This document shows, one piece after another, positions 1-64,000 of a stretch of DNA of 64,000 nt. The number at the start of each line of letters is the position of its first letter. Position 1 is the first letter of the stretch. The notes beneath the pieces are model-generated. The model was not told the DNA's origin. It saw only the letters and a program-made list of their open reading frames with translations, and did no database searches. Made by a program: the position numbers and the translations under genes. Origin of the DNA: Rhabdothermincola salaria (lineage in GTDB: Bacteria > Actinomycetota > Acidimicrobiia > Acidimicrobiales > Acidimicrobilacustridaceae); the NCBI RefSeq assembly GCF_021246445.1, contig NZ_JAJQXW010000001.1:1134168-1198167 (forward strand), in the 5' to 3' direction.

Positions 1-13
1 TGTGATCGGGATT

Positions 14-502
14 CTACCCCTCGACCACCACGACCGGCTCCTCCTGGACCGATCCGTCGACGATCCGGTAGGAGCGCAGGGCCGCCACCCCGGTGCGGAA
101 CGACACGATCACGTAGTGCCAGGCGGGGTCGGGGGCCTGGGCGACGTCGGTCGGCGAGGGGTACGGCTCGGTGTGGGTGTGGGAGTGCACCACCCCGAGG
201 ATCTCGAGCCCCCGGTCCTCGGCGTCGCGGTCGGCACGGAGGTGGTCGCGGGGTTCGACCGTGTAGATGCGGCTGGAGGCAGCGGCGTTGGCCGTCGGGT
301 AGAAGCGGGTGGCCTCGGTGGCGCCGGTGGAGCCGCCCCGGACGTCTCGTGACGAGCCGTGGCGAACGTCGGCGTCGATGCCGGAAGGAGGATCCGCGGT
401 CGGGCGGAGCGGACCGGCCAGCAGCCCGCACGCCTCGTCGGGCATGCCGTCGAGGAGGTGGCCGACGATGGCCAGGTGGGCGCTCCGAGCGAGGTGCAAC
501 AC
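14..502 (-). CDS. M67 (JAMM/MPN) family zinc metallopeptidase
   Basis: A 162-residue Mov34/MPN/PAD-1-type protein. The JAMM zinc site is complete: Glu23 in DEACGLLAG, then His106-Ser-His108, seven residues, Ser116, two residues and Asp119 (HSHTHTEPYPSPTD). Bacterial members of this family remove amino acids or peptides from the C-terminus of ubiquitin-like sulfur carriers such as CysO (Mec-type enzymes) or act on related isopeptide bonds. The GTG start at 502 is chosen because the conserved fold begins a few residues later and the open frame upstream is low-complexity Arg/Pro/Ala that looks non-coding. A cysO/cysM partner, if present, would lie beyond the left edge because the gene is read leftward. 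Family assignment is firm; the substrate is inferred. Confidence 0.85.
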   Translation of the reverse strand: MLHLARSAHLAIVGHLLDGMPDEACGLLAGPLRPTADPPSGIDADVRHGSSRDVRGGSTGATEATRFYPTANAAASSRIYTVEPRDHLRADRDAEDRGLEILGVVHSHTHTEPYPSPTDVAQAPDPAWHYVIVSFRTGVAALRSYRIVDGSVQEEPVVVVEG

Positions 503-838
503 GGCGCTCGACCCTAGTGCCCTGACCGCTCGGATCGGCCGACCCGGACGGGCTCGCGCTCGAACCGCCGCTCCGACCCGTCGTGGCCGCGTCAGTGGCG
601 CGACCATCGATCCCACGCCGCCCGTCGGGCCCGGATCAGAGATCGGCCGACGGCCGTGATCCGGACACGCCGGCCGTCGCGGAGTGTGAGCGGCGCCGGG
701 TGCGGCTCGGCGTTCGAAACCGGAGGTCGGGTGGGGATGGGTTCCCCCCACCCGACCTCCCACCACGGTGCGGATCGGCGCCGGGGTGGCGGCGCTCCGC
801 CGGATCGTCGCCTGTGGGTCGGTAGCCTCGGAGGCTCC
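503..838. other. Divergent intergenic region between the M67 gene and smpB
   Basis: This 336-base stretch separates two divergently read genes, so it should hold both promoters. Short frames cross it, but none has recognisable protein features. The only clear structure is the long hairpin at 722-760. A GGAGG ribosome-binding site lies just before the smpB ATG. Confidence 0.6.
722..760. terminator. 15-bp perfect stem hairpin upstream of smpB
   Basis: GGAGGTCGGGTGGGG at 722-736 is the exact reverse complement of 746-760, with a 9-base loop. No T-run follows on either strand. It could be a GC-rich terminator stem, a protein-binding palindrome or a leader structure of the smpB transcript, since it ends about 80 bases before the smpB start. 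Its place in a divergent region, with no gene ending nearby, makes the terminator reading uncertain. Confidence 0.4.
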
Positions 839-1354
839 ATGAGCGCATCGGCCAAGAAGGCACCCAAGATCACCAGCGGCAGGGACGGCACCGTGAAGGT
901 CGTGGCCACCAACCGTTCGGCGCGCCACGACTACACCATCCTCGACACCATCGAGGCCGGCCTGGTGCTGCGGGGCAGCGAGGTCAAGTCGCTGCGTGAG
1001 GCCCAGGTGCAGCTCAAGGAGGCTCATGGCCGCATCGACGGCCACGAAGCGTGGGTGGTGGGGATGCACATCTCGCCCTACGGGGCCACCGGAGTGCACG
1101 ACCTCGCCGAACCGGATCGCAAGCGCAAGCTGCTGCTCAACCGCAGCGAGATCGACCGTCTCAAGCTGCGCATGGACCTCGAGCGCCTCACGCTCGTACC
1201 ACTTGTCCTCTACTTCAAGGACGGGCGAGCGAAGCTGGAGCTGGGGCTGGCCAAGGGCCGCACCAAGGGCGACAAGCGCCAGGCGATCGCCGAGCGCGAT
1301 GCCCTGCGCGAAGCGCAGAAGGAGATGGGTCGGGCCCGCAAGGGCCTCGACTGA
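839..1354 (+). CDS. smpB: SsrA-binding protein SmpB
   Basis: A 171-residue SmpB, the tmRNA partner that brings ssrA RNA to stalled ribosomes in trans-translation. The OB-fold core is clear: NRSARHDYTILDTIEAGLVL, then GSEVKSLREAQVQLKEAH, SPYGATGVHDLAEPDRKRKLL, and the basic C-terminal tail with KGRTKGDKRQAIAERD that enters the decoding site. The ATG at 839 has a GGAGG sequence five bases upstream. The 15-20 residues before the core are a basic extension, common in actinobacteria. ssrA lies 1.8 kb downstream on the same strand, with three opposite-strand genes between them. Confidence 0.97.
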   Translation: MSASAKKAPKITSGRDGTVKVVATNRSARHDYTILDTIEAGLVLRGSEVKSLREAQVQLKEAHGRIDGHEAWVVGMHISPYGATGVHDLAEPDRKRKLLLNRSEIDRLKLRMDLERLTLVPLVLYFKDGRAKLELGLAKGRTKGDKRQAIAERDALREAQKEMGRARKGLD

Positions 1355-1387
1355 GCGTTCGTCGGGCTCCCACGAGGGGACGGGCGC

Positions 1388-2131
1388 TCAGCGGCCGTCC
1401 CCCGTGGAGGGGCCCGCCACGAAGTCCTGGAGCCGGTCCACCTTCGATCGCCACCGGGCGTCGAACCTGGCCTCGCGCCGGGCCGCCTTCTCCCGTTTGC
1501 GGGGGTGAGCCTCGTAGCGCTTGTGGTCCCAGGGCGAGCCGGGTCGCGCCACCCGGACGGCGGCGATGTAGCCCACCAAGGGGAAGACGAACGCTCCCAC
1601 CAGAGCCGCGCCGAGCTTGCCCTTCAGAGCCGCCAGGACGGCCACACCCAGGTTGAGCACCACCACGCCGATCAGGACGATCCGGGTGACGAGGTCGTCG
1701 TCTCCGTCGTCGATGCCGACCGGCGAGCCCACCACGATGGCCAGGAAGAGCACCGCAGCCAGCACGAAGACCACGTCGACCGACAGTCGGCCCTGCTCCT
1801 CCCAGTAGACGTCGTCGAGGTGCAGGACGAGGGCGAACTCGTCGAGGACGAGCGCCAGACCCATGCCGAACACGACACCGGCCACGTGCAGCCAGCCATC
1901 GGCTTCGGTGCGCAGCGCGACCAGGCCGCTGAGCACCATCAGCACCAGGCCGGGCACCACGTGGTGGATGTGCACGCCGCCGACGCTGTTGTTGGAGAAA
2001 GGACCCCTGCCGGACCGGATCATGCGGGTGATGAGCCGGGTGACCACGAAGGTCACGATGAAGGCGACCAGGCACAACAGCAGCGGGAGCTTGCCTGCGT
2101 CGACGATGTCGTCGCGCCACCAGTCAGCCAC
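1388..2131 (-). CDS. Conserved multispanning integral membrane protein
   Basis: A 247-residue protein with about six hydrophobic segments (near residues 14-37, 52-73, 83-104, 118-139, 148-170, 174-193) and a basic cytoplasmic C-terminal tail. Two motif blocks stand out: GGVHIHHVVPG at the start of the second segment, and LDEFALVLHLDDVYWEEQG after the third. I recognise this pattern from widespread uncharacterised actinobacterial membrane proteins. The conserved His, Asp and Glu residues hint at an ion or metal site in the membrane, but no function is established. The start is a GTG. It lies 101 bases downstream of the ferritin-like gene on the same strand, with a hairpin between them. Confidence 0.75.
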   Translation of the reverse strand: MADWWRDDIVDAGKLPLLLCLVAFIVTFVVTRLITRMIRSGRGPFSNNSVGGVHIHHVVPGLVLMVLSGLVALRTEADGWLHVAGVVFGMGLALVLDEFALVLHLDDVYWEEQGRLSVDVVFVLAAVLFLAIVVGSPVGIDDGDDDLVTRIVLIGVVVLNLGVAVLAALKGKLGAALVGAFVFPLVGYIAAVRVARPGSPWDHKRYEAHPRKREKAARREARFDARWRSKVDRLQDFVAGPSTGDGR

Positions 2132-2187
2132 GGCGACCCCGCCGCCCGGTCAGCGGTGTCGGCGGCACCCGGCCACCCCGGGCCCGA

Positions 2188-2225
2188 GATGGGTGGGCAC
2201 GACGGCCCGCGTCCCGCCACCCATC
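2188..2225. terminator. Possible terminator hairpin after the ferritin-like gene
   Basis: GATGGGTGG at 2188-2196 pairs perfectly with CCACCCATC at 2217-2225 around a 20-base GC-rich loop. It lies in the gap between the ferritin-like gene (stop at 2233) and the membrane-protein gene, both read leftward. The loop is long and there is no T-run, so this is only a candidate. Confidence 0.35.
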
Positions 2226-2232
2226 CCGTCGC

Positions 2233-2526
2233 TCAGTCGTCGGCGCCGGCGATGGGGCCGTCGCGGTGCAGATACTCCTCGATCTGGCCGGAGAAGTCCT
2301 CGTCGTTGCGGCGCATCCACTCGATGATCATGGCGGCGTGCTCCATCTCCTCGCGCATGTTGTGCAGGAGGATCTCCTTGAGCTCGCCGTTGTCGCAGTC
2401 GTCGGCCCGCTGGCGGTACCAGTCGACAGCCTCGAGCTCCTCCATGAGCGAGCTGATGGCCTGGTGCATGGCCAGGGTGTGGTCGCTGAGTCGTTCGCGG
2501 GGTGCGTGAAGGGATTCGCTTGGCAT
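2233..2526 (-). CDS. Encapsulated ferritin (EncFtn)-like protein, stand-alone
   Basis: A 97-residue protein matching the short two-helix encapsulated-ferritin family. These proteins form ring-shaped decamers and oxidise iron at a site shared between subunits. The signature is SSLMEELEAVDWYRQRADDC followed by LHNMREEMEHAAMIIEWMRR. It supplies the expected metal ligands (Glu29/Glu30/Glu32, Glu59/Glu62, His63) and the conserved Trp36-Tyr37. In the encapsulin-linked proteins I recall, a C-terminal tail carries a cargo-loading peptide; here the protein stops soon after the second helix (EEYLHRDGPIAGADD). No encapsulin shell gene is in the window. It follows the VOC gene by 26 bases, so the two are probably cotranscribed. 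Family call strong; iron storage inferred. Confidence 0.88.
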   Translation of the reverse strand: MPSESLHAPRERLSDHTLAMHQAISSLMEELEAVDWYRQRADDCDNGELKEILLHNMREEMEHAAMIIEWMRRNDEDFSGQIEEYLHRDGPIAGADD

Positions 2527-2552
2527 GCGTTCGAATCTAGGCCCGTGCCGTC

Positions 2553-3020
2553 TCAGTTGCCGACGGGGGCGTAGCGCCAGCGATGGGTGGGCCCGGTGCC
2601 GGCTGCGTGCTCCATGGACTGCACGTCGAACCAGATCGGCAGCAGGTACTTCAGGTAGAAGGCGTGCACCACGACGTTGCCGGTGTGCAGGTCGTCGTAG
2701 ACCTTGAGGCGCAGGCGATCGTCCTTGTCCTGCCACCGCCGGCACGCCTCGAGGATCTCGTCGACCTCGTCGCGCGTCTCGCACAGCAGTCCGAGGTGGT
2801 CGTAGCCAGGGGCGGAGAGCGGACGGTCGTGCTCGGCCACCAGGATGAACTGCCCGTCGTCGGGGCGCATGAGGAACTGGTTGCCGCCGACGATCTCGAC
2901 GTCCATCGTCTCCCAGCCGAGCACGTCGCCGTAGAAGGCGGTGAGGTCGGCGCGCATCTGCGCGTCGAGCGTGCCACGCGGCACCGTGAGCTCCATGTGG
3001 TTGAACCTGACCTGGGTCAT
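2553..3020 (-). CDS. VOC (glyoxalase/dioxygenase-like) family protein
   Basis: A 155-residue protein with the vicinal-oxygen-chelate fold: N-terminal FNHMELTV strand, AFYGDVLGWE helix, and a second repeat with GYDHLGLLCET. Candidate metal ligands include His8 and the His of YDHLGL. The C-terminal part (WFDVQSMEH) extends beyond the minimal glyoxalase fold. VOC proteins catalyse varied metal-dependent reactions, so no substrate can be given. The ATG at 3020 directly precedes the first conserved strand. It is the first gene of a probable leftward unit with the ferritin-like gene and is divergent from ssrA. Confidence 0.75.
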   Translation of the reverse strand: MTQVRFNHMELTVPRGTLDAQMRADLTAFYGDVLGWETMDVEIVGGNQFLMRPDDGQFILVAEHDRPLSAPGYDHLGLLCETRDEVDEILEACRRWQDKDDRLRLKVYDDLHTGNVVVHAFYLKYLLPIWFDVQSMEHAAGTGPTHRWRYAPVGN

Positions 3021-3151
3021 CTCGATCCCCTGACCCGTGCTCCCCCCGAGCACGACAGCGCCGAGTCTGGCAGACGAGCGCCCCTCGGCAGCGAGGGCGC
3101 GGCCCGCTATCGTGGGAACCCCGCCGGAGACAAGGCGGACTTCACGATCAC

Positions 3152-3537
3152 GGGGCTGATCGGTTTCGACGTTGAGACCGGGAGCTGGATCGTGCGACCC
3201 GAGTTGCCTCAGACTCGCTAAACGGGGGCAACACATGAACCGCCGATGAGCAGTTCACTCTCGCAGCCTGATCTAGATCAGACCTAGAGAGCCACAGTGA
3301 CCAGCAATGGCGCACGGGGCCTACTCACCGCAGCCCGGCAACAGAAGCGGGGAGTGACAGCCTGAAAGAAGGCTGACGGCGAGAAAGACCGCTGACCTCG
3401 GGGAAAGACCCGGCGGTGGGGCTCCGGCCCCAGCTGACCCGGCAGTGCGGTAACCGTGAGCCGCAAGCTCGGGAATGGTCGTAGCGCGGACAGTTGCCAC
3501 TCGGCGGACGGGGGTTCGATTCCCCCCAGCTCCACCA
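3152..3537 (+). ncRNA. ssrA: Transfer-messenger RNA (tmRNA)
   Basis: The 5' end GGGGCTGATCGGTTTCGACG at 3152 is the standard tmRNA start. It pairs with CAGCTCC at 3527-3533, followed by discriminator A and an encoded CCA at 3535-3537. The 3' end has the T-arm GGGGTTCGATTCCCC typical of the tRNA-like domain. The RNA is 386 bases. The tag reading frame is 3242-3268, GCC GAT GAG CAG TTC ACT CTC GCA GCC, then TGA at 3269-3271, giving ADEQFTLAA. This ends in the LAA degron expected for ClpXP. An in-frame TGA at 3236-3238 bounds the frame upstream, so resumption is at GCC 3242 or ACC 3239. Several G-rich and C-rich segments from 3380 onward probably form the pseudoknots. Confidence 0.96.
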
Positions 3538-3584
3538 ACCAACCAAACCAACCAACCAACCAAACCAACCAACCAACCCAAACC
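3538..3584 (+). repeat. AACC/AAACC tandem tract directly after ssrA
   Basis: Straight after the encoded CCA of ssrA there are about 47 bases made only of A and C in AACC and AAACC units. A 17-base higher-order unit (AAACC then three AACC) occurs twice, at 3545-3561 and 3562-3578. In the ssrA transcript this would be a C-rich, G-free, unstructured tail, the composition bound by Rho. It is very unlike the surrounding GC-rich DNA and codes for nothing recognisable. Confidence 0.85.
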
Positions 3585-3644
3585 GAGCGGCCGAGCGGGC
3601 CACACCACGGGGCACCACCCACCACGACCGCTCCTCGGTTGGCG

Positions 3645-5732
3645 TCAGGTCGCGAGGAGTTCCCTGAACTCCGTGCCGGGCATGGGCCTGCCGAACAGGT
3701 AGCCCTGAGCGAGCTGTACGCCGAGCTCGCGTAGCGCAGTCTCCTCGGAGGGGGCCTCCACCCCCTCGGCGACGACATCCATTCCGAGGGTCTCGCCGAG
3801 TGCGACGACGACGCCCGCGACGCGCGCGGACCGCCCATCATCGAGCCGACTCACGAACTGGCGGTCCAGTTTGACCGTGTCGGCCGGAAGCTGGGCCAGG
3901 TACGCGAGCGAGGAGTACCCGGTCCCGAAGTCGTCGATGCCGATGCGCGCGCCTGCTTCGCGGAGCTCGCGCAGGACGGCACGCGACCCATCGTCCTCGC
4001 TCATGATCACGCTCTCCGTGAGCTCGAGCAGCACGGAGACCCCACCGGGTAGGCCATCGAGGACTTCGGTGACGTCGGCGACGATCGCCCGTCCCTGCAG
4101 CTGCACGGCCGAGACGTTCACGTGAATGGCGAAGTTGCCCCTGACGAGCCCGTCCCCGGCCCATTCGCGCACCTGGTTGACCGCATCGTGGAGCACCTGT
4201 GTGCCGAGGTCGTCGATGAGCCCCGCGTTCTCGGCGATGGGGACGAACGTCGCCGGCCCGATGGAGCCCCGTTCGGGGTGCGACCAGCGAGCCAGCGCTT
4301 CTGCTCCGACGATGCTGTGGTCGTCGAGGAACACGATCGGTTGGAAGGCGACGTCGATGTGGCCGTCGCCCAGTGCCTGGCGGAGATCGGACTCGAGGCG
4401 GAGATGGTCCAGCGCCGCCTCCTGCAACTCGGGCGTGTAGAACTCGATGCCGTCGCCGCGCAACTTGGCTTCGTGCATCGCCGTGTCAGCGGCCTGGAGG
4501 AGATCGGAGGTGCTGCCGCCGACGAGCTCGAGGTCCGGTCCGCCGGCGAGTCCCACGGATGCGGCCACCGTGATCGTGGTCCCGCCGACCTCCACTGGTA
4601 TCGAGAACGGCTCGGAGACACGCCTCGCGACCGCGAGAGCCTCTTCGACGTCCTCGACGTCGTCGACGAGGACGACGAACTCGTCGCCGCCGAAGCGGGC
4701 GACCGTGTCCTGCGGTCGCACCGCGGCCCGGAGTCGTGCTGCGATCTCGACGAGCAGTTCGTCGCCAGCGTGGTGCCCGAAGGAGTCGTTCACCGCCTTG
4801 AAGCGGTCGATGTCGAGGAACATGACCATGGGCCGGGCCCCGGTCCGGGTCCTGCTGACGAGCGCATGATCGAGACGGTCACGGAGCAGGCTCCGGTTCG
4901 GCAGCCCGGTGAGCTCGTCGAACAGGACCCGGCGCCGCAGGTCCTCTTGGTCGTTGGTCCAGCGGGTGACGTCCTGGGCGAACCCGGCCAAGGCGGGCTC
5001 GCCGTCCCAGCTCAACGCCAGGAAGCGGATCTCGAGCACCACGTCGTCGCCGTCCGGGCCGGAAAGGCGGACCTGGACGTCGGCACCGCGATCGTGCTGG
5101 CTGGTCCTCCGCAGCACGTCCTCGAGCCTCGGGCGTCCCTCGGGTCGGACGAGGTCGACGAAGGACCGGCCGAGTAGCTCGGTGCCCGGTGCCTCGAAGA
5201 GCTTGACCGAAGCGCTGTTGACGTAGATCACCTGGTGGTCGGTGTCGAGCACCAGGACCGGGGAGGGGACGAGGCTCAGAAGCCGCTGGTGCCTGGTGCT
5301 GAGCGCGAGGGCGACCTCGAACTCCTTGCGGTCGGTCACGTCGCGAAAGGTGACGACGGAGCCTGACACGGCGTCCTGAGCCTCCTCGAGGCTCCGCGAG
5401 TACATCTCCATCGTCCGCCACGAACCGTCGGCGTGGCGCATCCGGCACTCGACCGCGTCGCCCCAGTTGAGCTCCGAGGACGCCTGGTCCAAGAGGTGGG
5501 TGGCCCGCTCGCGGTCCTCGTCGTGGAACAGGCCCGTGAGATCGCCGTCTTTGATCTCTTCGCTCTCCCGGCCGAGCAGGCGCCATGCCGACGGGCTCAC
5601 GTACCGGACCGCTCTGTCGTCGTCGAGAAGGACGAGGATGTCCGAACAGGCCGGGATGAGCAGGGTGCCGTACTCGGCGTACTCGAGCTCCGTCTGCGCC
5701 CGGTCGACCGTGGAGTCGTCCCGTGAGCTCAT
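3645..5732 (-). CDS. PAS-PAS-GGDEF-EAL cyclic-di-GMP signalling protein
   Basis: A 695-residue soluble sensor. PAS 1 covers about residues 22-135 and PAS 2 about 145-260. The GGDEF domain (about 265-430) has the intact active site ARFGGDEF at 345-352 and an inhibitory I-site RPQD at 339-342, five residues upstream. The EAL domain (about 445-690) keeps GAEALARW, LELTES, DDFGTGYSSL at 600-609, VKLDRQF and VAEGVE, so it should hydrolyse c-di-GMP. Both output domains look active, so the PAS input probably sets the balance between synthesis and breakdown. There are no membrane segments. It lies 122 bases downstream of a second c-di-GMP gene on the same strand. Confidence 0.93.
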   Translation of the reverse strand: MSSRDDSTVDRAQTELEYAEYGTLLIPACSDILVLLDDDRAVRYVSPSAWRLLGRESEEIKDGDLTGLFHDEDRERATHLLDQASSELNWGDAVECRMRHADGSWRTMEMYSRSLEEAQDAVSGSVVTFRDVTDRKEFEVALALSTRHQRLLSLVPSPVLVLDTDHQVIYVNSASVKLFEAPGTELLGRSFVDLVRPEGRPRLEDVLRRTSQHDRGADVQVRLSGPDGDDVVLEIRFLALSWDGEPALAGFAQDVTRWTNDQEDLRRRVLFDELTGLPNRSLLRDRLDHALVSRTRTGARPMVMFLDIDRFKAVNDSFGHHAGDELLVEIAARLRAAVRPQDTVARFGGDEFVVLVDDVEDVEEALAVARRVSEPFSIPVEVGGTTITVAASVGLAGGPDLELVGGSTSDLLQAADTAMHEAKLRGDGIEFYTPELQEAALDHLRLESDLRQALGDGHIDVAFQPIVFLDDHSIVGAEALARWSHPERGSIGPATFVPIAENAGLIDDLGTQVLHDAVNQVREWAGDGLVRGNFAIHVNVSAVQLQGRAIVADVTEVLDGLPGGVSVLLELTESVIMSEDDGSRAVLRELREAGARIGIDDFGTGYSSLAYLAQLPADTVKLDRQFVSRLDDGRSARVAGVVVALGETLGMDVVAEGVEAPSEETALRELGVQLAQGYLFGRPMPGTEFRELLAT

Positions 5733-5854
5733 CCGCGTCCGCCTGTCGCACCCATGGCGGCGTTCCTACCCGTCCGAGGCTCTCAGGAGTTCCCGCCGGC
5801 CGCCCGGGAACGGCCGGCGCACCACAGATGGGCTCCACGCGGTCGCCTACGCCC

Positions 5855-6706
5855 TCAACTCACGGCGTCGACGCCTTCTGCGCCGAAGGCACCTCCGGTG
5901 ATGGGGTCGTCGAGGAGAGCCGTCTCGAGCGGGTAGATCTCGACCAGCGCGTCCGCCGGACCAGGGCGACCGAAGAACCAGCCCTGTCCGCAATCGACAC
6001 CGGCCTGCGCCAGCACGATTGCGTCCTCGAGGGTCTCGATGCCCTCGGCGACCACGAGCGCCCCGACGGAGTGGGCGAACTCGACGAGCGACCCGGCGAG
6101 GGTCCGCAACACCCGGTCGCCGGCCACACCCGCCACGATGGTGCGGTCGAGCTTGACCATGTCCGGGGCGGTCTGGACGATGTGGCGGAGCGACGAGAAC
6201 CCCGCGCCGACGTCGTCGATGGCCAGGCGCATGCCGGCCTCCCGCAACGGGGCGAGCACCGTGGCCAGCTCGTCGTAGTCGCGCACGGCCTCGTGCTCGG
6301 AGAGCTCGAGCACGACGCGCTCCGCCGGGACGTCGGCGAGCAGCTCCAGGCACCGCGAGTCGAGCAGCGTGGCCGGCGAGAAGTTGATCGCCACGTAGCC
6401 CGGCACGTCCCACAGGTGCGCCGCCGCGTTGCGGAAGGCCAGGATCTCCAGCTCGAACCCCACGCCGATCGACGCCGCTTCGTCGAACACCACGTCCGGG
6501 GCCTTCGACCACTCCCGAGGGAACCGACTCAGTGCCTCCGCACCGAGACGTCGACCGCTCGACAACGACACGATCGGCTGCAGGACGACCGTCGGCCCAC
6601 CCGAGCTCATGACGGGCGTCAACCGAGCCCGGATCTCGTCACCGCGGCGGCGCTCCTGCACGCCGGGTTCGATCACCGTCGCCGCCACTCGGGCCAGGAC
6701 CTCCAT
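5855..6706 (-). pseudogene. EAL-domain phosphodiesterase half of an interrupted GAF-EAL gene
   Basis: This 283-residue frame begins with the last helix of a GAF domain (MEVLARVAATVIEPG) and then carries a full EAL domain: LGAEALSRFP, INFSPATLL, LELSEHE, DDVGAGFSSL, VKLDRT, VAEGIET and GQGWFFGRP. The metal and catalytic residues look intact. Reading upstream in the same frame, sensible GAF sequence continues (SDGTLDGTF then LSRRDQAI) until a TAG at 6785-6787, beyond which lies the rest of the GAF domain. The gene is therefore one GAF-EAL gene broken by a single stop. The EAL part could still be made from the ATG at 6706, which has AGG six bases upstream. Recent decay, a sequencing error or reinitiation are all possible. 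Confidence 0.75.
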
Positions 6707-6784
6707 GATCGCCTGATCACGACGGCTCAGCCCATCCGACGCGAAGCACGCGGCGCAGAACGTTCCGTCCAGCGTGCCGTCGCT

Positions 6785-7111
6785 CTAGCGAACCGGGACC
6801 GAGACGAAGCTGCGGATCCTCGGGAAGCGGGCGGCCGGCAGCCGCTTCGCCTCCGGCAGCTTGGCCACGTCGGGGATCACGTTCGGCAGCCTCCCATCGA
6901 GGATCGCCTGGCAGAACGACGTCTGCTGCGGCTGCGTCTGCCCGTCTCGGAAGAGCGGGGTCGCCGACTCCACGACCTCGAGGTGCTGCCTCTGGCCGTC
7001 CAGGCGGCTGAGGAAGGTGAGGCTGTGCCCCAGGGAGTCCTTCGCGGCACGAAGCAGCTCGGCGACCTTCTCGTCGGCGTCCGAGCGTGCCCCGCGTCGT
7101 CCCATCCCCAT
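6785..7111 (-). pseudogene. GAF-domain half of the interrupted GAF-EAL gene
   Basis: A 108-residue frame starting at ATG 7111 (MGMGRRG) and ending at TAG 6785-6787. It covers the first two thirds of a GAF domain: DEKVAELLRAAKDSLGHSLTFLSRL, then TSFCQAILDG, and RSFVSVPVR, the strand that normally runs on into a conserved G-T-F-C segment. That missing segment is found in the same frame just past the stop. A short, lone GAF fragment is unlikely to fold, so this is the 5' part of a disrupted gene rather than a small protein. A second ATG at 7105 is possible. Two 26-base tandem repeats lie just upstream. Confidence 0.7.
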
Positions 7112-7149
7112 GTTCTCGGGATGGGCGGCCCCCGGCCTGAGCGATTCCG

Positions 7150-7201
7150 TGGGGTCCACCCCGTGCCGTGCGGTGTGGGGTCCACCCCGTGCCGTGCGGT
7201 G
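7150..7201. repeat. Two perfect 26-base tandem repeats, each with a hairpin
   Basis: Units at 7150-7175 and 7176-7201 are identical. Each starts with TGGGGTCCACCCC, a self-complementary GGGGT-CC-ACCCC element, followed by GTGCCGTGCGGTG. They lie about 40 bases upstream of the GAF-EAL start, between divergent genes. A related sequence occurs at 41191-41217 at a similar distance from another leftward gene. Confidence 0.8.
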
Positions 7202-7321
7202 CGGAACCCTTGGCGGTGACGGTCCCTCGGTGGCGCGCCCCGCCACCCGCCGACCTCGGGTCGGGGTCGATCGGCGGGCCGGCGGGTAGGGACCGGGAGT
7301 CCGCGACGATCGGAGAGCCCC

Positions 7322-7906
7322 ATGCCCACGAACCACCTCGACGGTGCTGCTGTCGCCTTCCTCGTCGCCAACGAGGGCGTCGAGCAGGTCGAGCTGACCG
7401 AGCCCTGGAAGGCGGTCGAGCAGGCCGGTGGCAGACCCGTGCTCGTCGCCCCCGAGTCGGGTGACGTGCAGGCCTTCGACCACCTCGACAAGGCCGACAC
7501 CTTCACGGTGGACCGCACCGTCCCCGACGTCTCGCCCCACGACTTCGTCGGTCTCGTGCTCCCCGGTGGCGTCGCCAACCCCGACCAGCTGCGCACCGAC
7601 CCCCACGCCGTCAACCTGGTGCGCACCTTCGTCGACGCCGGCAAGCCCGTGGCCGCCATCTGCCACGCCCCGTGGATGCTGATCGACGCCGCGGTCGCCC
7701 GCAACCGCCTGCTCACCAGCTGGCCGAGCCTGCGCATCGACCTCAGGAACGCAGGCGCCAACTGGGTCGACGCCGAGGTCATGGTCTGCCGCAACGGGCC
7801 CAACACCTTGATCACCTCCCGCAACCCGGGCGACCTCCCGGCCTTCTGCGGGGCCCTGCTCGAGGAGCTCGCCGGGGCTCGGGAGCGCACCGCCACCCGG
7901 TCCTGA
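7322..7906 (+). CDS. DJ-1/PfpI family protein (protease/deglycase-like)
   Basis: A 194-residue single-domain member of the class I glutamine amidotransferase-like superfamily, PfpI/YhbO type. The nucleophile elbow is AAICHAPWML with Cys114-His115, and the acidic partner is Glu18 in ANEGVEQ. LVLPGGVANPDQLR precedes the nucleophile as usual. Relatives include PfpI-type peptidases and proteins reported to protect against glycation or oxidation; no specific substrate can be claimed. It starts at ATG 7322. It is read away from the interrupted GAF-EAL gene and precedes the thioesterase gene by about 50 bases. Confidence 0.9.
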   Translation: MPTNHLDGAAVAFLVANEGVEQVELTEPWKAVEQAGGRPVLVAPESGDVQAFDHLDKADTFTVDRTVPDVSPHDFVGLVLPGGVANPDQLRTDPHAVNLVRTFVDAGKPVAAICHAPWMLIDAAVARNRLLTSWPSLRIDLRNAGANWVDAEVMVCRNGPNTLITSRNPGDLPAFCGALLEELAGARERTATRS

Positions 7907-7957
7907 TCCCGTTCGCTCGCTCGGGGGCGGGCCGCCGGTTGGTTAGGTTCGGAGCTC

Positions 7958-8770
7958 GTGACGGACATCCCCACCGACCTCACCAGCGTTCCGGCCCGGA
8001 TCGGCGTCGAGTTCGCCGTCGTCGACGGCCAGCTCGTCGGATCCCTCCTCCCCCACCCAGGGCTGTGCGAGCGGGGCCTGCTCCCCATCGCCGCGCTCGT
8101 GTACCTGTCCGACGCGGTGGCCGGCATCACCATCGACACCGACCCCGACACCTGGGCCTTCACCTCCCAGCTCTCGGTACGCCGGCCGCTCGTCGCCTCG
8201 CCCCGCCCGGTCGAGGCCCGGACCACCACGTTGCGCGGCGGCTCGAGGTCGACGACCTGTGAGGTGGCGCTGAGGGTCGACGGCGCCGAGTGGGGGACGT
8301 CGATCGCCGGGTTCGCCCGGGTCCCGCGACGCGAAGGCGACCCACCCAAGGTGATGTTCGACCTGGCGGACGTCCCTCGGGACTTCGGGCTCCCACCCCT
8401 GGAGGAGCCGCTGCGCCGGGCAGCCGGCTTCGAATCGGTCGACCCGGCGTCGGGGATCGTTCGCGTCGCACTCTCCCCCGCCATCGCCAACCCGGCCGGG
8501 GCCATGCAGGGCGGCATCGTCGCCGGGCTGGCCGAGGCGGCCGCCGAGGACCTGGCCGACCACCACCGGGCATGCGGCACGGACCGCCACGCGGTGTCCG
8601 ACATCGAGGTCTTCTACCTCGCCCAGAACCGGGTCTCACCCATCGCCACCCGGGCTCGCTTCGTGGGCCCACCCGACCAGGGCACCATCCGCGTCGACCT
8701 CGTCGACGACGACGGACGGGGCCGGGTCACCACCGCCGTCGTGCTGCGCGTCGGACCCGCCCCGGGCTGA
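7958..8770 (+). CDS. Double-hotdog acyl-CoA thioesterase-like protein
   Basis: A 270-residue protein with two hotdog repeats. The first half has LLPIAALVYLSDAVAGI and the second NPAGAMQGGIVAGLAEAAAED, the PaaI-type pattern in which a Gly-rich turn leads into the central helix, followed by SDIEVFYLAQNRVSPIATRAR. Such proteins hydrolyse acyl-CoA thioesters or bind acyl-CoA. The acyl chain used cannot be read from the sequence. The GTG at 7958 is chosen because the fold starts near residue 12. Confidence 0.8.
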   Translation: MTDIPTDLTSVPARIGVEFAVVDGQLVGSLLPHPGLCERGLLPIAALVYLSDAVAGITIDTDPDTWAFTSQLSVRRPLVASPRPVEARTTTLRGGSRSTTCEVALRVDGAEWGTSIAGFARVPRREGDPPKVMFDLADVPRDFGLPPLEEPLRRAAGFESVDPASGIVRVALSPAIANPAGAMQGGIVAGLAEAAAEDLADHHRACGTDRHAVSDIEVFYLAQNRVSPIATRARFVGPPDQGTIRVDLVDDDGRGRVTTAVVLRVGPAPG

Positions 8771-8833
8771 CGACGAGCACCCGCACACGACACTCGTACC
8801 GAGCCCGCCGGACCGGGCGATGGCGGGCCGCCC

Positions 8834-9577
8834 TCAGGACGGTGGGGTCGGGGGCGCGATGTCGTCGATGACGAGGCGACGAGCCCTCAGCGCCTCGTAC
8901 GTCGGCCGGGCGGCCTCGATGGCGCGGCGCACGCGCTCGTCGTCCACGGTCGGCGGTTCGGGATCGGGTGGCCGGAAACCGGCCGACGAGGCGGTGGAGC
9001 CGTGCCAGTCCTGCCAGCGCTCCCAACCGTCCGTCATCCCCGGCTCCCAGGCCAACGCCTCTGGCCGGAAGGCCAGACCGACCCGCTCGCACCAGGCCTG
9101 CAGCACCGCTTCGGGGCGGCGTCGCACGTCGTCGGAGTCCAACACCACCGCCTCGTGCCCAGCGTCTTCCACCCGGGCGACCAACCGTTCCACCGCGTCG
9201 AAGCCCACCTCCTCGGCGGTGAAGTCCGGCCAGCCCCTCGCCAGCGACGGGACCGACCAGGCCGGGTCTCGCACCAGGAACGTGTGACGGCACCCGTCCA
9301 ACAGCGTGGCGTCGACCGCGGGCAGCGCCTGGTAGGCCATGTCCTTGACGAAGGTGGGCCGCTCCCGTGCAGCACGCAGCAGCTCGGAGCGCACGGCGGA
9401 GAAGGTCGCCTCCGGGGCGCTGCACCCGAACCGCTCGGACCGGGCCTCGGGCCCGTCGTAGTACGCCGCGGAGAACGGCTCGCTCACCACGACGAGGTCG
9501 CCCCGCTCGGCGACCATGCGCTCGAACGCCGTCGACGCGCTGCGAGGCACGGCCCAGAGGGCCAACAACGGGGGCAT
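8834..9577 (-). CDS. Sulfotransferase family protein
   Basis: A 247-residue P-loop protein. The N-terminal VPRSASTAFERM matches the 5'-phosphosulfate-binding loop of PAPS-dependent sulfotransferases, and the later HTFLVRDPAWSVPSL block matches their 3'-phosphate-binding strand-helix. The ATG at 9577 places the P-loop at about residue 10, as expected. The acceptor is unknown, and proteins of this subfamily are often only distantly related to characterised enzymes. An arylsulfatase and an AlkP-superfamily enzyme are elsewhere in the window but not adjacent. It diverges from the nitroreductase fusion gene. Confidence 0.8.
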   Translation of the reverse strand: MPPLLALWAVPRSASTAFERMVAERGDLVVVSEPFSAAYYDGPEARSERFGCSAPEATFSAVRSELLRAARERPTFVKDMAYQALPAVDATLLDGCRHTFLVRDPAWSVPSLARGWPDFTAEEVGFDAVERLVARVEDAGHEAVVLDSDDVRRRPEAVLQAWCERVGLAFRPEALAWEPGMTDGWERWQDWHGSTASSAGFRPPDPEPPTVDDERVRRAIEAARPTYEALRARRLVIDDIAPPTPPS

Positions 9578-9664
9578 CGACCGAGCGTAGCCATCGGCCC
9601 TCGGCGGTGACCGAGACCGTCCCGTAGGGTCACCGGCGCACGCGCACTCGCCCGAGGGGGGCAC

Positions 9665-10789
9665 ATGGGGCAACGAGACAGCCGCCTGGCGGTCGTGGAG
9701 CAGTTCTTCGAGGGACCGCGCCAGCTCGATCGGCTCGACCTCATGACCGACGACGTCGAATGGTGGAACGGGCTCGGCCGGTTCCCCGCCGCCCCGGGCC
9801 AGACCGTGTTCCGGGGCAAGGACGAGATCGGTCGACTGGTCCTCGGCCGGGCCCCGTCGCCTCCCCAGCCCAACGGCCGCCGGGTCGACCGCTACGACCT
9901 CACCACCGCCCGCTTCGACGACGTGCACGTGGTCGCCGACGGTGCGTACGTGTTCCGCCAGCACACGTACCGGGCCACCACTCGCGCCGGGCGCCCCTAC
10001 GAGAACGTCTACGGCTTCTTGTTCCGCTTCGCCGACGACGACCGCATCGACCGCATCTGGGAGCACTGGGGCACCCTCACCGCCTACGAGACCCTCTTCC
10101 AGGGCCCGCTCGTCGTGCACGACCCCGACCTGTTGTTGCAGACCACGCCCTCGGTGCGGCGGCGACTCGATCTCGAACGCCCCGTCGAACGGGACGTGCT
10201 CGAGGAGTGCCTCGACCTGGCGGTGCACGCTCCCAACGGCTCCAACACCCAGCCCTACCGGTTCCTCTTCGTCGACGACGCCGATCGCCGCGCCGCCCTC
10301 GCCGACATCTACCGCGCCGCCATGGCCGACTTCGTGGCCCGGCCCCGCACCGACGCGGCCGAGGACAACGTGGACCGCAGCGGCGAAGCCCAGCAGCGCA
10401 TCGCCCGCAGCGTGGCCCACCTCGCCGAGCACCTCCACGAGGTGCCCGTGCTGTGCGTCCCCCTCGTGGCCGGGCGGACCGACGGCGCCGGGGCGGGAGC
10501 CCACGCCGACCGGACCAGTGCGTTCTGGCAGGCCAACCGCTGGGGGTCGGTGATCCCCGCCCTGTGGTCGTTCATGCTGGCTCTGCGCTCTCGCGGGCTC
10601 GGCTCGGCGTGGACCACGCTCACGCTCGTGCGCGAGCGCGAGGTGGCCGAGGTCCTCGACATCCCCTTCGAGAAGTGGATGCAGGTGGGCCTGTTCCCCA
10701 TCGCCCACACGATCGGGACCGACTTCCGACCCACGCCGCGCAGGCCTGCTGCCGAGATGATGCGCTGGAACGCGTTCCGAGGCGACTGA
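9665..10789 (+). CDS. NTF2/SnoaL-like domain fused to a nitroreductase-family domain
   Basis: A 374-residue fusion. Residues 1 to about 150 are a SnoaL/NTF2-like cone (VVEQFFEGPRQL, then DDVEWWNGLGRFP, FRGKDEIGRLV and NVYGFLFRFADDDRIDRIWEHW). Residues about 160-374 are a nitroreductase fold: ERDVLEECLDLAVHAPNGSNTQPYRF is the FMN-binding start, and GLGSAWTTLTL with VAEVLDIP is the C-terminal core. Nitroreductases use FMN and NAD(P)H to reduce nitro, quinone or flavin-like substrates. The NTF2 part could bind or preposition a hydrophobic substrate. There is no frameshift between the two parts. The start at ATG 9665 follows a purine-rich GAGGGGGG stretch. Confidence 0.85.
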   Translation: MGQRDSRLAVVEQFFEGPRQLDRLDLMTDDVEWWNGLGRFPAAPGQTVFRGKDEIGRLVLGRAPSPPQPNGRRVDRYDLTTARFDDVHVVADGAYVFRQHTYRATTRAGRPYENVYGFLFRFADDDRIDRIWEHWGTLTAYETLFQGPLVVHDPDLLLQTTPSVRRRLDLERPVERDVLEECLDLAVHAPNGSNTQPYRFLFVDDADRRAALADIYRAAMADFVARPRTDAAEDNVDRSGEAQQRIARSVAHLAEHLHEVPVLCVPLVAGRTDGAGAGAHADRTSAFWQANRWGSVIPALWSFMLALRSRGLGSAWTTLTLVREREVAEVLDIPFEKWMQVGLFPIAHTIGTDFRPTPRRPAAEMMRWNAFRGD

Positions 10790-10925
10790 CCCGCCGCGAC
10801 CAGCACGCACCGACCCCCCCCCGGCCGGGGCGCGACGTCCATCGGCGCCCGTCGCGCCGCCGCTGTCGCCTCGACCGGGCGCCCGAGGGATCGAGCCACA
10901 TCCGTGTCACGGCTACCGTGCCCGC

Positions 10926-12128
10926 ATGCTTCGACATGCACGACGCCTCATGGTGGCCCTCGTCGCCGCCGGGCTCGGCGCGGCCCTGCTCGGCGCCTGC
11001 TCCGACGGCGACCAGACGACCGCCAGCGAAGACCCCGCCACCACCGCCACCGCCCTCGGGGACCAGATCATCGCCGGCGACGATCCGCGTGCCGATCAGA
11101 TCGTGGGCATCGTCGACGAAGCAGTCGCCGAGCTCGACCTGCAGTCGGTGGTGTTCGGCGTGTGGGACGGCGACACCGAGGTGGTGCGCGGTGCGATGGA
11201 CGGGCCGGGCGCTTTCGCTCCCACCAGCCCGGACGCCCTGGTGCGGGTGGGCCAGCCCATGGAGTCGATGATGGCGACCGTGGCGCTGCAGCTCGACGAG
11301 GAAGACGTCCTCTCCCTCGACCAGACCGTCGAGTCCTACCTGCCTGACCTGGTCGACGGTGACCAGATCACGGTGGCCATGCTGGGCAACACCACGTCGG
11401 GGACGCCCGACTTCATCCCCAACGAGGCGTTCGTGGCGGCCGTCGACGCCAACCCGTTCCGGGAGTGGTCCTACGACGAGCTGCTCGACTACGCCCAGCA
11501 GTCGCCCCCCTTGTTCCCCCCTGGAGAGGGGTGGGCCTACTCCCACACCGACCTGGCCAGCCTGGGCGCCGTGCTGGAGGCGGCCACCGGCCAGACCATG
11601 GGCGAGCTGCTCGAGGAACGCATCTTCGACCCGCTGGACATGGACAGCGCCACATGGGTCACGAGCAACGAGATCGGCCAGCCGGCGTTCCACGCCTACA
11701 CGAACGAACGCGGGGTGTACGAGGAGTCCACCATGTGGAATCCCACCTGGGCCCTCAACAGCGGCAACATGAACGCGAACGTGGCCGACCTGGGGCGGTG
11801 GACGCGTGCGTTCGGCACCGGTGAGCTGGTCAGCGACGAGGCGTTCGCCCTCCAGCTCGACCCGGCCAACACCGCCGGGCTCGGTCCCATGACCGACGAG
11901 CGGTACTTCTCCTTCGGGATCGGCGTGCTCGGCGACTGGCTGGTGGCCAACCCGAGCCTCCAGGGCTACCGGGGCGTGACCGCCTATCTGTCCGACCCCT
12001 CGCTCACGATCGTCGTCTACACCACGGGCAACATCGACAACGCCGGCACCGACAACGACGCCATCACCGTGGCCAACCGCATCGCCGACCTCCTCTCGCC
12101 CGACGCCCCCCTCGACGCCCCGACCTGA
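10926..12128 (+). CDS. Degenerate serine beta-lactamase-like lipoprotein (predicted pseudoenzyme)
   Basis: A 400-residue lipoprotein with a signal peptide ending in the lipobox LLGAC (Cys25). The body aligns with class C beta-lactamase/D-alanyl-D-alanine carboxypeptidase-like hydrolases: SLDQTVESYLPDLV, TVAMLGNTTSGTPDF, FPPGEGWAYSHTDLASLGAVLE and FDPLDMDSATW. The catalytic motifs are lost. The SxxK position reads Gln110-Pro-Met-Glu113 (RVGQPMESMMA), the YxN position reads Tyr205-Ser-His207, and there is no HxG near the C-terminus. Reading frame and codon use are normal, so it is probably a maintained non-catalytic binding protein at the membrane. It is followed at 112 bases by an intact relative. 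Confidence 0.85.
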   Translation: MLRHARRLMVALVAAGLGAALLGACSDGDQTTASEDPATTATALGDQIIAGDDPRADQIVGIVDEAVAELDLQSVVFGVWDGDTEVVRGAMDGPGAFAPTSPDALVRVGQPMESMMATVALQLDEEDVLSLDQTVESYLPDLVDGDQITVAMLGNTTSGTPDFIPNEAFVAAVDANPFREWSYDELLDYAQQSPPLFPPGEGWAYSHTDLASLGAVLEAATGQTMGELLEERIFDPLDMDSATWVTSNEIGQPAFHAYTNERGVYEESTMWNPTWALNSGNMNANVADLGRWTRAFGTGELVSDEAFALQLDPANTAGLGPMTDERYFSFGIGVLGDWLVANPSLQGYRGVTAYLSDPSLTIVVYTTGNIDNAGTDNDAITVANRIADLLSPDAPLDAPT

Positions 12129-12240
12129 CGAGTCGGCCCCGACGATCCGCACGCGCTTGCGACGCCGACCGCCACCACGAAGCCGCCTCGGCCCACCGTG
12201 GGCCATGCTTGTCTGCTGACGATCCACCAGGAGCCCACCG

Positions 12241-13881
12241 ATGTCCGTCCGTCGCCCTGCTTTCCGAGTCCTCGCCGTGGGGCTGGTGCTCGCCGCCCTC
12301 GCGACGTCGTGCACCTCCGACGACGGTGACGACGGAGCCACCGCTCCGGATGCCACGGAGACATCCGTCGCCGTCGAGACGAACCACGACGACCAATCTC
12401 CCTCGGTCGTCTCCGCGGTCGCCATCCCCGACGGGCAGATCGACGCCGCCCTCGCGCAGTTGCCCGAGATCATCGAGGAGATGCAGGCCCGCAGCGGTGT
12501 CCCCGGCGTGGCGGTGGCGGTGGTCCACGACGACGAGGTCGTCTTCGCCGAGGGCTACGGCGTGCGCAGCACCGACACCGACGAGCCGGTCGACACCGAC
12601 ACCGTGTTCCAGATCGCCTCGCTCTCCAAGCCGGTGAGCGCCACCGCCATGGCCAGCCTGGTCGGCAAGGGCGAGATCGCCTGGGACGACCCCGTCGTCG
12701 AGCACTTGCCCGGCTTCGCGCTCTCCGACCCGGTCACCACCCAGCTGGTCACCGTCGCCGATCTGTTCTCGCACCGCAGCGGGCTTCCCGACCACGCCGG
12801 CGACCTGCTGGAGGACCTCGGCTACGACCGCACGGCGGTGCTCGAGCGGCTCCGCTTCCTTCCCCTCGACGCCTTCCGCGACAGCTACGCCTACACCAAC
12901 TTCGGGCTCACCGCGGCGGCCGAAGCAGCGGCCGCGGCCGTCGGGACCGAGTGGGCCGACATCGTCCAACAAGAGGTCTTCGACCCGCTCGGGATGTCGT
13001 CGTCGAGCGATCGCTTCGCCGACTACGAGGCCCGGGAGAACAAGGCCGCCACCCACGTCGAGGTCGACGGCGAGTGGCAGCCGCTCTACGTCCGCCAGCC
13101 CGACGCCCAATCGCCCGCCGGGGGCGTCAGCTCCTCGGCGAACGACATGGCCCAGTGGCTCCGGCTGCGCCTGGCCGAGGGCACCTACGACGGCGACCAG
13201 CTCATCGACCCCGAGGCGCTGGCCGCCACCACCACGCCACAGTCGCTCAGCGGGCCGCCGGCCACGCCCGACGCCCGCTCGGGCTTCTACGGCCTCGGCA
13301 TCGGCGTGGGCAACGACTGGACCGGCCGCGTACGCCTCAGCCACTCCGGGGCCTTCGCCCTCGGAGCGGCCACCGTGATCAACCTGCTCCCCTCCGAGGA
13401 CCTCGGCATCGTGGTGCTCACCAACGGCATGCCCGTCGGGCTCCCCGAGGCCATCGCCGCCACCTTCATGGACCTGGTCGAGACCGGTGAGGTCGAGCGT
13501 GACTGGCTCGACGGCTACGGAGCCGTCATGGCTCAGATGTTCGTGAACCCGAGCGTGCTGGCCGATGAGCAGCCTCCGGCGTTCCCCGCCCCGGCACGAG
13601 CCCCAGAGGCCTACCTGGGCACCTACGCCAACGACTACTACGGCCCCCTGGGCGTCGTCGTCGAAGGGGAGGGCCGCCTGGTCATGACCCTCGGCCCGGC
13701 ACCCGAGAGCTTCCTACTCACCCATTGGGACGGCGACCGCTTCGCGTACGAGCCGACCGGCGAGAACGCGGTCGGGATCAGCGAGGTCACCTTCGAGATG
13801 GGCCCCGACGGTCAGGCCACGACCGCTCGGGTCGAGTTCCTCGACCGCAACGGTCTCGGCACCTTCACCCGGACCAGCTGA
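12241..13881 (+). CDS. Serine beta-lactamase-like hydrolase lipoprotein
   Basis: A 546-residue exported lipoprotein with signal sequence and lipobox ATSC at Cys24. The penicillin-binding/beta-lactamase class C motifs are intact: Ser127-Leu-Ser-Lys130 in QIASLSKPVSA, Tyr218-Thr-Asn220 in YAYTNFG, and His368-Ser-Gly370 in RLSHSGAF. LFSHRSGLPDHAGDLL and EVFDPLGMSSSS are also family hallmarks. The last 110 residues form a separate beta domain (PEAYLGTYANDYYGPLGVVV) like the accessory domain often found in these hydrolases. The enzyme may be an esterase, peptidase or D,D-carboxypeptidase; substrate not determinable. ATG 12241 has AGGAG upstream. Confidence 0.9.
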   Translation: MSVRRPAFRVLAVGLVLAALATSCTSDDGDDGATAPDATETSVAVETNHDDQSPSVVSAVAIPDGQIDAALAQLPEIIEEMQARSGVPGVAVAVVHDDEVVFAEGYGVRSTDTDEPVDTDTVFQIASLSKPVSATAMASLVGKGEIAWDDPVVEHLPGFALSDPVTTQLVTVADLFSHRSGLPDHAGDLLEDLGYDRTAVLERLRFLPLDAFRDSYAYTNFGLTAAAEAAAAAVGTEWADIVQQEVFDPLGMSSSSDRFADYEARENKAATHVEVDGEWQPLYVRQPDAQSPAGGVSSSANDMAQWLRLRLAEGTYDGDQLIDPEALAATTTPQSLSGPPATPDARSGFYGLGIGVGNDWTGRVRLSHSGAFALGAATVINLLPSEDLGIVVLTNGMPVGLPEAIAATFMDLVETGEVERDWLDGYGAVMAQMFVNPSVLADEQPPAFPAPARAPEAYLGTYANDYYGPLGVVVEGEGRLVMTLGPAPESFLLTHWDGDRFAYEPTGENAVGISEVTFEMGPDGQATTARVEFLDRNGLGTFTRTS

Positions 13882-13884
13882 CCT

Positions 13885-14328
13885 TCACCCCGATCGGAAG
13901 TGCCGCGCCACCTGGCGCTCCAGCGCTTCGGCCGGCGCCGCGCCCGCCGCCACCCGGTCGCGCAGCTCGATGGTGTCGGCGATGGTCTGGCGGCCCTCTT
14001 CGGTCGACAGCCGACCCTCGGCGACAGCCCGGGTCAGATCGCACTCGAAGAGCGAGCAGGCCCGCGGGCGGTGCCGGGCGTAGATGGAGCACACGCCGTC
14101 GACCACCGCCGGGCACGGCAGTGCGAACACGGGCGGATCGGCCGCCACGATGACCTCCACCCCCATGGCCATGAGCGGCGCCCCGAGGTCGCTCTCGTCG
14201 CTCAGCGCCAAGTGGCTCAGCAAGGTGCCGTCGCAGCACAGACCGCAGCCGACGCACAGCGACGGGGAATCGGGGATCGACTCGCCGCTCATGGCCCAAC
14301 CATCGCGCACGCGGCCGTCAGGCGTCAT
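13885..14328 (-). CDS. YkgJ-family cysteine-cluster protein
   Basis: A 147-residue protein with the YkgJ-type Cys pattern CVGCGLCCDG, then LPCPAVVDGVCSIYARHRPRAC and FECDL, thought to bind zinc or an iron-sulfur cluster. The start is set by a 4-base ATGA overlap at 14325-14328 with the stop of the upstream membrane-protein gene, which implies translational coupling. An internal ATG at 14292 (MSGESIPDS) is a weaker alternative. The family has no settled function. Coupling to a lipid aminoacyl-transferase-like gene suggests a link to envelope chemistry. Confidence 0.82.
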   Translation of the reverse strand: MTPDGRVRDGWAMSGESIPDSPSLCVGCGLCCDGTLLSHLALSDESDLGAPLMAMGVEVIVAADPPVFALPCPAVVDGVCSIYARHRPRACSLFECDLTRAVAEGRLSTEEGRQTIADTIELRDRVAAGAAPAEALERQVARHFRSG

Positions 14329-16721
14329 CCCGCCGCCTCGGTGGAGGGGCCCACCAGCTCCGCCGCCATCCGGGCCCACTGGATCGGCCCGGCGTCGGGC
14401 ATGTAGGCGCGGGCGATGGCGATGCCGATCTCGGCCAGGGCCGTCTCGTCCGGGAAGACCAGGTGGATGGCCCGGAACTCGGGTTTGAACTTGGCCTTGA
14501 AGCGCAGCAGCGAGCGGAAGCCGTAGTACGGCTCGAGGGTGTCACCGAGCAGGTCGAGCAGGGCCTGCAGCACCCGTTGGTCGCTGTCGCCGGCCGCGGT
14601 GTCGGGGGCCTTGGCCAGCGGCGCCGCCGACAGCGACAGGAACTCGTAGCCCTCCTCCTGGAACTGCAGGGCGCTGGCTCCGATCAGGAACTCCATGACG
14701 GGTCGGAAGGCACCGCCCTCGCGCCGGCGCATGAGATCGACGGTCCAGCCCACGACCTCGCCGTCGCGGGCCACCGGCAGCCACGAGGTGAACCCCTCGA
14801 CGGTGCGATCGGCATCGATCGCCAGGTGCAGCCGGACCTCGGGGTCGTCGGCCTCGGCCAGCGTGCCGAGCGTGAAGCCCATCTCGGGCAGCGCCTTGTC
14901 GGAGACCCAGCCCTGGCTGATGACCCGCAGCTGGTCGGCGATGGCGGGCGGGCAGTCCGCCCAACGGGTCACCTCGAGCACCACCTCCTGCTTGCCGGCC
15001 TTGTTGATGGCGGTGCGCACGTCCTGCCAGGCCTTGCCCTTGAACTCGAGTCCGGGGAGCGGGACCACGGCGTCCTCGCCGACCTGCACCGCCTTCCAAC
15101 CCTGCGCGCCGGCGTCGGCCACGGTGTCGGCACCCGCAGCGAACAGGCACGGGGTCCACCCCCGCAGCTCGCAGTACTCGTCGAAGCGGGCCAGGGCGTC
15201 GGCCCGCTCGGCCGCGGGACCCACGGGGTCGCCCAGGCAGAGGGCGACCGTGCCCACCACCCGGTAGCCGATCGCGGTCGTCCCCGACGGCGCGAACCAG
15301 ACGGTGGTGCCGGGCCAGGTGAGCATCCACTCGATCGACGAGGTGCTGGGCGAGTCCCGCAGCAGACGGCGGATGCGCTCGTCCTGGTCGGGCGGCGACG
15401 GCGTGCGCCGCGAGGCGTACATCGCCCCCACGAGGGTGACGAGGATGGCCCCGGCCCACACGGCGGCGATCGAGTCGAGGAAGAGGCGCGCCGCGTCGGT
15501 GAGGGGTTCGACCGCATCGGTGGAGAACGTCACGCGGTCGGCGAACTCCTCGAACGCCGTCGCCACCGTGAGAGGGGGCGCCACATCGTCTTGGAGGACC
15601 ACGAAACCGAGCACGGTGTACACGAACAGCACGACCAGGACCACGAGCAGGCGGCGCACCACCCGGGCCGTGGTGCCCTCGGGGGCTCGGGCCGTGAAGG
15701 CTCCCACCGTCACGGCCAGCAGGACGGCCTGCAACCCGAGGAGCACGAGGTCGGCACGGGTCTCCGCGCTGTCGGGACCAGCCAGCAAACCGACGACGCC
15801 GAGCACGGTGGGCACTGCGGTGAACCACCACGCGACGCGCTTGCCGCGCCGCAACCCGTCGGCGGTCACCAACCAGAACAGCGCCACCACCACCACGCCG
15901 AGGGAGAGCCCGACGGGTTGGTACCGGTCGCCGCCGTCGTGGAAGGGTCCGCCGTTGCCGGGGAACGCCGCCTCGACGAGGTTGGCGACGGCGAAGACGG
16001 CGACGACCAGCGCCACCGACGCCCGCTGGGTCCGGCGACCGAAGTGCCACTCGGGCCACCGGGGTGCCCGCCCCACCAGGAGCGGCCCGGCGACCAGGCC
16101 GATACCCCATCCGAGCAGGTGCTCGAGGTCCCACAGCAGGCCGGAGCCCAACAACATGGCCACGAGGTACGCGCTGGCGGCGACGCGGACCCGGGTGCGC
16201 CAGACCGGTTGCATCACGGCGGTGAGGGCACCGAGCGCGGCGAACCCGCCGGCCGAGAGACCGAGGTCGAGACGGTCCGCCAGCTCGGCCGCCCATGTCC
16301 AGCCGGAGTCCTGGAAGGGCGCCAAGAGGGCGGCCGCCGCCAGGGCGGCCAGGACCTGGCCACCCACCACGACCACCAGGGTGCGCCAGGCTCCGACCCT
16401 CCGCTCGTAGGTGCCGGCGACCACGGCCACCAGCACGAGGATGGGGGCGTAGAGGACCAACTGGGGCGTCAGGAACCCACCCGTGAGGAAGTTCCACGGC
16501 TCACCGTCCTGCCATGCGGGCAGCCCGTAGCCGAACCGGTCGTACAGGGCCGGATCCTCGGCGGCGTCGTTCCACAGCGCCCCGGTGAGCACGCTGGCGA
16601 CGGTGATCGTCACCAACAGCAGCGAGGTGGCTGGATGGGTCCGCACCACCGACACCAGCCGGTCGAGCACGGACCCGTACCCTGCCGCGCCTGCGGGTTG
16701 CGTGGCCTCGGGGTCGGACAT
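14325..16721 (-). CDS. Rhomboid-like membrane module fused to MprF-type DUF2156 transferase domain
   Basis: A 798-residue membrane protein. The N-terminal half has about a dozen hydrophobic segments. Within the first six lie GLSAGG (Ser156) and EHLLGWGIGLVAG (His201), which resemble the rhomboid GxSG and the TM6 His-x-x-G motifs. The C-terminal part (about 455-770) is a DUF2156/GNAT-like domain as in MprF and LysX lysyl-phosphatidylglycerol synthases: SSIEWMLTWPGTTVWFAPSG, GDPVGP, GLEFKGKAWQDVRTAINKA, EGFTSWLPV and GFRSLLRFKAKFKPEF. By homology it would transfer an aminoacyl group to phosphatidylglycerol, lowering surface charge. The amino acid used, and whether the rhomboid-like part is proteolytic, are unknown. 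Its stop overlaps the YkgJ start. Confidence 0.82.
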   Translation of the reverse strand: MSDPEATQPAGAAGYGSVLDRLVSVVRTHPATSLLLVTITVASVLTGALWNDAAEDPALYDRFGYGLPAWQDGEPWNFLTGGFLTPQLVLYAPILVLVAVVAGTYERRVGAWRTLVVVVGGQVLAALAAAALLAPFQDSGWTWAAELADRLDLGLSAGGFAALGALTAVMQPVWRTRVRVAASAYLVAMLLGSGLLWDLEHLLGWGIGLVAGPLLVGRAPRWPEWHFGRRTQRASVALVVAVFAVANLVEAAFPGNGGPFHDGGDRYQPVGLSLGVVVVALFWLVTADGLRRGKRVAWWFTAVPTVLGVVGLLAGPDSAETRADLVLLGLQAVLLAVTVGAFTARAPEGTTARVVRRLLVVLVVLFVYTVLGFVVLQDDVAPPLTVATAFEEFADRVTFSTDAVEPLTDAARLFLDSIAAVWAGAILVTLVGAMYASRRTPSPPDQDERIRRLLRDSPSTSSIEWMLTWPGTTVWFAPSGTTAIGYRVVGTVALCLGDPVGPAAERADALARFDEYCELRGWTPCLFAAGADTVADAGAQGWKAVQVGEDAVVPLPGLEFKGKAWQDVRTAINKAGKQEVVLEVTRWADCPPAIADQLRVISQGWVSDKALPEMGFTLGTLAEADDPEVRLHLAIDADRTVEGFTSWLPVARDGEVVGWTVDLMRRREGGAFRPVMEFLIGASALQFQEEGYEFLSLSAAPLAKAPDTAAGDSDQRVLQALLDLLGDTLEPYYGFRSLLRFKAKFKPEFRAIHLVFPDETALAEIGIAIARAYMPDAGPIQWARMAAELVGPSTEAAG

Positions 16722-16786
16722 CGGGCGAGACTAGGCGACGAAGGTCGATCGCCGACCGGGATGGACGCAGCCGAACCGAGGCTCGA

Positions 16787-17218
16787 GTGGGACGAGGATC
16801 CGACGACGCCAGTACCGCGATGGTGCCCCCTGGCGATGAACCGTCCGTGACCGACCTGGACCCGATCGACACCTTGGACCTCGCCGGCCCCCGCACGGGT
16901 CCGCCGGTCATCCCCATCGCCATGCTGGCCATCACCACGATGGCCGCCGTGGTGCTCACCATCGGGGCGTTGGTCGACGGCGCTGGTTCCACCGACGACA
17001 TCTCGACCGCCGCCCTCCTGGCCTGGGCCTTCGGCTCGTTCCTGGGCCTCATGGAGTTCGCCTGGTTCGGCACGCTCGACGCCCGTCGACGGGCCACGGG
17101 TCGCTACGTCGAAGCCTCCTGGAAACCACGGACCGTGGCCCTGGCCCTGGCCGTGGTCGGCTGGCTGGCCGGCGCCGGCGGTGCCTTCCTGGTCGCCCAG
17201 GCGGTCGCTCGTCGATGA
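16787..17218 (+). CDS. Small three-helix membrane protein coupled to the vWA gene
   Basis: A 143-residue protein of unknown family with three hydrophobic segments: VIPIAMLAITTMAAVVLTIGA, AALLAWAFGSFLGLMEFAWF and TVALALAVVGWLAGAGGAFL. The GTG at 16787 has GAGG five bases upstream; GTG 16847 would also give a sensible protein. The stop overlaps the vWA start (ATGA at 17215-17218), so the two are translated together and may form one membrane complex. Confidence 0.65.
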   Translation: MGRGSDDASTAMVPPGDEPSVTDLDPIDTLDLAGPRTGPPVIPIAMLAITTMAAVVLTIGALVDGAGSTDDISTAALLAWAFGSFLGLMEFAWFGTLDARRRATGRYVEASWKPRTVALALAVVGWLAGAGGAFLVAQAVARR

Positions 17219-19539
17219 CCGGCCGTACCCGGCACGCGGCCCTCGTCGCGCTCCTCGCGCTGATCCTCACGATCAGCGCCGTGCCGGTCAGCCACCCGGC
17301 CGGCGCCCAAGCGCCCACCGGCGCCACGCCGGCCGACTGCAGCGAGCGCGTCGAGGTCCTCTTGCTGATCGACGAGTCGGCCAGCCTGGACACCACCGAC
17401 CCCGGCAACGAGCGTGTCGCCGCCGGCGAGATCCTGGTGCGCAGCCTGGCGGCGTCGGCATCCGCCTCGGGGGGCACCGTCGGGTTGACCATCGCCGGCT
17501 TCGCCTCGGCGGTCGAAGAGGCGGGCCAGGCCACCCTCCCTCAGGAGACCGACGCCGCCGTCGGTGTCGTGGCGTCGTTCGCCGACCGACGCGAGGGCCG
17601 CAACACCGACTACGTGCTGGCCCTGCGCTACGCGGCCGAGTACTTCACCACCCTCACGGAGGTGCCCACCGACTGCAAGCGCCTGGTGTGGTTCACCGAC
17701 GGCGCCTACAGCATCGACGACGTCGAGGCCCCGGGCATCGCCACCTACACCGCCTCCACCGACGCCGACGCGATCGAGGACGAGTTCGAGGGCCAGACCT
17801 GCGGCGCCCTCCCCGCCCCCAGCCGCCTCACGGCTCCCCTGAGCGAACAGATCCGGGCAGCCGGGTTCGTCGTGCAGCTGGTCGACTTCCTGGGTTCGGG
17901 AACGCCCACCTCGGCCGAGGCCGCCGACCGAGCCGCCACTGCGCCGGTCATCGATCGCCTCCTGACCGGCGACGACACCGAGCCCTGCCGGGTCCCCGGT
18001 GGCCGGGTGGAGGCGAGCCAGGCCAGTGCGCTCGCCGTGGAGTTCTTCAACCAGGGCCAGATCGCCCTCGGTCGCCGAGAGGTCTCGTGCGACCTCCTCG
18101 CGACCGGCTTGCCGGCCCCTCTCACCCGCGCCGTCACGGTCCGCGCCGACCCACCGGGGGCCACGGTCACCCTCGTGCGCGACGGCTCGACGGTCGCGTC
18201 CGGTGCCGGGTACGCCACCTTCGTGGCCCCTGACGACGTCGGGGCGGTCGGTCGGGTCACCGTCCAGGTGTCCGGCGGTGCCCCCGCCGGGTGCTTCGCC
18301 GACCTGGCCGCGCTGATCAGCCCGGCCGGCGAGGCGACCATCTTCGGGGCGGCCGAGTCGAGCACAGTCCGCGTCGACGTCTTCGGGGCGGCCGCGCCGG
18401 CGTCGGGCACGGCCGGCGAGCGCCTCGGTCCCGATGCCGTCGACGTCACGGCCCGCACCGGTGACCAGGACCTGGCGGTGACCTGGCAGGAAGCCGGCCG
18501 CACCTGGGAGATCACCGTCCCGGGACCGGTCGACGCTCCCCCGACGATCGTGATCGAAGCCACCACACCGGAATGGGGGCCGGTGGGTTCGCTCACCCAG
18601 GAGGTCAGCATCCTCGGGTCCCCGCCGGTGCCCGCCGTGGTGTGGGACGGCCCCGACACCATCGAGGGCGACGGCACCTTCAGAGGTCGCCTCACCGTGC
18701 TCCCCGGAGCGTCCACCGACGGCACCCTGTGCGTCACGTTCGGCGACGCCCAGGTCGACCGCGACGGCGTCACCGTGCGCCCGAGCGACCCCGAGGTCTG
18801 CGGGGCGGACACCCAGCCGTTCGACATCGGCGCCGAGATCGTGGTGGACGGAGTCCGCAACGACACCGCCACGGTGACCCTTCCCTACACGGTCACCTAT
18901 GCACCTCCTGGCGCCACCCAGGGTCAACCCCTCGGCGAGGGCGGGGAGGTGGCCTTTCCGACGCTCACCTTGACGCGCCCGGCCGACGCCGCCACCAGCG
19001 CCCTCATCACGGTCGGCCTGGTCGTCGTGTCGAGCCTGCTCCCCCTCGGCCTGCTGCTGTTGCTGGTCAACCTCCAGCGGCGCCTCCCGTCACCCGACGG
19101 CCGCCGCCTCGCCACGCTGGCGCTGCGCTCCGACGGCGGCGCCCTGGAGCTCGCCCCCGGTGCCGCGCTCGCCGACTCCGACCTCCGCCCCGTCTCCGGG
19201 ACCCGAAGCCGCTACGACCTGGCCCCGGGCCTGGTGATCACCGGACGCCCCACACCAAACCCGTTCGCGGCCGTCACCGTCGAGGTGACCAGCGAGATCG
19301 GTCCGGTGACGGCGGTGCCGTGGATGGCCGCGGGCCCGGGCCGATCGGTCGAGGTGCCCGCCGCGTTCGAGTTCCTCGTGCTGTTGCGCAGCGATCCGGG
19401 TTCCGACCACGGGGAGGCCCTGGTCGTCGTCCCGCCGGGTGCCGGTGCCGCCGAGGCCGAGGAGGCGGCGCAGCGGGCTCTGGCCTCCAGCAACCGGCTC
19501 TGGTCTCGGATCGCCAGCGTGACCAGTCGCGGGATCTGA
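17215..19539 (+). CDS. Exported von Willebrand factor A-domain membrane protein
   Basis: A 774-residue protein with an N-terminal signal sequence (about 1-32). A vWA domain follows with the MIDAS motif Asp53-x-Ser55-x-Ser57 (LLIDESASLDTTD) and a later FTDGAYS. After that come a long extracytoplasmic region of beta-rich segments, one membrane helix at about 595-619 (ITVGLVVVSSLLPLGLLLLL) and a cytoplasmic domain of about 150 residues. Cys pairs in the outside region may form disulfides. Bacterial vWA membrane proteins usually act in metal-dependent protein contacts or surface adhesion. It is coupled to the preceding small membrane protein. The ligand is unknown. Confidence 0.82.
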   Translation: MTGRTRHAALVALLALILTISAVPVSHPAGAQAPTGATPADCSERVEVLLLIDESASLDTTDPGNERVAAGEILVRSLAASASASGGTVGLTIAGFASAVEEAGQATLPQETDAAVGVVASFADRREGRNTDYVLALRYAAEYFTTLTEVPTDCKRLVWFTDGAYSIDDVEAPGIATYTASTDADAIEDEFEGQTCGALPAPSRLTAPLSEQIRAAGFVVQLVDFLGSGTPTSAEAADRAATAPVIDRLLTGDDTEPCRVPGGRVEASQASALAVEFFNQGQIALGRREVSCDLLATGLPAPLTRAVTVRADPPGATVTLVRDGSTVASGAGYATFVAPDDVGAVGRVTVQVSGGAPAGCFADLAALISPAGEATIFGAAESSTVRVDVFGAAAPASGTAGERLGPDAVDVTARTGDQDLAVTWQEAGRTWEITVPGPVDAPPTIVIEATTPEWGPVGSLTQEVSILGSPPVPAVVWDGPDTIEGDGTFRGRLTVLPGASTDGTLCVTFGDAQVDRDGVTVRPSDPEVCGADTQPFDIGAEIVVDGVRNDTATVTLPYTVTYAPPGATQGQPLGEGGEVAFPTLTLTRPADAATSALITVGLVVVSSLLPLGLLLLLVNLQRRLPSPDGRRLATLALRSDGGALELAPGAALADSDLRPVSGTRSRYDLAPGLVITGRPTPNPFAAVTVEVTSEIGPVTAVPWMAAGPGRSVEVPAAFEFLVLLRSDPGSDHGEALVVVPPGAGAAEAEEAAQRALASSNRLWSRIASVTSRGI

Positions 19540-19558
19540 GCCGACGGGGTCCGCCGAC

Positions 19559-20233
19559 TCAGGTCAGGCGCCGGCGCAGCTCGACGTAGACCTCGGGGCC
19601 CACGATGTCCTCGAGCTCGGCGCGCAGCGACTCGACCACCGCACGGTCGCCGATGTAGGCGCGGTCGCCCTCGGTGCAGCACCAGGCCATGGTCTCGCCT
19701 TCGGCCCCCCAGTCCGCCCGGGTCCAGCGCCGCACGGTGGCCTGCTCACGATCGTCGCCGAGTGCCAGCCAGTCGATGCGCAGAGGGAGCTGCCAGCACA
19801 CCGACGGCTTCCACTCGATGGGGGACTCGTCGGCGTCGACGGCGGCGAGGTGCAGCGCGCACCCGGCGCCACCGGCGAAGCCGGGGCGGTTCAAGAAGAT
19901 GCAGGCCCCGTCGACGACCCTGGTGTTGGTGCGCGCGTGGTCGGAGAAGACGCCATCGGCGAGGGCCTCGGCGTGGAACTGGAACCGGTCCGGTTCGACC
20001 ATGGCGGCCAGTGCGCTGATCATGCGAGCCTCGTCCTCGTCGCCGAGCTCGGCACCGACCGAGCAGCAGCCCTGGCCCAGCTCCTCGGCGGGTTCGTCGA
20101 GGATCCCGAGGCACCCTCGACCCCAGAGGCAGGTCCATGCCGAGCTCAGGAAGGCCCGGTCGAAGCGCCACACCGTGGACCCGTCGTCGATGATCTCCAG
20201 GTCGGGGTCGGCCGGCTCGGCTGTCTCGTCCAC
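19559..20233 (-). CDS. Cysteine-cluster protein of DUF3109/YkgJ-like pattern
   Basis: A 224-residue protein with a Cys layout like DUF3109/YkgJ proteins: CLWGRGCLGIL, GCCSVGAELGDEDEARM, DGACIFLNRPG, GCALH, then KPSVCWQLPLR. The block with paired Cys, an acidic helix, C-x-F-L, C-A-L-H and K-P-x-x-C-x-x-x-P-L is the expected order for such metal clusters. No function is established. A GTG at 20233 is the best start because the frame upstream is atypical, but no ribosome-binding site is visible. Its neighbour on the same strand is the rhodanese lipoprotein, 38 bases upstream. Confidence 0.7.
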   Translation of the reverse strand: MDETAEPADPDLEIIDDGSTVWRFDRAFLSSAWTCLWGRGCLGILDEPAEELGQGCCSVGAELGDEDEARMISALAAMVEPDRFQFHAEALADGVFSDHARTNTRVVDGACIFLNRPGFAGGAGCALHLAAVDADESPIEWKPSVCWQLPLRIDWLALGDDREQATVRRWTRADWGAEGETMAWCCTEGDRAYIGDRAVVESLRAELEDIVGPEVYVELRRRLT

Positions 20234-20271
20234 GGGCCGGGAGGGTAGCGGCCAGCGGGTCGAGGGCTCCC

Positions 20272-20694
20272 TCAGCCCACGATGGGCAGGCCGGTCGCCT
20301 CGGCGGCTTCTCCGACCGATCCCAGATCGGTCAGGTCGGAGAAGCCGGCCTGAGCCATCTGGGCGACCGCCGCGGCCGAGCGGTTGCCGGACCGGCAGTA
20401 GACGACGGTCGGTGCCCCGGGATCGAGCGAGGCGACGGCGTCGGCGAAGTCCGGTGACTGCACATCGATGTTGACCGCGCCCTCGACGTGACCCTCGGCG
20501 AACTCGGCAGGGGTCCGGACGTCCACGATGACGGCGTCGCTGGGCACGGCCCGGGTGGAGCCGGCCGACGCGGCGGTCGAAGGGGTCGCCTCGGCGCCGG
20601 CGCTGGCCGAGGAGCCCTGGGAGCATCCGGTGAGCGCGAGCAGGAGGGCCACGGCGGCGGCGACGATGGCAAGGGGGCGACGAGGTGAGGGCAT
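20272..20694 (-). CDS. Rhodanese-domain lipoprotein (sulfurtransferase)
   Basis: A 140-residue exported lipoprotein: signal sequence with lipobox LTGC (Cys24), an Ala/Ser-rich linker, and a single rhodanese domain with VIVDVRTPAEFAEGHVEGAVNID and the active-site loop CRSGNRS. It should move sulfane sulfur via the loop cysteine on the outer face of the membrane. A perfect 14-base palindrome of CsoR/CstR type lies 40 bases upstream of the ATG, overlapping a TATATG -10-like sequence. Induction by persulfide, sulfite or copper is therefore likely. Confidence 0.92.
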   Translation of the reverse strand: MPSPRRPLAIVAAAVALLLALTGCSQGSSASAGAEATPSTAASAGSTRAVPSDAVIVDVRTPAEFAEGHVEGAVNIDVQSPDFADAVASLDPGAPTVVYCRSGNRSAAAVAQMAQAGFSDLTDLGSVGEAAEATGLPIVG

Positions 20695-20731
20695 CGGGTG
20701 CTCCGGGGGACGACGGTGTGCGCCGTGAGCA

Positions 20732-20749
20732 TATACCCCTAGGGGTACA
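20732..20749. promoter_or_regulatory. CsoR/CstR-like operator before the rhodanese gene
   Basis: TATACCCCTAGGGGTACA contains the perfect palindrome TACCCCTAGGGGTA (20734-20747), the C-run/G-run inverted repeat bound by CsoR-family copper and persulfide repressors. It lies between the divergent rhodanese and AlkP-family genes, nearest to and probably controlling the rhodanese. A similar site precedes trxA at 47780-47795. No CsoR-family gene is in the window. Confidence 0.7.
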
Positions 20750-20804
20750 GTTCCACAGCGCTGCCTCCGTCCCGGCGCAGCCCGCGGTCCGTAGAGTGGG
20801 GACG

Positions 20805-22403
20805 ATGACGAGGGTGCTGGCCATCTGGCTCGATGGCTTCGACATGGCCCTGGCCGACCGATGGAACCTCCCCTCGTTGGGCGCGCTCGCCGAGGAGGGA
20901 GCCTGGGCCCACCTCGACAACGGGACCGCCCACCTGAGCGGCCTCTCCGGCGAGCACCTGGTCACCGGCCTCGGCCCCGACGACGCCGGCCGGGCCAGCG
21001 CCGTCACCTTCGATCCCGCGACCTACGAGTGCCGCCAGGACGGCTTCCTCGTGGCACCGGCCCTGGGCGCCGTGCCCACGGTCGTCTTCGATCCCTGCTA
21101 CCTCGACCTCGACGCCTGCCCCCCGACCGTCACCGGCATCACCGACTGGGGGGCGCACGACCCGGGAGGTCCGCCCCAGGAGCGACCCGACGGGGTCCGG
21201 AGCGAGCTGCACGCACGGTTCGGCACCTATCCCGCTGCGCCGTGGGTGTACGCCACCCCGTGGGCGTCGCCGGCGCGCTGCGAGGCCATGGGCCGCGACC
21301 TGGTCGAGGCCGTCGATCGGCGGGCGCAGATCGCCACCTGGCTGCTCGGCGAGCGACTCCCCGACTGGCGACTGGCCCTGATCGGGGTGTCGGAACCCCA
21401 CAGCGCCACCGAGGGGTTGTTCCACGGCGTCGACCCGGAGCACCCGCTGCACGCCCACGCCTCGGCCCCTTCCGCCGCCCGGTCGCTGCGGGCCGTCTAC
21501 GACGCGGCTGATCGCCTGGTCGGCTCGCTGCTCGGCGCCTTCCCCGATGCCGTGCACGTCGTCTTCTCGCTTCACGGGATGGGCCGCAACACCAGCGACG
21601 TGACCACCATGGCCCTCCTGGGCGAGCTCCTCGCCCGGTGGTCGGGTCAGCGCACACCCGACACCGATTTCGCTCTCGATGCCCACGGCGTGGCCGTCCT
21701 CGGCGAGGACGAGAGCTGGTCGACCGCGGTGTCGACGGCGTTGACCCCACCGTCGGAGCATCGGCGTCCGCCCGTCTCGGCGGTGCGCCGCGCCGCCCGG
21801 CACCTGCCAGATCCCCTGCGGTCGGCGCTGCGCCGCCTGCGCGGCGCACGTCCGGCGCCGGGCCTCGAATGGATGCCGCTCCTGCGTCACCAACCCCGCT
21901 GGCCGGAGATGGCCGCGTTCGCCCTGCCCTCGTTCTACGACGGTCGGGTCCGCATCAACGTCAGGGGGCGCGAGGGGCAGGGTCGGGTCGACCCCGGCGA
22001 CTACGACCAGGTGCTCTCGGAGGTCGAGGAGCTCCTGCGTGGCTGTCGCGACCCGCGTACCGGTGGGCCGGCCGTGGGCGCGATGCACCGCACCGCCGCC
22101 GACCCCTTCGCCGTCGGCGTCACCGATGCCGACCTGGTCGTCGACTGGGCCGACGGCGTCTACGGACTGGACCACCCCGAGCTCGGCACCATCGGCCCGC
22201 TCCCACCCCGTCGAACCGGCGGCCACACCAGCCCCCTCGGCCGACTCCTGGTCCACGGCGACGGCATCGATCCCGGTGACCTGGGCACCCGAAGCTCCTT
22301 CGACGTCCTGCCGACGCTGCTCGACCTCAGCGGCGCCGCACCCCCGCACCGTCTCACCGGTCGGGCTCTGCGCGTCCCCCGGATCGGCGAGCCGGCGCCG
22401 TGA
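20805..22403 (+). CDS. Alkaline-phosphatase-superfamily hydrolase (phosphodiesterase/sulfatase-like)
   Basis: A 532-residue protein of the AlkP-like fold. Visible landmarks are the N-terminal metal-binding strand AIWLDGFDM, a likely nucleophile region HLSGLSGEHLVTG, GVSEPHSATEGLFHG with metal His, FSLHGMGRN and the C-terminal SSFDVLPTLLDLSG block shared by sulfatase- and phosphodiesterase-type members. The exact reaction cannot be told. ATG 20805 precedes the first strand directly. It diverges from the rhodanese gene and may share its control region. Confidence 0.78.
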   Translation: MTRVLAIWLDGFDMALADRWNLPSLGALAEEGAWAHLDNGTAHLSGLSGEHLVTGLGPDDAGRASAVTFDPATYECRQDGFLVAPALGAVPTVVFDPCYLDLDACPPTVTGITDWGAHDPGGPPQERPDGVRSELHARFGTYPAAPWVYATPWASPARCEAMGRDLVEAVDRRAQIATWLLGERLPDWRLALIGVSEPHSATEGLFHGVDPEHPLHAHASAPSAARSLRAVYDAADRLVGSLLGAFPDAVHVVFSLHGMGRNTSDVTTMALLGELLARWSGQRTPDTDFALDAHGVAVLGEDESWSTAVSTALTPPSEHRRPPVSAVRRAARHLPDPLRSALRRLRGARPAPGLEWMPLLRHQPRWPEMAAFALPSFYDGRVRINVRGREGQGRVDPGDYDQVLSEVEELLRGCRDPRTGGPAVGAMHRTAADPFAVGVTDADLVVDWADGVYGLDHPELGTIGPLPPRRTGGHTSPLGRLLVHGDGIDPGDLGTRSSFDVLPTLLDLSGAAPPHRLTGRALRVPRIGEPAP

Positions 22404-22437
22404 CGGGGCACCGTCGGTGACGCCGGCGAGCGAGACG

Positions 22438-23394
22438 TCACTCCGCCCCCGCCCCTGCCAGCGACGCGGGGCCGGACCGACCCGTGGCCAGACGCCACGA
22501 GGTGGCCGCCAACACCGCCAGCGCGCCGAGCGCGGCGGCCACGATCGCGGTGGTCACCCCGAACCAGGTCAGCGAGTCGCCCAGCACGAGCACACCGCCT
22601 GCCGCGGTGCCGAGGGCGGTGACCTGGGCGCTGGCCGCCACGGCGGGGACACCAGCGGCGGGGAGCGCCGCCGTGCGCAGGACGCGGCCCATCGTGCCGA
22701 GGACGGCCACCACGAGCGCGGCCGCCGCGGACGCCGCCAGGACCGATGGCTCCAGGGTCGTTCGCTGCACCGCCGCCACGGGGGTGAGGGCCACTGCCGC
22801 CAGGACCATGGTGGCCATCACCAGCGACGAGGGGTCGACCCCCTCCTGGACGGCGCGTTGGCTGGTGCGCATCGACCACACCTCCAGGGCCACGAAGGCC
22901 ACTGCCGCGGCCACCGCCAGCGGTGTCACCCGGGTGGCCGTCGTGGTACCGAAGGCGGCTGCCACCAGCCCGACGATGGCGGCGGCCGACGAACCCAGGG
23001 CCGCCCAGGTGGCCCTGGGCCCGACCCGATCGCGCACCAGCAGCGCCACCGCCGGCGTGCACGCGAGCGCCAAGCCGGCGAGGGGCCCGTCGAGGGTCCG
23101 GAACATGGTGGCGGCCGCCAGCATCGTGGCCGCCGAGACCGCGGCCGCCGTCCGCCCCGAACGACACCGCAACGCCCACCACCAGGCCTGCGGGGACCGA
23201 CGACGGACGATGAGCCACGCGACCAGGGTGCCGAGCCCCGCGCGGAGGGCCACGACCGCGACGGTGGAGCCGTCGCCGAAGCGCCAGGCCACGTTCGAGG
23301 CGGCGAACATCAGCGAGGCCACCAGCACGAAAGCCACGGCGCGGTGGTGCCCGTGGAGCCTCAGAAGAGGGCGCGACGCAGAGGGGGGACCCAT
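22438..23394 (-). CDS. DMT-superfamily (EamA-like) exporter
   Basis: A 318-residue protein with about ten hydrophobic helices arranged as two EamA repeats: AVAFVLVASLMFAASNVAWRF opens the first, and PLAVAAAVAFVALEVWSMRTS opens the second. A conserved second-half block reads VPAVAASAQVTALGTAAGGVLVLGDSL. Drug/metabolite transporters of this type export amino acids, metabolites or toxic compounds by proton antiport; the substrate is unknown. The ATG at 23394 gives the usual family length. Confidence 0.85.
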   Translation of the reverse strand: MGPPSASRPLLRLHGHHRAVAFVLVASLMFAASNVAWRFGDGSTVAVVALRAGLGTLVAWLIVRRRSPQAWWWALRCRSGRTAAAVSAATMLAAATMFRTLDGPLAGLALACTPAVALLVRDRVGPRATWAALGSSAAAIVGLVAAAFGTTTATRVTPLAVAAAVAFVALEVWSMRTSQRAVQEGVDPSSLVMATMVLAAVALTPVAAVQRTTLEPSVLAASAAAALVVAVLGTMGRVLRTAALPAAGVPAVAASAQVTALGTAAGGVLVLGDSLTWFGVTTAIVAAALGALAVLAATSWRLATGRSGPASLAGAGAE

Positions 23395-23480
23395 CGACCG
23401 CAGTCTCGCGAGGGTGCCTCGTCCATGACGAACCGGTTCACCCGCCCGGTGCGCCGGGCGAACGGTCCCGGCCTCGCCGG

Positions 23481-24050
23481 TCAGTCGTCTCCGGCGGGGG
23501 CGTCGTCGCCGTCGTGTCCGCTCCCGTCGAGCAGGTCGTGGGTCTCGGCCAGCGCCCCGTGCGTCCCTCCCACCAGCAGATCGATCCCGTCGGGTCGGCC
23601 CCGGAGCTCGTCGCATTCGGCCCGGGTCGGCGGCCGGTCGCAGTGGCCCAGCACCCGCATGCCCGTGAAGTGGTGCACCCCCATCGGGTCGAGCAGCGTC
23701 CGGCCGCTCACCGAGCCGAGGTAGAGCGGACCCGGTGGCGGTGGCAGAGCGCTGTACCGGAGGCCGACGAGCTCCCCCGACCCCGACGCCCACCACAGGT
23801 GCCAGGCCGCGCCCGGATCGTCGGTGGCGCGCCAGCCTCGGCCCAGGTCCACCTCGAGATGGTGGCCCCGCATGCGCACGAAGTGCCCGGGCGTCACCAG
23901 GTCGGTGCGCGGCGCGGGGCCCGTCCAACCCTGGATGCTGCGCCCGTAGAACGCCAGCACCCCGGCCGTGGCGGCGCCCAGGGCACCGAGGAAGAGCCAC
24001 GTCGACAGGCGGGCCGTGGCCGCCGTGAACGTCAGATCGACCTCGGTCAC
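23481..24050 (-). CDS. Small single-pass membrane protein of the B12/GGDEF unit
   Basis: A 189-residue protein of unknown family. One membrane helix (STWLFLGALGAATAGVLAFYG, about 17-37) is followed by a soluble domain with WHLWWASGSGELVGLRYSA and PLYLGSVSGRTLLDPMGVHHFTGMRVLGHC. The tail is acidic. Its GTG start at 24050 overlaps the stop of the cobalamin-sensor gene (GTGA), so it is the third gene of a coupled unit and may be an effector or anchor for the sensor. No catalytic motif is seen. Confidence 0.65.
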   Translation of the reverse strand: MTEVDLTFTAATARLSTWLFLGALGAATAGVLAFYGRSIQGWTGPAPRTDLVTPGHFVRMRGHHLEVDLGRGWRATDDPGAAWHLWWASGSGELVGLRYSALPPPPGPLYLGSVSGRTLLDPMGVHHFTGMRVLGHCDRPPTRAECDELRGRPDGIDLLVGGTHGALAETHDLLDGSGHDGDDAPAGDD

Positions 24051-25084
24051 GCGTCGCCACCGGCGAGCGGCACCACCATCGCGACCGCCATCTCGAGCAG
24101 TCGCGTCGCTTCGGGTCCGGACGAGCCCATGGCGGTGCGGGCGACGTCGAACGCTGCGGCGCCCTCGCCGGTGCTGACCCCTTGGCCGTGCCAGCGACGC
24201 CGCATCCAGTGCACGAACTCCTCGAGCACGGAGTCGTCGTCGACCAACCAGGCCGCGGCCAGGTGCTGGAGCAGGGTGACCATGTCCTCGACCAGCCGGG
24301 CGTTGCGACCGTGCTCGGCCGGAGCCGTCTCCGGCAGGCGACGGTCGAGATCGGCGAGCATCGGCCCGCGTCGGCCCGGAGCGGCCCCGAGCAGCTCGAG
24401 GGCCGCCCGGTCGAGGGCGACCGGCGCCTCGGGCGCCGTCGGCGGGACGTCGCGCCAGCCCTTCAGGATCGTCGCCGCGACCTCGGCCTCGTCGGTCCAC
24501 GCATCGACGCCGAGGCGGTCGGCCCGGTGCGACGTCGTGCCGAACGCCCGGCCCCCGGCGAGCACGGGGACTCCCCGGGCATGGGCGGCATCGACCAGGC
24601 GGGCGACGCCCGGGAAGTTCACGGCGAAGCTGCACGAGATGGCGAGCGCATCGACGGGGTGACGAGACAGGTAGTCGACCACCGCCTCGGCCGGAGTGGA
24701 TGCCCCCAGGAAGGTGACACCCACCCCGCGAGCCTCCAGAGCATGTCCGAGCATCTCCGCCGGCAGCGAGTGCCACTCGCCCTCGGCGCAGGCCACGAGC
24801 GTGTGCCCCGCGAGCTCGTCGGGCGCCGATTCGAGCGCCAGGGCCGCCAGGGTGGCCGCCGACACGCCCGATGCCACGTGTTCGTCGGCCACGCTGAGCT
24901 CGTTGCGGTACCAGCGCTCCCCGACCTCGCGTTGGGACTCCGCCAGCATCTCGACCAGGTCACCAGGGGGCACCCCGTGGCGGTAGAGGCCGATCAACCG
25001 GCGCCACGCACCAGACCGATCGCCCCGCAGCGCCTCGTCGAGATAGGGGCCGATCTGCGTCTCGAGACCATCCGGGAGGCTCAT
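24047..25084 (-). CDS. Stand-alone cobalamin-binding, CarH-like photosensor protein
   Basis: A 345-residue protein. Residues about 10-90 form the four-helix B12-cap domain with the CarH-type Wx9EH motif: Trp58, nine residues, then Glu68-His69 (ERWYRNELSVADEH). Residues about 92-210 are the B12-binding Rossmann domain with EGEWHSLPAEML; His105 is the likely lower cobalt ligand, with LGASTP following as in this family. In CarH the Wx9EH residues surround the 5'-deoxyadenosyl group whose photolysis is the signal. There is no MerR HTH domain. Instead about 130 C-terminal residues form an unassigned helical domain. Its start overlaps the PAS-GGDEF stop (ATGA) and its stop overlaps the next start. 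Light control of c-di-GMP is inferred. Confidence 0.85.
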   Translation of the reverse strand: MSLPDGLETQIGPYLDEALRGDRSGAWRRLIGLYRHGVPPGDLVEMLAESQREVGERWYRNELSVADEHVASGVSAATLAALALESAPDELAGHTLVACAEGEWHSLPAEMLGHALEARGVGVTFLGASTPAEAVVDYLSRHPVDALAISCSFAVNFPGVARLVDAAHARGVPVLAGGRAFGTTSHRADRLGVDAWTDEAEVAATILKGWRDVPPTAPEAPVALDRAALELLGAAPGRRGPMLADLDRRLPETAPAEHGRNARLVEDMVTLLQHLAAAWLVDDDSVLEEFVHWMRRRWHGQGVSTGEGAAAFDVARTAMGSSGPEATRLLEMAVAMVVPLAGGDA

Positions 25085-26265
25085 CGGCGGCCTCCATACC
25101 TCGTGAGCGACGCCGTCTCCTCTGCCGCCACGACCCATCCATCCCGGCCGCCTCGCTTGGCCCGGTAGAGCGCCTCGTCGGCGCGGGCCACCGTCTCGGG
25201 GCCGCTCCCGAGCCAGGCCGCCACCCCGGCGGAGAAGGTCACGGGGTGGGGTCGACGGTGCTCCCATCGCTCCCGCAGCCGCTCGAGGAACCGCGTCGCT
25301 CCCTCGTCACGCATGAGCACCAGGAACTCCTCGCCCCCGTATCGGCCCACGATGTCACGGGAGCGAGCGGTGTCACGCAGGGTGCGGCCGAACTCGTACA
25401 GGACGTCGTCGCCGGCCTGGTGCCCGAGCTCGTCGTTGAGCGCCTTGAAGTGATCGAGGTCCAACATGATCACCACGTCGGCCTCACCGAGGCGGCCGAG
25501 GGCACGTCCCAGCATCCTCCGGTTGGGGATGCCGGTGAGCGGATCGATCGACGCGTCCTCGGCCAGCTGTTCGATGTGGGTGTTTCGACCCACGGCGGTC
25601 CGGGCATCGTTCAGGAAGCCGGGGAGGTGCAGCTCGATCAAGGACCGAGCTGTGCTGTCGAACGGCGCCGACGGCAGGATCGGCGGCCCGTCACCGAAGG
25701 ACAGGTCGGCCGGCAAGGCCTCGGGGCCCGCCCCTTCGGCGGCCACCACCACGCCGCCGAGTGCGGTGACCAGCCGTTCGGCCGCGTGTCGGGCGTCACT
25801 GGCGCTGCGCACGTCCCACAACGACCGGGTGACGTCGAGCGCAGTGGCGAGGGCCTGGTTGGCGCGGACCTTCTCATCGACGTCGCGGATGGCCACGACC
25901 ACACCGTCGGCGTTCCCCTTCTCGAACACCCCCCTGGCGGAGATCGACACGTAGACCTCGTTGCCGTCGAACCGCACGACACGGACCTCGAAGGGCGGGA
26001 CGGGGTCCGCCGACGACGTGGCCTCCGCGAAGGCTCGCTCGGCGACGCCCATGTCGTCGGGATGGACGAAGGCCCACGGGTCACCCCCGACCAGATCGTG
26101 CCCGCGCCAGCCGGCGAAGGCCGAGATCGACGGCGACACCCACGCCACCCGACCGTCGGCGCCGAGGAGGACGATGACGTCGGAGGCGTTCTCGGCGAGC
26201 AGCCGATAGCGCTGCGCCTCGTCGGGACCCTCGGCGGGTCGCCCGTCGCCCCCGTCGTCCATCAT
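25081..26265 (-). CDS. PAS-GGDEF diguanylate cyclase
   Basis: A 394-residue soluble protein. The N-terminal PAS domain (about 19-135) has YRLLAENASDVIVLLGADGRVAWVSPS and AIRDVDEKVRA. A linker of about 95 residues leads to a GGDEF domain (about 235-380) with DPLTGIPNRRML, DLDHFKALND and the active site RYGGEEF. An I-site RSRD lies five residues before GGEEF, allowing product inhibition. It should make c-di-GMP from two GTP. The ATG at 26265 is two bases after the SDR stop. The stop overlaps the cobalamin-sensor start (ATGA), so production of the two proteins is coupled. Confidence 0.92.
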   Translation of the reverse strand: MMDDGGDGRPAEGPDEAQRYRLLAENASDVIVLLGADGRVAWVSPSISAFAGWRGHDLVGGDPWAFVHPDDMGVAERAFAEATSSADPVPPFEVRVVRFDGNEVYVSISARGVFEKGNADGVVVAIRDVDEKVRANQALATALDVTRSLWDVRSASDARHAAERLVTALGGVVVAAEGAGPEALPADLSFGDGPPILPSAPFDSTARSLIELHLPGFLNDARTAVGRNTHIEQLAEDASIDPLTGIPNRRMLGRALGRLGEADVVIMLDLDHFKALNDELGHQAGDDVLYEFGRTLRDTARSRDIVGRYGGEEFLVLMRDEGATRFLERLRERWEHRRPHPVTFSAGVAAWLGSGPETVARADEALYRAKRGGRDGWVVAAEETASLTRYGGRR

Positions 26266-26267
26266 GG

Positions 26268-27125
26268 CTACAGGGTACGGGGGCGGTTCACGAAGCGCTT
26301 CTCGGTGGGCGACCAGAACCAGCCTCCGCCGGCCAGAGACCCACCGTCGACCGGGACGTTGTGACCGGTGACGAACGACGACAGGTCCGAGGCCAGGAAC
26401 AACGCCACCCGGGCCTGGTCCTCGGGCCATCCGAGGCGCCCGACGGGAGCCCACGACTCCCACATGTCGTCGTGGTCCTCGTAGCCGCCGAGGTAGTCGA
26501 CCTGGGGGGTCTGAGTGAGGTCCGGGCCGATCCCGTTGACCCGGATCCCTTTGCGCCCCATGCCCACGGCCAGGTCCGTGGTGAACTTGGCGACGGCGGC
26601 CTTGAAGGCGCCGTACACCGGGTCGCCGGGGTAGCCCCGCAGCCCCTCGACCGAGTGGACGTTGACGATGCTGCCCCCACCGCTGTCGACCATCGAGTCG
26701 AGGAAGGCCCGGGTGACGGCGAAGACGTGGAACAGGTTGATGTCGTACATCGCCTTCCACGACTCGGCGCTGGAGACCGGGAAGCGGACGAGCGGCCGGT
26801 AGTCACCCACGTTGTTGACGAGCACCGACACCGCCGGGTGCTCACCCAGCACGGCGTCGCGCAACGTGTCGACCCCGGCCTCGGTGGTCACGTCGACCAC
26901 GTGGGCTCTCACCGAGCCCCCCGCGGCCTCGATCTCGTCCACCGCCTGGTCGGCTCGCTCCTGGTCGATCTCGGCGATCTCGACGTGGGCCCCGTGGGCG
27001 GCGAACAGGCGCGACACCGCGCCTCCGATGCCGGCCCCGCCGCCCGTCACCACGGCGACCCGCCCGTCGAGGAGACGGTTCCAGTCGTCGACGGGCACGA
27101 CGTTGGCGGGGTTCTGGGTGGTCAT
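26268..27125 (-). CDS. Short-chain dehydrogenase/reductase
   Basis: A 285-residue classical SDR. The cofactor loop is TGGGAGIGGAV, followed by NNVG and the catalytic Ser in NVHSVEG with Tyr-x-x-x-Lys in YGAFK. HVEIAEIDQE, with an acidic residue after the second strand, favours NAD over NADP. An N-terminal extension (MTTQNPANVVPVDDWNRLLD) and a C-terminal GGGWFWSPTEKRFV tail are subfamily features. The substrate is unknown. It is upstream of the diguanylate cyclase by only two bases, so the signalling genes may ride on its transcript. It diverges from a quinone-oxidoreductase gene. Confidence 0.88.
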   Translation of the reverse strand: MTTQNPANVVPVDDWNRLLDGRVAVVTGGGAGIGGAVSRLFAAHGAHVEIAEIDQERADQAVDEIEAAGGSVRAHVVDVTTEAGVDTLRDAVLGEHPAVSVLVNNVGDYRPLVRFPVSSAESWKAMYDINLFHVFAVTRAFLDSMVDSGGGSIVNVHSVEGLRGYPGDPVYGAFKAAVAKFTTDLAVGMGRKGIRVNGIGPDLTQTPQVDYLGGYEDHDDMWESWAPVGRLGWPEDQARVALFLASDLSSFVTGHNVPVDGGSLAGGGWFWSPTEKRFVNRPRTL

Positions 27126-27235
27126 GGTCTTCCTCTCGGGCAGTCATCCGGCCACGCCGGCCGCGATCCTGTCGCGGACCCTACGCGGCACCCGCCCCCG
27201 CCCGCGGTGGCTCCTCGCTCGCCTACGGTCGGGGC

Positions 27236-28204
27236 ATGCGCGCCGTCGTCTGCAACGAGCTCGGGCCGGTCGAGGACCTGGTGGTGGAGGAACGCCCCTC
27301 ACCGCCCCTGGGCCCGGACGACGTCCGCCTCGAGGTGTCGGCCTGCGGCGTCAACTACGTCGAGGGCCTCATGGTCCAGGGTCGGTACCAGGTGAAGATC
27401 CCGGCTCCCTTCACACCCGGGATGGAGGTCGTCGGACGGGTCGTCGAACGAGGCGCTCAGGTGGTCGACCGCCAGGTCGGCCAGCGGCTCTTCGTCGACG
27501 TGGGCATCGGCGGCTACGTCGACGAGCTGGTGGTGCCCGCCGCGCGCACCGTCCCCCTCCCCGACGAGCTCACCGACGGCCAGGGGGCCACCTTCATGCA
27601 GAGCTACCTCACCGGGTGGTTCGCGTTGCGCGAGCGGATCGACGCCCACCACGGCCAGACCATGCTCGTGCTCGGTGCCGGCAGTGGGGTCGGCCTGGCC
27701 GCGGTCGACCTCGGAGATGCGCTCGGCCTGAGGGTCATGGCCGCCGCCTCCTCCGAGGAGAAGCGCCAGCTGGCCCGCCATCGTGGCGCCACCTGGGTCA
27801 TCGACTCCTCCACCGAGGACGTCAAGGCCCGCGCCCGCGAGCTCGGCGGGGGCGGCGTCGACATCGTCTACGACCCGGTCGGCGGCGAGCTCGGCGAAGC
27901 CTGCCTCCGGGCCCTCGGCGACGAGGGCACGCACCTGGTGATCGGCTTCGTGGCCGGCATCCCCCAGCTGCCGGCCAACCAGGTCCTGCTGCGCAACCGC
28001 CGGGTGGTCGGCGTCGAGTGGGGCGGGTGGGCGGGTCGCCACCCCGAGCGCAATCGCGCCCTGGTCGCCGAGGTGCTCGACCTGGTGCGCAACGGGCGCA
28101 TCCACCCGGTGGAACCGCACCCCTACCCTCTCGCCGACGCCGGGCGGGCCCTGCGCGACCTGGCCGAGCGCCGAGTGGCGGGCAAGGTGGCACTGGTCCC
28201 CTGA
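27236..28204 (+). CDS. NADPH:quinone oxidoreductase-like MDR protein
   Basis: A 322-residue medium-chain reductase lacking the catalytic and structural zinc cysteines. It follows the quinone oxidoreductase pattern: VSACGVNYVEGLMVQGRYQ, PFTPGMEVVGRVVERG, and the Rossmann loop MLVLGAGSGVGLAAVDLG. The C-terminus RRVAGKVALV is typical for the family. It reduces quinones, enoyl-CoA or enones with NADPH in relatives. It diverges from the SDR gene, and the transporter gene follows 53 bases later. Confidence 0.88.
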   Translation: MRAVVCNELGPVEDLVVEERPSPPLGPDDVRLEVSACGVNYVEGLMVQGRYQVKIPAPFTPGMEVVGRVVERGAQVVDRQVGQRLFVDVGIGGYVDELVVPAARTVPLPDELTDGQGATFMQSYLTGWFALRERIDAHHGQTMLVLGAGSGVGLAAVDLGDALGLRVMAAASSEEKRQLARHRGATWVIDSSTEDVKARARELGGGGVDIVYDPVGGELGEACLRALGDEGTHLVIGFVAGIPQLPANQVLLRNRRVVGVEWGGWAGRHPERNRALVAEVLDLVRNGRIHPVEPHPYPLADAGRALRDLAERRVAGKVALVP

Positions 28205-28257
28205 CGGGCCCCCGGGTGCCACGAAGGCCCTCGGACGCTCACCTAAGGTTGCCGACC

Positions 28258-29181
28258 GTGTCTGTCGTCGCTTCCATCGCTCAGGTCGTCCGCGGGTTCT
28301 TCATGGGGGCGGCCGACATCGTCCCCGGCGTGTCCGGCGGCACCGTAGCCCTCGTCCTCGGCATCTACGAGCGCCTGGTCGACAACATCCGCAAGGCGTC
28401 CTCGGTGCTGTCGAGCGTCGTGCGGCGCGACATCGGCGAGGCCCGCACACGCTTCGTGCAGGTCGAATGGCTCTGGATCATCGCCCTGCTGGCCGGGATC
28501 GGCGTCGCCGTGCTGGCGTTGTCGTCGATCATCGAACGCCTCCTCGAGGAGCACCCCGAGGCGATGGCCGGGCTGTTCTGCGGTCTCATCCTCGGGTCCG
28601 TGATCATCTCGTGGCGCCTGGCCAAGCAGGTGACGCCGGCCAACATCGCGCTCATGCTCGGCTCGGCCGTGCTCTTCTTCACTTTCCTCGGGCTACGAGC
28701 CGACACCGAGGGATCCGGCGCCGAGCTGGTCACCGAGCCCTTCTGGATGTTCTTCGTGGCCGGCGCCATCGCCATCTGCGCCATGATCCTGCCGGGCATC
28801 AGCGGCTCGTTCATCCTGGTCCTGCTGGGCATGTACACCGAGGTGCTGGGTGCGGTCAACGACCGCGACCTGTTCTTGATCGCCTTGTTCCTCCTCGGGT
28901 GCGTGGTCGGCCTGGCCAGCTTCTCGACGGCGCTGAGCTGGTCACTGCACCACCACCACGATCGGGTCCTCGCCATCATGATCGGCCTCATGCTGGGTTC
29001 CCTGCGGGTGCTGTGGCCCTGGCCCAACGGCGTGTACTCCACCCGCCTCGAGCTCCCCTCGGGAGCACCCGTCGTGCTCCCGATCGTGCTGGCCGTGGTG
29101 GGTCTGGTCGTGGTCCTGGCGATCGAGGTGGTCAGCGCCCGCCGCAGCGCCGGTCACGAGACGGTCGTGGTCCAGGACTGA
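28258..29181 (+). CDS. DUF368/PopT-family polyprenyl-phosphate transporter
   Basis: A 307-residue membrane protein with about eight to ten helices and the two DUF368 hallmarks: RGFFMGAADIVPGVSGGTVAL near the N-terminus, and CAMILPGISGSFILVLLGMY in the second half, forming inverted re-entrant repeats. Members of DUF368 (PopT) have been shown to recycle undecaprenyl phosphate across the membrane for cell-wall synthesis. The GTG at 28258 sits just before the first conserved segment. Family assignment strong; the transport role is by homology. Confidence 0.9.
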   Translation: MSVVASIAQVVRGFFMGAADIVPGVSGGTVALVLGIYERLVDNIRKASSVLSSVVRRDIGEARTRFVQVEWLWIIALLAGIGVAVLALSSIIERLLEEHPEAMAGLFCGLILGSVIISWRLAKQVTPANIALMLGSAVLFFTFLGLRADTEGSGAELVTEPFWMFFVAGAIAICAMILPGISGSFILVLLGMYTEVLGAVNDRDLFLIALFLLGCVVGLASFSTALSWSLHHHHDRVLAIMIGLMLGSLRVLWPWPNGVYSTRLELPSGAPVVLPIVLAVVGLVVVLAIEVVSARRSAGHETVVVQD

Positions 29182-29275
29182 AAGCCGGTCGGGAGGTCGG
29201 GTCGACGCCAGCCGGGGCCGCCGACGCCGGTAGCGTCTGGGACCCATCCCCCGCCGACGTCTCCCGGAGCGCCCC

Positions 29276-29512
29276 ATGCCCGCCAGCCGAGCCCCCTCCT
29301 CCTCGCCGTCCGTCGAGGCCATGGTCACCGCGGCCGGAGCCGACCGCGAGACCCTCGACGCCCTCCGCGCCGGGTTCCAGGCGCGGATCGCCCGACGCAG
29401 CGACGACTTCGAGGCGACGAAGGGGCTGCAGCTCACCGAACACGCCCTCAGCCAGCTCTCTCGCGACGGTGACCCCTGGGACCGGCTGGTCCGCAAGCTC
29501 GTCAAGGACTGA
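29276..29512 (+). CDS. Small hypothetical protein (78 aa)
   Basis: A predicted helical protein of 78 residues (SVEAMVTAAGADRETLDALRAGFQ, then HALSQLSRD and DRLVRKLVKD). No family recognised. The frame is supported by a consistent high third-position GC pattern and by filling the gap between the PopT gene and a second small frame. It may be cotranscribed with the transporter, which ends about 95 bases earlier. Confidence 0.5.
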   Translation: MPASRAPSSSPSVEAMVTAAGADRETLDALRAGFQARIARRSDDFEATKGLQLTEHALSQLSRDGDPWDRLVRKLVKD

Positions 29513-29593
29513 CATCTCGCCCGTCGCCATCGCGCGCCCCGCCCACGAAGGGCACCACGTCTCCCGGGCGCCGATGTGGGGTATGCCCTGGCG

Positions 29594-29743
29594 ATGAGTG
29601 ACTACAGCGAACAGGGCGCCGTCCCCGTCGAGGACGCAGCCGCCGACGATCCCCCCACCGAGGAGGAGGTCCGCGAGGCCCAGGAGCGAGATCACCCCGA
29701 CCAGGCGGCCACCAGCACCTACGCCGAGGACGGCGGCGACTGA
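29594..29743 (+). CDS. Very small acidic protein (49 aa)
   Basis: ATG 29594 to TGA 29741-29743 encodes 49 residues, strongly acidic and disordered-looking (EDAAADDPPTEEEVREAQER, ending YAEDGGD). Codon use matches real genes nearby. No family recognised. It lies between the 78-residue protein and the flavin reductase, all on the same strand, and could be part of that transcript. Confidence 0.45.
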   Translation: MSDYSEQGAVPVEDAAADDPPTEEEVREAQERDHPDQAATSTYAEDGGD

Positions 29744-29795
29744 ACGGCCCCGCCCCGCGTCGCCGGACGCCCCCCGTCGGCACCACACTGGCCGG

Positions 29796-30389
29796 ATGAT
29801 CGACCCGACCGTCAAGCGCAGCCTGGGCCAGATGATCAAGGGCGTCCAGGTGGTGGCCGCCACCCACGAAGGGCTCACCCGGGCCTACACGTCGCACTGG
29901 GTGACCCAGGTGTCGTTCGAGGAGCCCATCGTGATGGCCTCGATCTCACCGAAGCACGACACCTGGCCCCTGATCGAGTCGTCCGGCTCGTTCACGGTGT
30001 CGATCCTGGCCGGCGATCAGATCGCCCAGGGCCAGTACTTCTCCTACCCGGGCCGTCGCTTCCGCCACATGGCCCCCGAGTTCCTGGAGGAGGTCGACGG
30101 CCACCCGGTCGTCGTGGGGTGCATCGCCTGGTTCACCGCCGAGATCTTCGAGCGGATGACCATGGCTGATCACGAATTGGTCTTCGGGCGGGTCGTCGCC
30201 ACGGGGACCGGCCGGCTGAAGGAGCCCCCGTTGCTCTACTCGAGTCGGCACGGCTGGCGCCTCACCGGCGACAAGGCCCGCGAGGCCGGCGTGTCGGTCC
30301 GCGACCAGCTCCTGGCCCGCCTCGACGCCGACGGACCCGTCGCCACCGCGTCGCCGGACGAGGACCCCGGGCCGGACGCCGGCGACTGA
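29796..30389 (+). CDS. Flavin reductase-like (FMN-binding split-barrel) protein
   Basis: A 197-residue protein of the flavin reductase-like family. It starts with [20 protein letters not shown], then [20 protein letters not shown] and [20 protein letters not shown], the FMN-binding loop region seen in two-component monooxygenase reductases. C-terminal residues are a charged tail. It could supply reduced flavin to a partner oxygenase, but none is adjacent. The ATG at 29796 matches the family start. Confidence 0.85.
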
Positions 30390-30424
30390 CCGCGAGACAT
30401 CTCGCAGCCCTACTGCAAGAATCG

Positions 30425-31261
30425 ATGCCCATGGGCATCGAGACGACCCTCCTCGGCACCGGCAACCCCGTCCCCTCCCCCGAGCGCGCCGGGGCCTCGA
30501 CCCTCGTGCGAGCGGCCGGCAAGCACTTCCTCGTCGATGCCGGGCGCGGGGTCACCATGCGCCTGGCGGCGGCCGGTGCCCTGCCCGTGATGCTCGACGC
30601 CGTGCTGCTGACCCATCTGCACAGCGATCACATCTGCGATCTCAACGACGTCATCACCACCCACTGGGTGATGAGCGCCCAGCCCGCGACCCTGCAGGTC
30701 ATCGGTCCACCCCGCACGGCCGAGGTGGTCGACGCGTGCCTGGCCATGCTCGCCCCCGACATCGCCTACCGCTTGGCCCACCACGAGGACCTCACCTGGG
30801 AGCCCCGGGTCGAGGTGCTCGAGATCACGGGCGCATCGGTTCCCTTCGACCGGGACGGGGTCACGGTGCGCACGGCCGCGACCGACCATCGACCGGTCGA
30901 GCCCACCGTCGGCTACCGGATCGAGCACGAGGACGCATCAGTGGTGCTGGCGGGCGACACCGTGCCCTGCCCCGGTGTCGACGACCTCTGCCGGGGCGCC
31001 GACGTCTACGTCCAGACGGTGCTGCGCGACGACCTGGTGCGCGCCATCCCCATGCCCCGGTTCCGGGACACCATCGACTACCACTCGAGCGTCGAGCAGG
31101 CGGCCATGACCGCGGCGAGGTCCGGCGTCGGCACCCTGGTGCTCACGCACCAGGTACCGACGCCGGCCCCGGACGCAGCCGACGAGTGGGTGGCGCTCGC
31201 CGCCGCCCACTTCGCCGGGCGCATCGTGTGGGGTGAGGACCTCACCGTCGTCGGCTGCTGA
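30425..31261 (+). CDS. Metallo-beta-lactamase-fold hydrolase, RNase Z/arylsulfatase-like
   Basis: A 278-residue MBL-fold protein with the two-metal motif His64-Leu-His66-Ser-Asp68-His69 ([13 protein letters not shown]), a later [16 protein letters not shown], and [15 protein letters not shown] with the bridging Asp. THQVP supplies the last His. The layout fits the RNase Z-like branch, which also includes alkylsulfatase- and phosphodiesterase-type enzymes. The substrate is unknown. ATG 30425 is followed by an in-frame ATG at 30431; either may be used. Confidence 0.85.
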
Positions 31262-31281
31262 CGACGGGTCCTCCGCCGGGC

Positions 31282-32889
31282 TCAGCCCTGCGCGGCGAGC
31301 TCGTCGGCGAGGTCGCGCAGCTTGTTCTTGGCCACCTTGTCGAGCGTGGCGCGGGGGAAGTCCTCGACCCGGTGCACCGCTCTCGGCACCTTGAAGTCGC
31401 TGAGGTTGGCGGCGCACAGCTCCATGATCTGGCGTCCGTGCTCCTCCTCGTCCGGCGCGCCGGGACCGGCGATCACGAAGGCCACCGGCACCACGTCGAG
31501 CATGTCATGGGACCGGCCCACGACCGCCACGTCGCCCACGCCCGGCACGGTGCGGATGAGGTCCTCGACCTCCTTGGCCGACACGTTCTCGCCACCGACC
31601 TTGAGCATGTCCTTGTCGCGCTCGGAGTAGATGAGCTCGCCGTGGGGACCCTGGCGCACCCGGTCGCCGGTCTTGAACCACCCGTCGTCGGTGAAGCTCT
31701 TGGCGTTGGCCTCGGGGTTGCCGTAGTACTCGAGGAAGAGCTGGATGCCACGGGTGCCGCGGATCCACAGCTCGCCGACCTCGCCCGGCGGGCAGATCTC
31801 CCCGGCGTCGTCGACGACGAGCGCTTCGTAGCCCGGTGTGGGCTTGCCCATCGACCCCTGGGGGATGAGGCGGTTGGGCACCCAGCCGGTGGCGTGGATG
31901 ACCGTCTCGGTCATGCCGTAGGCGGGGATGATGTCGACGCCGCCGAGCAGGTCGCCCATCTGGGGCATCACCAGCCCGAAGACGCCCGCCTGCAGCTTGT
32001 TCTCGGGGATGGGCTGGCCGGCCACCGCCTTGAGCACGAACGGGATGATCGAGATGTGGGTGACGTCGTGGCGGACGACGACCTCCCAGAAGCGGCTCGC
32101 CGAGAACTTGGGCTGCAACACGATGGTGCCGCCGGCCCCCAGCACGGTGGTCCACATCGACCACGTCTGGGCGTTCACGTGGAAGAACGGCAGGTAGATG
32201 AGGTACACGCCGTCGTTGTCGATGGAGATGTTCGTGGGACCCACCCGGGCCGTCCAGAGGGCGTTGGCATGGGTGTGCACCACGGCCTTGGGGCGCGAGG
32301 TGGTGCCGGAGGTGAACATGATGCCGGAGGGCAACATGGGCTCGGGCGCACGGCCCTCGAACCCATCCTCGTCGCCTCGGAGGTCGGCGAAGGCCACGAA
32401 GTCGCCGGCGGCCACGGCCGCCGCGGCCTCGTCGGCCGGCGCCTCGCCGCTGTCGTCCTCGGTCACCGCCACCCACTTCAGCGCCGGACCGCTCTCGGCC
32501 ACCAGCGCCGCGTACTGGGGTTGGGTGATGGCCGCCACCGCGCCGGTGTGGGAGATGAAGTACTCCATCTCGGCCGCCACGCTGCGCGTGTTGGTGGTGA
32601 CGCCGGCGGCGCCGAGGTGAGCGCACGCGTACCAGGCGAGGACCATCTCGGGACAGTTGTCGGCGTGGATGATCACCTTGTCGCCCTTGGCGACCCCGCG
32701 ATCGGCGAGGCCGGCCGCCAGCCGCTTGGCCTCGCCGACGAACTCGGCATAGGTCCACGTGCGCGTCTCGCCGCTGCGGGGCTCCCAGATCAGCAGCGGC
32801 TTGTCGGGCTGGCGCTGCACCCACTCGTCGAGCAGCCACGGGATGTCCTGACCCGCGAACTGGAACTGCGCCACCTTGTCGGCGTCCAT
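31282..32889 (-). CDS. AMP-dependent acyl-CoA synthetase
   Basis: A 535-residue ANL-superfamily ligase. The ATP-binding loop is TSGTTSRPKAVVHTH, then YGMTETVIHATGW and GWFKTGDRV, with KVGGENVSAKEVEDLIR in the hinge region. The C-terminal catalytic-lysine region is PRATLDKVAKNKLR. It should activate a carboxylic acid as acyl-AMP and form the CoA thioester. Chain length or aromatic nature cannot be read out. The ATG at 32889 agrees with family length. It stands alone and is divergent from the EEP gene. Confidence 0.9.
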   Translation of the reverse strand: MDADKVAQFQFAGQDIPWLLDEWVQRQPDKPLLIWEPRSGETRTWTYAEFVGEAKRLAAGLADRGVAKGDKVIIHADNCPEMVLAWYACAHLGAAGVTTNTRSVAAEMEYFISHTGAVAAITQPQYAALVAESGPALKWVAVTEDDSGEAPADEAAAAVAAGDFVAFADLRGDEDGFEGRAPEPMLPSGIMFTSGTTSRPKAVVHTHANALWTARVGPTNISIDNDGVYLIYLPFFHVNAQTWSMWTTVLGAGGTIVLQPKFSASRFWEVVVRHDVTHISIIPFVLKAVAGQPIPENKLQAGVFGLVMPQMGDLLGGVDIIPAYGMTETVIHATGWVPNRLIPQGSMGKPTPGYEALVVDDAGEICPPGEVGELWIRGTRGIQLFLEYYGNPEANAKSFTDDGWFKTGDRVRQGPHGELIYSERDKDMLKVGGENVSAKEVEDLIRTVPGVGDVAVVGRSHDMLDVVPVAFVIAGPGAPDEEEHGRQIMELCAANLSDFKVPRAVHRVEDFPRATLDKVAKNKLRDLADELAAQG

Positions 32890-33039
32890 CGATGTCCCCC
32901 TGGGAAGAGCGTTCGGGCCCTGTCACCGTCGACAGGGCGTCTCCCATTGTGTCGCGCCGCCCACCCCCACGGTGACGTCGCTCCCCTCACCCGCTTCGCC
33001 GACCCGACGAGGGTCGCCCAGAACGGGCAGGCTGAGACG

Positions 33040-33873
33040 GTGCGAGTGGCGACGTGGAACGTCCAGGGGCGGGTCGGAGACTGGCAGGACCGCCACGCGG
33101 CCATCGTGGCCGTGCTCGACGACCTGGATCCCGACGTGGTGGCCCTCCAGGAGTCCTGGGTCACCAGCGACGGGGGGACCCAAGCCGAGCAGATGGCCGC
33201 CGAGCTCGGGTGGCACGCGGTGACGGCCGCCGACCTCGCCGGCTTCGACCGGTACCCGCAGGCGCCCTACTGGGTGGTGAACGCCGTGCTGTCGCGGTGG
33301 CCGCTGGAGGTCGAGATGGCCCGGCCCCTCCGCGACGAGCGGGGCGACGCGACGTGGCGCCACGCCCTCCTGGCCCGGGTGCTGCGACCCGACGCGGAAG
33401 GGGGCCCGTTCCTGGTGGCCGGCACCCACCTCGAGCACGGGCTCGACCGCTCCGCCACCCGGATGGCCCAGGCCCGCCATCTCGCCGCCTGCGTGGCCGA
33501 AGCGCTCGGCGATCGTGCCGCCCGGACACGGGCCCTCCCGGCGGTGCTGGCCGGGGACCTCAACGCCGTCCCGTGGTCCGACGAGGTGCGTGGGCTGACG
33601 GGTGCGTCGGTCCCCCTCGTCGACGACGTCGTCTTCGTCGACGCCTGGGAGGCCGCCGGCCAGACCGGCAGGGGCGACACGTGGTCGTCGGCCAACCCGC
33701 TGGTGCCGAAGCGGGCGGTGTACCCGGACCGCCGGCTCGACTACGTGATGGTGAGCTGGCCGCGTCGGCGAAACTCCGGCCACGTGGCGGCCTGCCACCT
33801 CGCCGGCACCGAACCCGTCGACGGGGTCTGGCCCTCGGACCACTTCGCCGTGGTCACCGACGTCGACATGTGA
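33040..33873 (+). CDS. Endonuclease/exonuclease/phosphatase-family hydrolase
   Basis: A 277-residue EEP-fold protein. The core motifs are all present: VATWNVQGR, DVVALQESW (metal Glu), FLVAGTHLEHG (catalytic His), LAGDLNAVPWSDEVR (Asp-x-Asn), RLDYVMVSW and the C-terminal PSDHFAVVTDV (Ser-Asp-His). Relatives cut nucleic acids, phosphoinositides or sphingomyelin, so the substrate is open. A GTG at 33040 directly precedes the first strand. No signal peptide. Confidence 0.85.
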   Translation: MRVATWNVQGRVGDWQDRHAAIVAVLDDLDPDVVALQESWVTSDGGTQAEQMAAELGWHAVTAADLAGFDRYPQAPYWVVNAVLSRWPLEVEMARPLRDERGDATWRHALLARVLRPDAEGGPFLVAGTHLEHGLDRSATRMAQARHLAACVAEALGDRAARTRALPAVLAGDLNAVPWSDEVRGLTGASVPLVDDVVFVDAWEAAGQTGRGDTWSSANPLVPKRAVYPDRRLDYVMVSWPRRRNSGHVAACHLAGTEPVDGVWPSDHFAVVTDVDM

Positions 33874-33958
33874 GGTTCGGCTCGCGGTCGACGCGGCGTC
33901 GTCGATACCATCGGCCCAGCCGCTGACGGTGGTGGCCACGACCAGGGGGAACGAGCAC

Positions 33959-36262
33959 ATGGCCGACGGCACCGGCGCGTACGAGGGCTTCGAGGGCCAG
34001 GTCGGTCGGGTGTTCGCCACGTCCGAACCGTGGTGGCCGCCTCGCCCCACTCCCCCGCCGGGCGCCCCCAACATCGTCGTGGTCCTCGTCGACGACCTCG
34101 GCTACGCCGACCTCGGCTGCTACGGCAGCGAGATCGCCACCCCGAACATCGACGCCCTGGCCGCCTCGGGCCTCCGCTACACGAACTACCACGCCACGCC
34201 CATGTGCTCGCCGACCCGCGCGTCGCTGCTCAGCGGCATGGAGCCCCACCTCGCCGGGGTGGGCACCGTGGCCCACTCCGATCCGGGCTTCCCCGGCTAC
34301 GCCATGGAGCTGGCCGACGACGTGGCCACGCTCCCCGAGACCCTGCGGGCCGCCGGCTACGCCACCTACATGGTCGGCAAGTGGCACCTCAGCAAGGACT
34401 CCGGCCAATCCGATGCTGGACCGAGGTCGTCGTGGCCCTGCCAGAAGGGCTTCGACCGCTTCTACGGGGTGCTCGACGCCTTCACCAACCTGCACCACCC
34501 CCATCGGCTGGTCTGCGACAACACACCGGTCGAGGTCGATGCCTACCCCGAGGGCTACTACTTCACCGACGACATCACCGACGAGGCGATCGCCATGATC
34601 AAGGCGGGCAAGGCGGCCGATCCCACCAAGCCGTTCTTCGCCTACGTGGCCCACGGGGCCGTGCACGCCCCGTTGCACGCCCCCGCCGACGCCATCGCCG
34701 AGCAACGGGGCCGTTACGACCTCGGCTGGGACGCCCTCCGCGAGGAGCGCTATCGGCGCCAGCTCGAGCTCGGGATCGTGCCCGAAGGGGTGGAGCTGGC
34801 CCCCCGCAACCGCGAGACCGGCAACGAGGTCCAGCCATGGGACTCGCTCTCCGACGACGAGCGCGAGCTGTTCGCCCGCCACATGGAGGTGTACGCGGCC
34901 ATGGTCGAGTCGGTCGATGCATCCACGGGGCGGATCCTGGCTGCACTCGAGGAGATCGGCGAGCTCGACAACACCCTCGTCGTCTTCACGTCCGACAACG
35001 GCGCCTCCCGCGAAGGCGAACTGGTCGGCACGAGCTCCTACATGGTCCACCTGCTCAACGGCGACGACGTGGCCGCCGACCGGGCCCGCCTCGACCTGCT
35101 CGGGGGCCCGCAGACCTCACCGCACTACCCGCGGGGCTGGGCCATGGCCGGAAACACCCCGTTCCGCCTCTACAAGATCAACACCCACGCCGGGGGGCAC
35201 ACGGTGCCGTTCGTCGTGAGCTGGCCGCGCCGTCTCACCGAGGGGGGCGGCACGCTGCGCCGCCAGTACGCCCACGTCTCGGACCTCATGCCCACGTTCC
35301 TCGAGCTCACCGGCGTGACCCCGCTCACCGAGCGCGATGGGAGGCCGGCCAAGCCCATCACCGGGTGCTCGATGGCCCCCACCCTCTTCGACCCCGAGGC
35401 GCCGGCGCAACGCACCGAAGCGGTCTACGAGATGATCGGCCACCGGGGCTACTACCGCGACGGGTGGGAGGTCGTGACCCTTCACCAACCCTGGACCCCG
35501 TTCGACGACAGCGAGTGGGAGCTGTACCACCTCGCCGACGACCCCACCGAGCTGAGAAACCTGGCCGCCGAACAGCCCGAGAAGACCGCCGAGCTGGCCC
35601 GGGCCTGGGAGGCCGCGGCATGGGCCACGCAGATCTTCCCCCTCGACGAGGGCACCGGTCTCAAGTACGTCCTGCGGCCACCCCACACCGACGTGGTGCG
35701 CGCCCCGCTCACCATCTGGCCGGGCACCCCCACCCTCGAGCGGTGGCGGTCCCTGCAGCTGGTGTGGATGTGCAGCGTGGACATCACCGCCCGGCTCCAC
35801 GTCACCGAGGGCGACCACGGCACCCTGGTGGCCCACGGCGACCAGAGCGGCGGCTACGCCCTCTATGTGCTGGAGGGGGGCCTCCCGGCGCTGCGCCACA
35901 ACGACGGGCGGGGCACCATGACCCAGGTGACGGGGCCCGCGGTGGGGCCCGGCGACCACGAGGTCACCGCCCACCTGTCGGCCATCGGCAACGGCCAGTG
36001 GCGGATCACCATCGAGGTCGACGGCGTGGCCGGACCCGAGTCGGCCGAGGTCCCCCTCCTGTACGGCATGGCGCCGTTCGAGGGCATCTCGGTCGGTCGC
36101 GACCCACGCTCACCGGTGTGCTGGGACCTGTTCCGCGAGCACGGCTCCTACCCCTACTCGGGCCAGCTCCGGTCCGTCACCTACACCCCGGGCGACGGAC
36201 CGCCCGATCAGCCCGACGACGTCGTGGACCTGCTGCGCAAGCTGGGCGCCAAGTACGACTGA
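33959..36262 (+). CDS. Arylsulfatase (type I sulfatase)
   Basis: A 767-residue sulfatase. The formylglycine signature is Cys83-Ser-Pro85-Thr-Arg87 in MCSPTRASLLSG; the cysteine must be oxidised to formylglycine. Metal-binding VVLVDDLGYADLG at 41-53, MVGKWHLS, TSDNGAS and GGHTVPFVVSWP complete the active site. About 200 extra residues at the C-terminus after the standard sulfatase region form a beta-rich domain (AVGPGDHEVTAHLSAIGNGQ). ATG 33959 has AGGGGGA eight bases upstream, better than the frame's earlier start. There is no signal peptide, so it is probably cytoplasmic, and no formylglycine-generating enzyme is in the window. Confidence 0.93.
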   Translation: MADGTGAYEGFEGQVGRVFATSEPWWPPRPTPPPGAPNIVVVLVDDLGYADLGCYGSEIATPNIDALAASGLRYTNYHATPMCSPTRASLLSGMEPHLAGVGTVAHSDPGFPGYAMELADDVATLPETLRAAGYATYMVGKWHLSKDSGQSDAGPRSSWPCQKGFDRFYGVLDAFTNLHHPHRLVCDNTPVEVDAYPEGYYFTDDITDEAIAMIKAGKAADPTKPFFAYVAHGAVHAPLHAPADAIAEQRGRYDLGWDALREERYRRQLELGIVPEGVELAPRNRETGNEVQPWDSLSDDERELFARHMEVYAAMVESVDASTGRILAALEEIGELDNTLVVFTSDNGASREGELVGTSSYMVHLLNGDDVAADRARLDLLGGPQTSPHYPRGWAMAGNTPFRLYKINTHAGGHTVPFVVSWPRRLTEGGGTLRRQYAHVSDLMPTFLELTGVTPLTERDGRPAKPITGCSMAPTLFDPEAPAQRTEAVYEMIGHRGYYRDGWEVVTLHQPWTPFDDSEWELYHLADDPTELRNLAAEQPEKTAELARAWEAAAWATQIFPLDEGTGLKYVLRPPHTDVVRAPLTIWPGTPTLERWRSLQLVWMCSVDITARLHVTEGDHGTLVAHGDQSGGYALYVLEGGLPALRHNDGRGTMTQVTGPAVGPGDHEVTAHLSAIGNGQWRITIEVDGVAGPESAEVPLLYGMAPFEGISVGRDPRSPVCWDLFREHGSYPYSGQLRSVTYTPGDGPPDQPDDVVDLLRKLGAKYD

Positions 36263-36312
36263 TCCACGCCACGGCAGGGAACCCTCACCCCTCCAACGGG
36301 TAGGTCGGGGGC

Positions 36313-36786
36313 ATGCCCCCCTCTTCGTCCCCTCCCAGTTACCCGGCGTCGGCCACCGACGCAGGCACCGACCCCGTCGTCTTCCCGTTCGGCCACGACC
36401 GCCGCTTCGCCCTCGCCGCGCTGGCGTTCGGCGTGACGGACCGCACCGCCCGGGTCGAGGTCCACCAGGACCGCCTGGTGGCCCGCTTCGGGCCGTGGAC
36501 CGTCGACACGCCGTTGTCGAACGTGTCCTCGGCCACGGTGTCCGGGCCCTTCAGCTGGTGGAAGGTCGCCGGACCAGCCCACCTGTCGTTCTCCGACCGT
36601 GGCCTCACCTTCGCCACCACCAACGCCCGGGGGGTGTGCCTCACCTTCCACGAGCCGGTGACGGGCATCGATCCCCTCGGGGCCGTCCGCCACCCGGGCC
36701 TCACCGTCACCGTGGCCGAACCCCACGTCCTGGCCGACCTCCTGGATCGAGCGGCCCGCACCGAGGACGAGGGGACGGATCGATGA
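36313..36786 (+). CDS. Conserved actinobacterial hypothetical protein, PH-like
   Basis: A 157-residue soluble protein with a strand-rich centre (ARVEVHQDRLVARFGPWTVD, then SFSDRGLTFATTNARGVCLT) and FEPV-like EPVTGIDPLGAVRHPGLTVTV. The pattern is familiar from unnamed actinobacterial proteins and looks like a PH-type beta barrel. No function known. Its stop overlaps the start of the flavodoxin-like gene (ATGA at 36783-36786), so the two are translated together. Confidence 0.65.
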   Translation: MPPSSSPPSYPASATDAGTDPVVFPFGHDRRFALAALAFGVTDRTARVEVHQDRLVARFGPWTVDTPLSNVSSATVSGPFSWWKVAGPAHLSFSDRGLTFATTNARGVCLTFHEPVTGIDPLGAVRHPGLTVTVAEPHVLADLLDRAARTEDEGTDR

Positions 36787-37403
36787 GCGAGTCGGAGCCG
36801 CTGACCGCCTTCGGGCTCAACTGCAGCCTCAAGGGCACCGACGCCGGACCATCGAGCACCCACCTGTTGCTGACCGAGGTCATGGAGGCGTTCGGCGGCC
36901 ACGGTGTGCACTCGCTCGGCATCGAGCGGGTCGTCGACCACGACGTCCGGCCCGGTGTGACGAGCGACGAGGGCCACGGCGACGAATGGCCGGTCCTGCG
37001 CGACAAGGTGCTGGCCGCCGACATCCTCGTGCTGGGCACACCGATCTGGCTGGGTCACGCCGCCAGTCCCGCTCAACGGGTGCTCGAGCGCCTCGACGCC
37101 TTCCTCGCCGAGTTCGACGACCGGGGACGTCCCGTCGCCTTCGACAAGGTGGCGGTGGTGGCAGTCGTCGGCAACGAGGACGGTGCTCACCACGTGAGCG
37201 CCGAGCTCTTCCAGGGGTTGAACGACGTGGGCTTCACCATTCCCGCCCAGGGCGTCACCTACTGGGTGGGCGAGGCCATGCACGGCACCGACTACCAGGA
37301 CCTCCCGGATGGCAGCGAGAAGACCCGCACCACCACGAGGACGGTGGCGGCCAACGGCGCCCACCTGGCGCGTTCGCTGCGCGGGGAGGGCTACCCGGCC
37401 TGA
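36783..37403 (+). CDS. NADPH-dependent FMN reductase/flavodoxin-fold protein
   Basis: A 206-residue flavodoxin-fold protein: AFGLNCSLKGTDAGPSSTHLL is the FMN-phosphate loop region, ADILVLGTPIWLGHAASPAQR the second FMN-binding loop, and KVAVVAVVGNEDGAHHVSAEL the third. These are the motifs of the NADPH-dependent FMN reductase/WrbA-like group. It may reduce FMN, quinones or azo compounds. Coupled by ATGA overlap to the preceding PH-like gene; convergent with marR. Confidence 0.82.
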   Translation: MSESEPLTAFGLNCSLKGTDAGPSSTHLLLTEVMEAFGGHGVHSLGIERVVDHDVRPGVTSDEGHGDEWPVLRDKVLAADILVLGTPIWLGHAASPAQRVLERLDAFLAEFDDRGRPVAFDKVAVVAVVGNEDGAHHVSAELFQGLNDVGFTIPAQGVTYWVGEAMHGTDYQDLPDGSEKTRTTTRTVAANGAHLARSLRGEGYPA

Positions 37404-37452
37404 CGGAGCGGCCGACCATCCCGTGGGGACCGCACCGGCCGGGTGGCGACGT

Positions 37453-37941
37453 TCAGGGGGCCGCGGCTCGCGCCGGGGCCCCGGCCGCGTCTCGCTGGGC
37501 CCGGCCCTGGAGCACGGCGGCGCAGGCGTCGGCCAGAGCGGCGACCTGAGCCGGGTCCAGGTGGTCGAGGAACGCCTGTCGGACCCCTGCGACATGGTCG
37601 GGAGCGGCCGCATCGAGGCGAGCCCGGCCCTCGGAGGTGAGCACCGCGAGGATCACGCGTCGGTCGTCGGAGGACGGTTCACGGGCCACGAGACCGGCCT
37701 TCACGAGCCCGTCGAGACGGCGGGTGAGCCCACTCGGCGAGAGGTGGAGGTGGGCGGCGAGGTCACACATCCGCAGGTGGTCGCCCGGAGCCTCCGACAG
37801 CGCCACCAGCACGGCGTAGTCGCCGGCGGTGACGCCGTGCCGGGCCACGAGGTCGTTCTCGAGCTCGGCGAGCACGTCGGCGTGCACCCCGAGGAGTCCT
37901 CGCCACGCCGCCATCTCGGTGTCGTCGAGCCACTCGGTCAT
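37453..37941 (-). CDS. MarR-family transcriptional regulator
   Basis: A 162-residue winged-helix protein. The helix-turn-helix is MCDLAAHLHLSPSGLTRRLDGLV and the wing is REPSSDDRRVILAVLTSEG, the standard MarR signature. ATG 37941. It is divergent from a YceI gene, and two copies of TTGTGNTCACAA in the shared region are very likely its operators, so it probably represses both itself and the YceI gene until a ligand or oxidant releases it. Confidence 0.92.
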   Translation of the reverse strand: MTEWLDDTEMAAWRGLLGVHADVLAELENDLVARHGVTAGDYAVLVALSEAPGDHLRMCDLAAHLHLSPSGLTRRLDGLVKAGLVAREPSSDDRRVILAVLTSEGRARLDAAAPDHVAGVRQAFLDHLDPAQVAALADACAAVLQGRAQRDAAGAPARAAAP

Positions 37942-37981
37942 GCCCCCAGCGTAGCCCGCCGCACATTTCTCCCCACAAAGG

Positions 37982-37993
37982 TTGTGATCACAA
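37982..37993. promoter_or_regulatory. MarR-type operator 1, TTGTGATCACAA
   Basis: A perfect 12-base palindrome 40 bases upstream of the marR ATG. Together with the near-identical copy 28 bases away it marks the operator of the divergent marR/yceI pair. MarR proteins often bind TTGTnnnnACAA-like sites. Confidence 0.75.
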
Positions 37994-38009
37994 TCTCTTC
38001 CGGCAATAC

Positions 38010-38021
38010 TTGTGCTCACAA
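38010..38021. promoter_or_regulatory. MarR-type operator 2, TTGTGCTCACAA
   Basis: Differs from operator 1 by a single central base. The two centres are 28 bases apart, close to an integral number of helical turns, so two dimers could sit on one face of the DNA. It ends 55 bases before the YceI start, where it would cover the promoter. Confidence 0.75.
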
Positions 38022-38076
38022 TCACCACGGACGAGCGGCAGTCGCCGCCACCGACCCCCCCACACAGGAGCGCACC

Positions 38077-38640
38077 ATGGCCTCGATCCACGACCTCACC
38101 CCCGGCACCTGGGACGTCGACCCCTCCCACACCACCGTCGGCTTCGTCGGCCGCCACCTCATGATCACCAAGGTGCGAGGTCGCTTCAGCGGGGTCACCG
38201 GCACCGTCACCGTGGCCGAGGACCGAACGCAGTCCTCGGTGACGGCCACCATCGACATGGCCTCGGTCGACACCCGCGACGAGGGCCGCGACGCCCACCT
38301 GCGCGGCGAGGACTTCTTCGACGTCGAGCACCACCCCACCATGACGTTCGCCAGCACCGAGGTGCGCCAGGACGGCGGGGACTTCGTGCTCGTCGGCGAC
38401 CTCACCATCAAGGGCGTCACCAAGCCGGTGGAGCTCGAGCTCGAGTTCGACGGCGTCAGCGGCGACCCGTGGGGCGGCACCCGCGCCGGCTTCACCGCCA
38501 AGGGCGAGGTCAACCGCAAGGACTGGGGCCTCGAGTGGAACGTGGCCCTCGAGACCGGCGGGGTGCTCGTCGGCGACAAGATCAAGATCGAGCTCGACGT
38601 GCAGGTCGTCCAGCACGTCGAAGAGCCCGCCAACGCCTGA
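38077..38640 (+). CDS. YceI-family lipid-binding protein
   Basis: A 187-residue YceI protein without a signal peptide. The lipocalin-like barrel runs from GTWDVDPSHTTVGFVGRHLM through KVRGRFSGVTG, SVDTRDEGRDAHLRGEDFFD, and GDLTIKGVTKPVELELEF to NRKDWGLEWN. YceI proteins bind polyisoprenoid or amide lipids. ATG 38077 has AGGAG eight bases upstream. Divergent from marR with two matching operators and followed by a strong terminator, so it is a single-gene, MarR-controlled transcript. Confidence 0.93.
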   Translation: MASIHDLTPGTWDVDPSHTTVGFVGRHLMITKVRGRFSGVTGTVTVAEDRTQSSVTATIDMASVDTRDEGRDAHLRGEDFFDVEHHPTMTFASTEVRQDGGDFVLVGDLTIKGVTKPVELELEFDGVSGDPWGGTRAGFTAKGEVNRKDWGLEWNVALETGGVLVGDKIKIELDVQVVQHVEEPANA

Positions 38641-38662
38641 TCCGGCGGGCCGGCAGACCTGA

Positions 38663-38703
38663 CGCGACGAGGCCCTCCCGACGCCCGGGAGGGCCTCGTC
38701 GCG
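38663..38703. terminator. Strong hairpin terminator between yceI and the P450 gene
   Basis: CGCGACGAGGCCCTCCCG (38663-38680) pairs perfectly with 38686-38703 around a 5-base loop. The 18-bp stem lies between convergent genes, so it can serve both. Confidence 0.88.
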
Positions 38704-38731
38704 CGTTCGTGGTCGACCGCGCCAGGGCCGG

Positions 38732-39991
38732 TCAGTGCGCCGGACGGATCGCCGACCAGGTGATCGGCAGCTCGGCGAAGCCGTCGATGAGGTTCGAGTT
38801 GACCCGCGGGAAGGTGGCGGGATCGCCCACGACCTCGAGCCCCTCGAAGCGGGTGAGGATGGCCTCGAACATGATGCGGGCCTCGAGGCGGGCGAGGCTC
38901 GCCCCCAGGCAGAAGTGTGGGCCGCCCGCACCGAACGCGACGTGGTCGTTGGGGTCACGGGTGAGGTCGAGGCGGTCGGGCTCGGCGAAGGCCCGCTCGT
39001 CCCGGTTGGCCGAGGCATAGACCATGAGGACGCGCTCGCCCGCGGAGATCGATCGGCCACCGAGCTCGACGTCGGTGACCGGCGTTCGCGTGAAGTGCAC
39101 CACCGGGGTGACGAAGCGGAGCAGCTCCTCGATGGCCGTGGGCAGCTGGTCGAGGTTGCCGCGCAGCCACTCCAGCTGCTCGGGGTCCTGCAGCAGGGCC
39201 AGCGTGCCGGTCGTGATGAGGTTCCGGGTCGTCTCGCTGCCGGCGTTCTGCAGCAGCATGAAGAACACCTCGATCTGGAACTTCGTCAGCTTCTCACCGT
39301 CCACCTCGGCGGCGAGCAGGACGCTCATGAGGTCGTCGCGCGGCTCGCGCTCGCGCTGCGACGCCAGGTCGTCGGCGTACATGAACATCTCGGTCATGGC
39401 CTGAGTCCGCTGCTCGGCGGTGACCGCCGGGTCGAACCCGAAGGTGCGCTCGGTCCAGTCGAACACCATGGCGCGGTCCTGCTCGGGGACGCCCACCATG
39501 TCGGCGATGACGTGGAGGGGCAGCCACAGGGCCAGGTCGTGCACGAGGTCGCAGCCGTCGCGGCCGGCCAGGTCGTCGATGATGGCGTCGGTGCGCTCGC
39601 GCAACCGGTCGGAGAGATCGGCCACGCGCCGGGGCGTGAAGCCCTTGTTCACCAGCTTGCGGAGCTTGATGTGCTCCGGGGCGTCCTTGCTGATCAACAG
39701 CTCGGAGGAGCCGCCACCCTCGGCGTCGCCCATCCGACCGTCGTCGAGGAAGGGGTCGGGGGCGTTGTGGAACGTGACGGAGTCCCGCGACACCCGTTGC
39801 ACGTCGTCGTGGCGGGTGACGGCCCAGTAGCCACCCGGATAGGCGGGGTGGTCGTGGTGCGACACCGGGTCGTTGTCGCGCAACCAGCGGTAGTACTCGT
39901 AGGGAACGCCGTGGTCGTAGGTGCGTGGATCGTGCAGTGACGGTGCGGCATCGGTCGCCGCCGTCCCGCCGACGTCGGTCGTGGTCGTCAT
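38732..39991 (-). CDS. Cytochrome P450
   Basis: A 419-residue class I-type bacterial P450. The heme loop is [16 protein letters not shown] with the thiolate ligand Cys361. The I-helix is [10 protein letters not shown] (250-255 AGSETT), and the ExxR pair is Glu289-x-x-Arg292. The overall pattern ([36 protein letters not shown]) resembles actinobacterial P450s that hydroxylate steroid side chains or other lipids, but this is only a suggestion. It needs a ferredoxin and reductase, not found next to it. The nitronate monooxygenase gene is 37 bases upstream on the same strand. Confidence 0.93.
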
Positions 39992-40028
39992 CGTGTCTCC
40001 TTCGCAGGCCTCGTGAGCACCAGTGCGG

Positions 40029-41159
40029 TCAATCCTCGGCGAGGAGGCCGTTGAGCCGCTCGGTGGTCTCGATCCACTCTTCCACCATCTCGAGCACCAG
40101 GTCCTTGGAAGGGCGGACCTTGTTCATCCGCCCGACGATCTGGCCGACCGGGTAGCCGATCAGCTCCTTGGCGTGGGCCCGCTGGGTGCGGCGCCCGGCC
40201 TCCTGGTGCAGGATGCCCTGCAGGGGCATCGGGAGCGTGCCAGGCGAGTCCGGCCCCTCCCAGGCATCGGTCCAGGCGGTGCGCAGCTGACGGGCCGGCT
40301 TGCCGGTCATGGCCCGCGAGCGCACGGTGTCGCGGGACGTGGCGGCCAGCATGTTCTCGAGCGCCTCCGGGCCGGTGTCGGCCTCGCTCACGGTGAGCCA
40401 CATCGAACCCGTCCACACCCCCTGGGCGCCCAGGGCCAGGGCGGCCGCCATCTGGCGGCCGGTGGCGATGCCGCCGGCGGCCAGCACGGGCACGTCGGGG
40501 CCGACGGCGTCGACCACCTCGGGCACGAGCACCATCGTGGAGATCTCGCCGCAGTGGCCGCCGGCCTCGGTGCCCTGGGCGACGATGACATCGACGCCGA
40601 TGCCCACCTGTCGCTCGGCGTGCACCTTGGAGCCGCACAGGCCCCCGACCAGCATCCCGGCGGCATGGGCCTGCTCGATGACGTACGGCGGGGGCGGGCC
40701 GAGGGCGTTGACGATCATCTTGACGTTGGCGGCGTGGTCGAGGCAGACCTGCACCTGGTTGGGGCCCATCTCGTCGACGCCCAGACCGGCCGCGGCGACC
40801 GGCGCGTGGTCGTCGAGCTCGGGAGGCAGCTCGGGCACCTCGTAGCGATCCAGGAGCTCGTCCACGAACTGGCGGTGCTGCTCGGGGATCATGGCATCGA
40901 GCGACTGGAACGACGCCTCGTCACCGCCGCCCTTGCCCACGTAGTTCACCGGCATGGCGAAGTCGACGCCGTAGGGTTTGTCGCCGACGTGCTCGTCGAT
41001 CCAGTTGAGCTCGATCTCGAGTCGTTCGGGCCCGTAGGCCAGGGCCCCGAGCACGCCGAAGCCACCGGCGTTGGTCACGGCGGCGACGACGTCGCGACAG
41101 TGCGAGAAGGCGAAGATCGGGAACTCGATGCCGAGGCGTTCGGCGATGGGCGTGCTCAT
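40029..41159 (-). CDS. Nitronate monooxygenase (2-nitropropane dioxygenase family)
   Basis: A 376-residue FMN-dependent TIM-barrel protein: [27 protein letters not shown] at the N-terminus, [20 protein letters not shown] with the conserved His and phosphate-binding Gly, and [28 protein letters not shown] near the C-terminus. Members oxidise nitronates, or act as enoyl reductase-like flavoproteins. Upstream of the P450 gene in one probable transcript, and divergent from the alcohol dehydrogenase gene. Confidence 0.9.
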
Positions 41160-41190
41160 GGTGGTTGCTCCCCTCGTGGGCCGTCTCCGG

Positions 41191-41217
41191 CCACCCCGTG
41201 CCGACCGTGCGGTGCGG
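41191..41217. repeat. Diverged third copy of the 7150-7201 repeat core
   Basis: CCACCCCGTGCCG at 41191-41203 then, after a short insertion, GTGCGGTGCGG at 41207-41217 match the core of the tandem repeat near 7.2 kb. As there, it lies just upstream (about 32 bases) of a leftward gene, here the nitronate monooxygenase. The match may still be due to chance in such GC-rich DNA. Confidence 0.45.
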
Positions 41218-41396
41218 CCCCCTCATGCTACACAAGATCAGCGTAGTAGTGCTCGCGTGTCACATGTCGGGCACGGCGGCGCAGGGCGGCCGGGAGCGGG
41301 CACGCCGGGGCCGGAGCACTAGATTGGCCCCACGTCATCGACGCCGCCCCGGCCTGCCGGCGGGCGCCGGCCTCATCACCGCAACAGGGGGAACCA

Positions 41397-42545
41397 ATGC
41401 GCACCCGCGCCGCCGTGCTCTACGCGCCACACACCGACTACGTGGTCGAGGAGATCGAGCTCGACCCGCCCAAGGAGGGCGAGGTCCTCGTCCAGTTCGA
41501 AGCCAGCGGGATGTGCCACTCGGACGAGCACATGGTGACCGGCGACATGGCGATGGACCAAGAGGTCCTCGACATGCTCGGCTGGCAGCAGTACCCGATC
41601 ATCATGGGCCACGAAGGCGGGGGCGTGGTGGTCGAGGTCGGCCCGGGAGTCACCGAGCTGTCCGTGGGCGACCACGTGGTCACCTCGTTCGTCCCGTCCT
41701 GCGGACGCTGCCCGTCGTGCGCCAGCGGCAACCAGAACCTCTGCGACATGGGCGCCCACCTCCTCAGCGGCCACCAGGCCGACGGCACCAGCCGCCACCA
41801 CACCCTCGACGGCAAGGACATCGCCACGATGTGCTGCCTCGGGACCTTCGCCGAGCACTCCGTGGTCCACCTCAACTCACTGGTCAAGGTCGAGCCCGAC
41901 CTCCCCCTCGACAAGGCCTGCCTGGTCGCCTGCGGCGTCACCACCGGCTGGGGATCGGCCACCTACGCCGCCGACGTCGCCCCGGGTGAGACCGTGGTGG
42001 TCATCGGCACGGGCGGTGTCGGCATGAACGCCGTGCAGGGGGCCCACCTCGCCGGCGCCCGCTACGTGATCGCCATCGACCCGGTGGAGTTCAAGCGGGA
42101 GCAGGCCCAGCAGTTCGGTGCCACCCACGCGGTCGCCACCGCCGAGGAGGCCCAGGCCCTGCTCGGTGAGCTCACGTGGGGCCGCAACGCCGAGAAGGTC
42201 ATCGTCACCGTCGGCGAGGGCAAGGGGGCCGACGTCGGCACCTACATGGGCCTCGTCGCCAAGGGCGGCAAGCTGGTGTTCACCGCCGTGGCCGACATGA
42301 AGGCCAACGACGTGAACCTCAACCTCTTCGACCTGGCCATGCAGCAGAAGTCGCTCGTGGGCACCATCTTCGGCAGCGCCAACCCCCGCTACGACATCCC
42401 CCGCCTGCTGGGGTTGTACCGCAGCGGCCAGCTCAAGCTCGACGAGCTCGTCACCCGCACCTACGGGCTCGACGACATCAACCAGGGGTACCAGGACATG
42501 CGAGACGGCAAGAACATCCGCGGCGTCATCGTGTACGGGAGCTGA
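41397..42545 (+). CDS. NDMA-dependent (mycofactocin-type) zinc alcohol dehydrogenase
   Basis: A 382-residue class III-like zinc ADH. Catalytic zinc ligands include Cys in SGMCHSDEHMVTGD, His in IMGHEGGGVV and the later Cys in VACGVTTGWG. The structural-zinc cysteines are CGRCPSCASGNQNLC. VVVIGTGGVGMNAVQGA is the NAD loop. The GHQADGTSRHHTLDGKDIATMCCLGTFAEH block is typical of the NDMA-dependent Rxyl_3153-type dehydrogenases, whose tightly bound NAD is recycled by mycofactocin. No mycofactocin genes are in the window. It leads a rightward pair with the KSI-like gene (one base between them). Confidence 0.9.
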   Translation: MRTRAAVLYAPHTDYVVEEIELDPPKEGEVLVQFEASGMCHSDEHMVTGDMAMDQEVLDMLGWQQYPIIMGHEGGGVVVEVGPGVTELSVGDHVVTSFVPSCGRCPSCASGNQNLCDMGAHLLSGHQADGTSRHHTLDGKDIATMCCLGTFAEHSVVHLNSLVKVEPDLPLDKACLVACGVTTGWGSATYAADVAPGETVVVIGTGGVGMNAVQGAHLAGARYVIAIDPVEFKREQAQQFGATHAVATAEEAQALLGELTWGRNAEKVIVTVGEGKGADVGTYMGLVAKGGKLVFTAVADMKANDVNLNLFDLAMQQKSLVGTIFGSANPRYDIPRLLGLYRSGQLKLDELVTRTYGLDDINQGYQDMRDGKNIRGVIVYGS

Positions 42546-42546
42546 C

Positions 42547-42927
42547 ATGACCACCAGAGAAGAGCTCGTCGCCATCTGCGATCGCTACGTGGAGCTGGTC
42601 AGCGCCGGCGACACCGACGGGATCATGGCCCTCTACGCCGACGACTGCTGGGTCGAGGACCCCGTCGGCTCGGAGAGGAAGGTGGGCCGCGAGGCCATCC
42701 GCGACTTCTACGACGGCATCACCAAGCTCGGGGTCACGCCGGTCATGCGCCGCATCGGTCCCGTCACCGTGTGCGGGGGCGAAGCGGCCTTCCAGTTCCG
42801 CATCGACATCGACCTCGGCGAGACCAAGATCGCCATGGCCACCACCGACCTCATGACCTTCGACGACGCCGGCAAGATCACCAGCATGCGGGCCTTCGCC
42901 GACGGCGAGGCCGACCCCGACGCCTGA
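42547..42927 (+). CDS. Ketosteroid isomerase-like (SnoaL/NTF2) protein
   Basis: A 126-residue NTF2-fold protein close to delta5-3-ketosteroid isomerase in layout: ICDRYVELVSAGDTDGIMALYADDCWVEDPVGS has the Tyr15 and the Asp-Pro of the active-site region, and MRAFADGEADP the C-terminal strand end. It could isomerise a double bond in a ketone product of the neighbouring dehydrogenase. Starts one base after the ADH stop, so the two are cotranscribed. A terminator hairpin follows. Confidence 0.85.
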   Translation: MTTREELVAICDRYVELVSAGDTDGIMALYADDCWVEDPVGSERKVGREAIRDFYDGITKLGVTPVMRRIGPVTVCGGEAAFQFRIDIDLGETKIAMATTDLMTFDDAGKITSMRAFADGEADPDA

Positions 42928-42950
42928 CCGACCGCCGCACCTGCACGCCG

Positions 42951-42985
42951 CCGAGGGCAGCCCCACCGAGAGGGGCTGCCCTCGG
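42951..42985. terminator. Terminator hairpin after the KSI-like gene
   Basis: CCGAGGGCAGCCCC (42951-42964) pairs perfectly with GGGGCTGCCCTCGG (42972-42985) around a 7-base loop, 24 bases after the KSI-like stop. It separates the ADH-KSI pair from the following SDR gene. Confidence 0.85.
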
Positions 42986-43079
42986 CCGCGTCGGGACCAT
43001 GACACTCGCCGGGCGGAGGCCCGGCCCCGACCGGCCGTTGTGGTTGACTGCCCCCAGCGCACGACCGACAGGGGGAGCT

Positions 43080-43829
43080 GTGTTCGAGCTCGAGGACAAG
43101 GTGGCTCTGGTGACCGGGGCCGGCCAGAACGTGGGCGCCGGCATCGCCCGGCTGCTCGCCGAGCAGGGCGCCGCCGTCGCCGTCAACGACATCCGACCGG
43201 AGAGGGCGGCGGACACGGTGGCCGCCATCGAGGCCGCCGGGGGGCGCGCCGTGGCCATCGGCTTCGACGTCACCGACCACCAGGCGGTCGCCGCGGGGGT
43301 GGCCGAGGTCGAAGGGACGCTCGGTCCCGTCGACGTGCTGGTCAACAACGCAGGCAACGGCGGCGCCGAGGGGATGCGCCCCACCCAGTTCCGCGAGTCC
43401 GACCCGGCCTCGTGGCGAGGTCCCATCGACGTCAACCTCTACGGCGTCTTGAACTGCAGCCACGCGGTCATCAACGGCATGTGCGAACGGGGCTGGGGCC
43501 GCATCATCACGATCGCCTCCGGCGCCGGCCTGGTGGGCCTCAACATCGGGGTCTCGCCCTACGCCGCCGGCAAGGGCGGGGCCATCGGCTTCATGCGCCA
43601 CCTCGCCATCGAGAACGCCCGCTACGGCGTCACCGCCAACACCCTGGCCATCGGCTTGATGACCAACGAAGACCAGAGCGTCACCGAGGCGCTCGCCCGC
43701 CAGATCCCCACCAAACGCACCGGGGTGCCCGAGGACATCGGGTACGCCTGCGTGTACCTCGCGTCCCCGGAGGCCGAGTGGGTGACCGGTCAGACCATCC
43801 AGATCAACGGCGGGTCGGTCACCACCTGA
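43080..43829 (+). CDS. Short-chain dehydrogenase/reductase
   Basis: A 249-residue classical SDR: VALVTGAGQNVGAGIA, NNAGNGG, the catalytic Ser in TIASGAGLVG and Tyr-x-x-x-Lys in PYAAGKGG. Asp after the second strand (AVAVNDIRPER) suggests NAD preference. GTG 43080 follows GGGGGAG. It lies downstream of a P450/ADH/KSI group and could act in the same pathway, although a terminator precedes it. Convergent with the helicase gene by only seven bases. Confidence 0.88.
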   Translation: MFELEDKVALVTGAGQNVGAGIARLLAEQGAAVAVNDIRPERAADTVAAIEAAGGRAVAIGFDVTDHQAVAAGVAEVEGTLGPVDVLVNNAGNGGAEGMRPTQFRESDPASWRGPIDVNLYGVLNCSHAVINGMCERGWGRIITIASGAGLVGLNIGVSPYAAGKGGAIGFMRHLAIENARYGVTANTLAIGLMTNEDQSVTEALARQIPTKRTGVPEDIGYACVYLASPEAEWVTGQTIQINGGSVTT

Positions 43830-43836
43830 GGCAACC

Positions 43837-45471
43837 TCACAGCCGCGACAGCCAACGGTCGGCCTGGTTGAGCCGGCGTTCGAGCTGCTCGACGGTGGCC
43901 TCGGACACCCGGCGCACGCTCGACAGGCGGTTGAGCTCGGCGTTCACCTGCGCATGGGTGAGCCCCGAGCGGCGCACGATGTCGCGGGCCCGCTCGGCGT
44001 TCTCCATCCGTAGGTGGGCCTTGTGCTCCCTCCGGGTGCGGTGGTGGGTGTGGCTGCCCCCTCCCCCCGGGCGGGGCGGTGGGGCCAGCAGGATGGTCAG
44101 GTCCTCGTCCTCGTCACCGTCGTCGAGCGCGAGCACGCCGTCGGGATCGTGGTCCTCACTGACCCACTCCGGCTCGTGGCCGCCGAGGGTGACCGCCGAG
44201 AGCGCCGAGAACAACGACAGCTGCTCCTCCTGGGCAGACACCGGCACGGCGTCGTCGATCCCGTCGTCGCCCTCGCGGCCCTCCTCGTCGTCGCGCCGGC
44301 GCAGGCTGTGGCGACGCTGCTCGGCGATCCCCGCCGAGAAGCGTCGCAGACGGGGGTCGTCCGGGATGAAGAAGAACGCCTTCTGCGAGCGAAGCCCCTG
44401 CGTCCAACGCACCAGGCGGCCGGTGGCCTGGCGGAAAAACAGCTCGGTCACCGTGTTGGTGGCGAAGACCCCGACCCGCAGGCGAGGGATGTCGACGCCC
44501 TCGGAGACCATGCGCACCGCCACGATCCACGGCTGATCGCCTTCGGCGAAGTGCTCGATGCGGGCCGAGGCGGTGGGGTCGTCGCTGACCACGAGGGTGG
44601 AGTGCACGCCGTGACGTCGACGCAGCAACTCGACGATCCCCCGGGCGTGCTCCTGGTCCATGGCGATCACCAGGCCGCCGGCATGGGGCTGGGTCACCCG
44701 GATGGCCTGGAGCTGGGCGTGGGCCTGATCGAGCACGACCGGCAGCCACTCGCCACTCAGCGACAGCGCGGTGCGCAGCCGCTGGCCGGACCGGGCGTGA
44801 TCGAGGGCGTCGTCGAACGTGTGGGCGTACTCCGTGCCGTCGGGTCCGACCCACTCCATCTGACCGTCGATCCGGGGGAAGTACACGGGGCGCACCACCT
44901 TGCCGTCGACGAGGGCCTCGCCGTAGCCGTACTCGTAGTCGGCGTGGGCCTCGCCGAAGTCGTCGTAGTGCACGAACGGGATGGCGGCGGTGTCGGAGCG
45001 GAACGGGGTGCCCGAGAGGGCCAGGCGCCGCGCGGCCAGCTCGAACGCGGTGCGCACGCCCTCCCCCCATGCCCGGTCGTCGCCGGCGTGGTGGAGCTCG
45101 TCGAAGATCACGAACGCCCCCGCGGCGATCCCTCGGAGAGCCACCGGTTGCATGGCCACCTGCTGGTAGGTGACCACGATGCCGTGCATGTCCGCCGGCA
45201 GCCGCCCGTCCCGGGCCGACCACTGCGGCTCGAGGTGCAGGTCGAGGCGAGCGGCCGCACTGGCCCACTGCACCTTCAGGTGTTGGGTGGGCGCCACCAC
45301 CACCACCCGTCGGTCGGGGTGGGTGGCCAGGTGCTGCACCGCCGCGGTCAGGGCGAAGGTCGTCTTGCCCGCCCCCGGGGTGGCCACGGCCAGGAAGTCG
45401 GGATCGCTCGAGGTCTGGAAGCGTTCGAGGGCCTGTTTCTGCCAGGGCCGGAGGCGGACGGAGCGCGACAT
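43837..45471 (-). CDS. DEAD/DEAH-box superfamily II helicase
   Basis: A 544-residue SF2 helicase of the XPB/RadD-like type: RPWQKQALERF (Q-like motif), Walker A ATPGAGKTTF, VVAPTQHLKVQW, DExH box FDELHHAGDD, motif III LSGTPFRSD, and motif VI FRQATGRLVRW. Motif V is VSEGVDIPRLRVG. After the core (about residue 385) comes an acidic and His-rich linker (DDGDEDEDLTILL, HTHHRTRREHK) and a helical end domain. These enzymes are DNA or RNA translocases often linked to repair. ATG 45471 is seven residues before the Q-like motif. Confidence 0.9.
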   Translation of the reverse strand: MSRSVRLRPWQKQALERFQTSSDPDFLAVATPGAGKTTFALTAAVQHLATHPDRRVVVVAPTQHLKVQWASAAARLDLHLEPQWSARDGRLPADMHGIVVTYQQVAMQPVALRGIAAGAFVIFDELHHAGDDRAWGEGVRTAFELAARRLALSGTPFRSDTAAIPFVHYDDFGEAHADYEYGYGEALVDGKVVRPVYFPRIDGQMEWVGPDGTEYAHTFDDALDHARSGQRLRTALSLSGEWLPVVLDQAHAQLQAIRVTQPHAGGLVIAMDQEHARGIVELLRRRHGVHSTLVVSDDPTASARIEHFAEGDQPWIVAVRMVSEGVDIPRLRVGVFATNTVTELFFRQATGRLVRWTQGLRSQKAFFFIPDDPRLRRFSAGIAEQRRHSLRRRDDEEGREGDDGIDDAVPVSAQEEQLSLFSALSAVTLGGHEPEWVSEDHDPDGVLALDDGDEDEDLTILLAPPPRPGGGGSHTHHRTRREHKAHLRMENAERARDIVRRSGLTHAQVNAELNRLSSVRRVSEATVEQLERRLNQADRWLSRL

Positions 45472-45517
45472 GTCGAGCGCCGGAGTCTACCGAGGCCCGG
45501 GGCCCCCTCCGGATGGC

Positions 45518-46327
45518 TCAGTACACGTCGACGGGGGTGCCCACGGCCCCTGCTCCCGAGGCCCAGAGCCAGTCGACCGAGGGATCGGGCAGCCGCACGC
45601 AGCCGTGGGAGGCCGGGCTGGCCAACACCGGGTAGCCCCCGTGGAAGGCGATGCCGCCCACGAAGTACTTGGGCCGGTAGAGGGGTCCCCAGGGTCCGGG
45701 GTCCCACCCGTCGACCTGGCGGAAGATGCTGTAGTCCCCCGGCGGCGTGGCGGTGGCCGCCGCACCGGAGGTGGCGTTGAGGGCGGTGACGTTGCCCGCC
45801 GCCTCCACCACGATCACGACCTGGGCCGCCAGGTCGACCTCGATGTGCGGGTGGCGACCGAGCCGGGGTTCCACCGGCCCGGCCGAGGCGAGGGCGCCGA
45901 GGGTCTGCGGTCCGGCCACGCCGTCGCGGGCCAGCCCGTGCAGCTTCTGGAAGGCCATGACCGCGTGGCGGGTGCCCGGGCCGTACTCGCCGGGGGGATC
46001 GGTCACCGCGAAGCCGCGAGCCGCCAGCTCGTACTGCAGGGCACCGATCTCCTCGGAGGTGTCGGGCACCACCGAGACCGGCTCGGGGACGGTCGTCGTC
46101 GTCGTGGTGGGGGCGGCGGTCGTGGTGGGAGTCGCAGTGGTGGTCGGCGCCGCGGTCGTGGTGCTCGCCGACGTGGTGGAGGGGGACGCCGTGGTGGGAC
46201 TCGCGGCACTGTCGGGAGCCCCGGTGGGCTGCGAGCCGCCACCGCCGGCGCACGACGCCAGGACCACCGCCAGGCCCACGAGGGCGGCGAGACGGAGCAG
46301 TCGGGGAGCGAGGGAGGGACCAGACAT
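45518..46327 (-). CDS. L,D-transpeptidase (YkuD-domain) lipoprotein with peptidoglycan-binding domain
   Basis: A 269-residue exported lipoprotein: signal sequence with lipobox VLASC (Cys26), a Thr/Pro/Ala-rich spacer of about 50 residues, a PGBD1-type peptidoglycan-binding domain (IGALQYELAARGF, FQKLHGLARDGVAGPQTLGAL), then a YkuD domain with AFHGGYP and the catalytic ASHGCVRLPD. It should make 3-3 cross-links in peptidoglycan or anchor proteins to it. ATG 46327 is chosen for the signal peptide; an upstream in-frame start gives an unlikely extension. Divergent from a small membrane-protein gene. Confidence 0.92.
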   Translation of the reverse strand: MSGPSLAPRLLRLAALVGLAVVLASCAGGGGSQPTGAPDSAASPTTASPSTTSASTTTAAPTTTATPTTTAAPTTTTTTVPEPVSVVPDTSEEIGALQYELAARGFAVTDPPGEYGPGTRHAVMAFQKLHGLARDGVAGPQTLGALASAGPVEPRLGRHPHIEVDLAAQVVIVVEAAGNVTALNATSGAAATATPPGDYSIFRQVDGWDPGPWGPLYRPKYFVGGIAFHGGYPVLASPASHGCVRLPDPSVDWLWASGAGAVGTPVDVY

Positions 46328-46454
46328 CGCCCTCCACTCTTCCAGAAGCGAGCCCGGCGGCGGCATCGCGAGCTCCAACCGGGGCCGGCGGGGGGCGTCA
46401 CGCCCCGTCGGGACCGACCCCGGCACCCGGGCCGGGCCCCGTTAGGCTCGCCGC

Positions 46455-46736
46455 GTGGAACCGCCCCCCTCGGTGACGGTGCACCTCCCCGACGAGGTGG
46501 CCGGCCCCCCCAGCACCCTCATCGGCCCCACCGGCACCGCCCCCGAGCTGGAGCTGATCGTGCCCGCCGACCGAGCCGTGCCCGATTCCGCGTCGGGACG
46601 CACCCATGTCCTGCCGCTGTTCGTGGCCGGGGTCGTGCTGGTGGTCGTCGTCACCGTGGTGCTGATCCGGGCCCGTCGAACCCGACGCCCCGACCCCGGG
46701 TCGGCCGGTCAGTTGCCCGACGGGTCCGAGGGGTAG
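46455..46736 (+). CDS. Small single-pass membrane protein (93 aa)
   Basis: GTG 46455 to TAG 46734-46736. Unknown family. Has one strong helix (VLPLFVAGVVLVVVVTVVLI, about 53-72) followed by a basic RARRTRRP stop-transfer stretch. The outside part is Pro-rich. Its 3' end overlaps the convergent YqgE stop by 28 bases, which weakens the case for it slightly, but the helix and stop-transfer pattern looks real. Confidence 0.5.
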   Translation: MEPPPSVTVHLPDEVAGPPSTLIGPTGTAPELELIVPADRAVPDSASGRTHVLPLFVAGVVLVVVVTVVLIRARRTRRPDPGSAGQLPDGSEG

Positions 46737-47290
46737 AGCGAGAGCCACGCCGTACTCCCCTGCTGGCGACGCAGCACGATGCGCCAGAGGTCGTCGGGGC
46801 GGTCGCTCCACAGGTCGGCACCGAGAGCGGGCACCACCAACCAGGCTTCCTGGTCGAGCTCGGCTTCGAGCTGCCCCGCCCCCCAGCCGGAGTACCCGAC
46901 GAAGACCCGCACCTCCTCGAGGCGAGGGTCGGGGCCGGGGTCGGCGCCCAGGTCGAGCGTGGCCAGCGGGCCGGGCCCGTCGGTGGCCAACGGGATCGGG
47001 CTCCAGGGTCGGTCACCGGGGTCGTGCGACCCCGGCGCCGGCCGACCGAGGCCTATGGCCGCGGCCTGCTCGACCGGTCCACCGACGAAGACCACCGCCG
47101 GATCCGACGCCAGCGGCGCCCACTGCGGGAGCGATCCGCCGACGTCGACGTCGGTGGGCCGGTTCAGCACCAACCCCAGCGCACCGTCGTCACCGTGGTC
47201 GAGGAGCAGCACGACCGTCCGGTCGAAGTTGGGGTCACCGATCACCGGTGTGGCCACGAGCAGGCAACCGGCGAGCGCACGATCGGTCAC
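46709..47290 (-). CDS. yqgE: YqgE/AlgH (UPF0301) family protein
   Basis: A 193-residue protein with the UPF0301 core: LAGCLLVATPVIGDPNFDRTVVLLLDHGDDGALGLVLNRPT, then FVGGPVEQ and RVFVGYSGWGAGQLEAEL. The family is widespread but has no agreed function. GTG 47290 is chosen because the conserved core starts six residues on. It precedes no gene on its strand closely; the thioredoxin gene ends 76 bases upstream. Confidence 0.9.
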   Translation of the reverse strand: MTDRALAGCLLVATPVIGDPNFDRTVVLLLDHGDDGALGLVLNRPTDVDVGGSLPQWAPLASDPAVVFVGGPVEQAAAIGLGRPAPGSHDPGDRPWSPIPLATDGPGPLATLDLGADPGPDPRLEEVRVFVGYSGWGAGQLEAELDQEAWLVVPALGADLWSDRPDDLWRIVLRRQQGSTAWLSLYPSDPSGN

Positions 47291-47366
47291 GCCATCGATG
47301 ATGGCACGCGGCCGCGGACCACGGACGGTCGCCGCAGGGCGGCGCGGCCCCCAGGGATCGGGGCGT

Positions 47367-47735
47367 TCAGCCCTCGGTCTTCTCGTCGGCGATCTGCTGG
47401 TGCACCTGCTCCATGTCGATGGACTCGATCTGGCGGACGATGTCCTCGAGGGCCTGCTCGGGCAGGGCACCGGGCTGGCTGTAGAGCACGACCTTGTCGC
47501 GCACGGCCATCAGCGTGGGGATGGACTGGATCTGGAAGGCTCCAGCGAGCTCGGGCTCGGCCTCGGTGTCGACCTTGGCGAACACCACGCCCGGGTGGGC
47601 CTCGGAGACCTTCTCGTAGACCGGTGCGAACATCTTGCAGGGCCCGCACCATTCGGCCCAGAAGTCGATGAGGACGATGTCGTTGTCGTCGAGGGTCTGC
47701 TCGAACGTGTCCTTGGTCAGCGTGGTGGTCGCCAT
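47367..47735 (-). CDS. trxA: Thioredoxin
   Basis: A 122-residue thioredoxin with active site WCGPCKMFAPV and the cis-Pro loop SIPTLMAVRD. The C-terminal 20 residues extend beyond the usual end with a charged helix (DMEQVHQQIADEK). Reduces disulfides with thioredoxin reductase. ATG 47735 has GGAGGACC-like sequence upstream (complement of the GGTCCTC run). A CsoR/CstR-like palindrome 45 bases upstream suggests it answers to reactive sulfur or metal stress together with the rhodanese at 20.5 kb. Confidence 0.93.
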   Translation of the reverse strand: MATTTLTKDTFEQTLDDNDIVLIDFWAEWCGPCKMFAPVYEKVSEAHPGVVFAKVDTEAEPELAGAFQIQSIPTLMAVRDKVVLYSQPGALPEQALEDIVRQIESIDMEQVHQQIADEKTEG

Positions 47736-47779
47736 GTCCTGGTGGTCCTCTCGTGTGGTCGTGACGGGCCCCTCGCGGG

Positions 47780-47795
47780 ATACCCAGTGGGGTAT
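47780..47795. promoter_or_regulatory. CsoR/CstR-like operator before trxA
   Basis: ATACCCAGTGGGGTAT, an imperfect palindrome (6 of 8 positions pair), 45 bases upstream of the trxA ATG. Sequence and distance closely match the site before the rhodanese gene (20732-20749). Confidence 0.62.
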
Positions 47796-47842
47796 ACAAC
47801 AACGGGGGGCACCGGGATGTTCCCGCCCGACGATGCGGGCGG

Positions 47843-48727
47843 CTACTGACGCAGCAGCGACAGCAGCCGGAGGATCTCGAGGTACAGCCACACCACCGTG
47901 ACGGTGACGCCGAACGCACCGAACCACTCCATGTACTTCGGGGCCCCGGCCTTCGATGCCTGCTCGATGAAGGCGAAGTCCAGGCCGAGGTTGAGGGCAG
48001 CCACGATCACGATGACGACGCTGATGCCGATGCCGAGCGCCGAGGGCTCGTTCCAGAACATGATGTCGGCGCCGAAGAGGGTCGCGATCCAGGTCACGGC
48101 GTACATGACGAAGATGCCGAGCGTGGCGGCCACGACCACGGCCACGTACTTCTTGGTGACCTTGATGATCCGGGTGGCGTACAGGAAGAACATGACGAAG
48201 AACACCGCCAGCGTGGCCCCGATGGCCTGCACCACGATGCCGTTCCACTCGGCGTTGTAGACCGCGGAGATGGCTCCCAGCGCGACGCCGTAGGCCAGCG
48301 CGTAGGCGGGCGCCGTGAACGGCGAGAGCTTGGGCTTGACGATGGTGAGGATGGCCAGACCCAGACCCACCAGCACGGAGATCAGCAGCCAGCCCGGCAT
48401 GGACGTGGTGTTGACCATCACCTCCTGGCCGGTCTCGGGGTCGATGCGGGCCTCGGAGGTCTGATCGACCTGCATCCACCCGAACGAGCCGGCGGCCAGG
48501 ATGATGGCGAACAGCACACCGATGGCGGTCATGCTGCCGCCGAGCGTCATGGTGGGCCCGTCGTGGGGCACGTCGGGGATCGAGCCGAAACGGCCCCCGC
48601 CGGCGGCCTTGGTGCCGGCTGCGGCCTGGGTGGCCGCGCCGGAGGAAGGTCCTGCCGTGCTGGCCCATCCGGGGCCAGTGGCCCCCTCGCGCTCGAAGCG
48701 CTGGGGGGTGAGGACGGGGTTGGCCAT
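47843..48727 (-). CDS. Bax inhibitor-1/YccA family membrane protein
   Basis: A 294-residue protein with a hydrophilic, Gly/Ala-rich N-terminus (about 60 residues) and seven membrane helices, including MTAIGVLFAIILAAGSFGW, LSPFTAPAYALAYGVALGAIS and AVFFVMFFLYATRIIKVTKKY. The last helices carry DFAFIEQASKAGAPKYMEWF, the acidic region that forms the pH/Ca2+-sensing pair in BsYetJ-like proteins. A Ca2+-leak or stress role is by homology only. Located just upstream of trxA on the same strand but separated by the operator. Confidence 0.9.
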   Translation of the reverse strand: MANPVLTPQRFEREGATGPGWASTAGPSSGAATQAAAGTKAAGGGRFGSIPDVPHDGPTMTLGGSMTAIGVLFAIILAAGSFGWMQVDQTSEARIDPETGQEVMVNTTSMPGWLLISVLVGLGLAILTIVKPKLSPFTAPAYALAYGVALGAISAVYNAEWNGIVVQAIGATLAVFFVMFFLYATRIIKVTKKYVAVVVAATLGIFVMYAVTWIATLFGADIMFWNEPSALGIGISVVIVIVAALNLGLDFAFIEQASKAGAPKYMEWFGAFGVTVTVVWLYLEILRLLSLLRQ

Positions 48728-48768
48728 GACTGCTCCTTGTACGAGGGCTCGGTGCCAGCGGTCTCAGT

Positions 48769-50022
48769 CTACGGAGCGCGGCGTGTTCGCCGGGCGCGCC
48801 AGTACCGCAGGACCAACGAACTGCGACCCGACCCGCTCGCGGCCGGTTCGGACGTCATGTCGGAGTCGATCACCGGGTGGCGTTCGATGTAGGTGGAGCC
48901 GAGCGCCTGCACGACCGCGCTGAACGGCAAGGCCAGCAGGGCGCCGATGCCCCCGAGGATCCCGATGCCCGCCAGTACGGATCCGAACGCCACCGCCGGG
49001 TGCAGGTCCATGGTGCGGGCGCTGATGCGCGGCGCGAAGACGTAGTTCTCGATCTGTTGGTAGAAGGTGGCGAAGGCGACGACGAGCACGGCGTCGAACG
49101 GGCTGCCCACCAGGGCGATGAAGGCGGGCAGCGCGGCGGCCAGGTAGGTGCCGACCACGGGCACGAACTGCGAGACCAGCCCCACGAACACGGCGAGGGC
49201 GATGGCGTAGGGGACGCCGATGATCTCGAAGGCGATCCAGTGCGCCACGCCCGAGAGCAGGGCGAGCAGCGCTCGACTGTAGATGTAGCCCCCGGTCTTC
49301 TGGATGGCGATCTCCCACGTCTCGAGCACCTGGCGTTGGCGATCGGGGCGCAGGAACGAGCAGATGACCCGACGGAAGCGGGGACCGTCGGCGACGAGGT
49401 AGAACGCGAAGAGGGCGACGGTGAAGAACTGGAACACGATGCCGAGCACGCTGGCGCTGATGCCGAGCGCGTTGCCGGCCGCCTGGGTGGCGAAGCTGCG
49501 CACCGGGCCGTCGGCATCGGTGAGCTGGTCACGCAGGTCGTCACCCGAGAGCTCGAGGCCGAAGGTCTCGTTGAGCCACTCCTCGGCGTCGGTGAGGTAG
49601 CCGGGGGCGCTGTCGACGAGGTTGACGACCTCGTCGGCCACCACCTTGCCCAGCGCACCCAGGAAGAGCAGCGAGAACACGACGAACACGACGAACACCA
49701 GGCCGGTGGCCCAGCCCCGCTTCCAGCCCCGTGCCGCCAGCCAGTTGACCGCCGGTTCCATGGCGAACGAGACGAACAGGGCGATCAGGATCGTGATCAG
49801 CAGGTCCTTCAGCTCGCCGAGGAGCCACCGGGCCACGGCCAGGCCCACCACCCCGACGAAGAACAGCATGATGGCGCGGGGCACCCATCGGGGCATCGCT
49901 TCGCTGGGCTCGAGCGGGGTTCCCCCCAACCGGGCCGCGAGCCCGCTCGGCGACACGGGAGCGTCGTCGGGAGGAGGCGGGCCGTCTGCACCGGCCTGAG
50001 GGTCGTCGCCGGCCATGGCCAT
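48769..50022 (-). CDS. AI-2E family (TqsA/PerM-like) transporter
   Basis: A 417-residue membrane protein of the AI-2E transporter family. There are seven to eight helices, a characteristic early pair LKDLLITILIALFVSFAMEPAVNWL and WATGLVFVVFVVFSLLFLGAL, an extracellular segment, and the C-terminal block QFVPVVGTYLAAALPAFIAL with FYQQIENYVFAPRISART and HPAVAFGSVLAGIGILGGIGALLALP. Relatives are implicated in Na+ antiport or AI-2 export; the substrate here is unknown. ATG 50022 is preferred (MAMAGDD). Divergent from the carbonic anhydrase gene. Confidence 0.92.
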   Translation of the reverse strand: MAMAGDDPQAGADGPPPPDDAPVSPSGLAARLGGTPLEPSEAMPRWVPRAIMLFFVGVVGLAVARWLLGELKDLLITILIALFVSFAMEPAVNWLAARGWKRGWATGLVFVVFVVFSLLFLGALGKVVADEVVNLVDSAPGYLTDAEEWLNETFGLELSGDDLRDQLTDADGPVRSFATQAAGNALGISASVLGIVFQFFTVALFAFYLVADGPRFRRVICSFLRPDRQRQVLETWEIAIQKTGGYIYSRALLALLSGVAHWIAFEIIGVPYAIALAVFVGLVSQFVPVVGTYLAAALPAFIALVGSPFDAVLVVAFATFYQQIENYVFAPRISARTMDLHPAVAFGSVLAGIGILGGIGALLALPFSAVVQALGSTYIERHPVIDSDMTSEPAASGSGRSSLVLRYWRARRTRRAP

Positions 50023-50119
50023 GACGGTGCCACGTCCGGTCCCCTGCGGCGCGGATACCGCCCGTCGCGCTCCAGACCCCGTCCGGACGCTGGCCGCGAC
50101 CGCCCTAGCATCGCCCCCC

Positions 50120-50629
50120 GTGCACCGATTTCGCGACCTCCTCGACGCCAACGCCGACCACGCCGCCCACTTCGCCGATGCCCACCTCGAGGCGCCGCCC
50201 CGGCTCGGGCTGGCCGTGCTCACCTGCATGGACGCCCGCATCGACGCCCACGAGGCGTTCGGCCTGCGTCCGGGCGATGCTCACCTGCTGCGCAACGCCG
50301 GGGCACGGACCACCGACGACATGATCCGCTCCTTGATCAAGTCCACCAACCAGCTCGGGGTGTCGCGGATCGCCGTGGTGCACCACACCGACTGCGGCGC
50401 CGCCAAGATCGAGCTCGGGCGTCTGCGGCGAGCCGTCACCGACGCCACCGGTCACGACCCCGACGACGTCGAGTTCCACCTCATCGCCGACGAGGACCAG
50501 GCGATCGTCGACGACGTCGACGCGCTCGTGGCCTGCCCCTGGCTACCGCCCGGCACCGTGGTGGGCGGTTTCATGTACGACGTTGTCACCGGCACCATCG
50601 ACCCCCGCCTCGTCCGCGAGGTCGAGTAG
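50120..50629 (+). CDS. Beta-class carbonic anhydrase
   Basis: A 169-residue beta-carbonic anhydrase. Zinc ligands are Cys36 in LTCMDARID (with Asp38-x-Arg40 dyad), His89 and Cys92 in HHTDCGAAK. LRNAGARTTDDMIRSL is the conserved helix start. The short length fits the small clade seen in actinobacteria (Rv1284-like). Interconverts CO2 and bicarbonate. GTG 50120 has no strong ribosome-binding site and the fold begins at once, so a leaderless transcript is possible. Confidence 0.92.
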   Translation: MHRFRDLLDANADHAAHFADAHLEAPPRLGLAVLTCMDARIDAHEAFGLRPGDAHLLRNAGARTTDDMIRSLIKSTNQLGVSRIAVVHHTDCGAAKIELGRLRRAVTDATGHDPDDVEFHLIADEDQAIVDDVDALVACPWLPPGTVVGGFMYDVVTGTIDPRLVREVE

Positions 50630-50802
50630 GCGTGACCATGGCGCCCTCCTCGCAAGCTCGTCGGGACGCGGTGTGGGCGGGTCGCTGGCGCTCCCCATCG
50701 CCCACCTGACCGGGAGCGTCAGCCGACTCGAAACAGCCGACGCCGCGCAGCAAGGAGGCTCAGACAGGTCCTGTGTTTCGGCGAAGCCGGCGGAGGGAGG
50801 CC

Positions 50803-50850
50803 TGCCGACCGGAGCAAGATGTCGCGGCTTGCCGACCGGAGCTGTATGTC
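50803..50850. repeat. Two 21-base direct repeats, 27-base period, after the carbonic anhydrase gene
   Basis: TGCCGACCGGAGC plus ATGTC with a 3-base variable centre occurs at 50803-50823 and 50830-50850 (18 of 21 identical). It lies in the 227-base gap between the convergent carbonic anhydrase and ftsX genes; nothing else is evident there. Confidence 0.6.
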
Positions 50851-50856
50851 ACAGCC

Positions 50857-51750
50857 TCAGACGTCGAGGAAGCGGGTGACGGCGATGCCGGCGCCGATGG
50901 CGCCGATGAGGATGCCGGCCACCCCGAGCAACAAGAAGATGCTGATCAGCTCGGCCCCTCCGACGGTGAAACCGGCGATGAGCGGGAAGTCGTCGCTGTC
51001 GGGGAGCCAGCCGAGGAAAAACGGGCGCAGCACGGCGAGGAAGCCGATGGCCGCGATCGCTCCCAGGAAGCCCTGGATGAGGCCCTCCAACATGAAGGGC
51101 ACGCGGATGAACCAGTTGGTGGCCCCCACCAACTTCATGACCTCGATCTCGCGCCTCCGAGCGAACATGGCCATCCGGATGGTGTTCAAGATGAGCAGTC
51201 CCGAGGCGACGAACAGCACGGCCGCGACGACGAAGATGCCGGTGGTCAGCCGACTGGAGATGTCCTGGATGAATCGGATCGTCTCCGAGGCGAACACCAC
51301 GCTGTCGACGCCCGGCCGGTCGCCGAACTGCGATCCCAGCGCCTCCACCGCCTCGACGTCTTTGTCGACGGGCTCGACCCGGAACGACGACGGCAGGTCG
51401 TCGGGCGCCACGCTGTCGATCATCTCCTGGGAATCGGCGAACAGCGAGCGGAACTCGTCGTAGGCGCCGTCCTTGTCGACGTAGGCGACCGAGGCGATCT
51501 CGGGGCTCTCGTCGAGGGCGTCGGCCACGGAATCGACCTGGTCCTGGTTGGCGTCGACGCGCATGAACACGACGAACTCGATGCCGCCCTGCCAACGCTG
51601 GGTGGCGTTCTCCACTGCCCGGTTGAACATGAGAGCGGCACCGACCAGCAGCACCGAGATGAAGACGGTGAGCACCGACGCCAAGGTGATGGTGACGTTG
51701 CGGCCCAGGTTGGACCCGGTCTCGCGGACGACGTAGTCGAGCTTCGGCAT
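50857..51750 (-). CDS. ftsX: Cell-division protein FtsX
   Basis: A 297-residue FtsX: one N-terminal helix (TITLASVLTVFISVLLVGAAL), an extracytoplasmic domain (about 45-165) and three C-terminal helices with the RRREIEVMKLVGATNWFIRVPFMLEGL motif of the MacB/FtsX family. With FtsE it forms an ABC-type complex at the septum that switches on peptidoglycan hydrolases. It follows ftsE by 11 bases. No M23 or NlpC/P60 hydrolase gene follows, unlike many relatives. Confidence 0.96.
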   Translation of the reverse strand: MPKLDYVVRETGSNLGRNVTITLASVLTVFISVLLVGAALMFNRAVENATQRWQGGIEFVVFMRVDANQDQVDSVADALDESPEIASVAYVDKDGAYDEFRSLFADSQEMIDSVAPDDLPSSFRVEPVDKDVEAVEALGSQFGDRPGVDSVVFASETIRFIQDISSRLTTGIFVVAAVLFVASGLLILNTIRMAMFARRREIEVMKLVGATNWFIRVPFMLEGLIQGFLGAIAAIGFLAVLRPFFLGWLPDSDDFPLIAGFTVGGAELISIFLLLGVAGILIGAIGAGIAVTRFLDV

Positions 51751-51761
51751 GGCGGCGATCC

Positions 51762-52439
<678 letters not shown>

Positions 52440-52548
52440 GAGAGGTGGGGCACCGCGGCGCAGCAGAGGCCAGGGCCAGTGGCCGAGGGTAGACGCATCG
52501 ACCGCGCGAACCGCGGCACCTGCGACAGGTCCTGCGTCACCGGCGTGC

Positions 52549-53664
52549 TCACTCGGCGGCGGGGTCCGAGGCGCTGCGTTCCCAGCGCAGGTAGGCCTCC
52601 ATGAAGCCGTCGAGCGCACCGTCGAGCACGGCGTCGACGTTGCCCGTCTCGTGCTCGGAACGCAGGTCCTTGACCATCTGGTACGGCTGGAGCACGTACG
52701 AGCGGATCTGGCTGCCGAACCCCACCGACCGCTGCTCTCCCCGGATGGCCGAGAGCTCCGCTTCGCGCTCCTCGCGCTGGCGCTCCGCCAGCTTGGCCCG
52801 CAGCATCTGCATGGCCACGTCCTTGTTCTGGTGCTGGCTGCGCTCGTTCTGGCACGAGGTCACGACACCAGTGGGCAGGTGGGTGATGCGCACCGCCGAG
52901 TCGGTGACGTTGACGTGCTGTCCGCCCGCGCCCGATGAACGGTAGGTGTCGACGCGCAGGTCCTTTTCGTCGATCTCGATGTCGGGGACGTCGTCGAGGA
53001 AGGGCGTCACCTTCAGCGCGGCGAAGGCCGTCTGGCGCTTGCCCTGGGCGTTGAACGGCGAGATGCGCACCAGGCGGTGCACCCCGTGCTCACTGCGCAG
53101 GCGGCCGTAGGCGTGGCGGCCGCGGACCACGAACGACGCCGACGACAGCCCCGCCTCGGACCCGGCGGACGCCTCCGCCAGCTCGACCTCGAACCCGGAG
53201 CGCTCGGCCCAGCGCAGGTACATGCGCAGGAGCATCTCGGTCCAGTCCTGGGCATCGGCACCGCCCTCACCGGACTGCAGCTCGCAGAGGGCGTCGGAGT
53301 CGTCGTGCTCGCCCGTGAAGAGGGCCCGCAGCTCGAGCTCGCCGAAGTCGGTCCCGAGCGCCTCGAGGGCCTCGGCGATCTCGGCCTCGACCGAGTCATC
53401 CGCCTCCTCTCGGCCCAGCTCGAAGAGCGTCTCGCCGTCGGCGATGCCACCCTCGAGGCGCTCGTAGAGCTCGATGTCCTCGACGACCGAGGAGAGCTCT
53501 CCGGTCACCTTGCGGGCCTGGTCGGCGTCGTCCCAGAGGTCGGGCCGGCTGGCCTCGACCTCGAGTTGAGGGCGGGCCTCGCGCAGCTCGTCGATGCGCA
53601 GGTAGACGCGCGCCTCGTCGAGTCGGCGCCGGAGCGCGGCGAGGTCGTCGGAGTAGTCCTTCAT
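52549..53664 (-). CDS. prfB: Peptide chain release factor 2
   Basis: A 371-residue class I release factor. The stop-codon recognition tripeptide is SPF ([11 protein letters not shown]), specific to RF2 (UGA/UAA), and the peptidyl-hydrolysis loop is [17 protein letters not shown]. The N-terminal part reads straight through the region ([18 protein letters not shown]) where many bacteria have a programmed +1 frameshift; none is needed here. ATG 53664 follows the secA stop by 16 bases. Confidence 0.97.
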
Positions 53665-53680
53665 GGTGGGGGGTCCTGCC

Positions 53681-56413
<2,733 letters not shown>

Positions 56414-56485
56414 GGGATCGCCGAGTGTACCGGCGACCCGGGTGGGAGGCGGGCGGCCTCTCCCCTGCCGGGCCCGGCGGCGGGG

Positions 56486-56917
56486 TCAGGCCTGCTGTGG
56501 CCGGTTGCGCCGAGCGTCGACCAGGCGCACCACCGCCGCCGCCACCTCGGTGACCGCCACGTCGAGGCTCAGGTGGACCACCCCCGGGACGGGCAGCGAC
56601 CCTGCCCCACCCGCACCGCCGTCGACGACGACGGCCGCGATCGGCGGGTGGGCCCGCCGGGCGGCGACCACGGCCGCTCCGGAGCCCTCCGGGGGCAGGT
56701 GCGCCGACACCACCACGGCATCGGGCGTCTCCTGGACCACCACCCCGACCAGCGCCTCGGCGTCGGCCACCTCGACGACGACCACCACCCGGGGGTGCGA
56801 CTCGAGGGCGAGCAGCAGCTGGCGGCGCAGCAGCGGCGCCTCCTCGGCGAGGACGACGCGTACGGTGTCGGGACCCCACCTCCGCGCCACCCCGGCGAAC
56901 CCGGGGGCGTCGCTCAC
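56486..56917 (-). CDS. Receiver-like protein lacking the phospho-acceptor Asp
   Basis: A 143-residue protein with a CheY-like alpha/beta layout: VRVVLAEEAPLLRRQLLLAL starts the fold and ETPDAVVVSAHLPPEGSG corresponds to the third strand, where the phospho-Asp should be. That residue is Ser71, and the conserved late Lys is not evident, so phosphorylation is unlikely. No output domain. The GTG at 56917 overlaps the comF stop (GTGA), so it is translated with comF. Its function is unknown; it may be a phosphorylation-independent adaptor. Confidence 0.65.
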   Translation of the reverse strand: MSDAPGFAGVARRWGPDTVRVVLAEEAPLLRRQLLLALESHPRVVVVVEVADAEALVGVVVQETPDAVVVSAHLPPEGSGAAVVAARRAHPPIAAVVVDGGAGGAGSLPVPGVVHLSLDVAVTEVAAAVVRLVDARRNRPQQA

Positions 56918-57513
56918 GCCGCCACCCGACGCTCGGGGGTTCGGGCCAGCACCAGCCCGTGCACCTCCTGCGCGCCCGCCACCCTCAGCGTGGCTGCCGC
57001 CGCCGACAGCGTGGCGCCGGTCGTACAGACGTCGTCGACGACGACCACCTCGGTGGGGACTCGACGCCGGGCCACCACGAAGGTGGGGCCGGCCAGGCGG
57101 GACGCCCGCCCCTGCCCCGTCTGGTGCCCCGTGCCCGTGCGCGCCAGGAGCCCGACGACGGGACGTCCGAGGCGACGGCCCACCAGCTCGGCCAACACCC
57201 TGGCCTGGTCGAAGCCACGCTCACGCCGGCGGGCCCCCGTGGTGGGGGCCCAGGTGACGACCGCGTGCGGGCCCAGCCGGGGGGCCAGCGACGCCACCGC
57301 CGGCGCCAGCGTGCGCAGCGAGGAGCGGGCGTTGCGGTACTTCACCGCCACCACGAGAGGCCGAGCCGCGTCGTCGTAGGCGACCAGCGCGCCGAGCGAG
57401 TCGAGCCCGTGGGGCACCGGCGCCGCGGGCGCCGGGCGCAGCGCACGGGTGCACGAGGAGCACGGGGAGCGCCCCGGGAGACCGCAGCAGGCACAGGACT
57501 CCGGGAACCACAT
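56914..57513 (-). CDS. comF: ComF-family phosphoribosyltransferase-like protein
   Basis: A 199-residue ComF protein: N-terminal zinc-finger-like CACCGLPGRSPCSSC, then VKYRNARSSLRTLAP, RRRERGFDQARVLAELVGRRL and the PRPP loop VVVVDDVCTTGATLSAAA. Named for its role in natural DNA uptake, where it acts with ComFA; a comFA gene is not adjacent. The stop overlaps the pseudo-receiver start. Confidence 0.92.
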   Translation of the reverse strand: MWFPESCACCGLPGRSPCSSCTRALRPAPAAPVPHGLDSLGALVAYDDAARPLVVAVKYRNARSSLRTLAPAVASLAPRLGPHAVVTWAPTTGARRRERGFDQARVLAELVGRRLGRPVVGLLARTGTGHQTGQGRASRLAGPTFVVARRRVPTEVVVVDDVCTTGATLSAAAATLRVAGAQEVHGLVLARTPERRVAA

Positions 57514-57566
57514 GTGCTGACCCTAGCGAGGGGCTGCGACGCCGGATCGTTCGACGAGGTGGGCGC

Positions 57567-58394
57567 TCAGTGCATCAGCAGCGGCGGTGCGGCCCGTTCG
57601 AGGATGGCCCGGGTGCGCTGCTCGACGGCACCGGGGGTCTCGTCGTGGGTGAGGATCCAGAACGTGTTGGTGCGCACCGCCTCCACCACGTGCTCGGCCA
57701 CGTCGGTGGCCTCCATGCCCGTGGTGAGGAAGTGCTCGACGATGGCCGCGATGCCGGCCTGCTCCTCGGCGGTGGGCGCCGAACCGTCGTCGGGACGGTT
57801 CCGGGTGGACGTGGCGATGTTGGTCTTGACCCAGGAGGGGCACAGCACCGACACGCCCACCGGCGACTCCGCCATGGCCAGCTCGACGGCCAGGGTCTCC
57901 GACAGCGACACGACGCCGTACTTGGAGACGTTGTAGGGGCCCATGAACGGCGCCGAGTAGAGCCCGGCCACCGAAGCGGTGTTCACGATGTGGCCCTCGC
58001 CCTGCTCGAGCAGGTGGGGCAGGAACGTGCGCACACCGTGGATGACGCCCCACAGGTTGACACCCAGCACCCAGTCCCAGTCGCTGAGCGTCAGGTCCTG
58101 CATGGGCCCACCGCCCCCGACGCCGGCGTTGTTGCAGACGACGTGGACGGCGCCGAACGCCTCGATGGCCCGGTCACGCAGGGCATCGACCTGGTCGGCC
58201 TCGGAGACATCGGTGACCACCGTGACGACCTCGGCGCCGGGTGCGAACGAGGCCGAGGCCTCGTCGAGGGCCGGGGCCTCGATGTCGGCCAGGACCAGCC
58301 GGGCGCCTTCCGCGGCGAAGCGGTGCGCCACCGCCAGGCCGATGCCGCTGGCCCCCCCGGTGACGATGACGACCTTGCCCTCGAGCTGATCCAT
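57567..58394 (-). CDS. Short-chain dehydrogenase/reductase
   Basis: A 275-residue classical SDR: VIVTGGASGIGLAVA, CNNAGVGG, the catalytic Ser in NTASVAGLYS and Tyr-x-x-x-Lys in YNVSKYG. LVLADIEAPALDEA suggests NAD preference. The long C-terminal part with TAEEQAGIAAIVEHFL and LTHDETPGAVEQRTRAI is a subfamily feature of SDRs common in mycobacteria and acidimicrobia. Substrate unknown. It is downstream of ahcY, separated by a hairpin. Confidence 0.88.
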   Translation of the reverse strand: MDQLEGKVVIVTGGASGIGLAVAHRFAAEGARLVLADIEAPALDEASASFAPGAEVVTVVTDVSEADQVDALRDRAIEAFGAVHVVCNNAGVGGGGPMQDLTLSDWDWVLGVNLWGVIHGVRTFLPHLLEQGEGHIVNTASVAGLYSAPFMGPYNVSKYGVVSLSETLAVELAMAESPVGVSVLCPSWVKTNIATSTRNRPDDGSAPTAEEQAGIAAIVEHFLTTGMEATDVAEHVVEAVRTNTFWILTHDETPGAVEQRTRAILERAAPPLLMH

Positions 58395-58439
58395 GTGCCC
58401 CCCTTGTCTCGCGGTCGGTGTGTGTGTGTGTCGATGTCG

Positions 58440-58463
58440 GGCTCGGCCCGGCAGCGCCGAGCC
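58440..58463. terminator. Hairpin between ahcY and the SDR gene
   Basis: GGCTCGGC (58440-58447) pairs with GCCGAGCC (58456-58463) around an 8-base loop; an overlapping pairing extends to 58469. It lies just after the ahcY stop in its reading direction and is followed by a GTGTGTGTGT run. No T-run, so efficiency is uncertain. Confidence 0.5.
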
Positions 58464-58476
58464 GAGCCCTCCCCGT

Positions 58477-59940
<1,464 letters not shown>

Positions 59941-60060
59941 CTGTGCTTCCTGGGTTGCGCGAACGGCACGACCGCCGAGGGCGGTACGGCCAAGGACGGG
60001 GGCTGGGGCCGTCTGACCCTCACTGCTCAGCCCGAGAGGGTGGAGATGCTACCGGAGCTG

Positions 60061-61104
60061 CTACTCGACGGGCTCGGCCAGGCGCCGCTTGATGTCGTCG
60101 AGCACGGGGATGGGACCGGGATCGACGCCCTGCTCGACGGCCGCGTGCAGCGACGCCATGTCGCCGAACAGGCACAGGTCGAGCAGCTGGGCGAGCATCC
60201 CGTCGCCCTCGGCGGCGACGGTGTGCACCGCCCCCACGACCTCGTCGAGGTAGTCGACGACGAGGTCGAAGCGGCGCATCACCTGGGGGTGCTCGAAGTC
60301 GTGGCGCAACAGGACCAGCTGCATGATCTGACGGGTGACGTCGCCGTCCTGGCCCCACCCGGCGATCTCGTTGTGGGTGGCCTCGGGCAGCTGGTTGTAG
60401 AACGCCGGCACCTTGGCGTTCTCGTTGAACTGGTTCTTCCAACGCAGCGCGGCCAGACCACCGAGGCCGTTGCCGCCGTAGACCAGCGGGAAGGAGCGGC
60501 CCAGCCGGTGGGCCAGCACCTGGGCCTCGTTGCCCTCGTTGATCAGCGCGTCGCGACGGCGATGGAGCTGGGTGACGGCCGCGTCGACCCAGGATCGCCC
60601 GCCGGGGAACAGCCCGACGCGCTCGAGCAGGAGCAACGGCGGCACGGCCAGGGCACCGAGGGCCGCTCGCGGCATCGGGATCCCGTCGGCGACGGGGAGG
60701 TGGGGCACGCCCCAGTCGGCCGCCAGCTCGGAGAGGGCCCCACCGTTGGACACCGTGACCACCCGGGCACCGTCCATGGCCGCGTCGGCAACGGACTCGA
60801 GGGTCTCCTCGGTGTTGCCCGAGAACGACACCGCCACCACCAGCGTGGTCTCGTCGACGAAGTTGGGGACGCCGTAGCCCTTGTGCACCACGACCGGCAC
60901 GGCCATGAGCGGACCCGCCACCTCGCGGACCACGTCGCCGGCGATGCCGCTGCCCCCCATGCCGACGACCACGACGTGTTGGATGTCGTCGTGGGCCGGC
61001 AGGACGGCCGATGCCAGCACCTCGGTGGCGGCGTCGGCGGCGATGGCGACCTGTTCGGGGAACGCGGCGGTGGCGTCGAACATCCCCAGGGAGTCGAGGA
61101 TCAC
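60061..61104 (-). CDS. SIS-domain bifunctional phosphoglucose/phosphomannose isomerase
   Basis: A 347-residue SIS protein of the archaeal/actinobacterial bifunctional isomerase type: VVVVGMGGSGIAGDVVREV, then VVAVSFSGNTEETLES with the sugar-phosphate Ser/Thr residues, PLVYGGNGLGGLAALRWKNQFNENAK and PEATHNEIAGW with the catalytic Glu/His region. Interconverts fructose-6-phosphate with glucose-6-phosphate and mannose-6-phosphate. Its GTG start overlaps the Trm112 stop (GTGA). Lies in one operon with phosphomannomutase, fitting a GDP-mannose supply role. Confidence 0.9.
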   Translation of the reverse strand: MILDSLGMFDATAAFPEQVAIAADAATEVLASAVLPAHDDIQHVVVVGMGGSGIAGDVVREVAGPLMAVPVVVHKGYGVPNFVDETTLVVAVSFSGNTEETLESVADAAMDGARVVTVSNGGALSELAADWGVPHLPVADGIPMPRAALGALAVPPLLLLERVGLFPGGRSWVDAAVTQLHRRRDALINEGNEAQVLAHRLGRSFPLVYGGNGLGGLAALRWKNQFNENAKVPAFYNQLPEATHNEIAGWGQDGDVTRQIMQLVLLRHDFEHPQVMRRFDLVVDYLDEVVGAVHTVAAEGDGMLAQLLDLCLFGDMASLHAAVEQGVDPGPIPVLDDIKRRLAEPVE

Positions 61105-61343
61105 GGCGCCGCCTCGAAGGTGGGGCGGACGCCTTCGGCCTCGGCCTTGGCCAGGAGCCGCTCGTGCTCGGCGTCGTCGACCGAGCTGGCCTCGTCGATC
61201 AACATGATGGGGATGTCGTCGCGCACGTCGTAACGGCGCTTGAGGCGGGGGTTGTACAGCGACTGCTCGTCGGCGAAGTAGAGCAGCGGCCCCTTGTCCT
61301 CGGGGCAGGCGAGGATCTCGAGCAGTTGGGGATCGAGGGCCAT
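61101..61343 (-). CDS. Trm112-family (UPF0434) small protein
   Basis: An 80-residue Trm112-like protein: LLEILACPEDKGPLLYF, LKRRYDVRDDIPIMLIDEA. Only one of the usual zinc cysteines is evident. Eukaryotic Trm112 activates methyltransferases; the bacterial role is not settled. Sits between phosphomannomutase and the isomerase, with a GTGA overlap to the latter, as seen in other actinobacteria. Confidence 0.88.
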   Translation of the reverse strand: MALDPQLLEILACPEDKGPLLYFADEQSLYNPRLKRRYDVRDDIPIMLIDEASSVDDAEHERLLAKAEAEGVRPTFEAAP

Positions 61344-61376
61344 GGGTGTCGTCCTTGGGCGGGTGGGGGCTCCGGC

Positions 61377-62777
61377 TCAGCCGGCGGCCTCGGCGATCAG
61401 GGTGCGGAGCTCGTCGACGTGGCGCCGGCAGGCCTCGGGCGTGGCGGCCTCGAGGTTGAGGCGGAGCAGCGGCTCGGTGTTGGACGGGCGCAGGTTGAAC
61501 CACCACGGGTCGTCCAGGTCCGTGCCCGGACCGGATGTCAGGTCGACCGTGAGGCCGTCGAGGCGATCCTGCTGGGCGCCGGCGAAGCGCTCGGCCACCA
61601 CTTCGATGACCGCCCGGGGATCGTCGACGACGGTGTTGATCTCACCGGAGTCGGCGTAGCGCTCGTAGGGCCGGCGCAGCTCCGACAGCGCCACTCCAGC
61701 CTTGGAGAGCACGCCGAGGACCACCACCGCGGCGATGATGCCGGAGTCGGCCCGGAAGTTGTCACGGAAGTAGTAGTGGCCGGAGTGCTCGCCCCCGAAG
61801 GCCGCACCGGTCTCGGCCATCACCTGCTTGATGAAGGAGTGCCCCACCCGGGTGCGCACCGGGGTGCCGCCGCGCTCGGTGATGATCTCGGGCACCGCCT
61901 TGGAGCAGATCAGGTTGTGCAGGATGGTGGACCCCGGATGGGCGTCGAGCATGGCGTCGGCGACGATGGCGGTGGTGAGCGACCCCGAGACCAGCTCGCC
62001 CCGGTCGTCGACGAGGAAGACCCGGTCGGCGTCGCCATCGAAGGCCAGGCCCACGTCGGCCCCGGTGGCCCGCACCCGGGCCTGGAGGTCGACCAGGTTC
62101 TCGGGCTGGATGGGGTCGGCCGGGTGGTTGGGGAAGGTGCCGTCGAGCTCGCCGTAGAGCATCTCGAGCTCGATGGGCAGCTTCTCGAACACGGCCGGCG
62201 CGGTGAGCCCGCCCATGCCGTTGGCGGCGTCGGCGACGACCTTCAGCGGGGCCAGGGCGTCGGGATCGACGAAGGAGTGCACGTGCTCGACGAACGCCGC
62301 CAGCGCGTCGTCGCGGCTCGACACGGAGCCGGGCGTGGCCACCGGTTCCAGCCCGCCGATGACATCGGCCTTGATCTGTTGGAGTCCGGTCTCCTCCCCC
62401 ACCGGCTTGGCTCCGGCGAGGGCCAGCTTCACGCCGTTGTACTGGGCGGGGTTGTGCGAGGCGGTGAGCATGGCAGCCGGCGCGTCGTAGTGACCGGCGG
62501 CCCAGAAGGCCAGGTCGGTGGACGCCAGACCGAGGTGGACCACGTCGACGCCCTGGGCCGTGGCCCCCCGGGCGAAGGCTTCGGCGAACTCCGGTCCCGA
62601 CGGCCGCATGTCGTGGGCGACCAGCACGTGGCCGGCGCCGGTGGTGTCGGCGGCGAAGCGGGCGAACGCGGCGCCGATGCGCTCGACGAGGTCGGCGTCG
62701 AGCTGATCGGGGACCGTGCCGCGGATGTCGTAGGCCTTGAAGATGCGGTCCAGCGCAGCGAGGTCGTGGGGGGCCAT
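61377..62777 (-). CDS. manB: Phosphomannomutase/phosphoglucomutase
   Basis: A 466-residue alpha-D-phosphohexomutase. The phosphoserine loop is LTASHNPAQYNG, the metal loop LAFDGDADRVF, the sugar-binding loop GGEHSGHYYF, and the phosphate-binding C-terminal loop RPSNTEPLLRL. Converts mannose-6-phosphate to mannose-1-phosphate (or the glucose pair). ATG 62777 gives IFKAYDIRGTVPD near the start, as is standard. Forms an operon with the GT2 gene upstream and Trm112 and the isomerase downstream. Confidence 0.95.
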   Translation of the reverse strand: MAPHDLAALDRIFKAYDIRGTVPDQLDADLVERIGAAFARFAADTTGAGHVLVAHDMRPSGPEFAEAFARGATAQGVDVVHLGLASTDLAFWAAGHYDAPAAMLTASHNPAQYNGVKLALAGAKPVGEETGLQQIKADVIGGLEPVATPGSVSSRDDALAAFVEHVHSFVDPDALAPLKVVADAANGMGGLTAPAVFEKLPIELEMLYGELDGTFPNHPADPIQPENLVDLQARVRATGADVGLAFDGDADRVFLVDDRGELVSGSLTTAIVADAMLDAHPGSTILHNLICSKAVPEIITERGGTPVRTRVGHSFIKQVMAETGAAFGGEHSGHYYFRDNFRADSGIIAAVVVLGVLSKAGVALSELRRPYERYADSGEINTVVDDPRAVIEVVAERFAGAQQDRLDGLTVDLTSGPGTDLDDPWWFNLRPSNTEPLLRLNLEAATPEACRRHVDELRTLIAEAAG

Positions 62778-62788
62778 GGGCCGGAACC

Positions 62789-63709
62789 CTACTTGAGGAC
62801 CGGCCCCACCCCGGCGGGGCCGGAACCGGCCAAGAGGTCGTCGGCAGTGAGGTCGTAGCGACCCTCCGTGGCCCATTGGCGCACGAGGAACAGGTCGCGC
62901 ACGAGGCGCAGCGCGTCGCGCACCACGTGCACCGACGAGCGGCTCGAGTTGGCCACCGCGACGGGGACCTCGGCGAGGGACAAGTGGTAGCGCTCGATGA
63001 GGTGGAACAGCTCCACGTCGAAGGCGAAACCGTCGACGCGGGAGCGCGAGAAGATGAGTCGGGCGGCGTCGGAGCGGAACGCCTTCAACCCGCACTGCGT
63101 GTCGCGGTACTGCCCCAGCAGCACGGCCCGGGTGAGCAGGTTGATGGCCCGCCCGCCGATCTCGCGCAGGCGACGGGCGCGCACCAAGGTGGTGGTGTCG
63201 GTGTGGCGCCGGCTCCCGACCACGACGTCCCAGCCCTCCTCGACGAGAGCCACCAGACCGGGGATCTGGTCGGGCGAGTAGGCCAGGTCGGCGTCGGTGA
63301 ACACGACCGTGCGACCGCTGGCCGCCAGCACACCGGTGCGCACGGCGGCGCCCTTGCCCTGGTTGACGTCGTGGCGGACCACCACGTCGGCGCCGGCCCG
63401 TTCGGCCGCGCCCGACGTGTCGTCGTTCGAGCCGTCGTCGACCACCACGACCTCGAGGCCGCCGTAGGCCGCCACCACGTCGAGGGCCCGACGGACCTCG
63501 GCCACCGAGGCCCCGATGCGGGACTCCTCGTCGAAGGCGGGGATGACCACGCTCAGGCGACGGCTGCCGGGCGCGACCGGGCGGTCGCGCCGCCGCTCGA
63601 GGTCGGCCCGCACCGGCGACAGGCCCTGCTGCCAACGCCGGAGGGCCACGACCGTCAACGCGCTGCTCGCGGCGGCCACCGCGACGCTTCGCACCGCGGT
63701 CGAGCTCAC
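62789..63709 (-). CDS. Family 2 glycosyltransferase, dolichyl-phosphate glucose synthase-like
   Basis: A 306-residue GT2 protein: RLSVVIPAFDEESRIGASVAEV, VVVVDDGSNDDTSG, VNQGKGAAVRTGVL, TDADLAYSPDQ (the DxD metal site) and DTQCGLKAFRSDAA. These match polyprenyl-phosphate glycosyltransferases, which load a sugar from UDP- or GDP-sugar onto a lipid carrier. An N-terminal hydrophobic stretch may anchor it. GTG 63709 overlaps the upstream stop (GTGA). Fits the mannose-supply genes that follow. Confidence 0.9.
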   Translation of the reverse strand: MSSTAVRSVAVAAASSALTVVALRRWQQGLSPVRADLERRRDRPVAPGSRRLSVVIPAFDEESRIGASVAEVRRALDVVAAYGGLEVVVVDDGSNDDTSGAAERAGADVVVRHDVNQGKGAAVRTGVLAASGRTVVFTDADLAYSPDQIPGLVALVEEGWDVVVGSRRHTDTTTLVRARRLREIGGRAINLLTRAVLLGQYRDTQCGLKAFRSDAARLIFSRSRVDGFAFDVELFHLIERYHLSLAEVPVAVANSSRSSVHVVRDALRLVRDLFLVRQWATEGRYDLTADDLLAGSGPAGVGPVLK

Positions 63710-64000
63710 GGACGGCTCCCGCCGTCGGGATCGGCGGCATCAGGATCGGCTGCAGGGGCCTCGGAAGCAGGGACCTCGGAAGCAGGGACCGGGTCGACGA
63801 CGGGGGCCGTGCCGTGGGCCGGGGAGACGTCGTCCGTCGGGGGCCCATCGGGACCTGGTGCGGACCCGGGCCCGTCGGGCGCCGGTCCCTCGACCGGCTC
63901 GGCCACGCCCGGGACCTCGGCCAGGATCACCGAGGCGGGATCGAAGGCGCCGGCGGGCACGCCGGCGTCCGGCGCGGGTGCCCGCCCGGCTGGCGCCTCC
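63706..64000 (-). CDS. C-terminal end of an unidentified protein (runs off right edge)
   Basis: An open frame from the window edge to TGA 63706-63708, about 97 residues visible. It is Pro/Ala/Asp-rich and low in complexity (PVPASEVPASEAPAADPDAA, with a PASE repeat), as in the disordered tails of membrane or exported proteins. The stop overlaps the GT2 start (GTGA), which supports it being real. What the N-terminal part is cannot be seen. Confidence 0.55.
   Translation of the reverse strand, partial: EAPAGRAPAPDAGVPAGAFDPASVILAEVPGVAEPVEGPAPDGPGSAPGPDGPPTDDVSPAHGTAPVVDPVPASEVPASEAPAADPDAADPDGGSRP

Follow-up and report, generated by a model that had tools for sequence, protein, structure and literature searches.

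Two palindromes in a Rhabdothermincola salaria contig as predicted operators of one CstR-type repressor with a scattered reactive-sulfur regulon

Similar palindromes stand before a rhodanese-lipoprotein gene and a thioredoxin gene in the window, by which we mean the whole 64-kb stretch of DNA analysed here (C1:1134168–1198167), and this arrangement raises the question of whether one repressor controls both genes and which signal it answers. The first-pass annotation had placed a palindrome before each gene, and we found both there. TACCCCTAGGGGTA lies at 20734–20747, inside the 16-mer ATACCCCTAGGGGTAC (20733–20748), 38–39 bases upstream of the rhodanese-lipoprotein ATG (20694, minus strand), and ATACCCAGTGGGGTAT lies at 47780–47795, with the thioredoxin ATG (47735, minus strand) 44 bases further on. 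A divergent gene that adjoins the same intergenic region as the 20733 palindrome is a possible second target of that site. The features concerned are as follows.

20272–20694, minus strand: rhodanese lipoprotein (Pfam Rhodanese; CRSGNRS loop and LTGC lipobox, assigned by reading)
20733–20748, no strand: operator-like palindrome ATACCCCTAGGGGTAC, upstream of the rhodanese lipoprotein and 56 bases from the ATG of the divergent gene
20805–22403, plus strand: divergent gene, phosphodiesterase/phosphatase-like by reading
47367–47735, minus strand: CstR-linked thioredoxin, 122 aa (TIGR01068 over cut-off; WCGPC)
47780–47795, no strand: operator-like palindrome ATACCCAGTGGGGTAT, exact 16-mer, upstream of the thioredoxin

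Within the window, TACCCNNNNGGGTA with at most one mismatch matched 4 times compared to 0.41 expected, a count reached in 0 of 100 shuffles, and its only exact matches were the rhodanese-lipoprotein and thioredoxin sites. The perfect form TACCCCTAGGGGTA with up to three mismatches gave 3 matches, and because 4 of 100 shuffles equalled this number, the similarity of the two sites is weak evidence when judged within the window alone. Across the whole genome (3.9 Mb, 7 contigs), the core TACCCNNNNGGGTA occurred at 9 places compared to 4 for its reversed control, and the extended form ATACCCNNNNGGGTAT (ATACCC-N4-GGGTAT) occurred 7 times exactly and 11 times with at most one mismatch, compared to 0 for the reversed control. 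Independent bases would give 0.07 exact and 3.3 one-mismatch places for this form, versus 7 and 4 observed, which puts the exact sites ~100-fold above expectation. An exact form common across the genome would have counted against the original proposal, and it is not common here. The four one-mismatch-only sites (rhodanese lipoprotein, SulP, MerE-like, and TauE) do not exceed the number expected by chance; their case rests on gene function and conservation. When the spacer between ATACC and GGTAT was left free at 3–9 bases, 7 of 7 matches in this genome had a 6-base spacer, and the control had none.

We give almost no credence to the idea that the palindromes arose by chance, or are promoter or terminator elements without a common regulator. 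The one-mismatch count does match expectation, and the 3′ half of the palindrome can resemble a −10 box, but exact sites in this genome exceed expectation 100-fold, reversed controls were 0 in all 41 genomes compared below, and the sites go with one repressor type and recur at homologous promoters. For the set of sites, single one-mismatch sites excepted, chance origin is ruled out by the exact-site excess, the zero controls, and the fixed 6-base spacer. As to the promoter, a TTG at 17-base spacing occurred in 6 of 34 hand-picked sites versus 0 on the other side, and a −10 element test on the same sites did not tell the two sides apart, giving only a hint that the operator lies between −35 and −10.

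Sulfur and thiol-redox genes follow most of the sites in this genome, which mark about ten scattered units on two contigs. Outside the window, these sites are as follows.

C1:103129: before a rhodanese
C1:112542: before a DUF302 protein
C1:469784: before a nitrite/sulfite reductase (Pfam NIR_SIR; no NCBIfam model reached its cut-off) 107 bases away, with a glycosyltransferase-like gene 144 bases away on the opposite side
C1:1125401: before the CsoR-family repressor gene itself
C1:1706282: before a type III sulfide:quinone reductase (SQR; NF049943, 574.7 bits versus a cut-off of 525)
C1:1983218: between a DHA2 (MFS) efflux gene and a cytochrome P450 (L008)
C2:77156: before a MerE-like small membrane protein
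C2:304092: before SulP, with a second, two-mismatch palindrome 23 bases upstream
C2:356627: before a TauE-family transporter

SulP and the genes downstream of it form a run on one strand, with the SulP site at its head. The run includes a rhodanese match (C2:306655–306930) and a carbonic-anhydrase-like stretch, assigned by reading, and ends in a protein with a metallo-beta-lactamase fold and a rhodanese domain (C2:307230–308600). This last protein is 63% identical to a counterpart under an exact site in a relative (G005), and its domain make-up predicts a persulfide dioxygenase; no NCBIfam persulfide dioxygenase model reached its cut-off against it. There was no copper pump among the targets scanned in this genome. 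Site C1:1983218 is the only exact one without an evident sulfur target. Separately, the SQR (L007:191–1426) exceeds the cut-off of the NCBI selenoprotein subtype model and is in frame without an internal stop.

The first-pass annotation had placed the responsible repressor elsewhere in the genome. A CsoR-family gene without the copper histidine is indeed encoded ~8.8 kb ahead of the window's first position, and a perfect site stands 75 bases upstream of the gene's start.

C1:1125074–1125298: predicted CstR-type repressor gene

This gene is one of two CsoR-family genes in the genome, the other being on C4. Its product matched PF02583 (DUF156/Trns_repr_metal) with 77 bits (cut-off 22.8) and, as a profile, matched chains 7mq1 and 7mq3 (E ~2e-15), which we take to be CstR structures; the copper CsoR chains 4m1p and 4adz scored higher. 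Cys35 and Cys64 are present in this protein and the copper-binding histidine is absent. The Cys-His-Cys copper pattern occurs only in the C4 protein, whose gene has no site and whose closest NCBIfam model, RicR, fell below its cut-off.

We compared this genome with 40 relatives. The resulting 41 genomes held 52 CsoR-family matches, namely 30 His-type genes (including 2 fragments and 2 that are only 37–41% like the C4 gene), 21 intact no-His genes in 20 genomes, and 1 broken gene. All 21 intact no-His genes retain C35 and C64 and have Gly at the His position. A site with two or fewer mismatches lay upstream of 18 of these 21 genes, compared to 0 of the 30 His-type genes; the three no-His genes without one belong to G016, G019, and one of the two copies in G014. 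In a tree built with no characterised CstR, the branch that divides no-His from His types, with 44 no-His rows to one side and 33 rows to the other, had support of only 68. The no-His gene of G036 (L152) appears broken, and G036 has no exact sites.

Exact sites occurred in 20 of the 41 genomes, 76 in total when summed over genomes, and the reversed control gave 0 in each. Sites and intact no-His repressor were both present in 19 genomes and both absent from 20, with a site only in 1 and a repressor only in 1 (Fisher p=1.6e-9). The site-only genome, G008, has one exact site and a fragmented assembly in which we found no no-His repressor, and the repressor-only genome, G028, has only one-mismatch sites, at the repressor gene. 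We also collected repressor loci from named genomes, chosen by repressor alone (80 kept of 569 confirmed), which overlap the 41-genome set in that at least L186, L190, and L203 look like G006, G028, and G017; the nearest loci come mostly from Acidimicrobiales/Acidimicrobiia and Actinomycetes genomes. A site with at most one mismatch was present in 59 of 64 no-His loci (42 before the repressor and 17 elsewhere in the locus, with none in 5), compared to 0 of 16 His-type loci; the 64 include two that also lack the second Cys.

These comparisons bear on a copper regulon, in which the C4 CsoR would bind the palindromes and answer Cu(I). This genome does encode a Cys-His-Cys CsoR, and palindromic operators with G/C runs are common in the CsoR family (PMC10318464). 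We nevertheless consider a copper regulon very improbable: the counts for His-type genes and His-type named loci are both zero, exact sites are missing from genomes without a no-His gene except G008, and the targets scanned here are sulfur genes. On the absence of sites at His-type genes and loci we rejected this candidate, and Cu(I), the alternative inducer left open at the outset, is disfavoured. We consider it highly likely instead that a single CstR-type repressor (CsoR-family, cysteine-only), the product of C1:1125074–1125298, has both window palindromes as its operators, and that they belong to a scattered, persulfide-responsive regulon.

To follow the thioredoxin site into relatives, we grouped genes with at least 54% identity to the window protein, which gave 14 genes from 13 of the 41 genomes, the next matches being at 48% or below. 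Twelve of these 13 genomes also carry the no-His repressor. A site with at most one mismatch lay 25–92 bases upstream of 12 of the 14 window-type thioredoxins, this genome's own included, whereas none of the 17 other thioredoxins examined in the 41-genome set had a site within two mismatches (p=6.4e-7); the two window-type genes without a site are those of G030, which has no repressor, and G027, which has one. The 80 named repressor loci, selected without regard to thioredoxins, provide independent evidence: 11 contained a thioredoxin match, of which 9 were of the window type (50–64% identical to it and 37–46% to ordinary TrxA). In all 9, a site lay 5–78 bases upstream; 6 of these sites were exact and 3 had one mismatch. 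The remaining two thioredoxins had no site within 100 bases. Named genomes with a window-type thioredoxin under the operator include Amorphoplanes, Actinoplanes, Microbacterium, and two Dormiibacterota records, and the gene order is thioredoxin–repressor–DUF302 in L184 and thioredoxin–repressor in L213 (Amorphoplanes nipponensis). In G003, the repressor gene stands back to back with another thioredoxin gene, and the two share one site. The gene at 47735 had been called trxA; it does encode a thioredoxin, but a second, divergent one, the ordinary trxA being beside trxB on contig C2.

The ordinary trxB-trxA pair has a two-mismatch site 28 bases upstream of trxB. We surveyed trxB at 30 loci from the 37 genomes with a match (G010 was unreadable there) and found the upstream site to be exact in G004 and G022, with one mismatch in G006 and two in this genome; the remaining loci, G001 and G014 apart, had no site within two mismatches. 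With sites at so few of the 30 loci, we rejected trxB as a general target. In G001 (L276) and G014 (L278), reading revealed a palindrome with one extra spacer base before trxB, at the place of the exact operator of G004 and G022, which may reflect slightly flexible spacing or decaying sites.

Homologues of the rhodanese lipoprotein (E ≤1e-14) numbered 10 in 9 of the 41 genomes. A site with at most one mismatch was upstream of the gene in 6 of 6 repressor-bearing genomes (this one included; two sites exact), compared to 0 of 4 homologues in repressor-lacking genomes. Gene starts are alignment-based estimates, which makes the site distances, 17 to 105 bases, approximate. Since the 12 promoters compared had been chosen for having the site, the 94% conservation of its fixed columns carries no weight; the informative result is that the surrounding sequence, at 46–48%, is not conserved. 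Both window sites therefore recur before homologues in repressor-bearing genomes and are absent before the few homologues from genomes without the repressor. This recurrence, together with the sulfur and thiol-redox targets, supports the earlier suggestion of a reactive-sulfur regulon that includes an exported rhodanese and a thioredoxin.

We examined 68 of the 69 exact sites of relatives, in 66 stretches, leaving out one G039 site. Codon-score gene calling missed or underscored many sites, mostly in lower-GC relatives, and there we read the genes by hand. By reading, 30 of the 68 sites lie before dioxygenase, repressor, thioredoxin, trxB, rhodanese, TauE, or DUF302 genes, 23 lie before recurrent families without a known sulfur link (MMPL 7, nitroreductase-like 4, YgaP-like 4, MerE-like 3, an unknown membrane protein 3, and small Cys-rich 2), and for 15 no target is evident. 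L059 and L060, both counted among the MerE-like sites, look like a single site, since they are the two ends of one contig.

Several of these recurrent families have features of their own. The MerE-like gene lies 9 bases past a site in this genome and in G029, and also follows one in G005 (L059/L060). Its product has a CPCHLP motif and scores over the PF05052 cut-off in both L020:1162–1491 (the C2:77156 site) and L103; it may transport sulfane sulfur or thiols rather than mercury. A short Cys-rich protein (CKKCGRPSWAGCGAHVEQVL...RCQC) recurs directly past the operator or beside the repressor in L048, L079, and L106, with matches in named loci too (for example L187, L199, L201, L202, L206, L208, L234, and L235); the one scanned, from L079, had no Pfam match. 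MMPL-family exporters occur under the operator or beside the repressor in L055, L067, L080, L083, L087, L095, L100, and L105, and in L189, L190, and L198.

Binding, repression, persulfide as the inducer, and the enzyme functions are assigned here by homology, and the following scheme is proposed on that footing. The reduced repressor would occupy ATACCC-N4-GGGTAT near each promoter and block its own gene and about ten scattered units. A build-up of persulfide or polysulfide would modify Cys35, perhaps linking it to Cys64 of another protomer, and the repressor would leave. Its release would allow joint expression of an oxidising arm (SQR, rhodaneses, and the predicted persulfide dioxygenase), of transporters (TauE, SulP, and MerE-like), and of a reducing arm consisting of the dedicated thioredoxin and perhaps also trxBA. 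We are evenly divided on the fuller version of this scheme, in which the persulfide sensor opens the oxidising and reducing arms of sulfane-sulfur disposal together, the reducing arm has its own thioredoxin lineage that would strip sulfur from proteins and reset the sensor, and the MerE-like, MMPL, and small Cys-rich proteins are further new members.

The same repressor and operators could serve a different natural signal, general disulfide or electrophile stress or HNO, rather than persulfide. A pair of reactive cysteines can respond to many oxidants, HNO also acts on S. aureus CstR by way of a C31–C60′ disulfide (PMC5480029), and the targets include thioredoxin, thioredoxin reductase (G004/G022), and perhaps, in relatives, a peroxiredoxin (288 bases away) and Dps. 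We think this signal improbable, although less so than copper, given that the frequent targets are dioxygenase-rhodanese, rhodanese, and TauE genes, with SQR in this genome, and that polysulfide is the signal for an actinobacterial homologue that has the same motif (PMC7533328). Persulfide remains our preferred inducer.

A reactive-sulfur regulon of this kind would be testable genome-wide in a group represented here mostly by metagenome-assembled genomes. The sensor-linked thioredoxin lineage could be a dedicated depersulfidase, and recurrence under the same operator offers candidate functions for the DUF302, MerE-like, and small Cys-rich proteins. The literature accessible to us, mostly without subscription papers and in part only, contained no report of such a regulon in Acidimicrobiia, nor of CstR acting on a cytosolic thioredoxin. 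Three features appear to be new: a dedicated thioredoxin lineage that stands under a CstR-type operator, a regulon this wide and this scattered, and MerE-like, MMPL, and small Cys-rich members that recur.

Among known systems, copper CsoR/RicR proteins share the fold family of the C1 repressor, which lacks their Cys-His-Cys site. S. aureus CstR is, like the C1 protein, a two-cysteine CsoR-family member; it is a persulfide sensor with C31 and C60 (PMC5480029) and acts on the cst operon via two operators (PMC9426444). CstR homologues often repress rhodaneses, sulfite exporters, and SQR (PMC10318464). Unlike the regulon proposed here, CstR targets are usually near the CstR gene, and the parts of these papers available to us describe no thioredoxin target. 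The dispersed sulfur regulon of TTHA1953, a CsoR-family protein of Thermus thermophilus, counts a thioredoxin (SoxW) and a methyltransferase among its members; unlike the C1 repressor, TTHA1953 controls Sox genes through the motif TACNNTACNNNNGTANNGTA, and its effector is described as unsettled (PMC10318464). Thioredoxins of Streptomyces answer sulfane sulfur through AdpA, and E. coli TrxC does so through OxyR (PMC9952706). The first-pass annotation's view that CsoR-family sensors act on such palindromes agrees with ScCsoR (SCO0620) of Streptomyces coelicolor, an actinobacterial sulfane-sulfur sensor that binds the same sequence, ATACCn6GGTAT, and leaves when polysulfide modifies Cys37; it controls its own gene together with those for a persulfide dioxygenase, a rhodanese, and a sulfite transporter (PMC7533328). 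The system described here resembles that one in its CsoR-like repressor, in two cysteines 29 apart (Cys37 and Cys66 in ScCsoR), in the ATACC-N6-GGTAT operator, and in its sulfur targets. Unlike the four-gene ScCsoR circuit, the predicted regulon is scattered over two contigs and adds SQR, DUF302, a nitrite/sulfite reductase, SulP, a MerE-like protein, and a dedicated thioredoxin.
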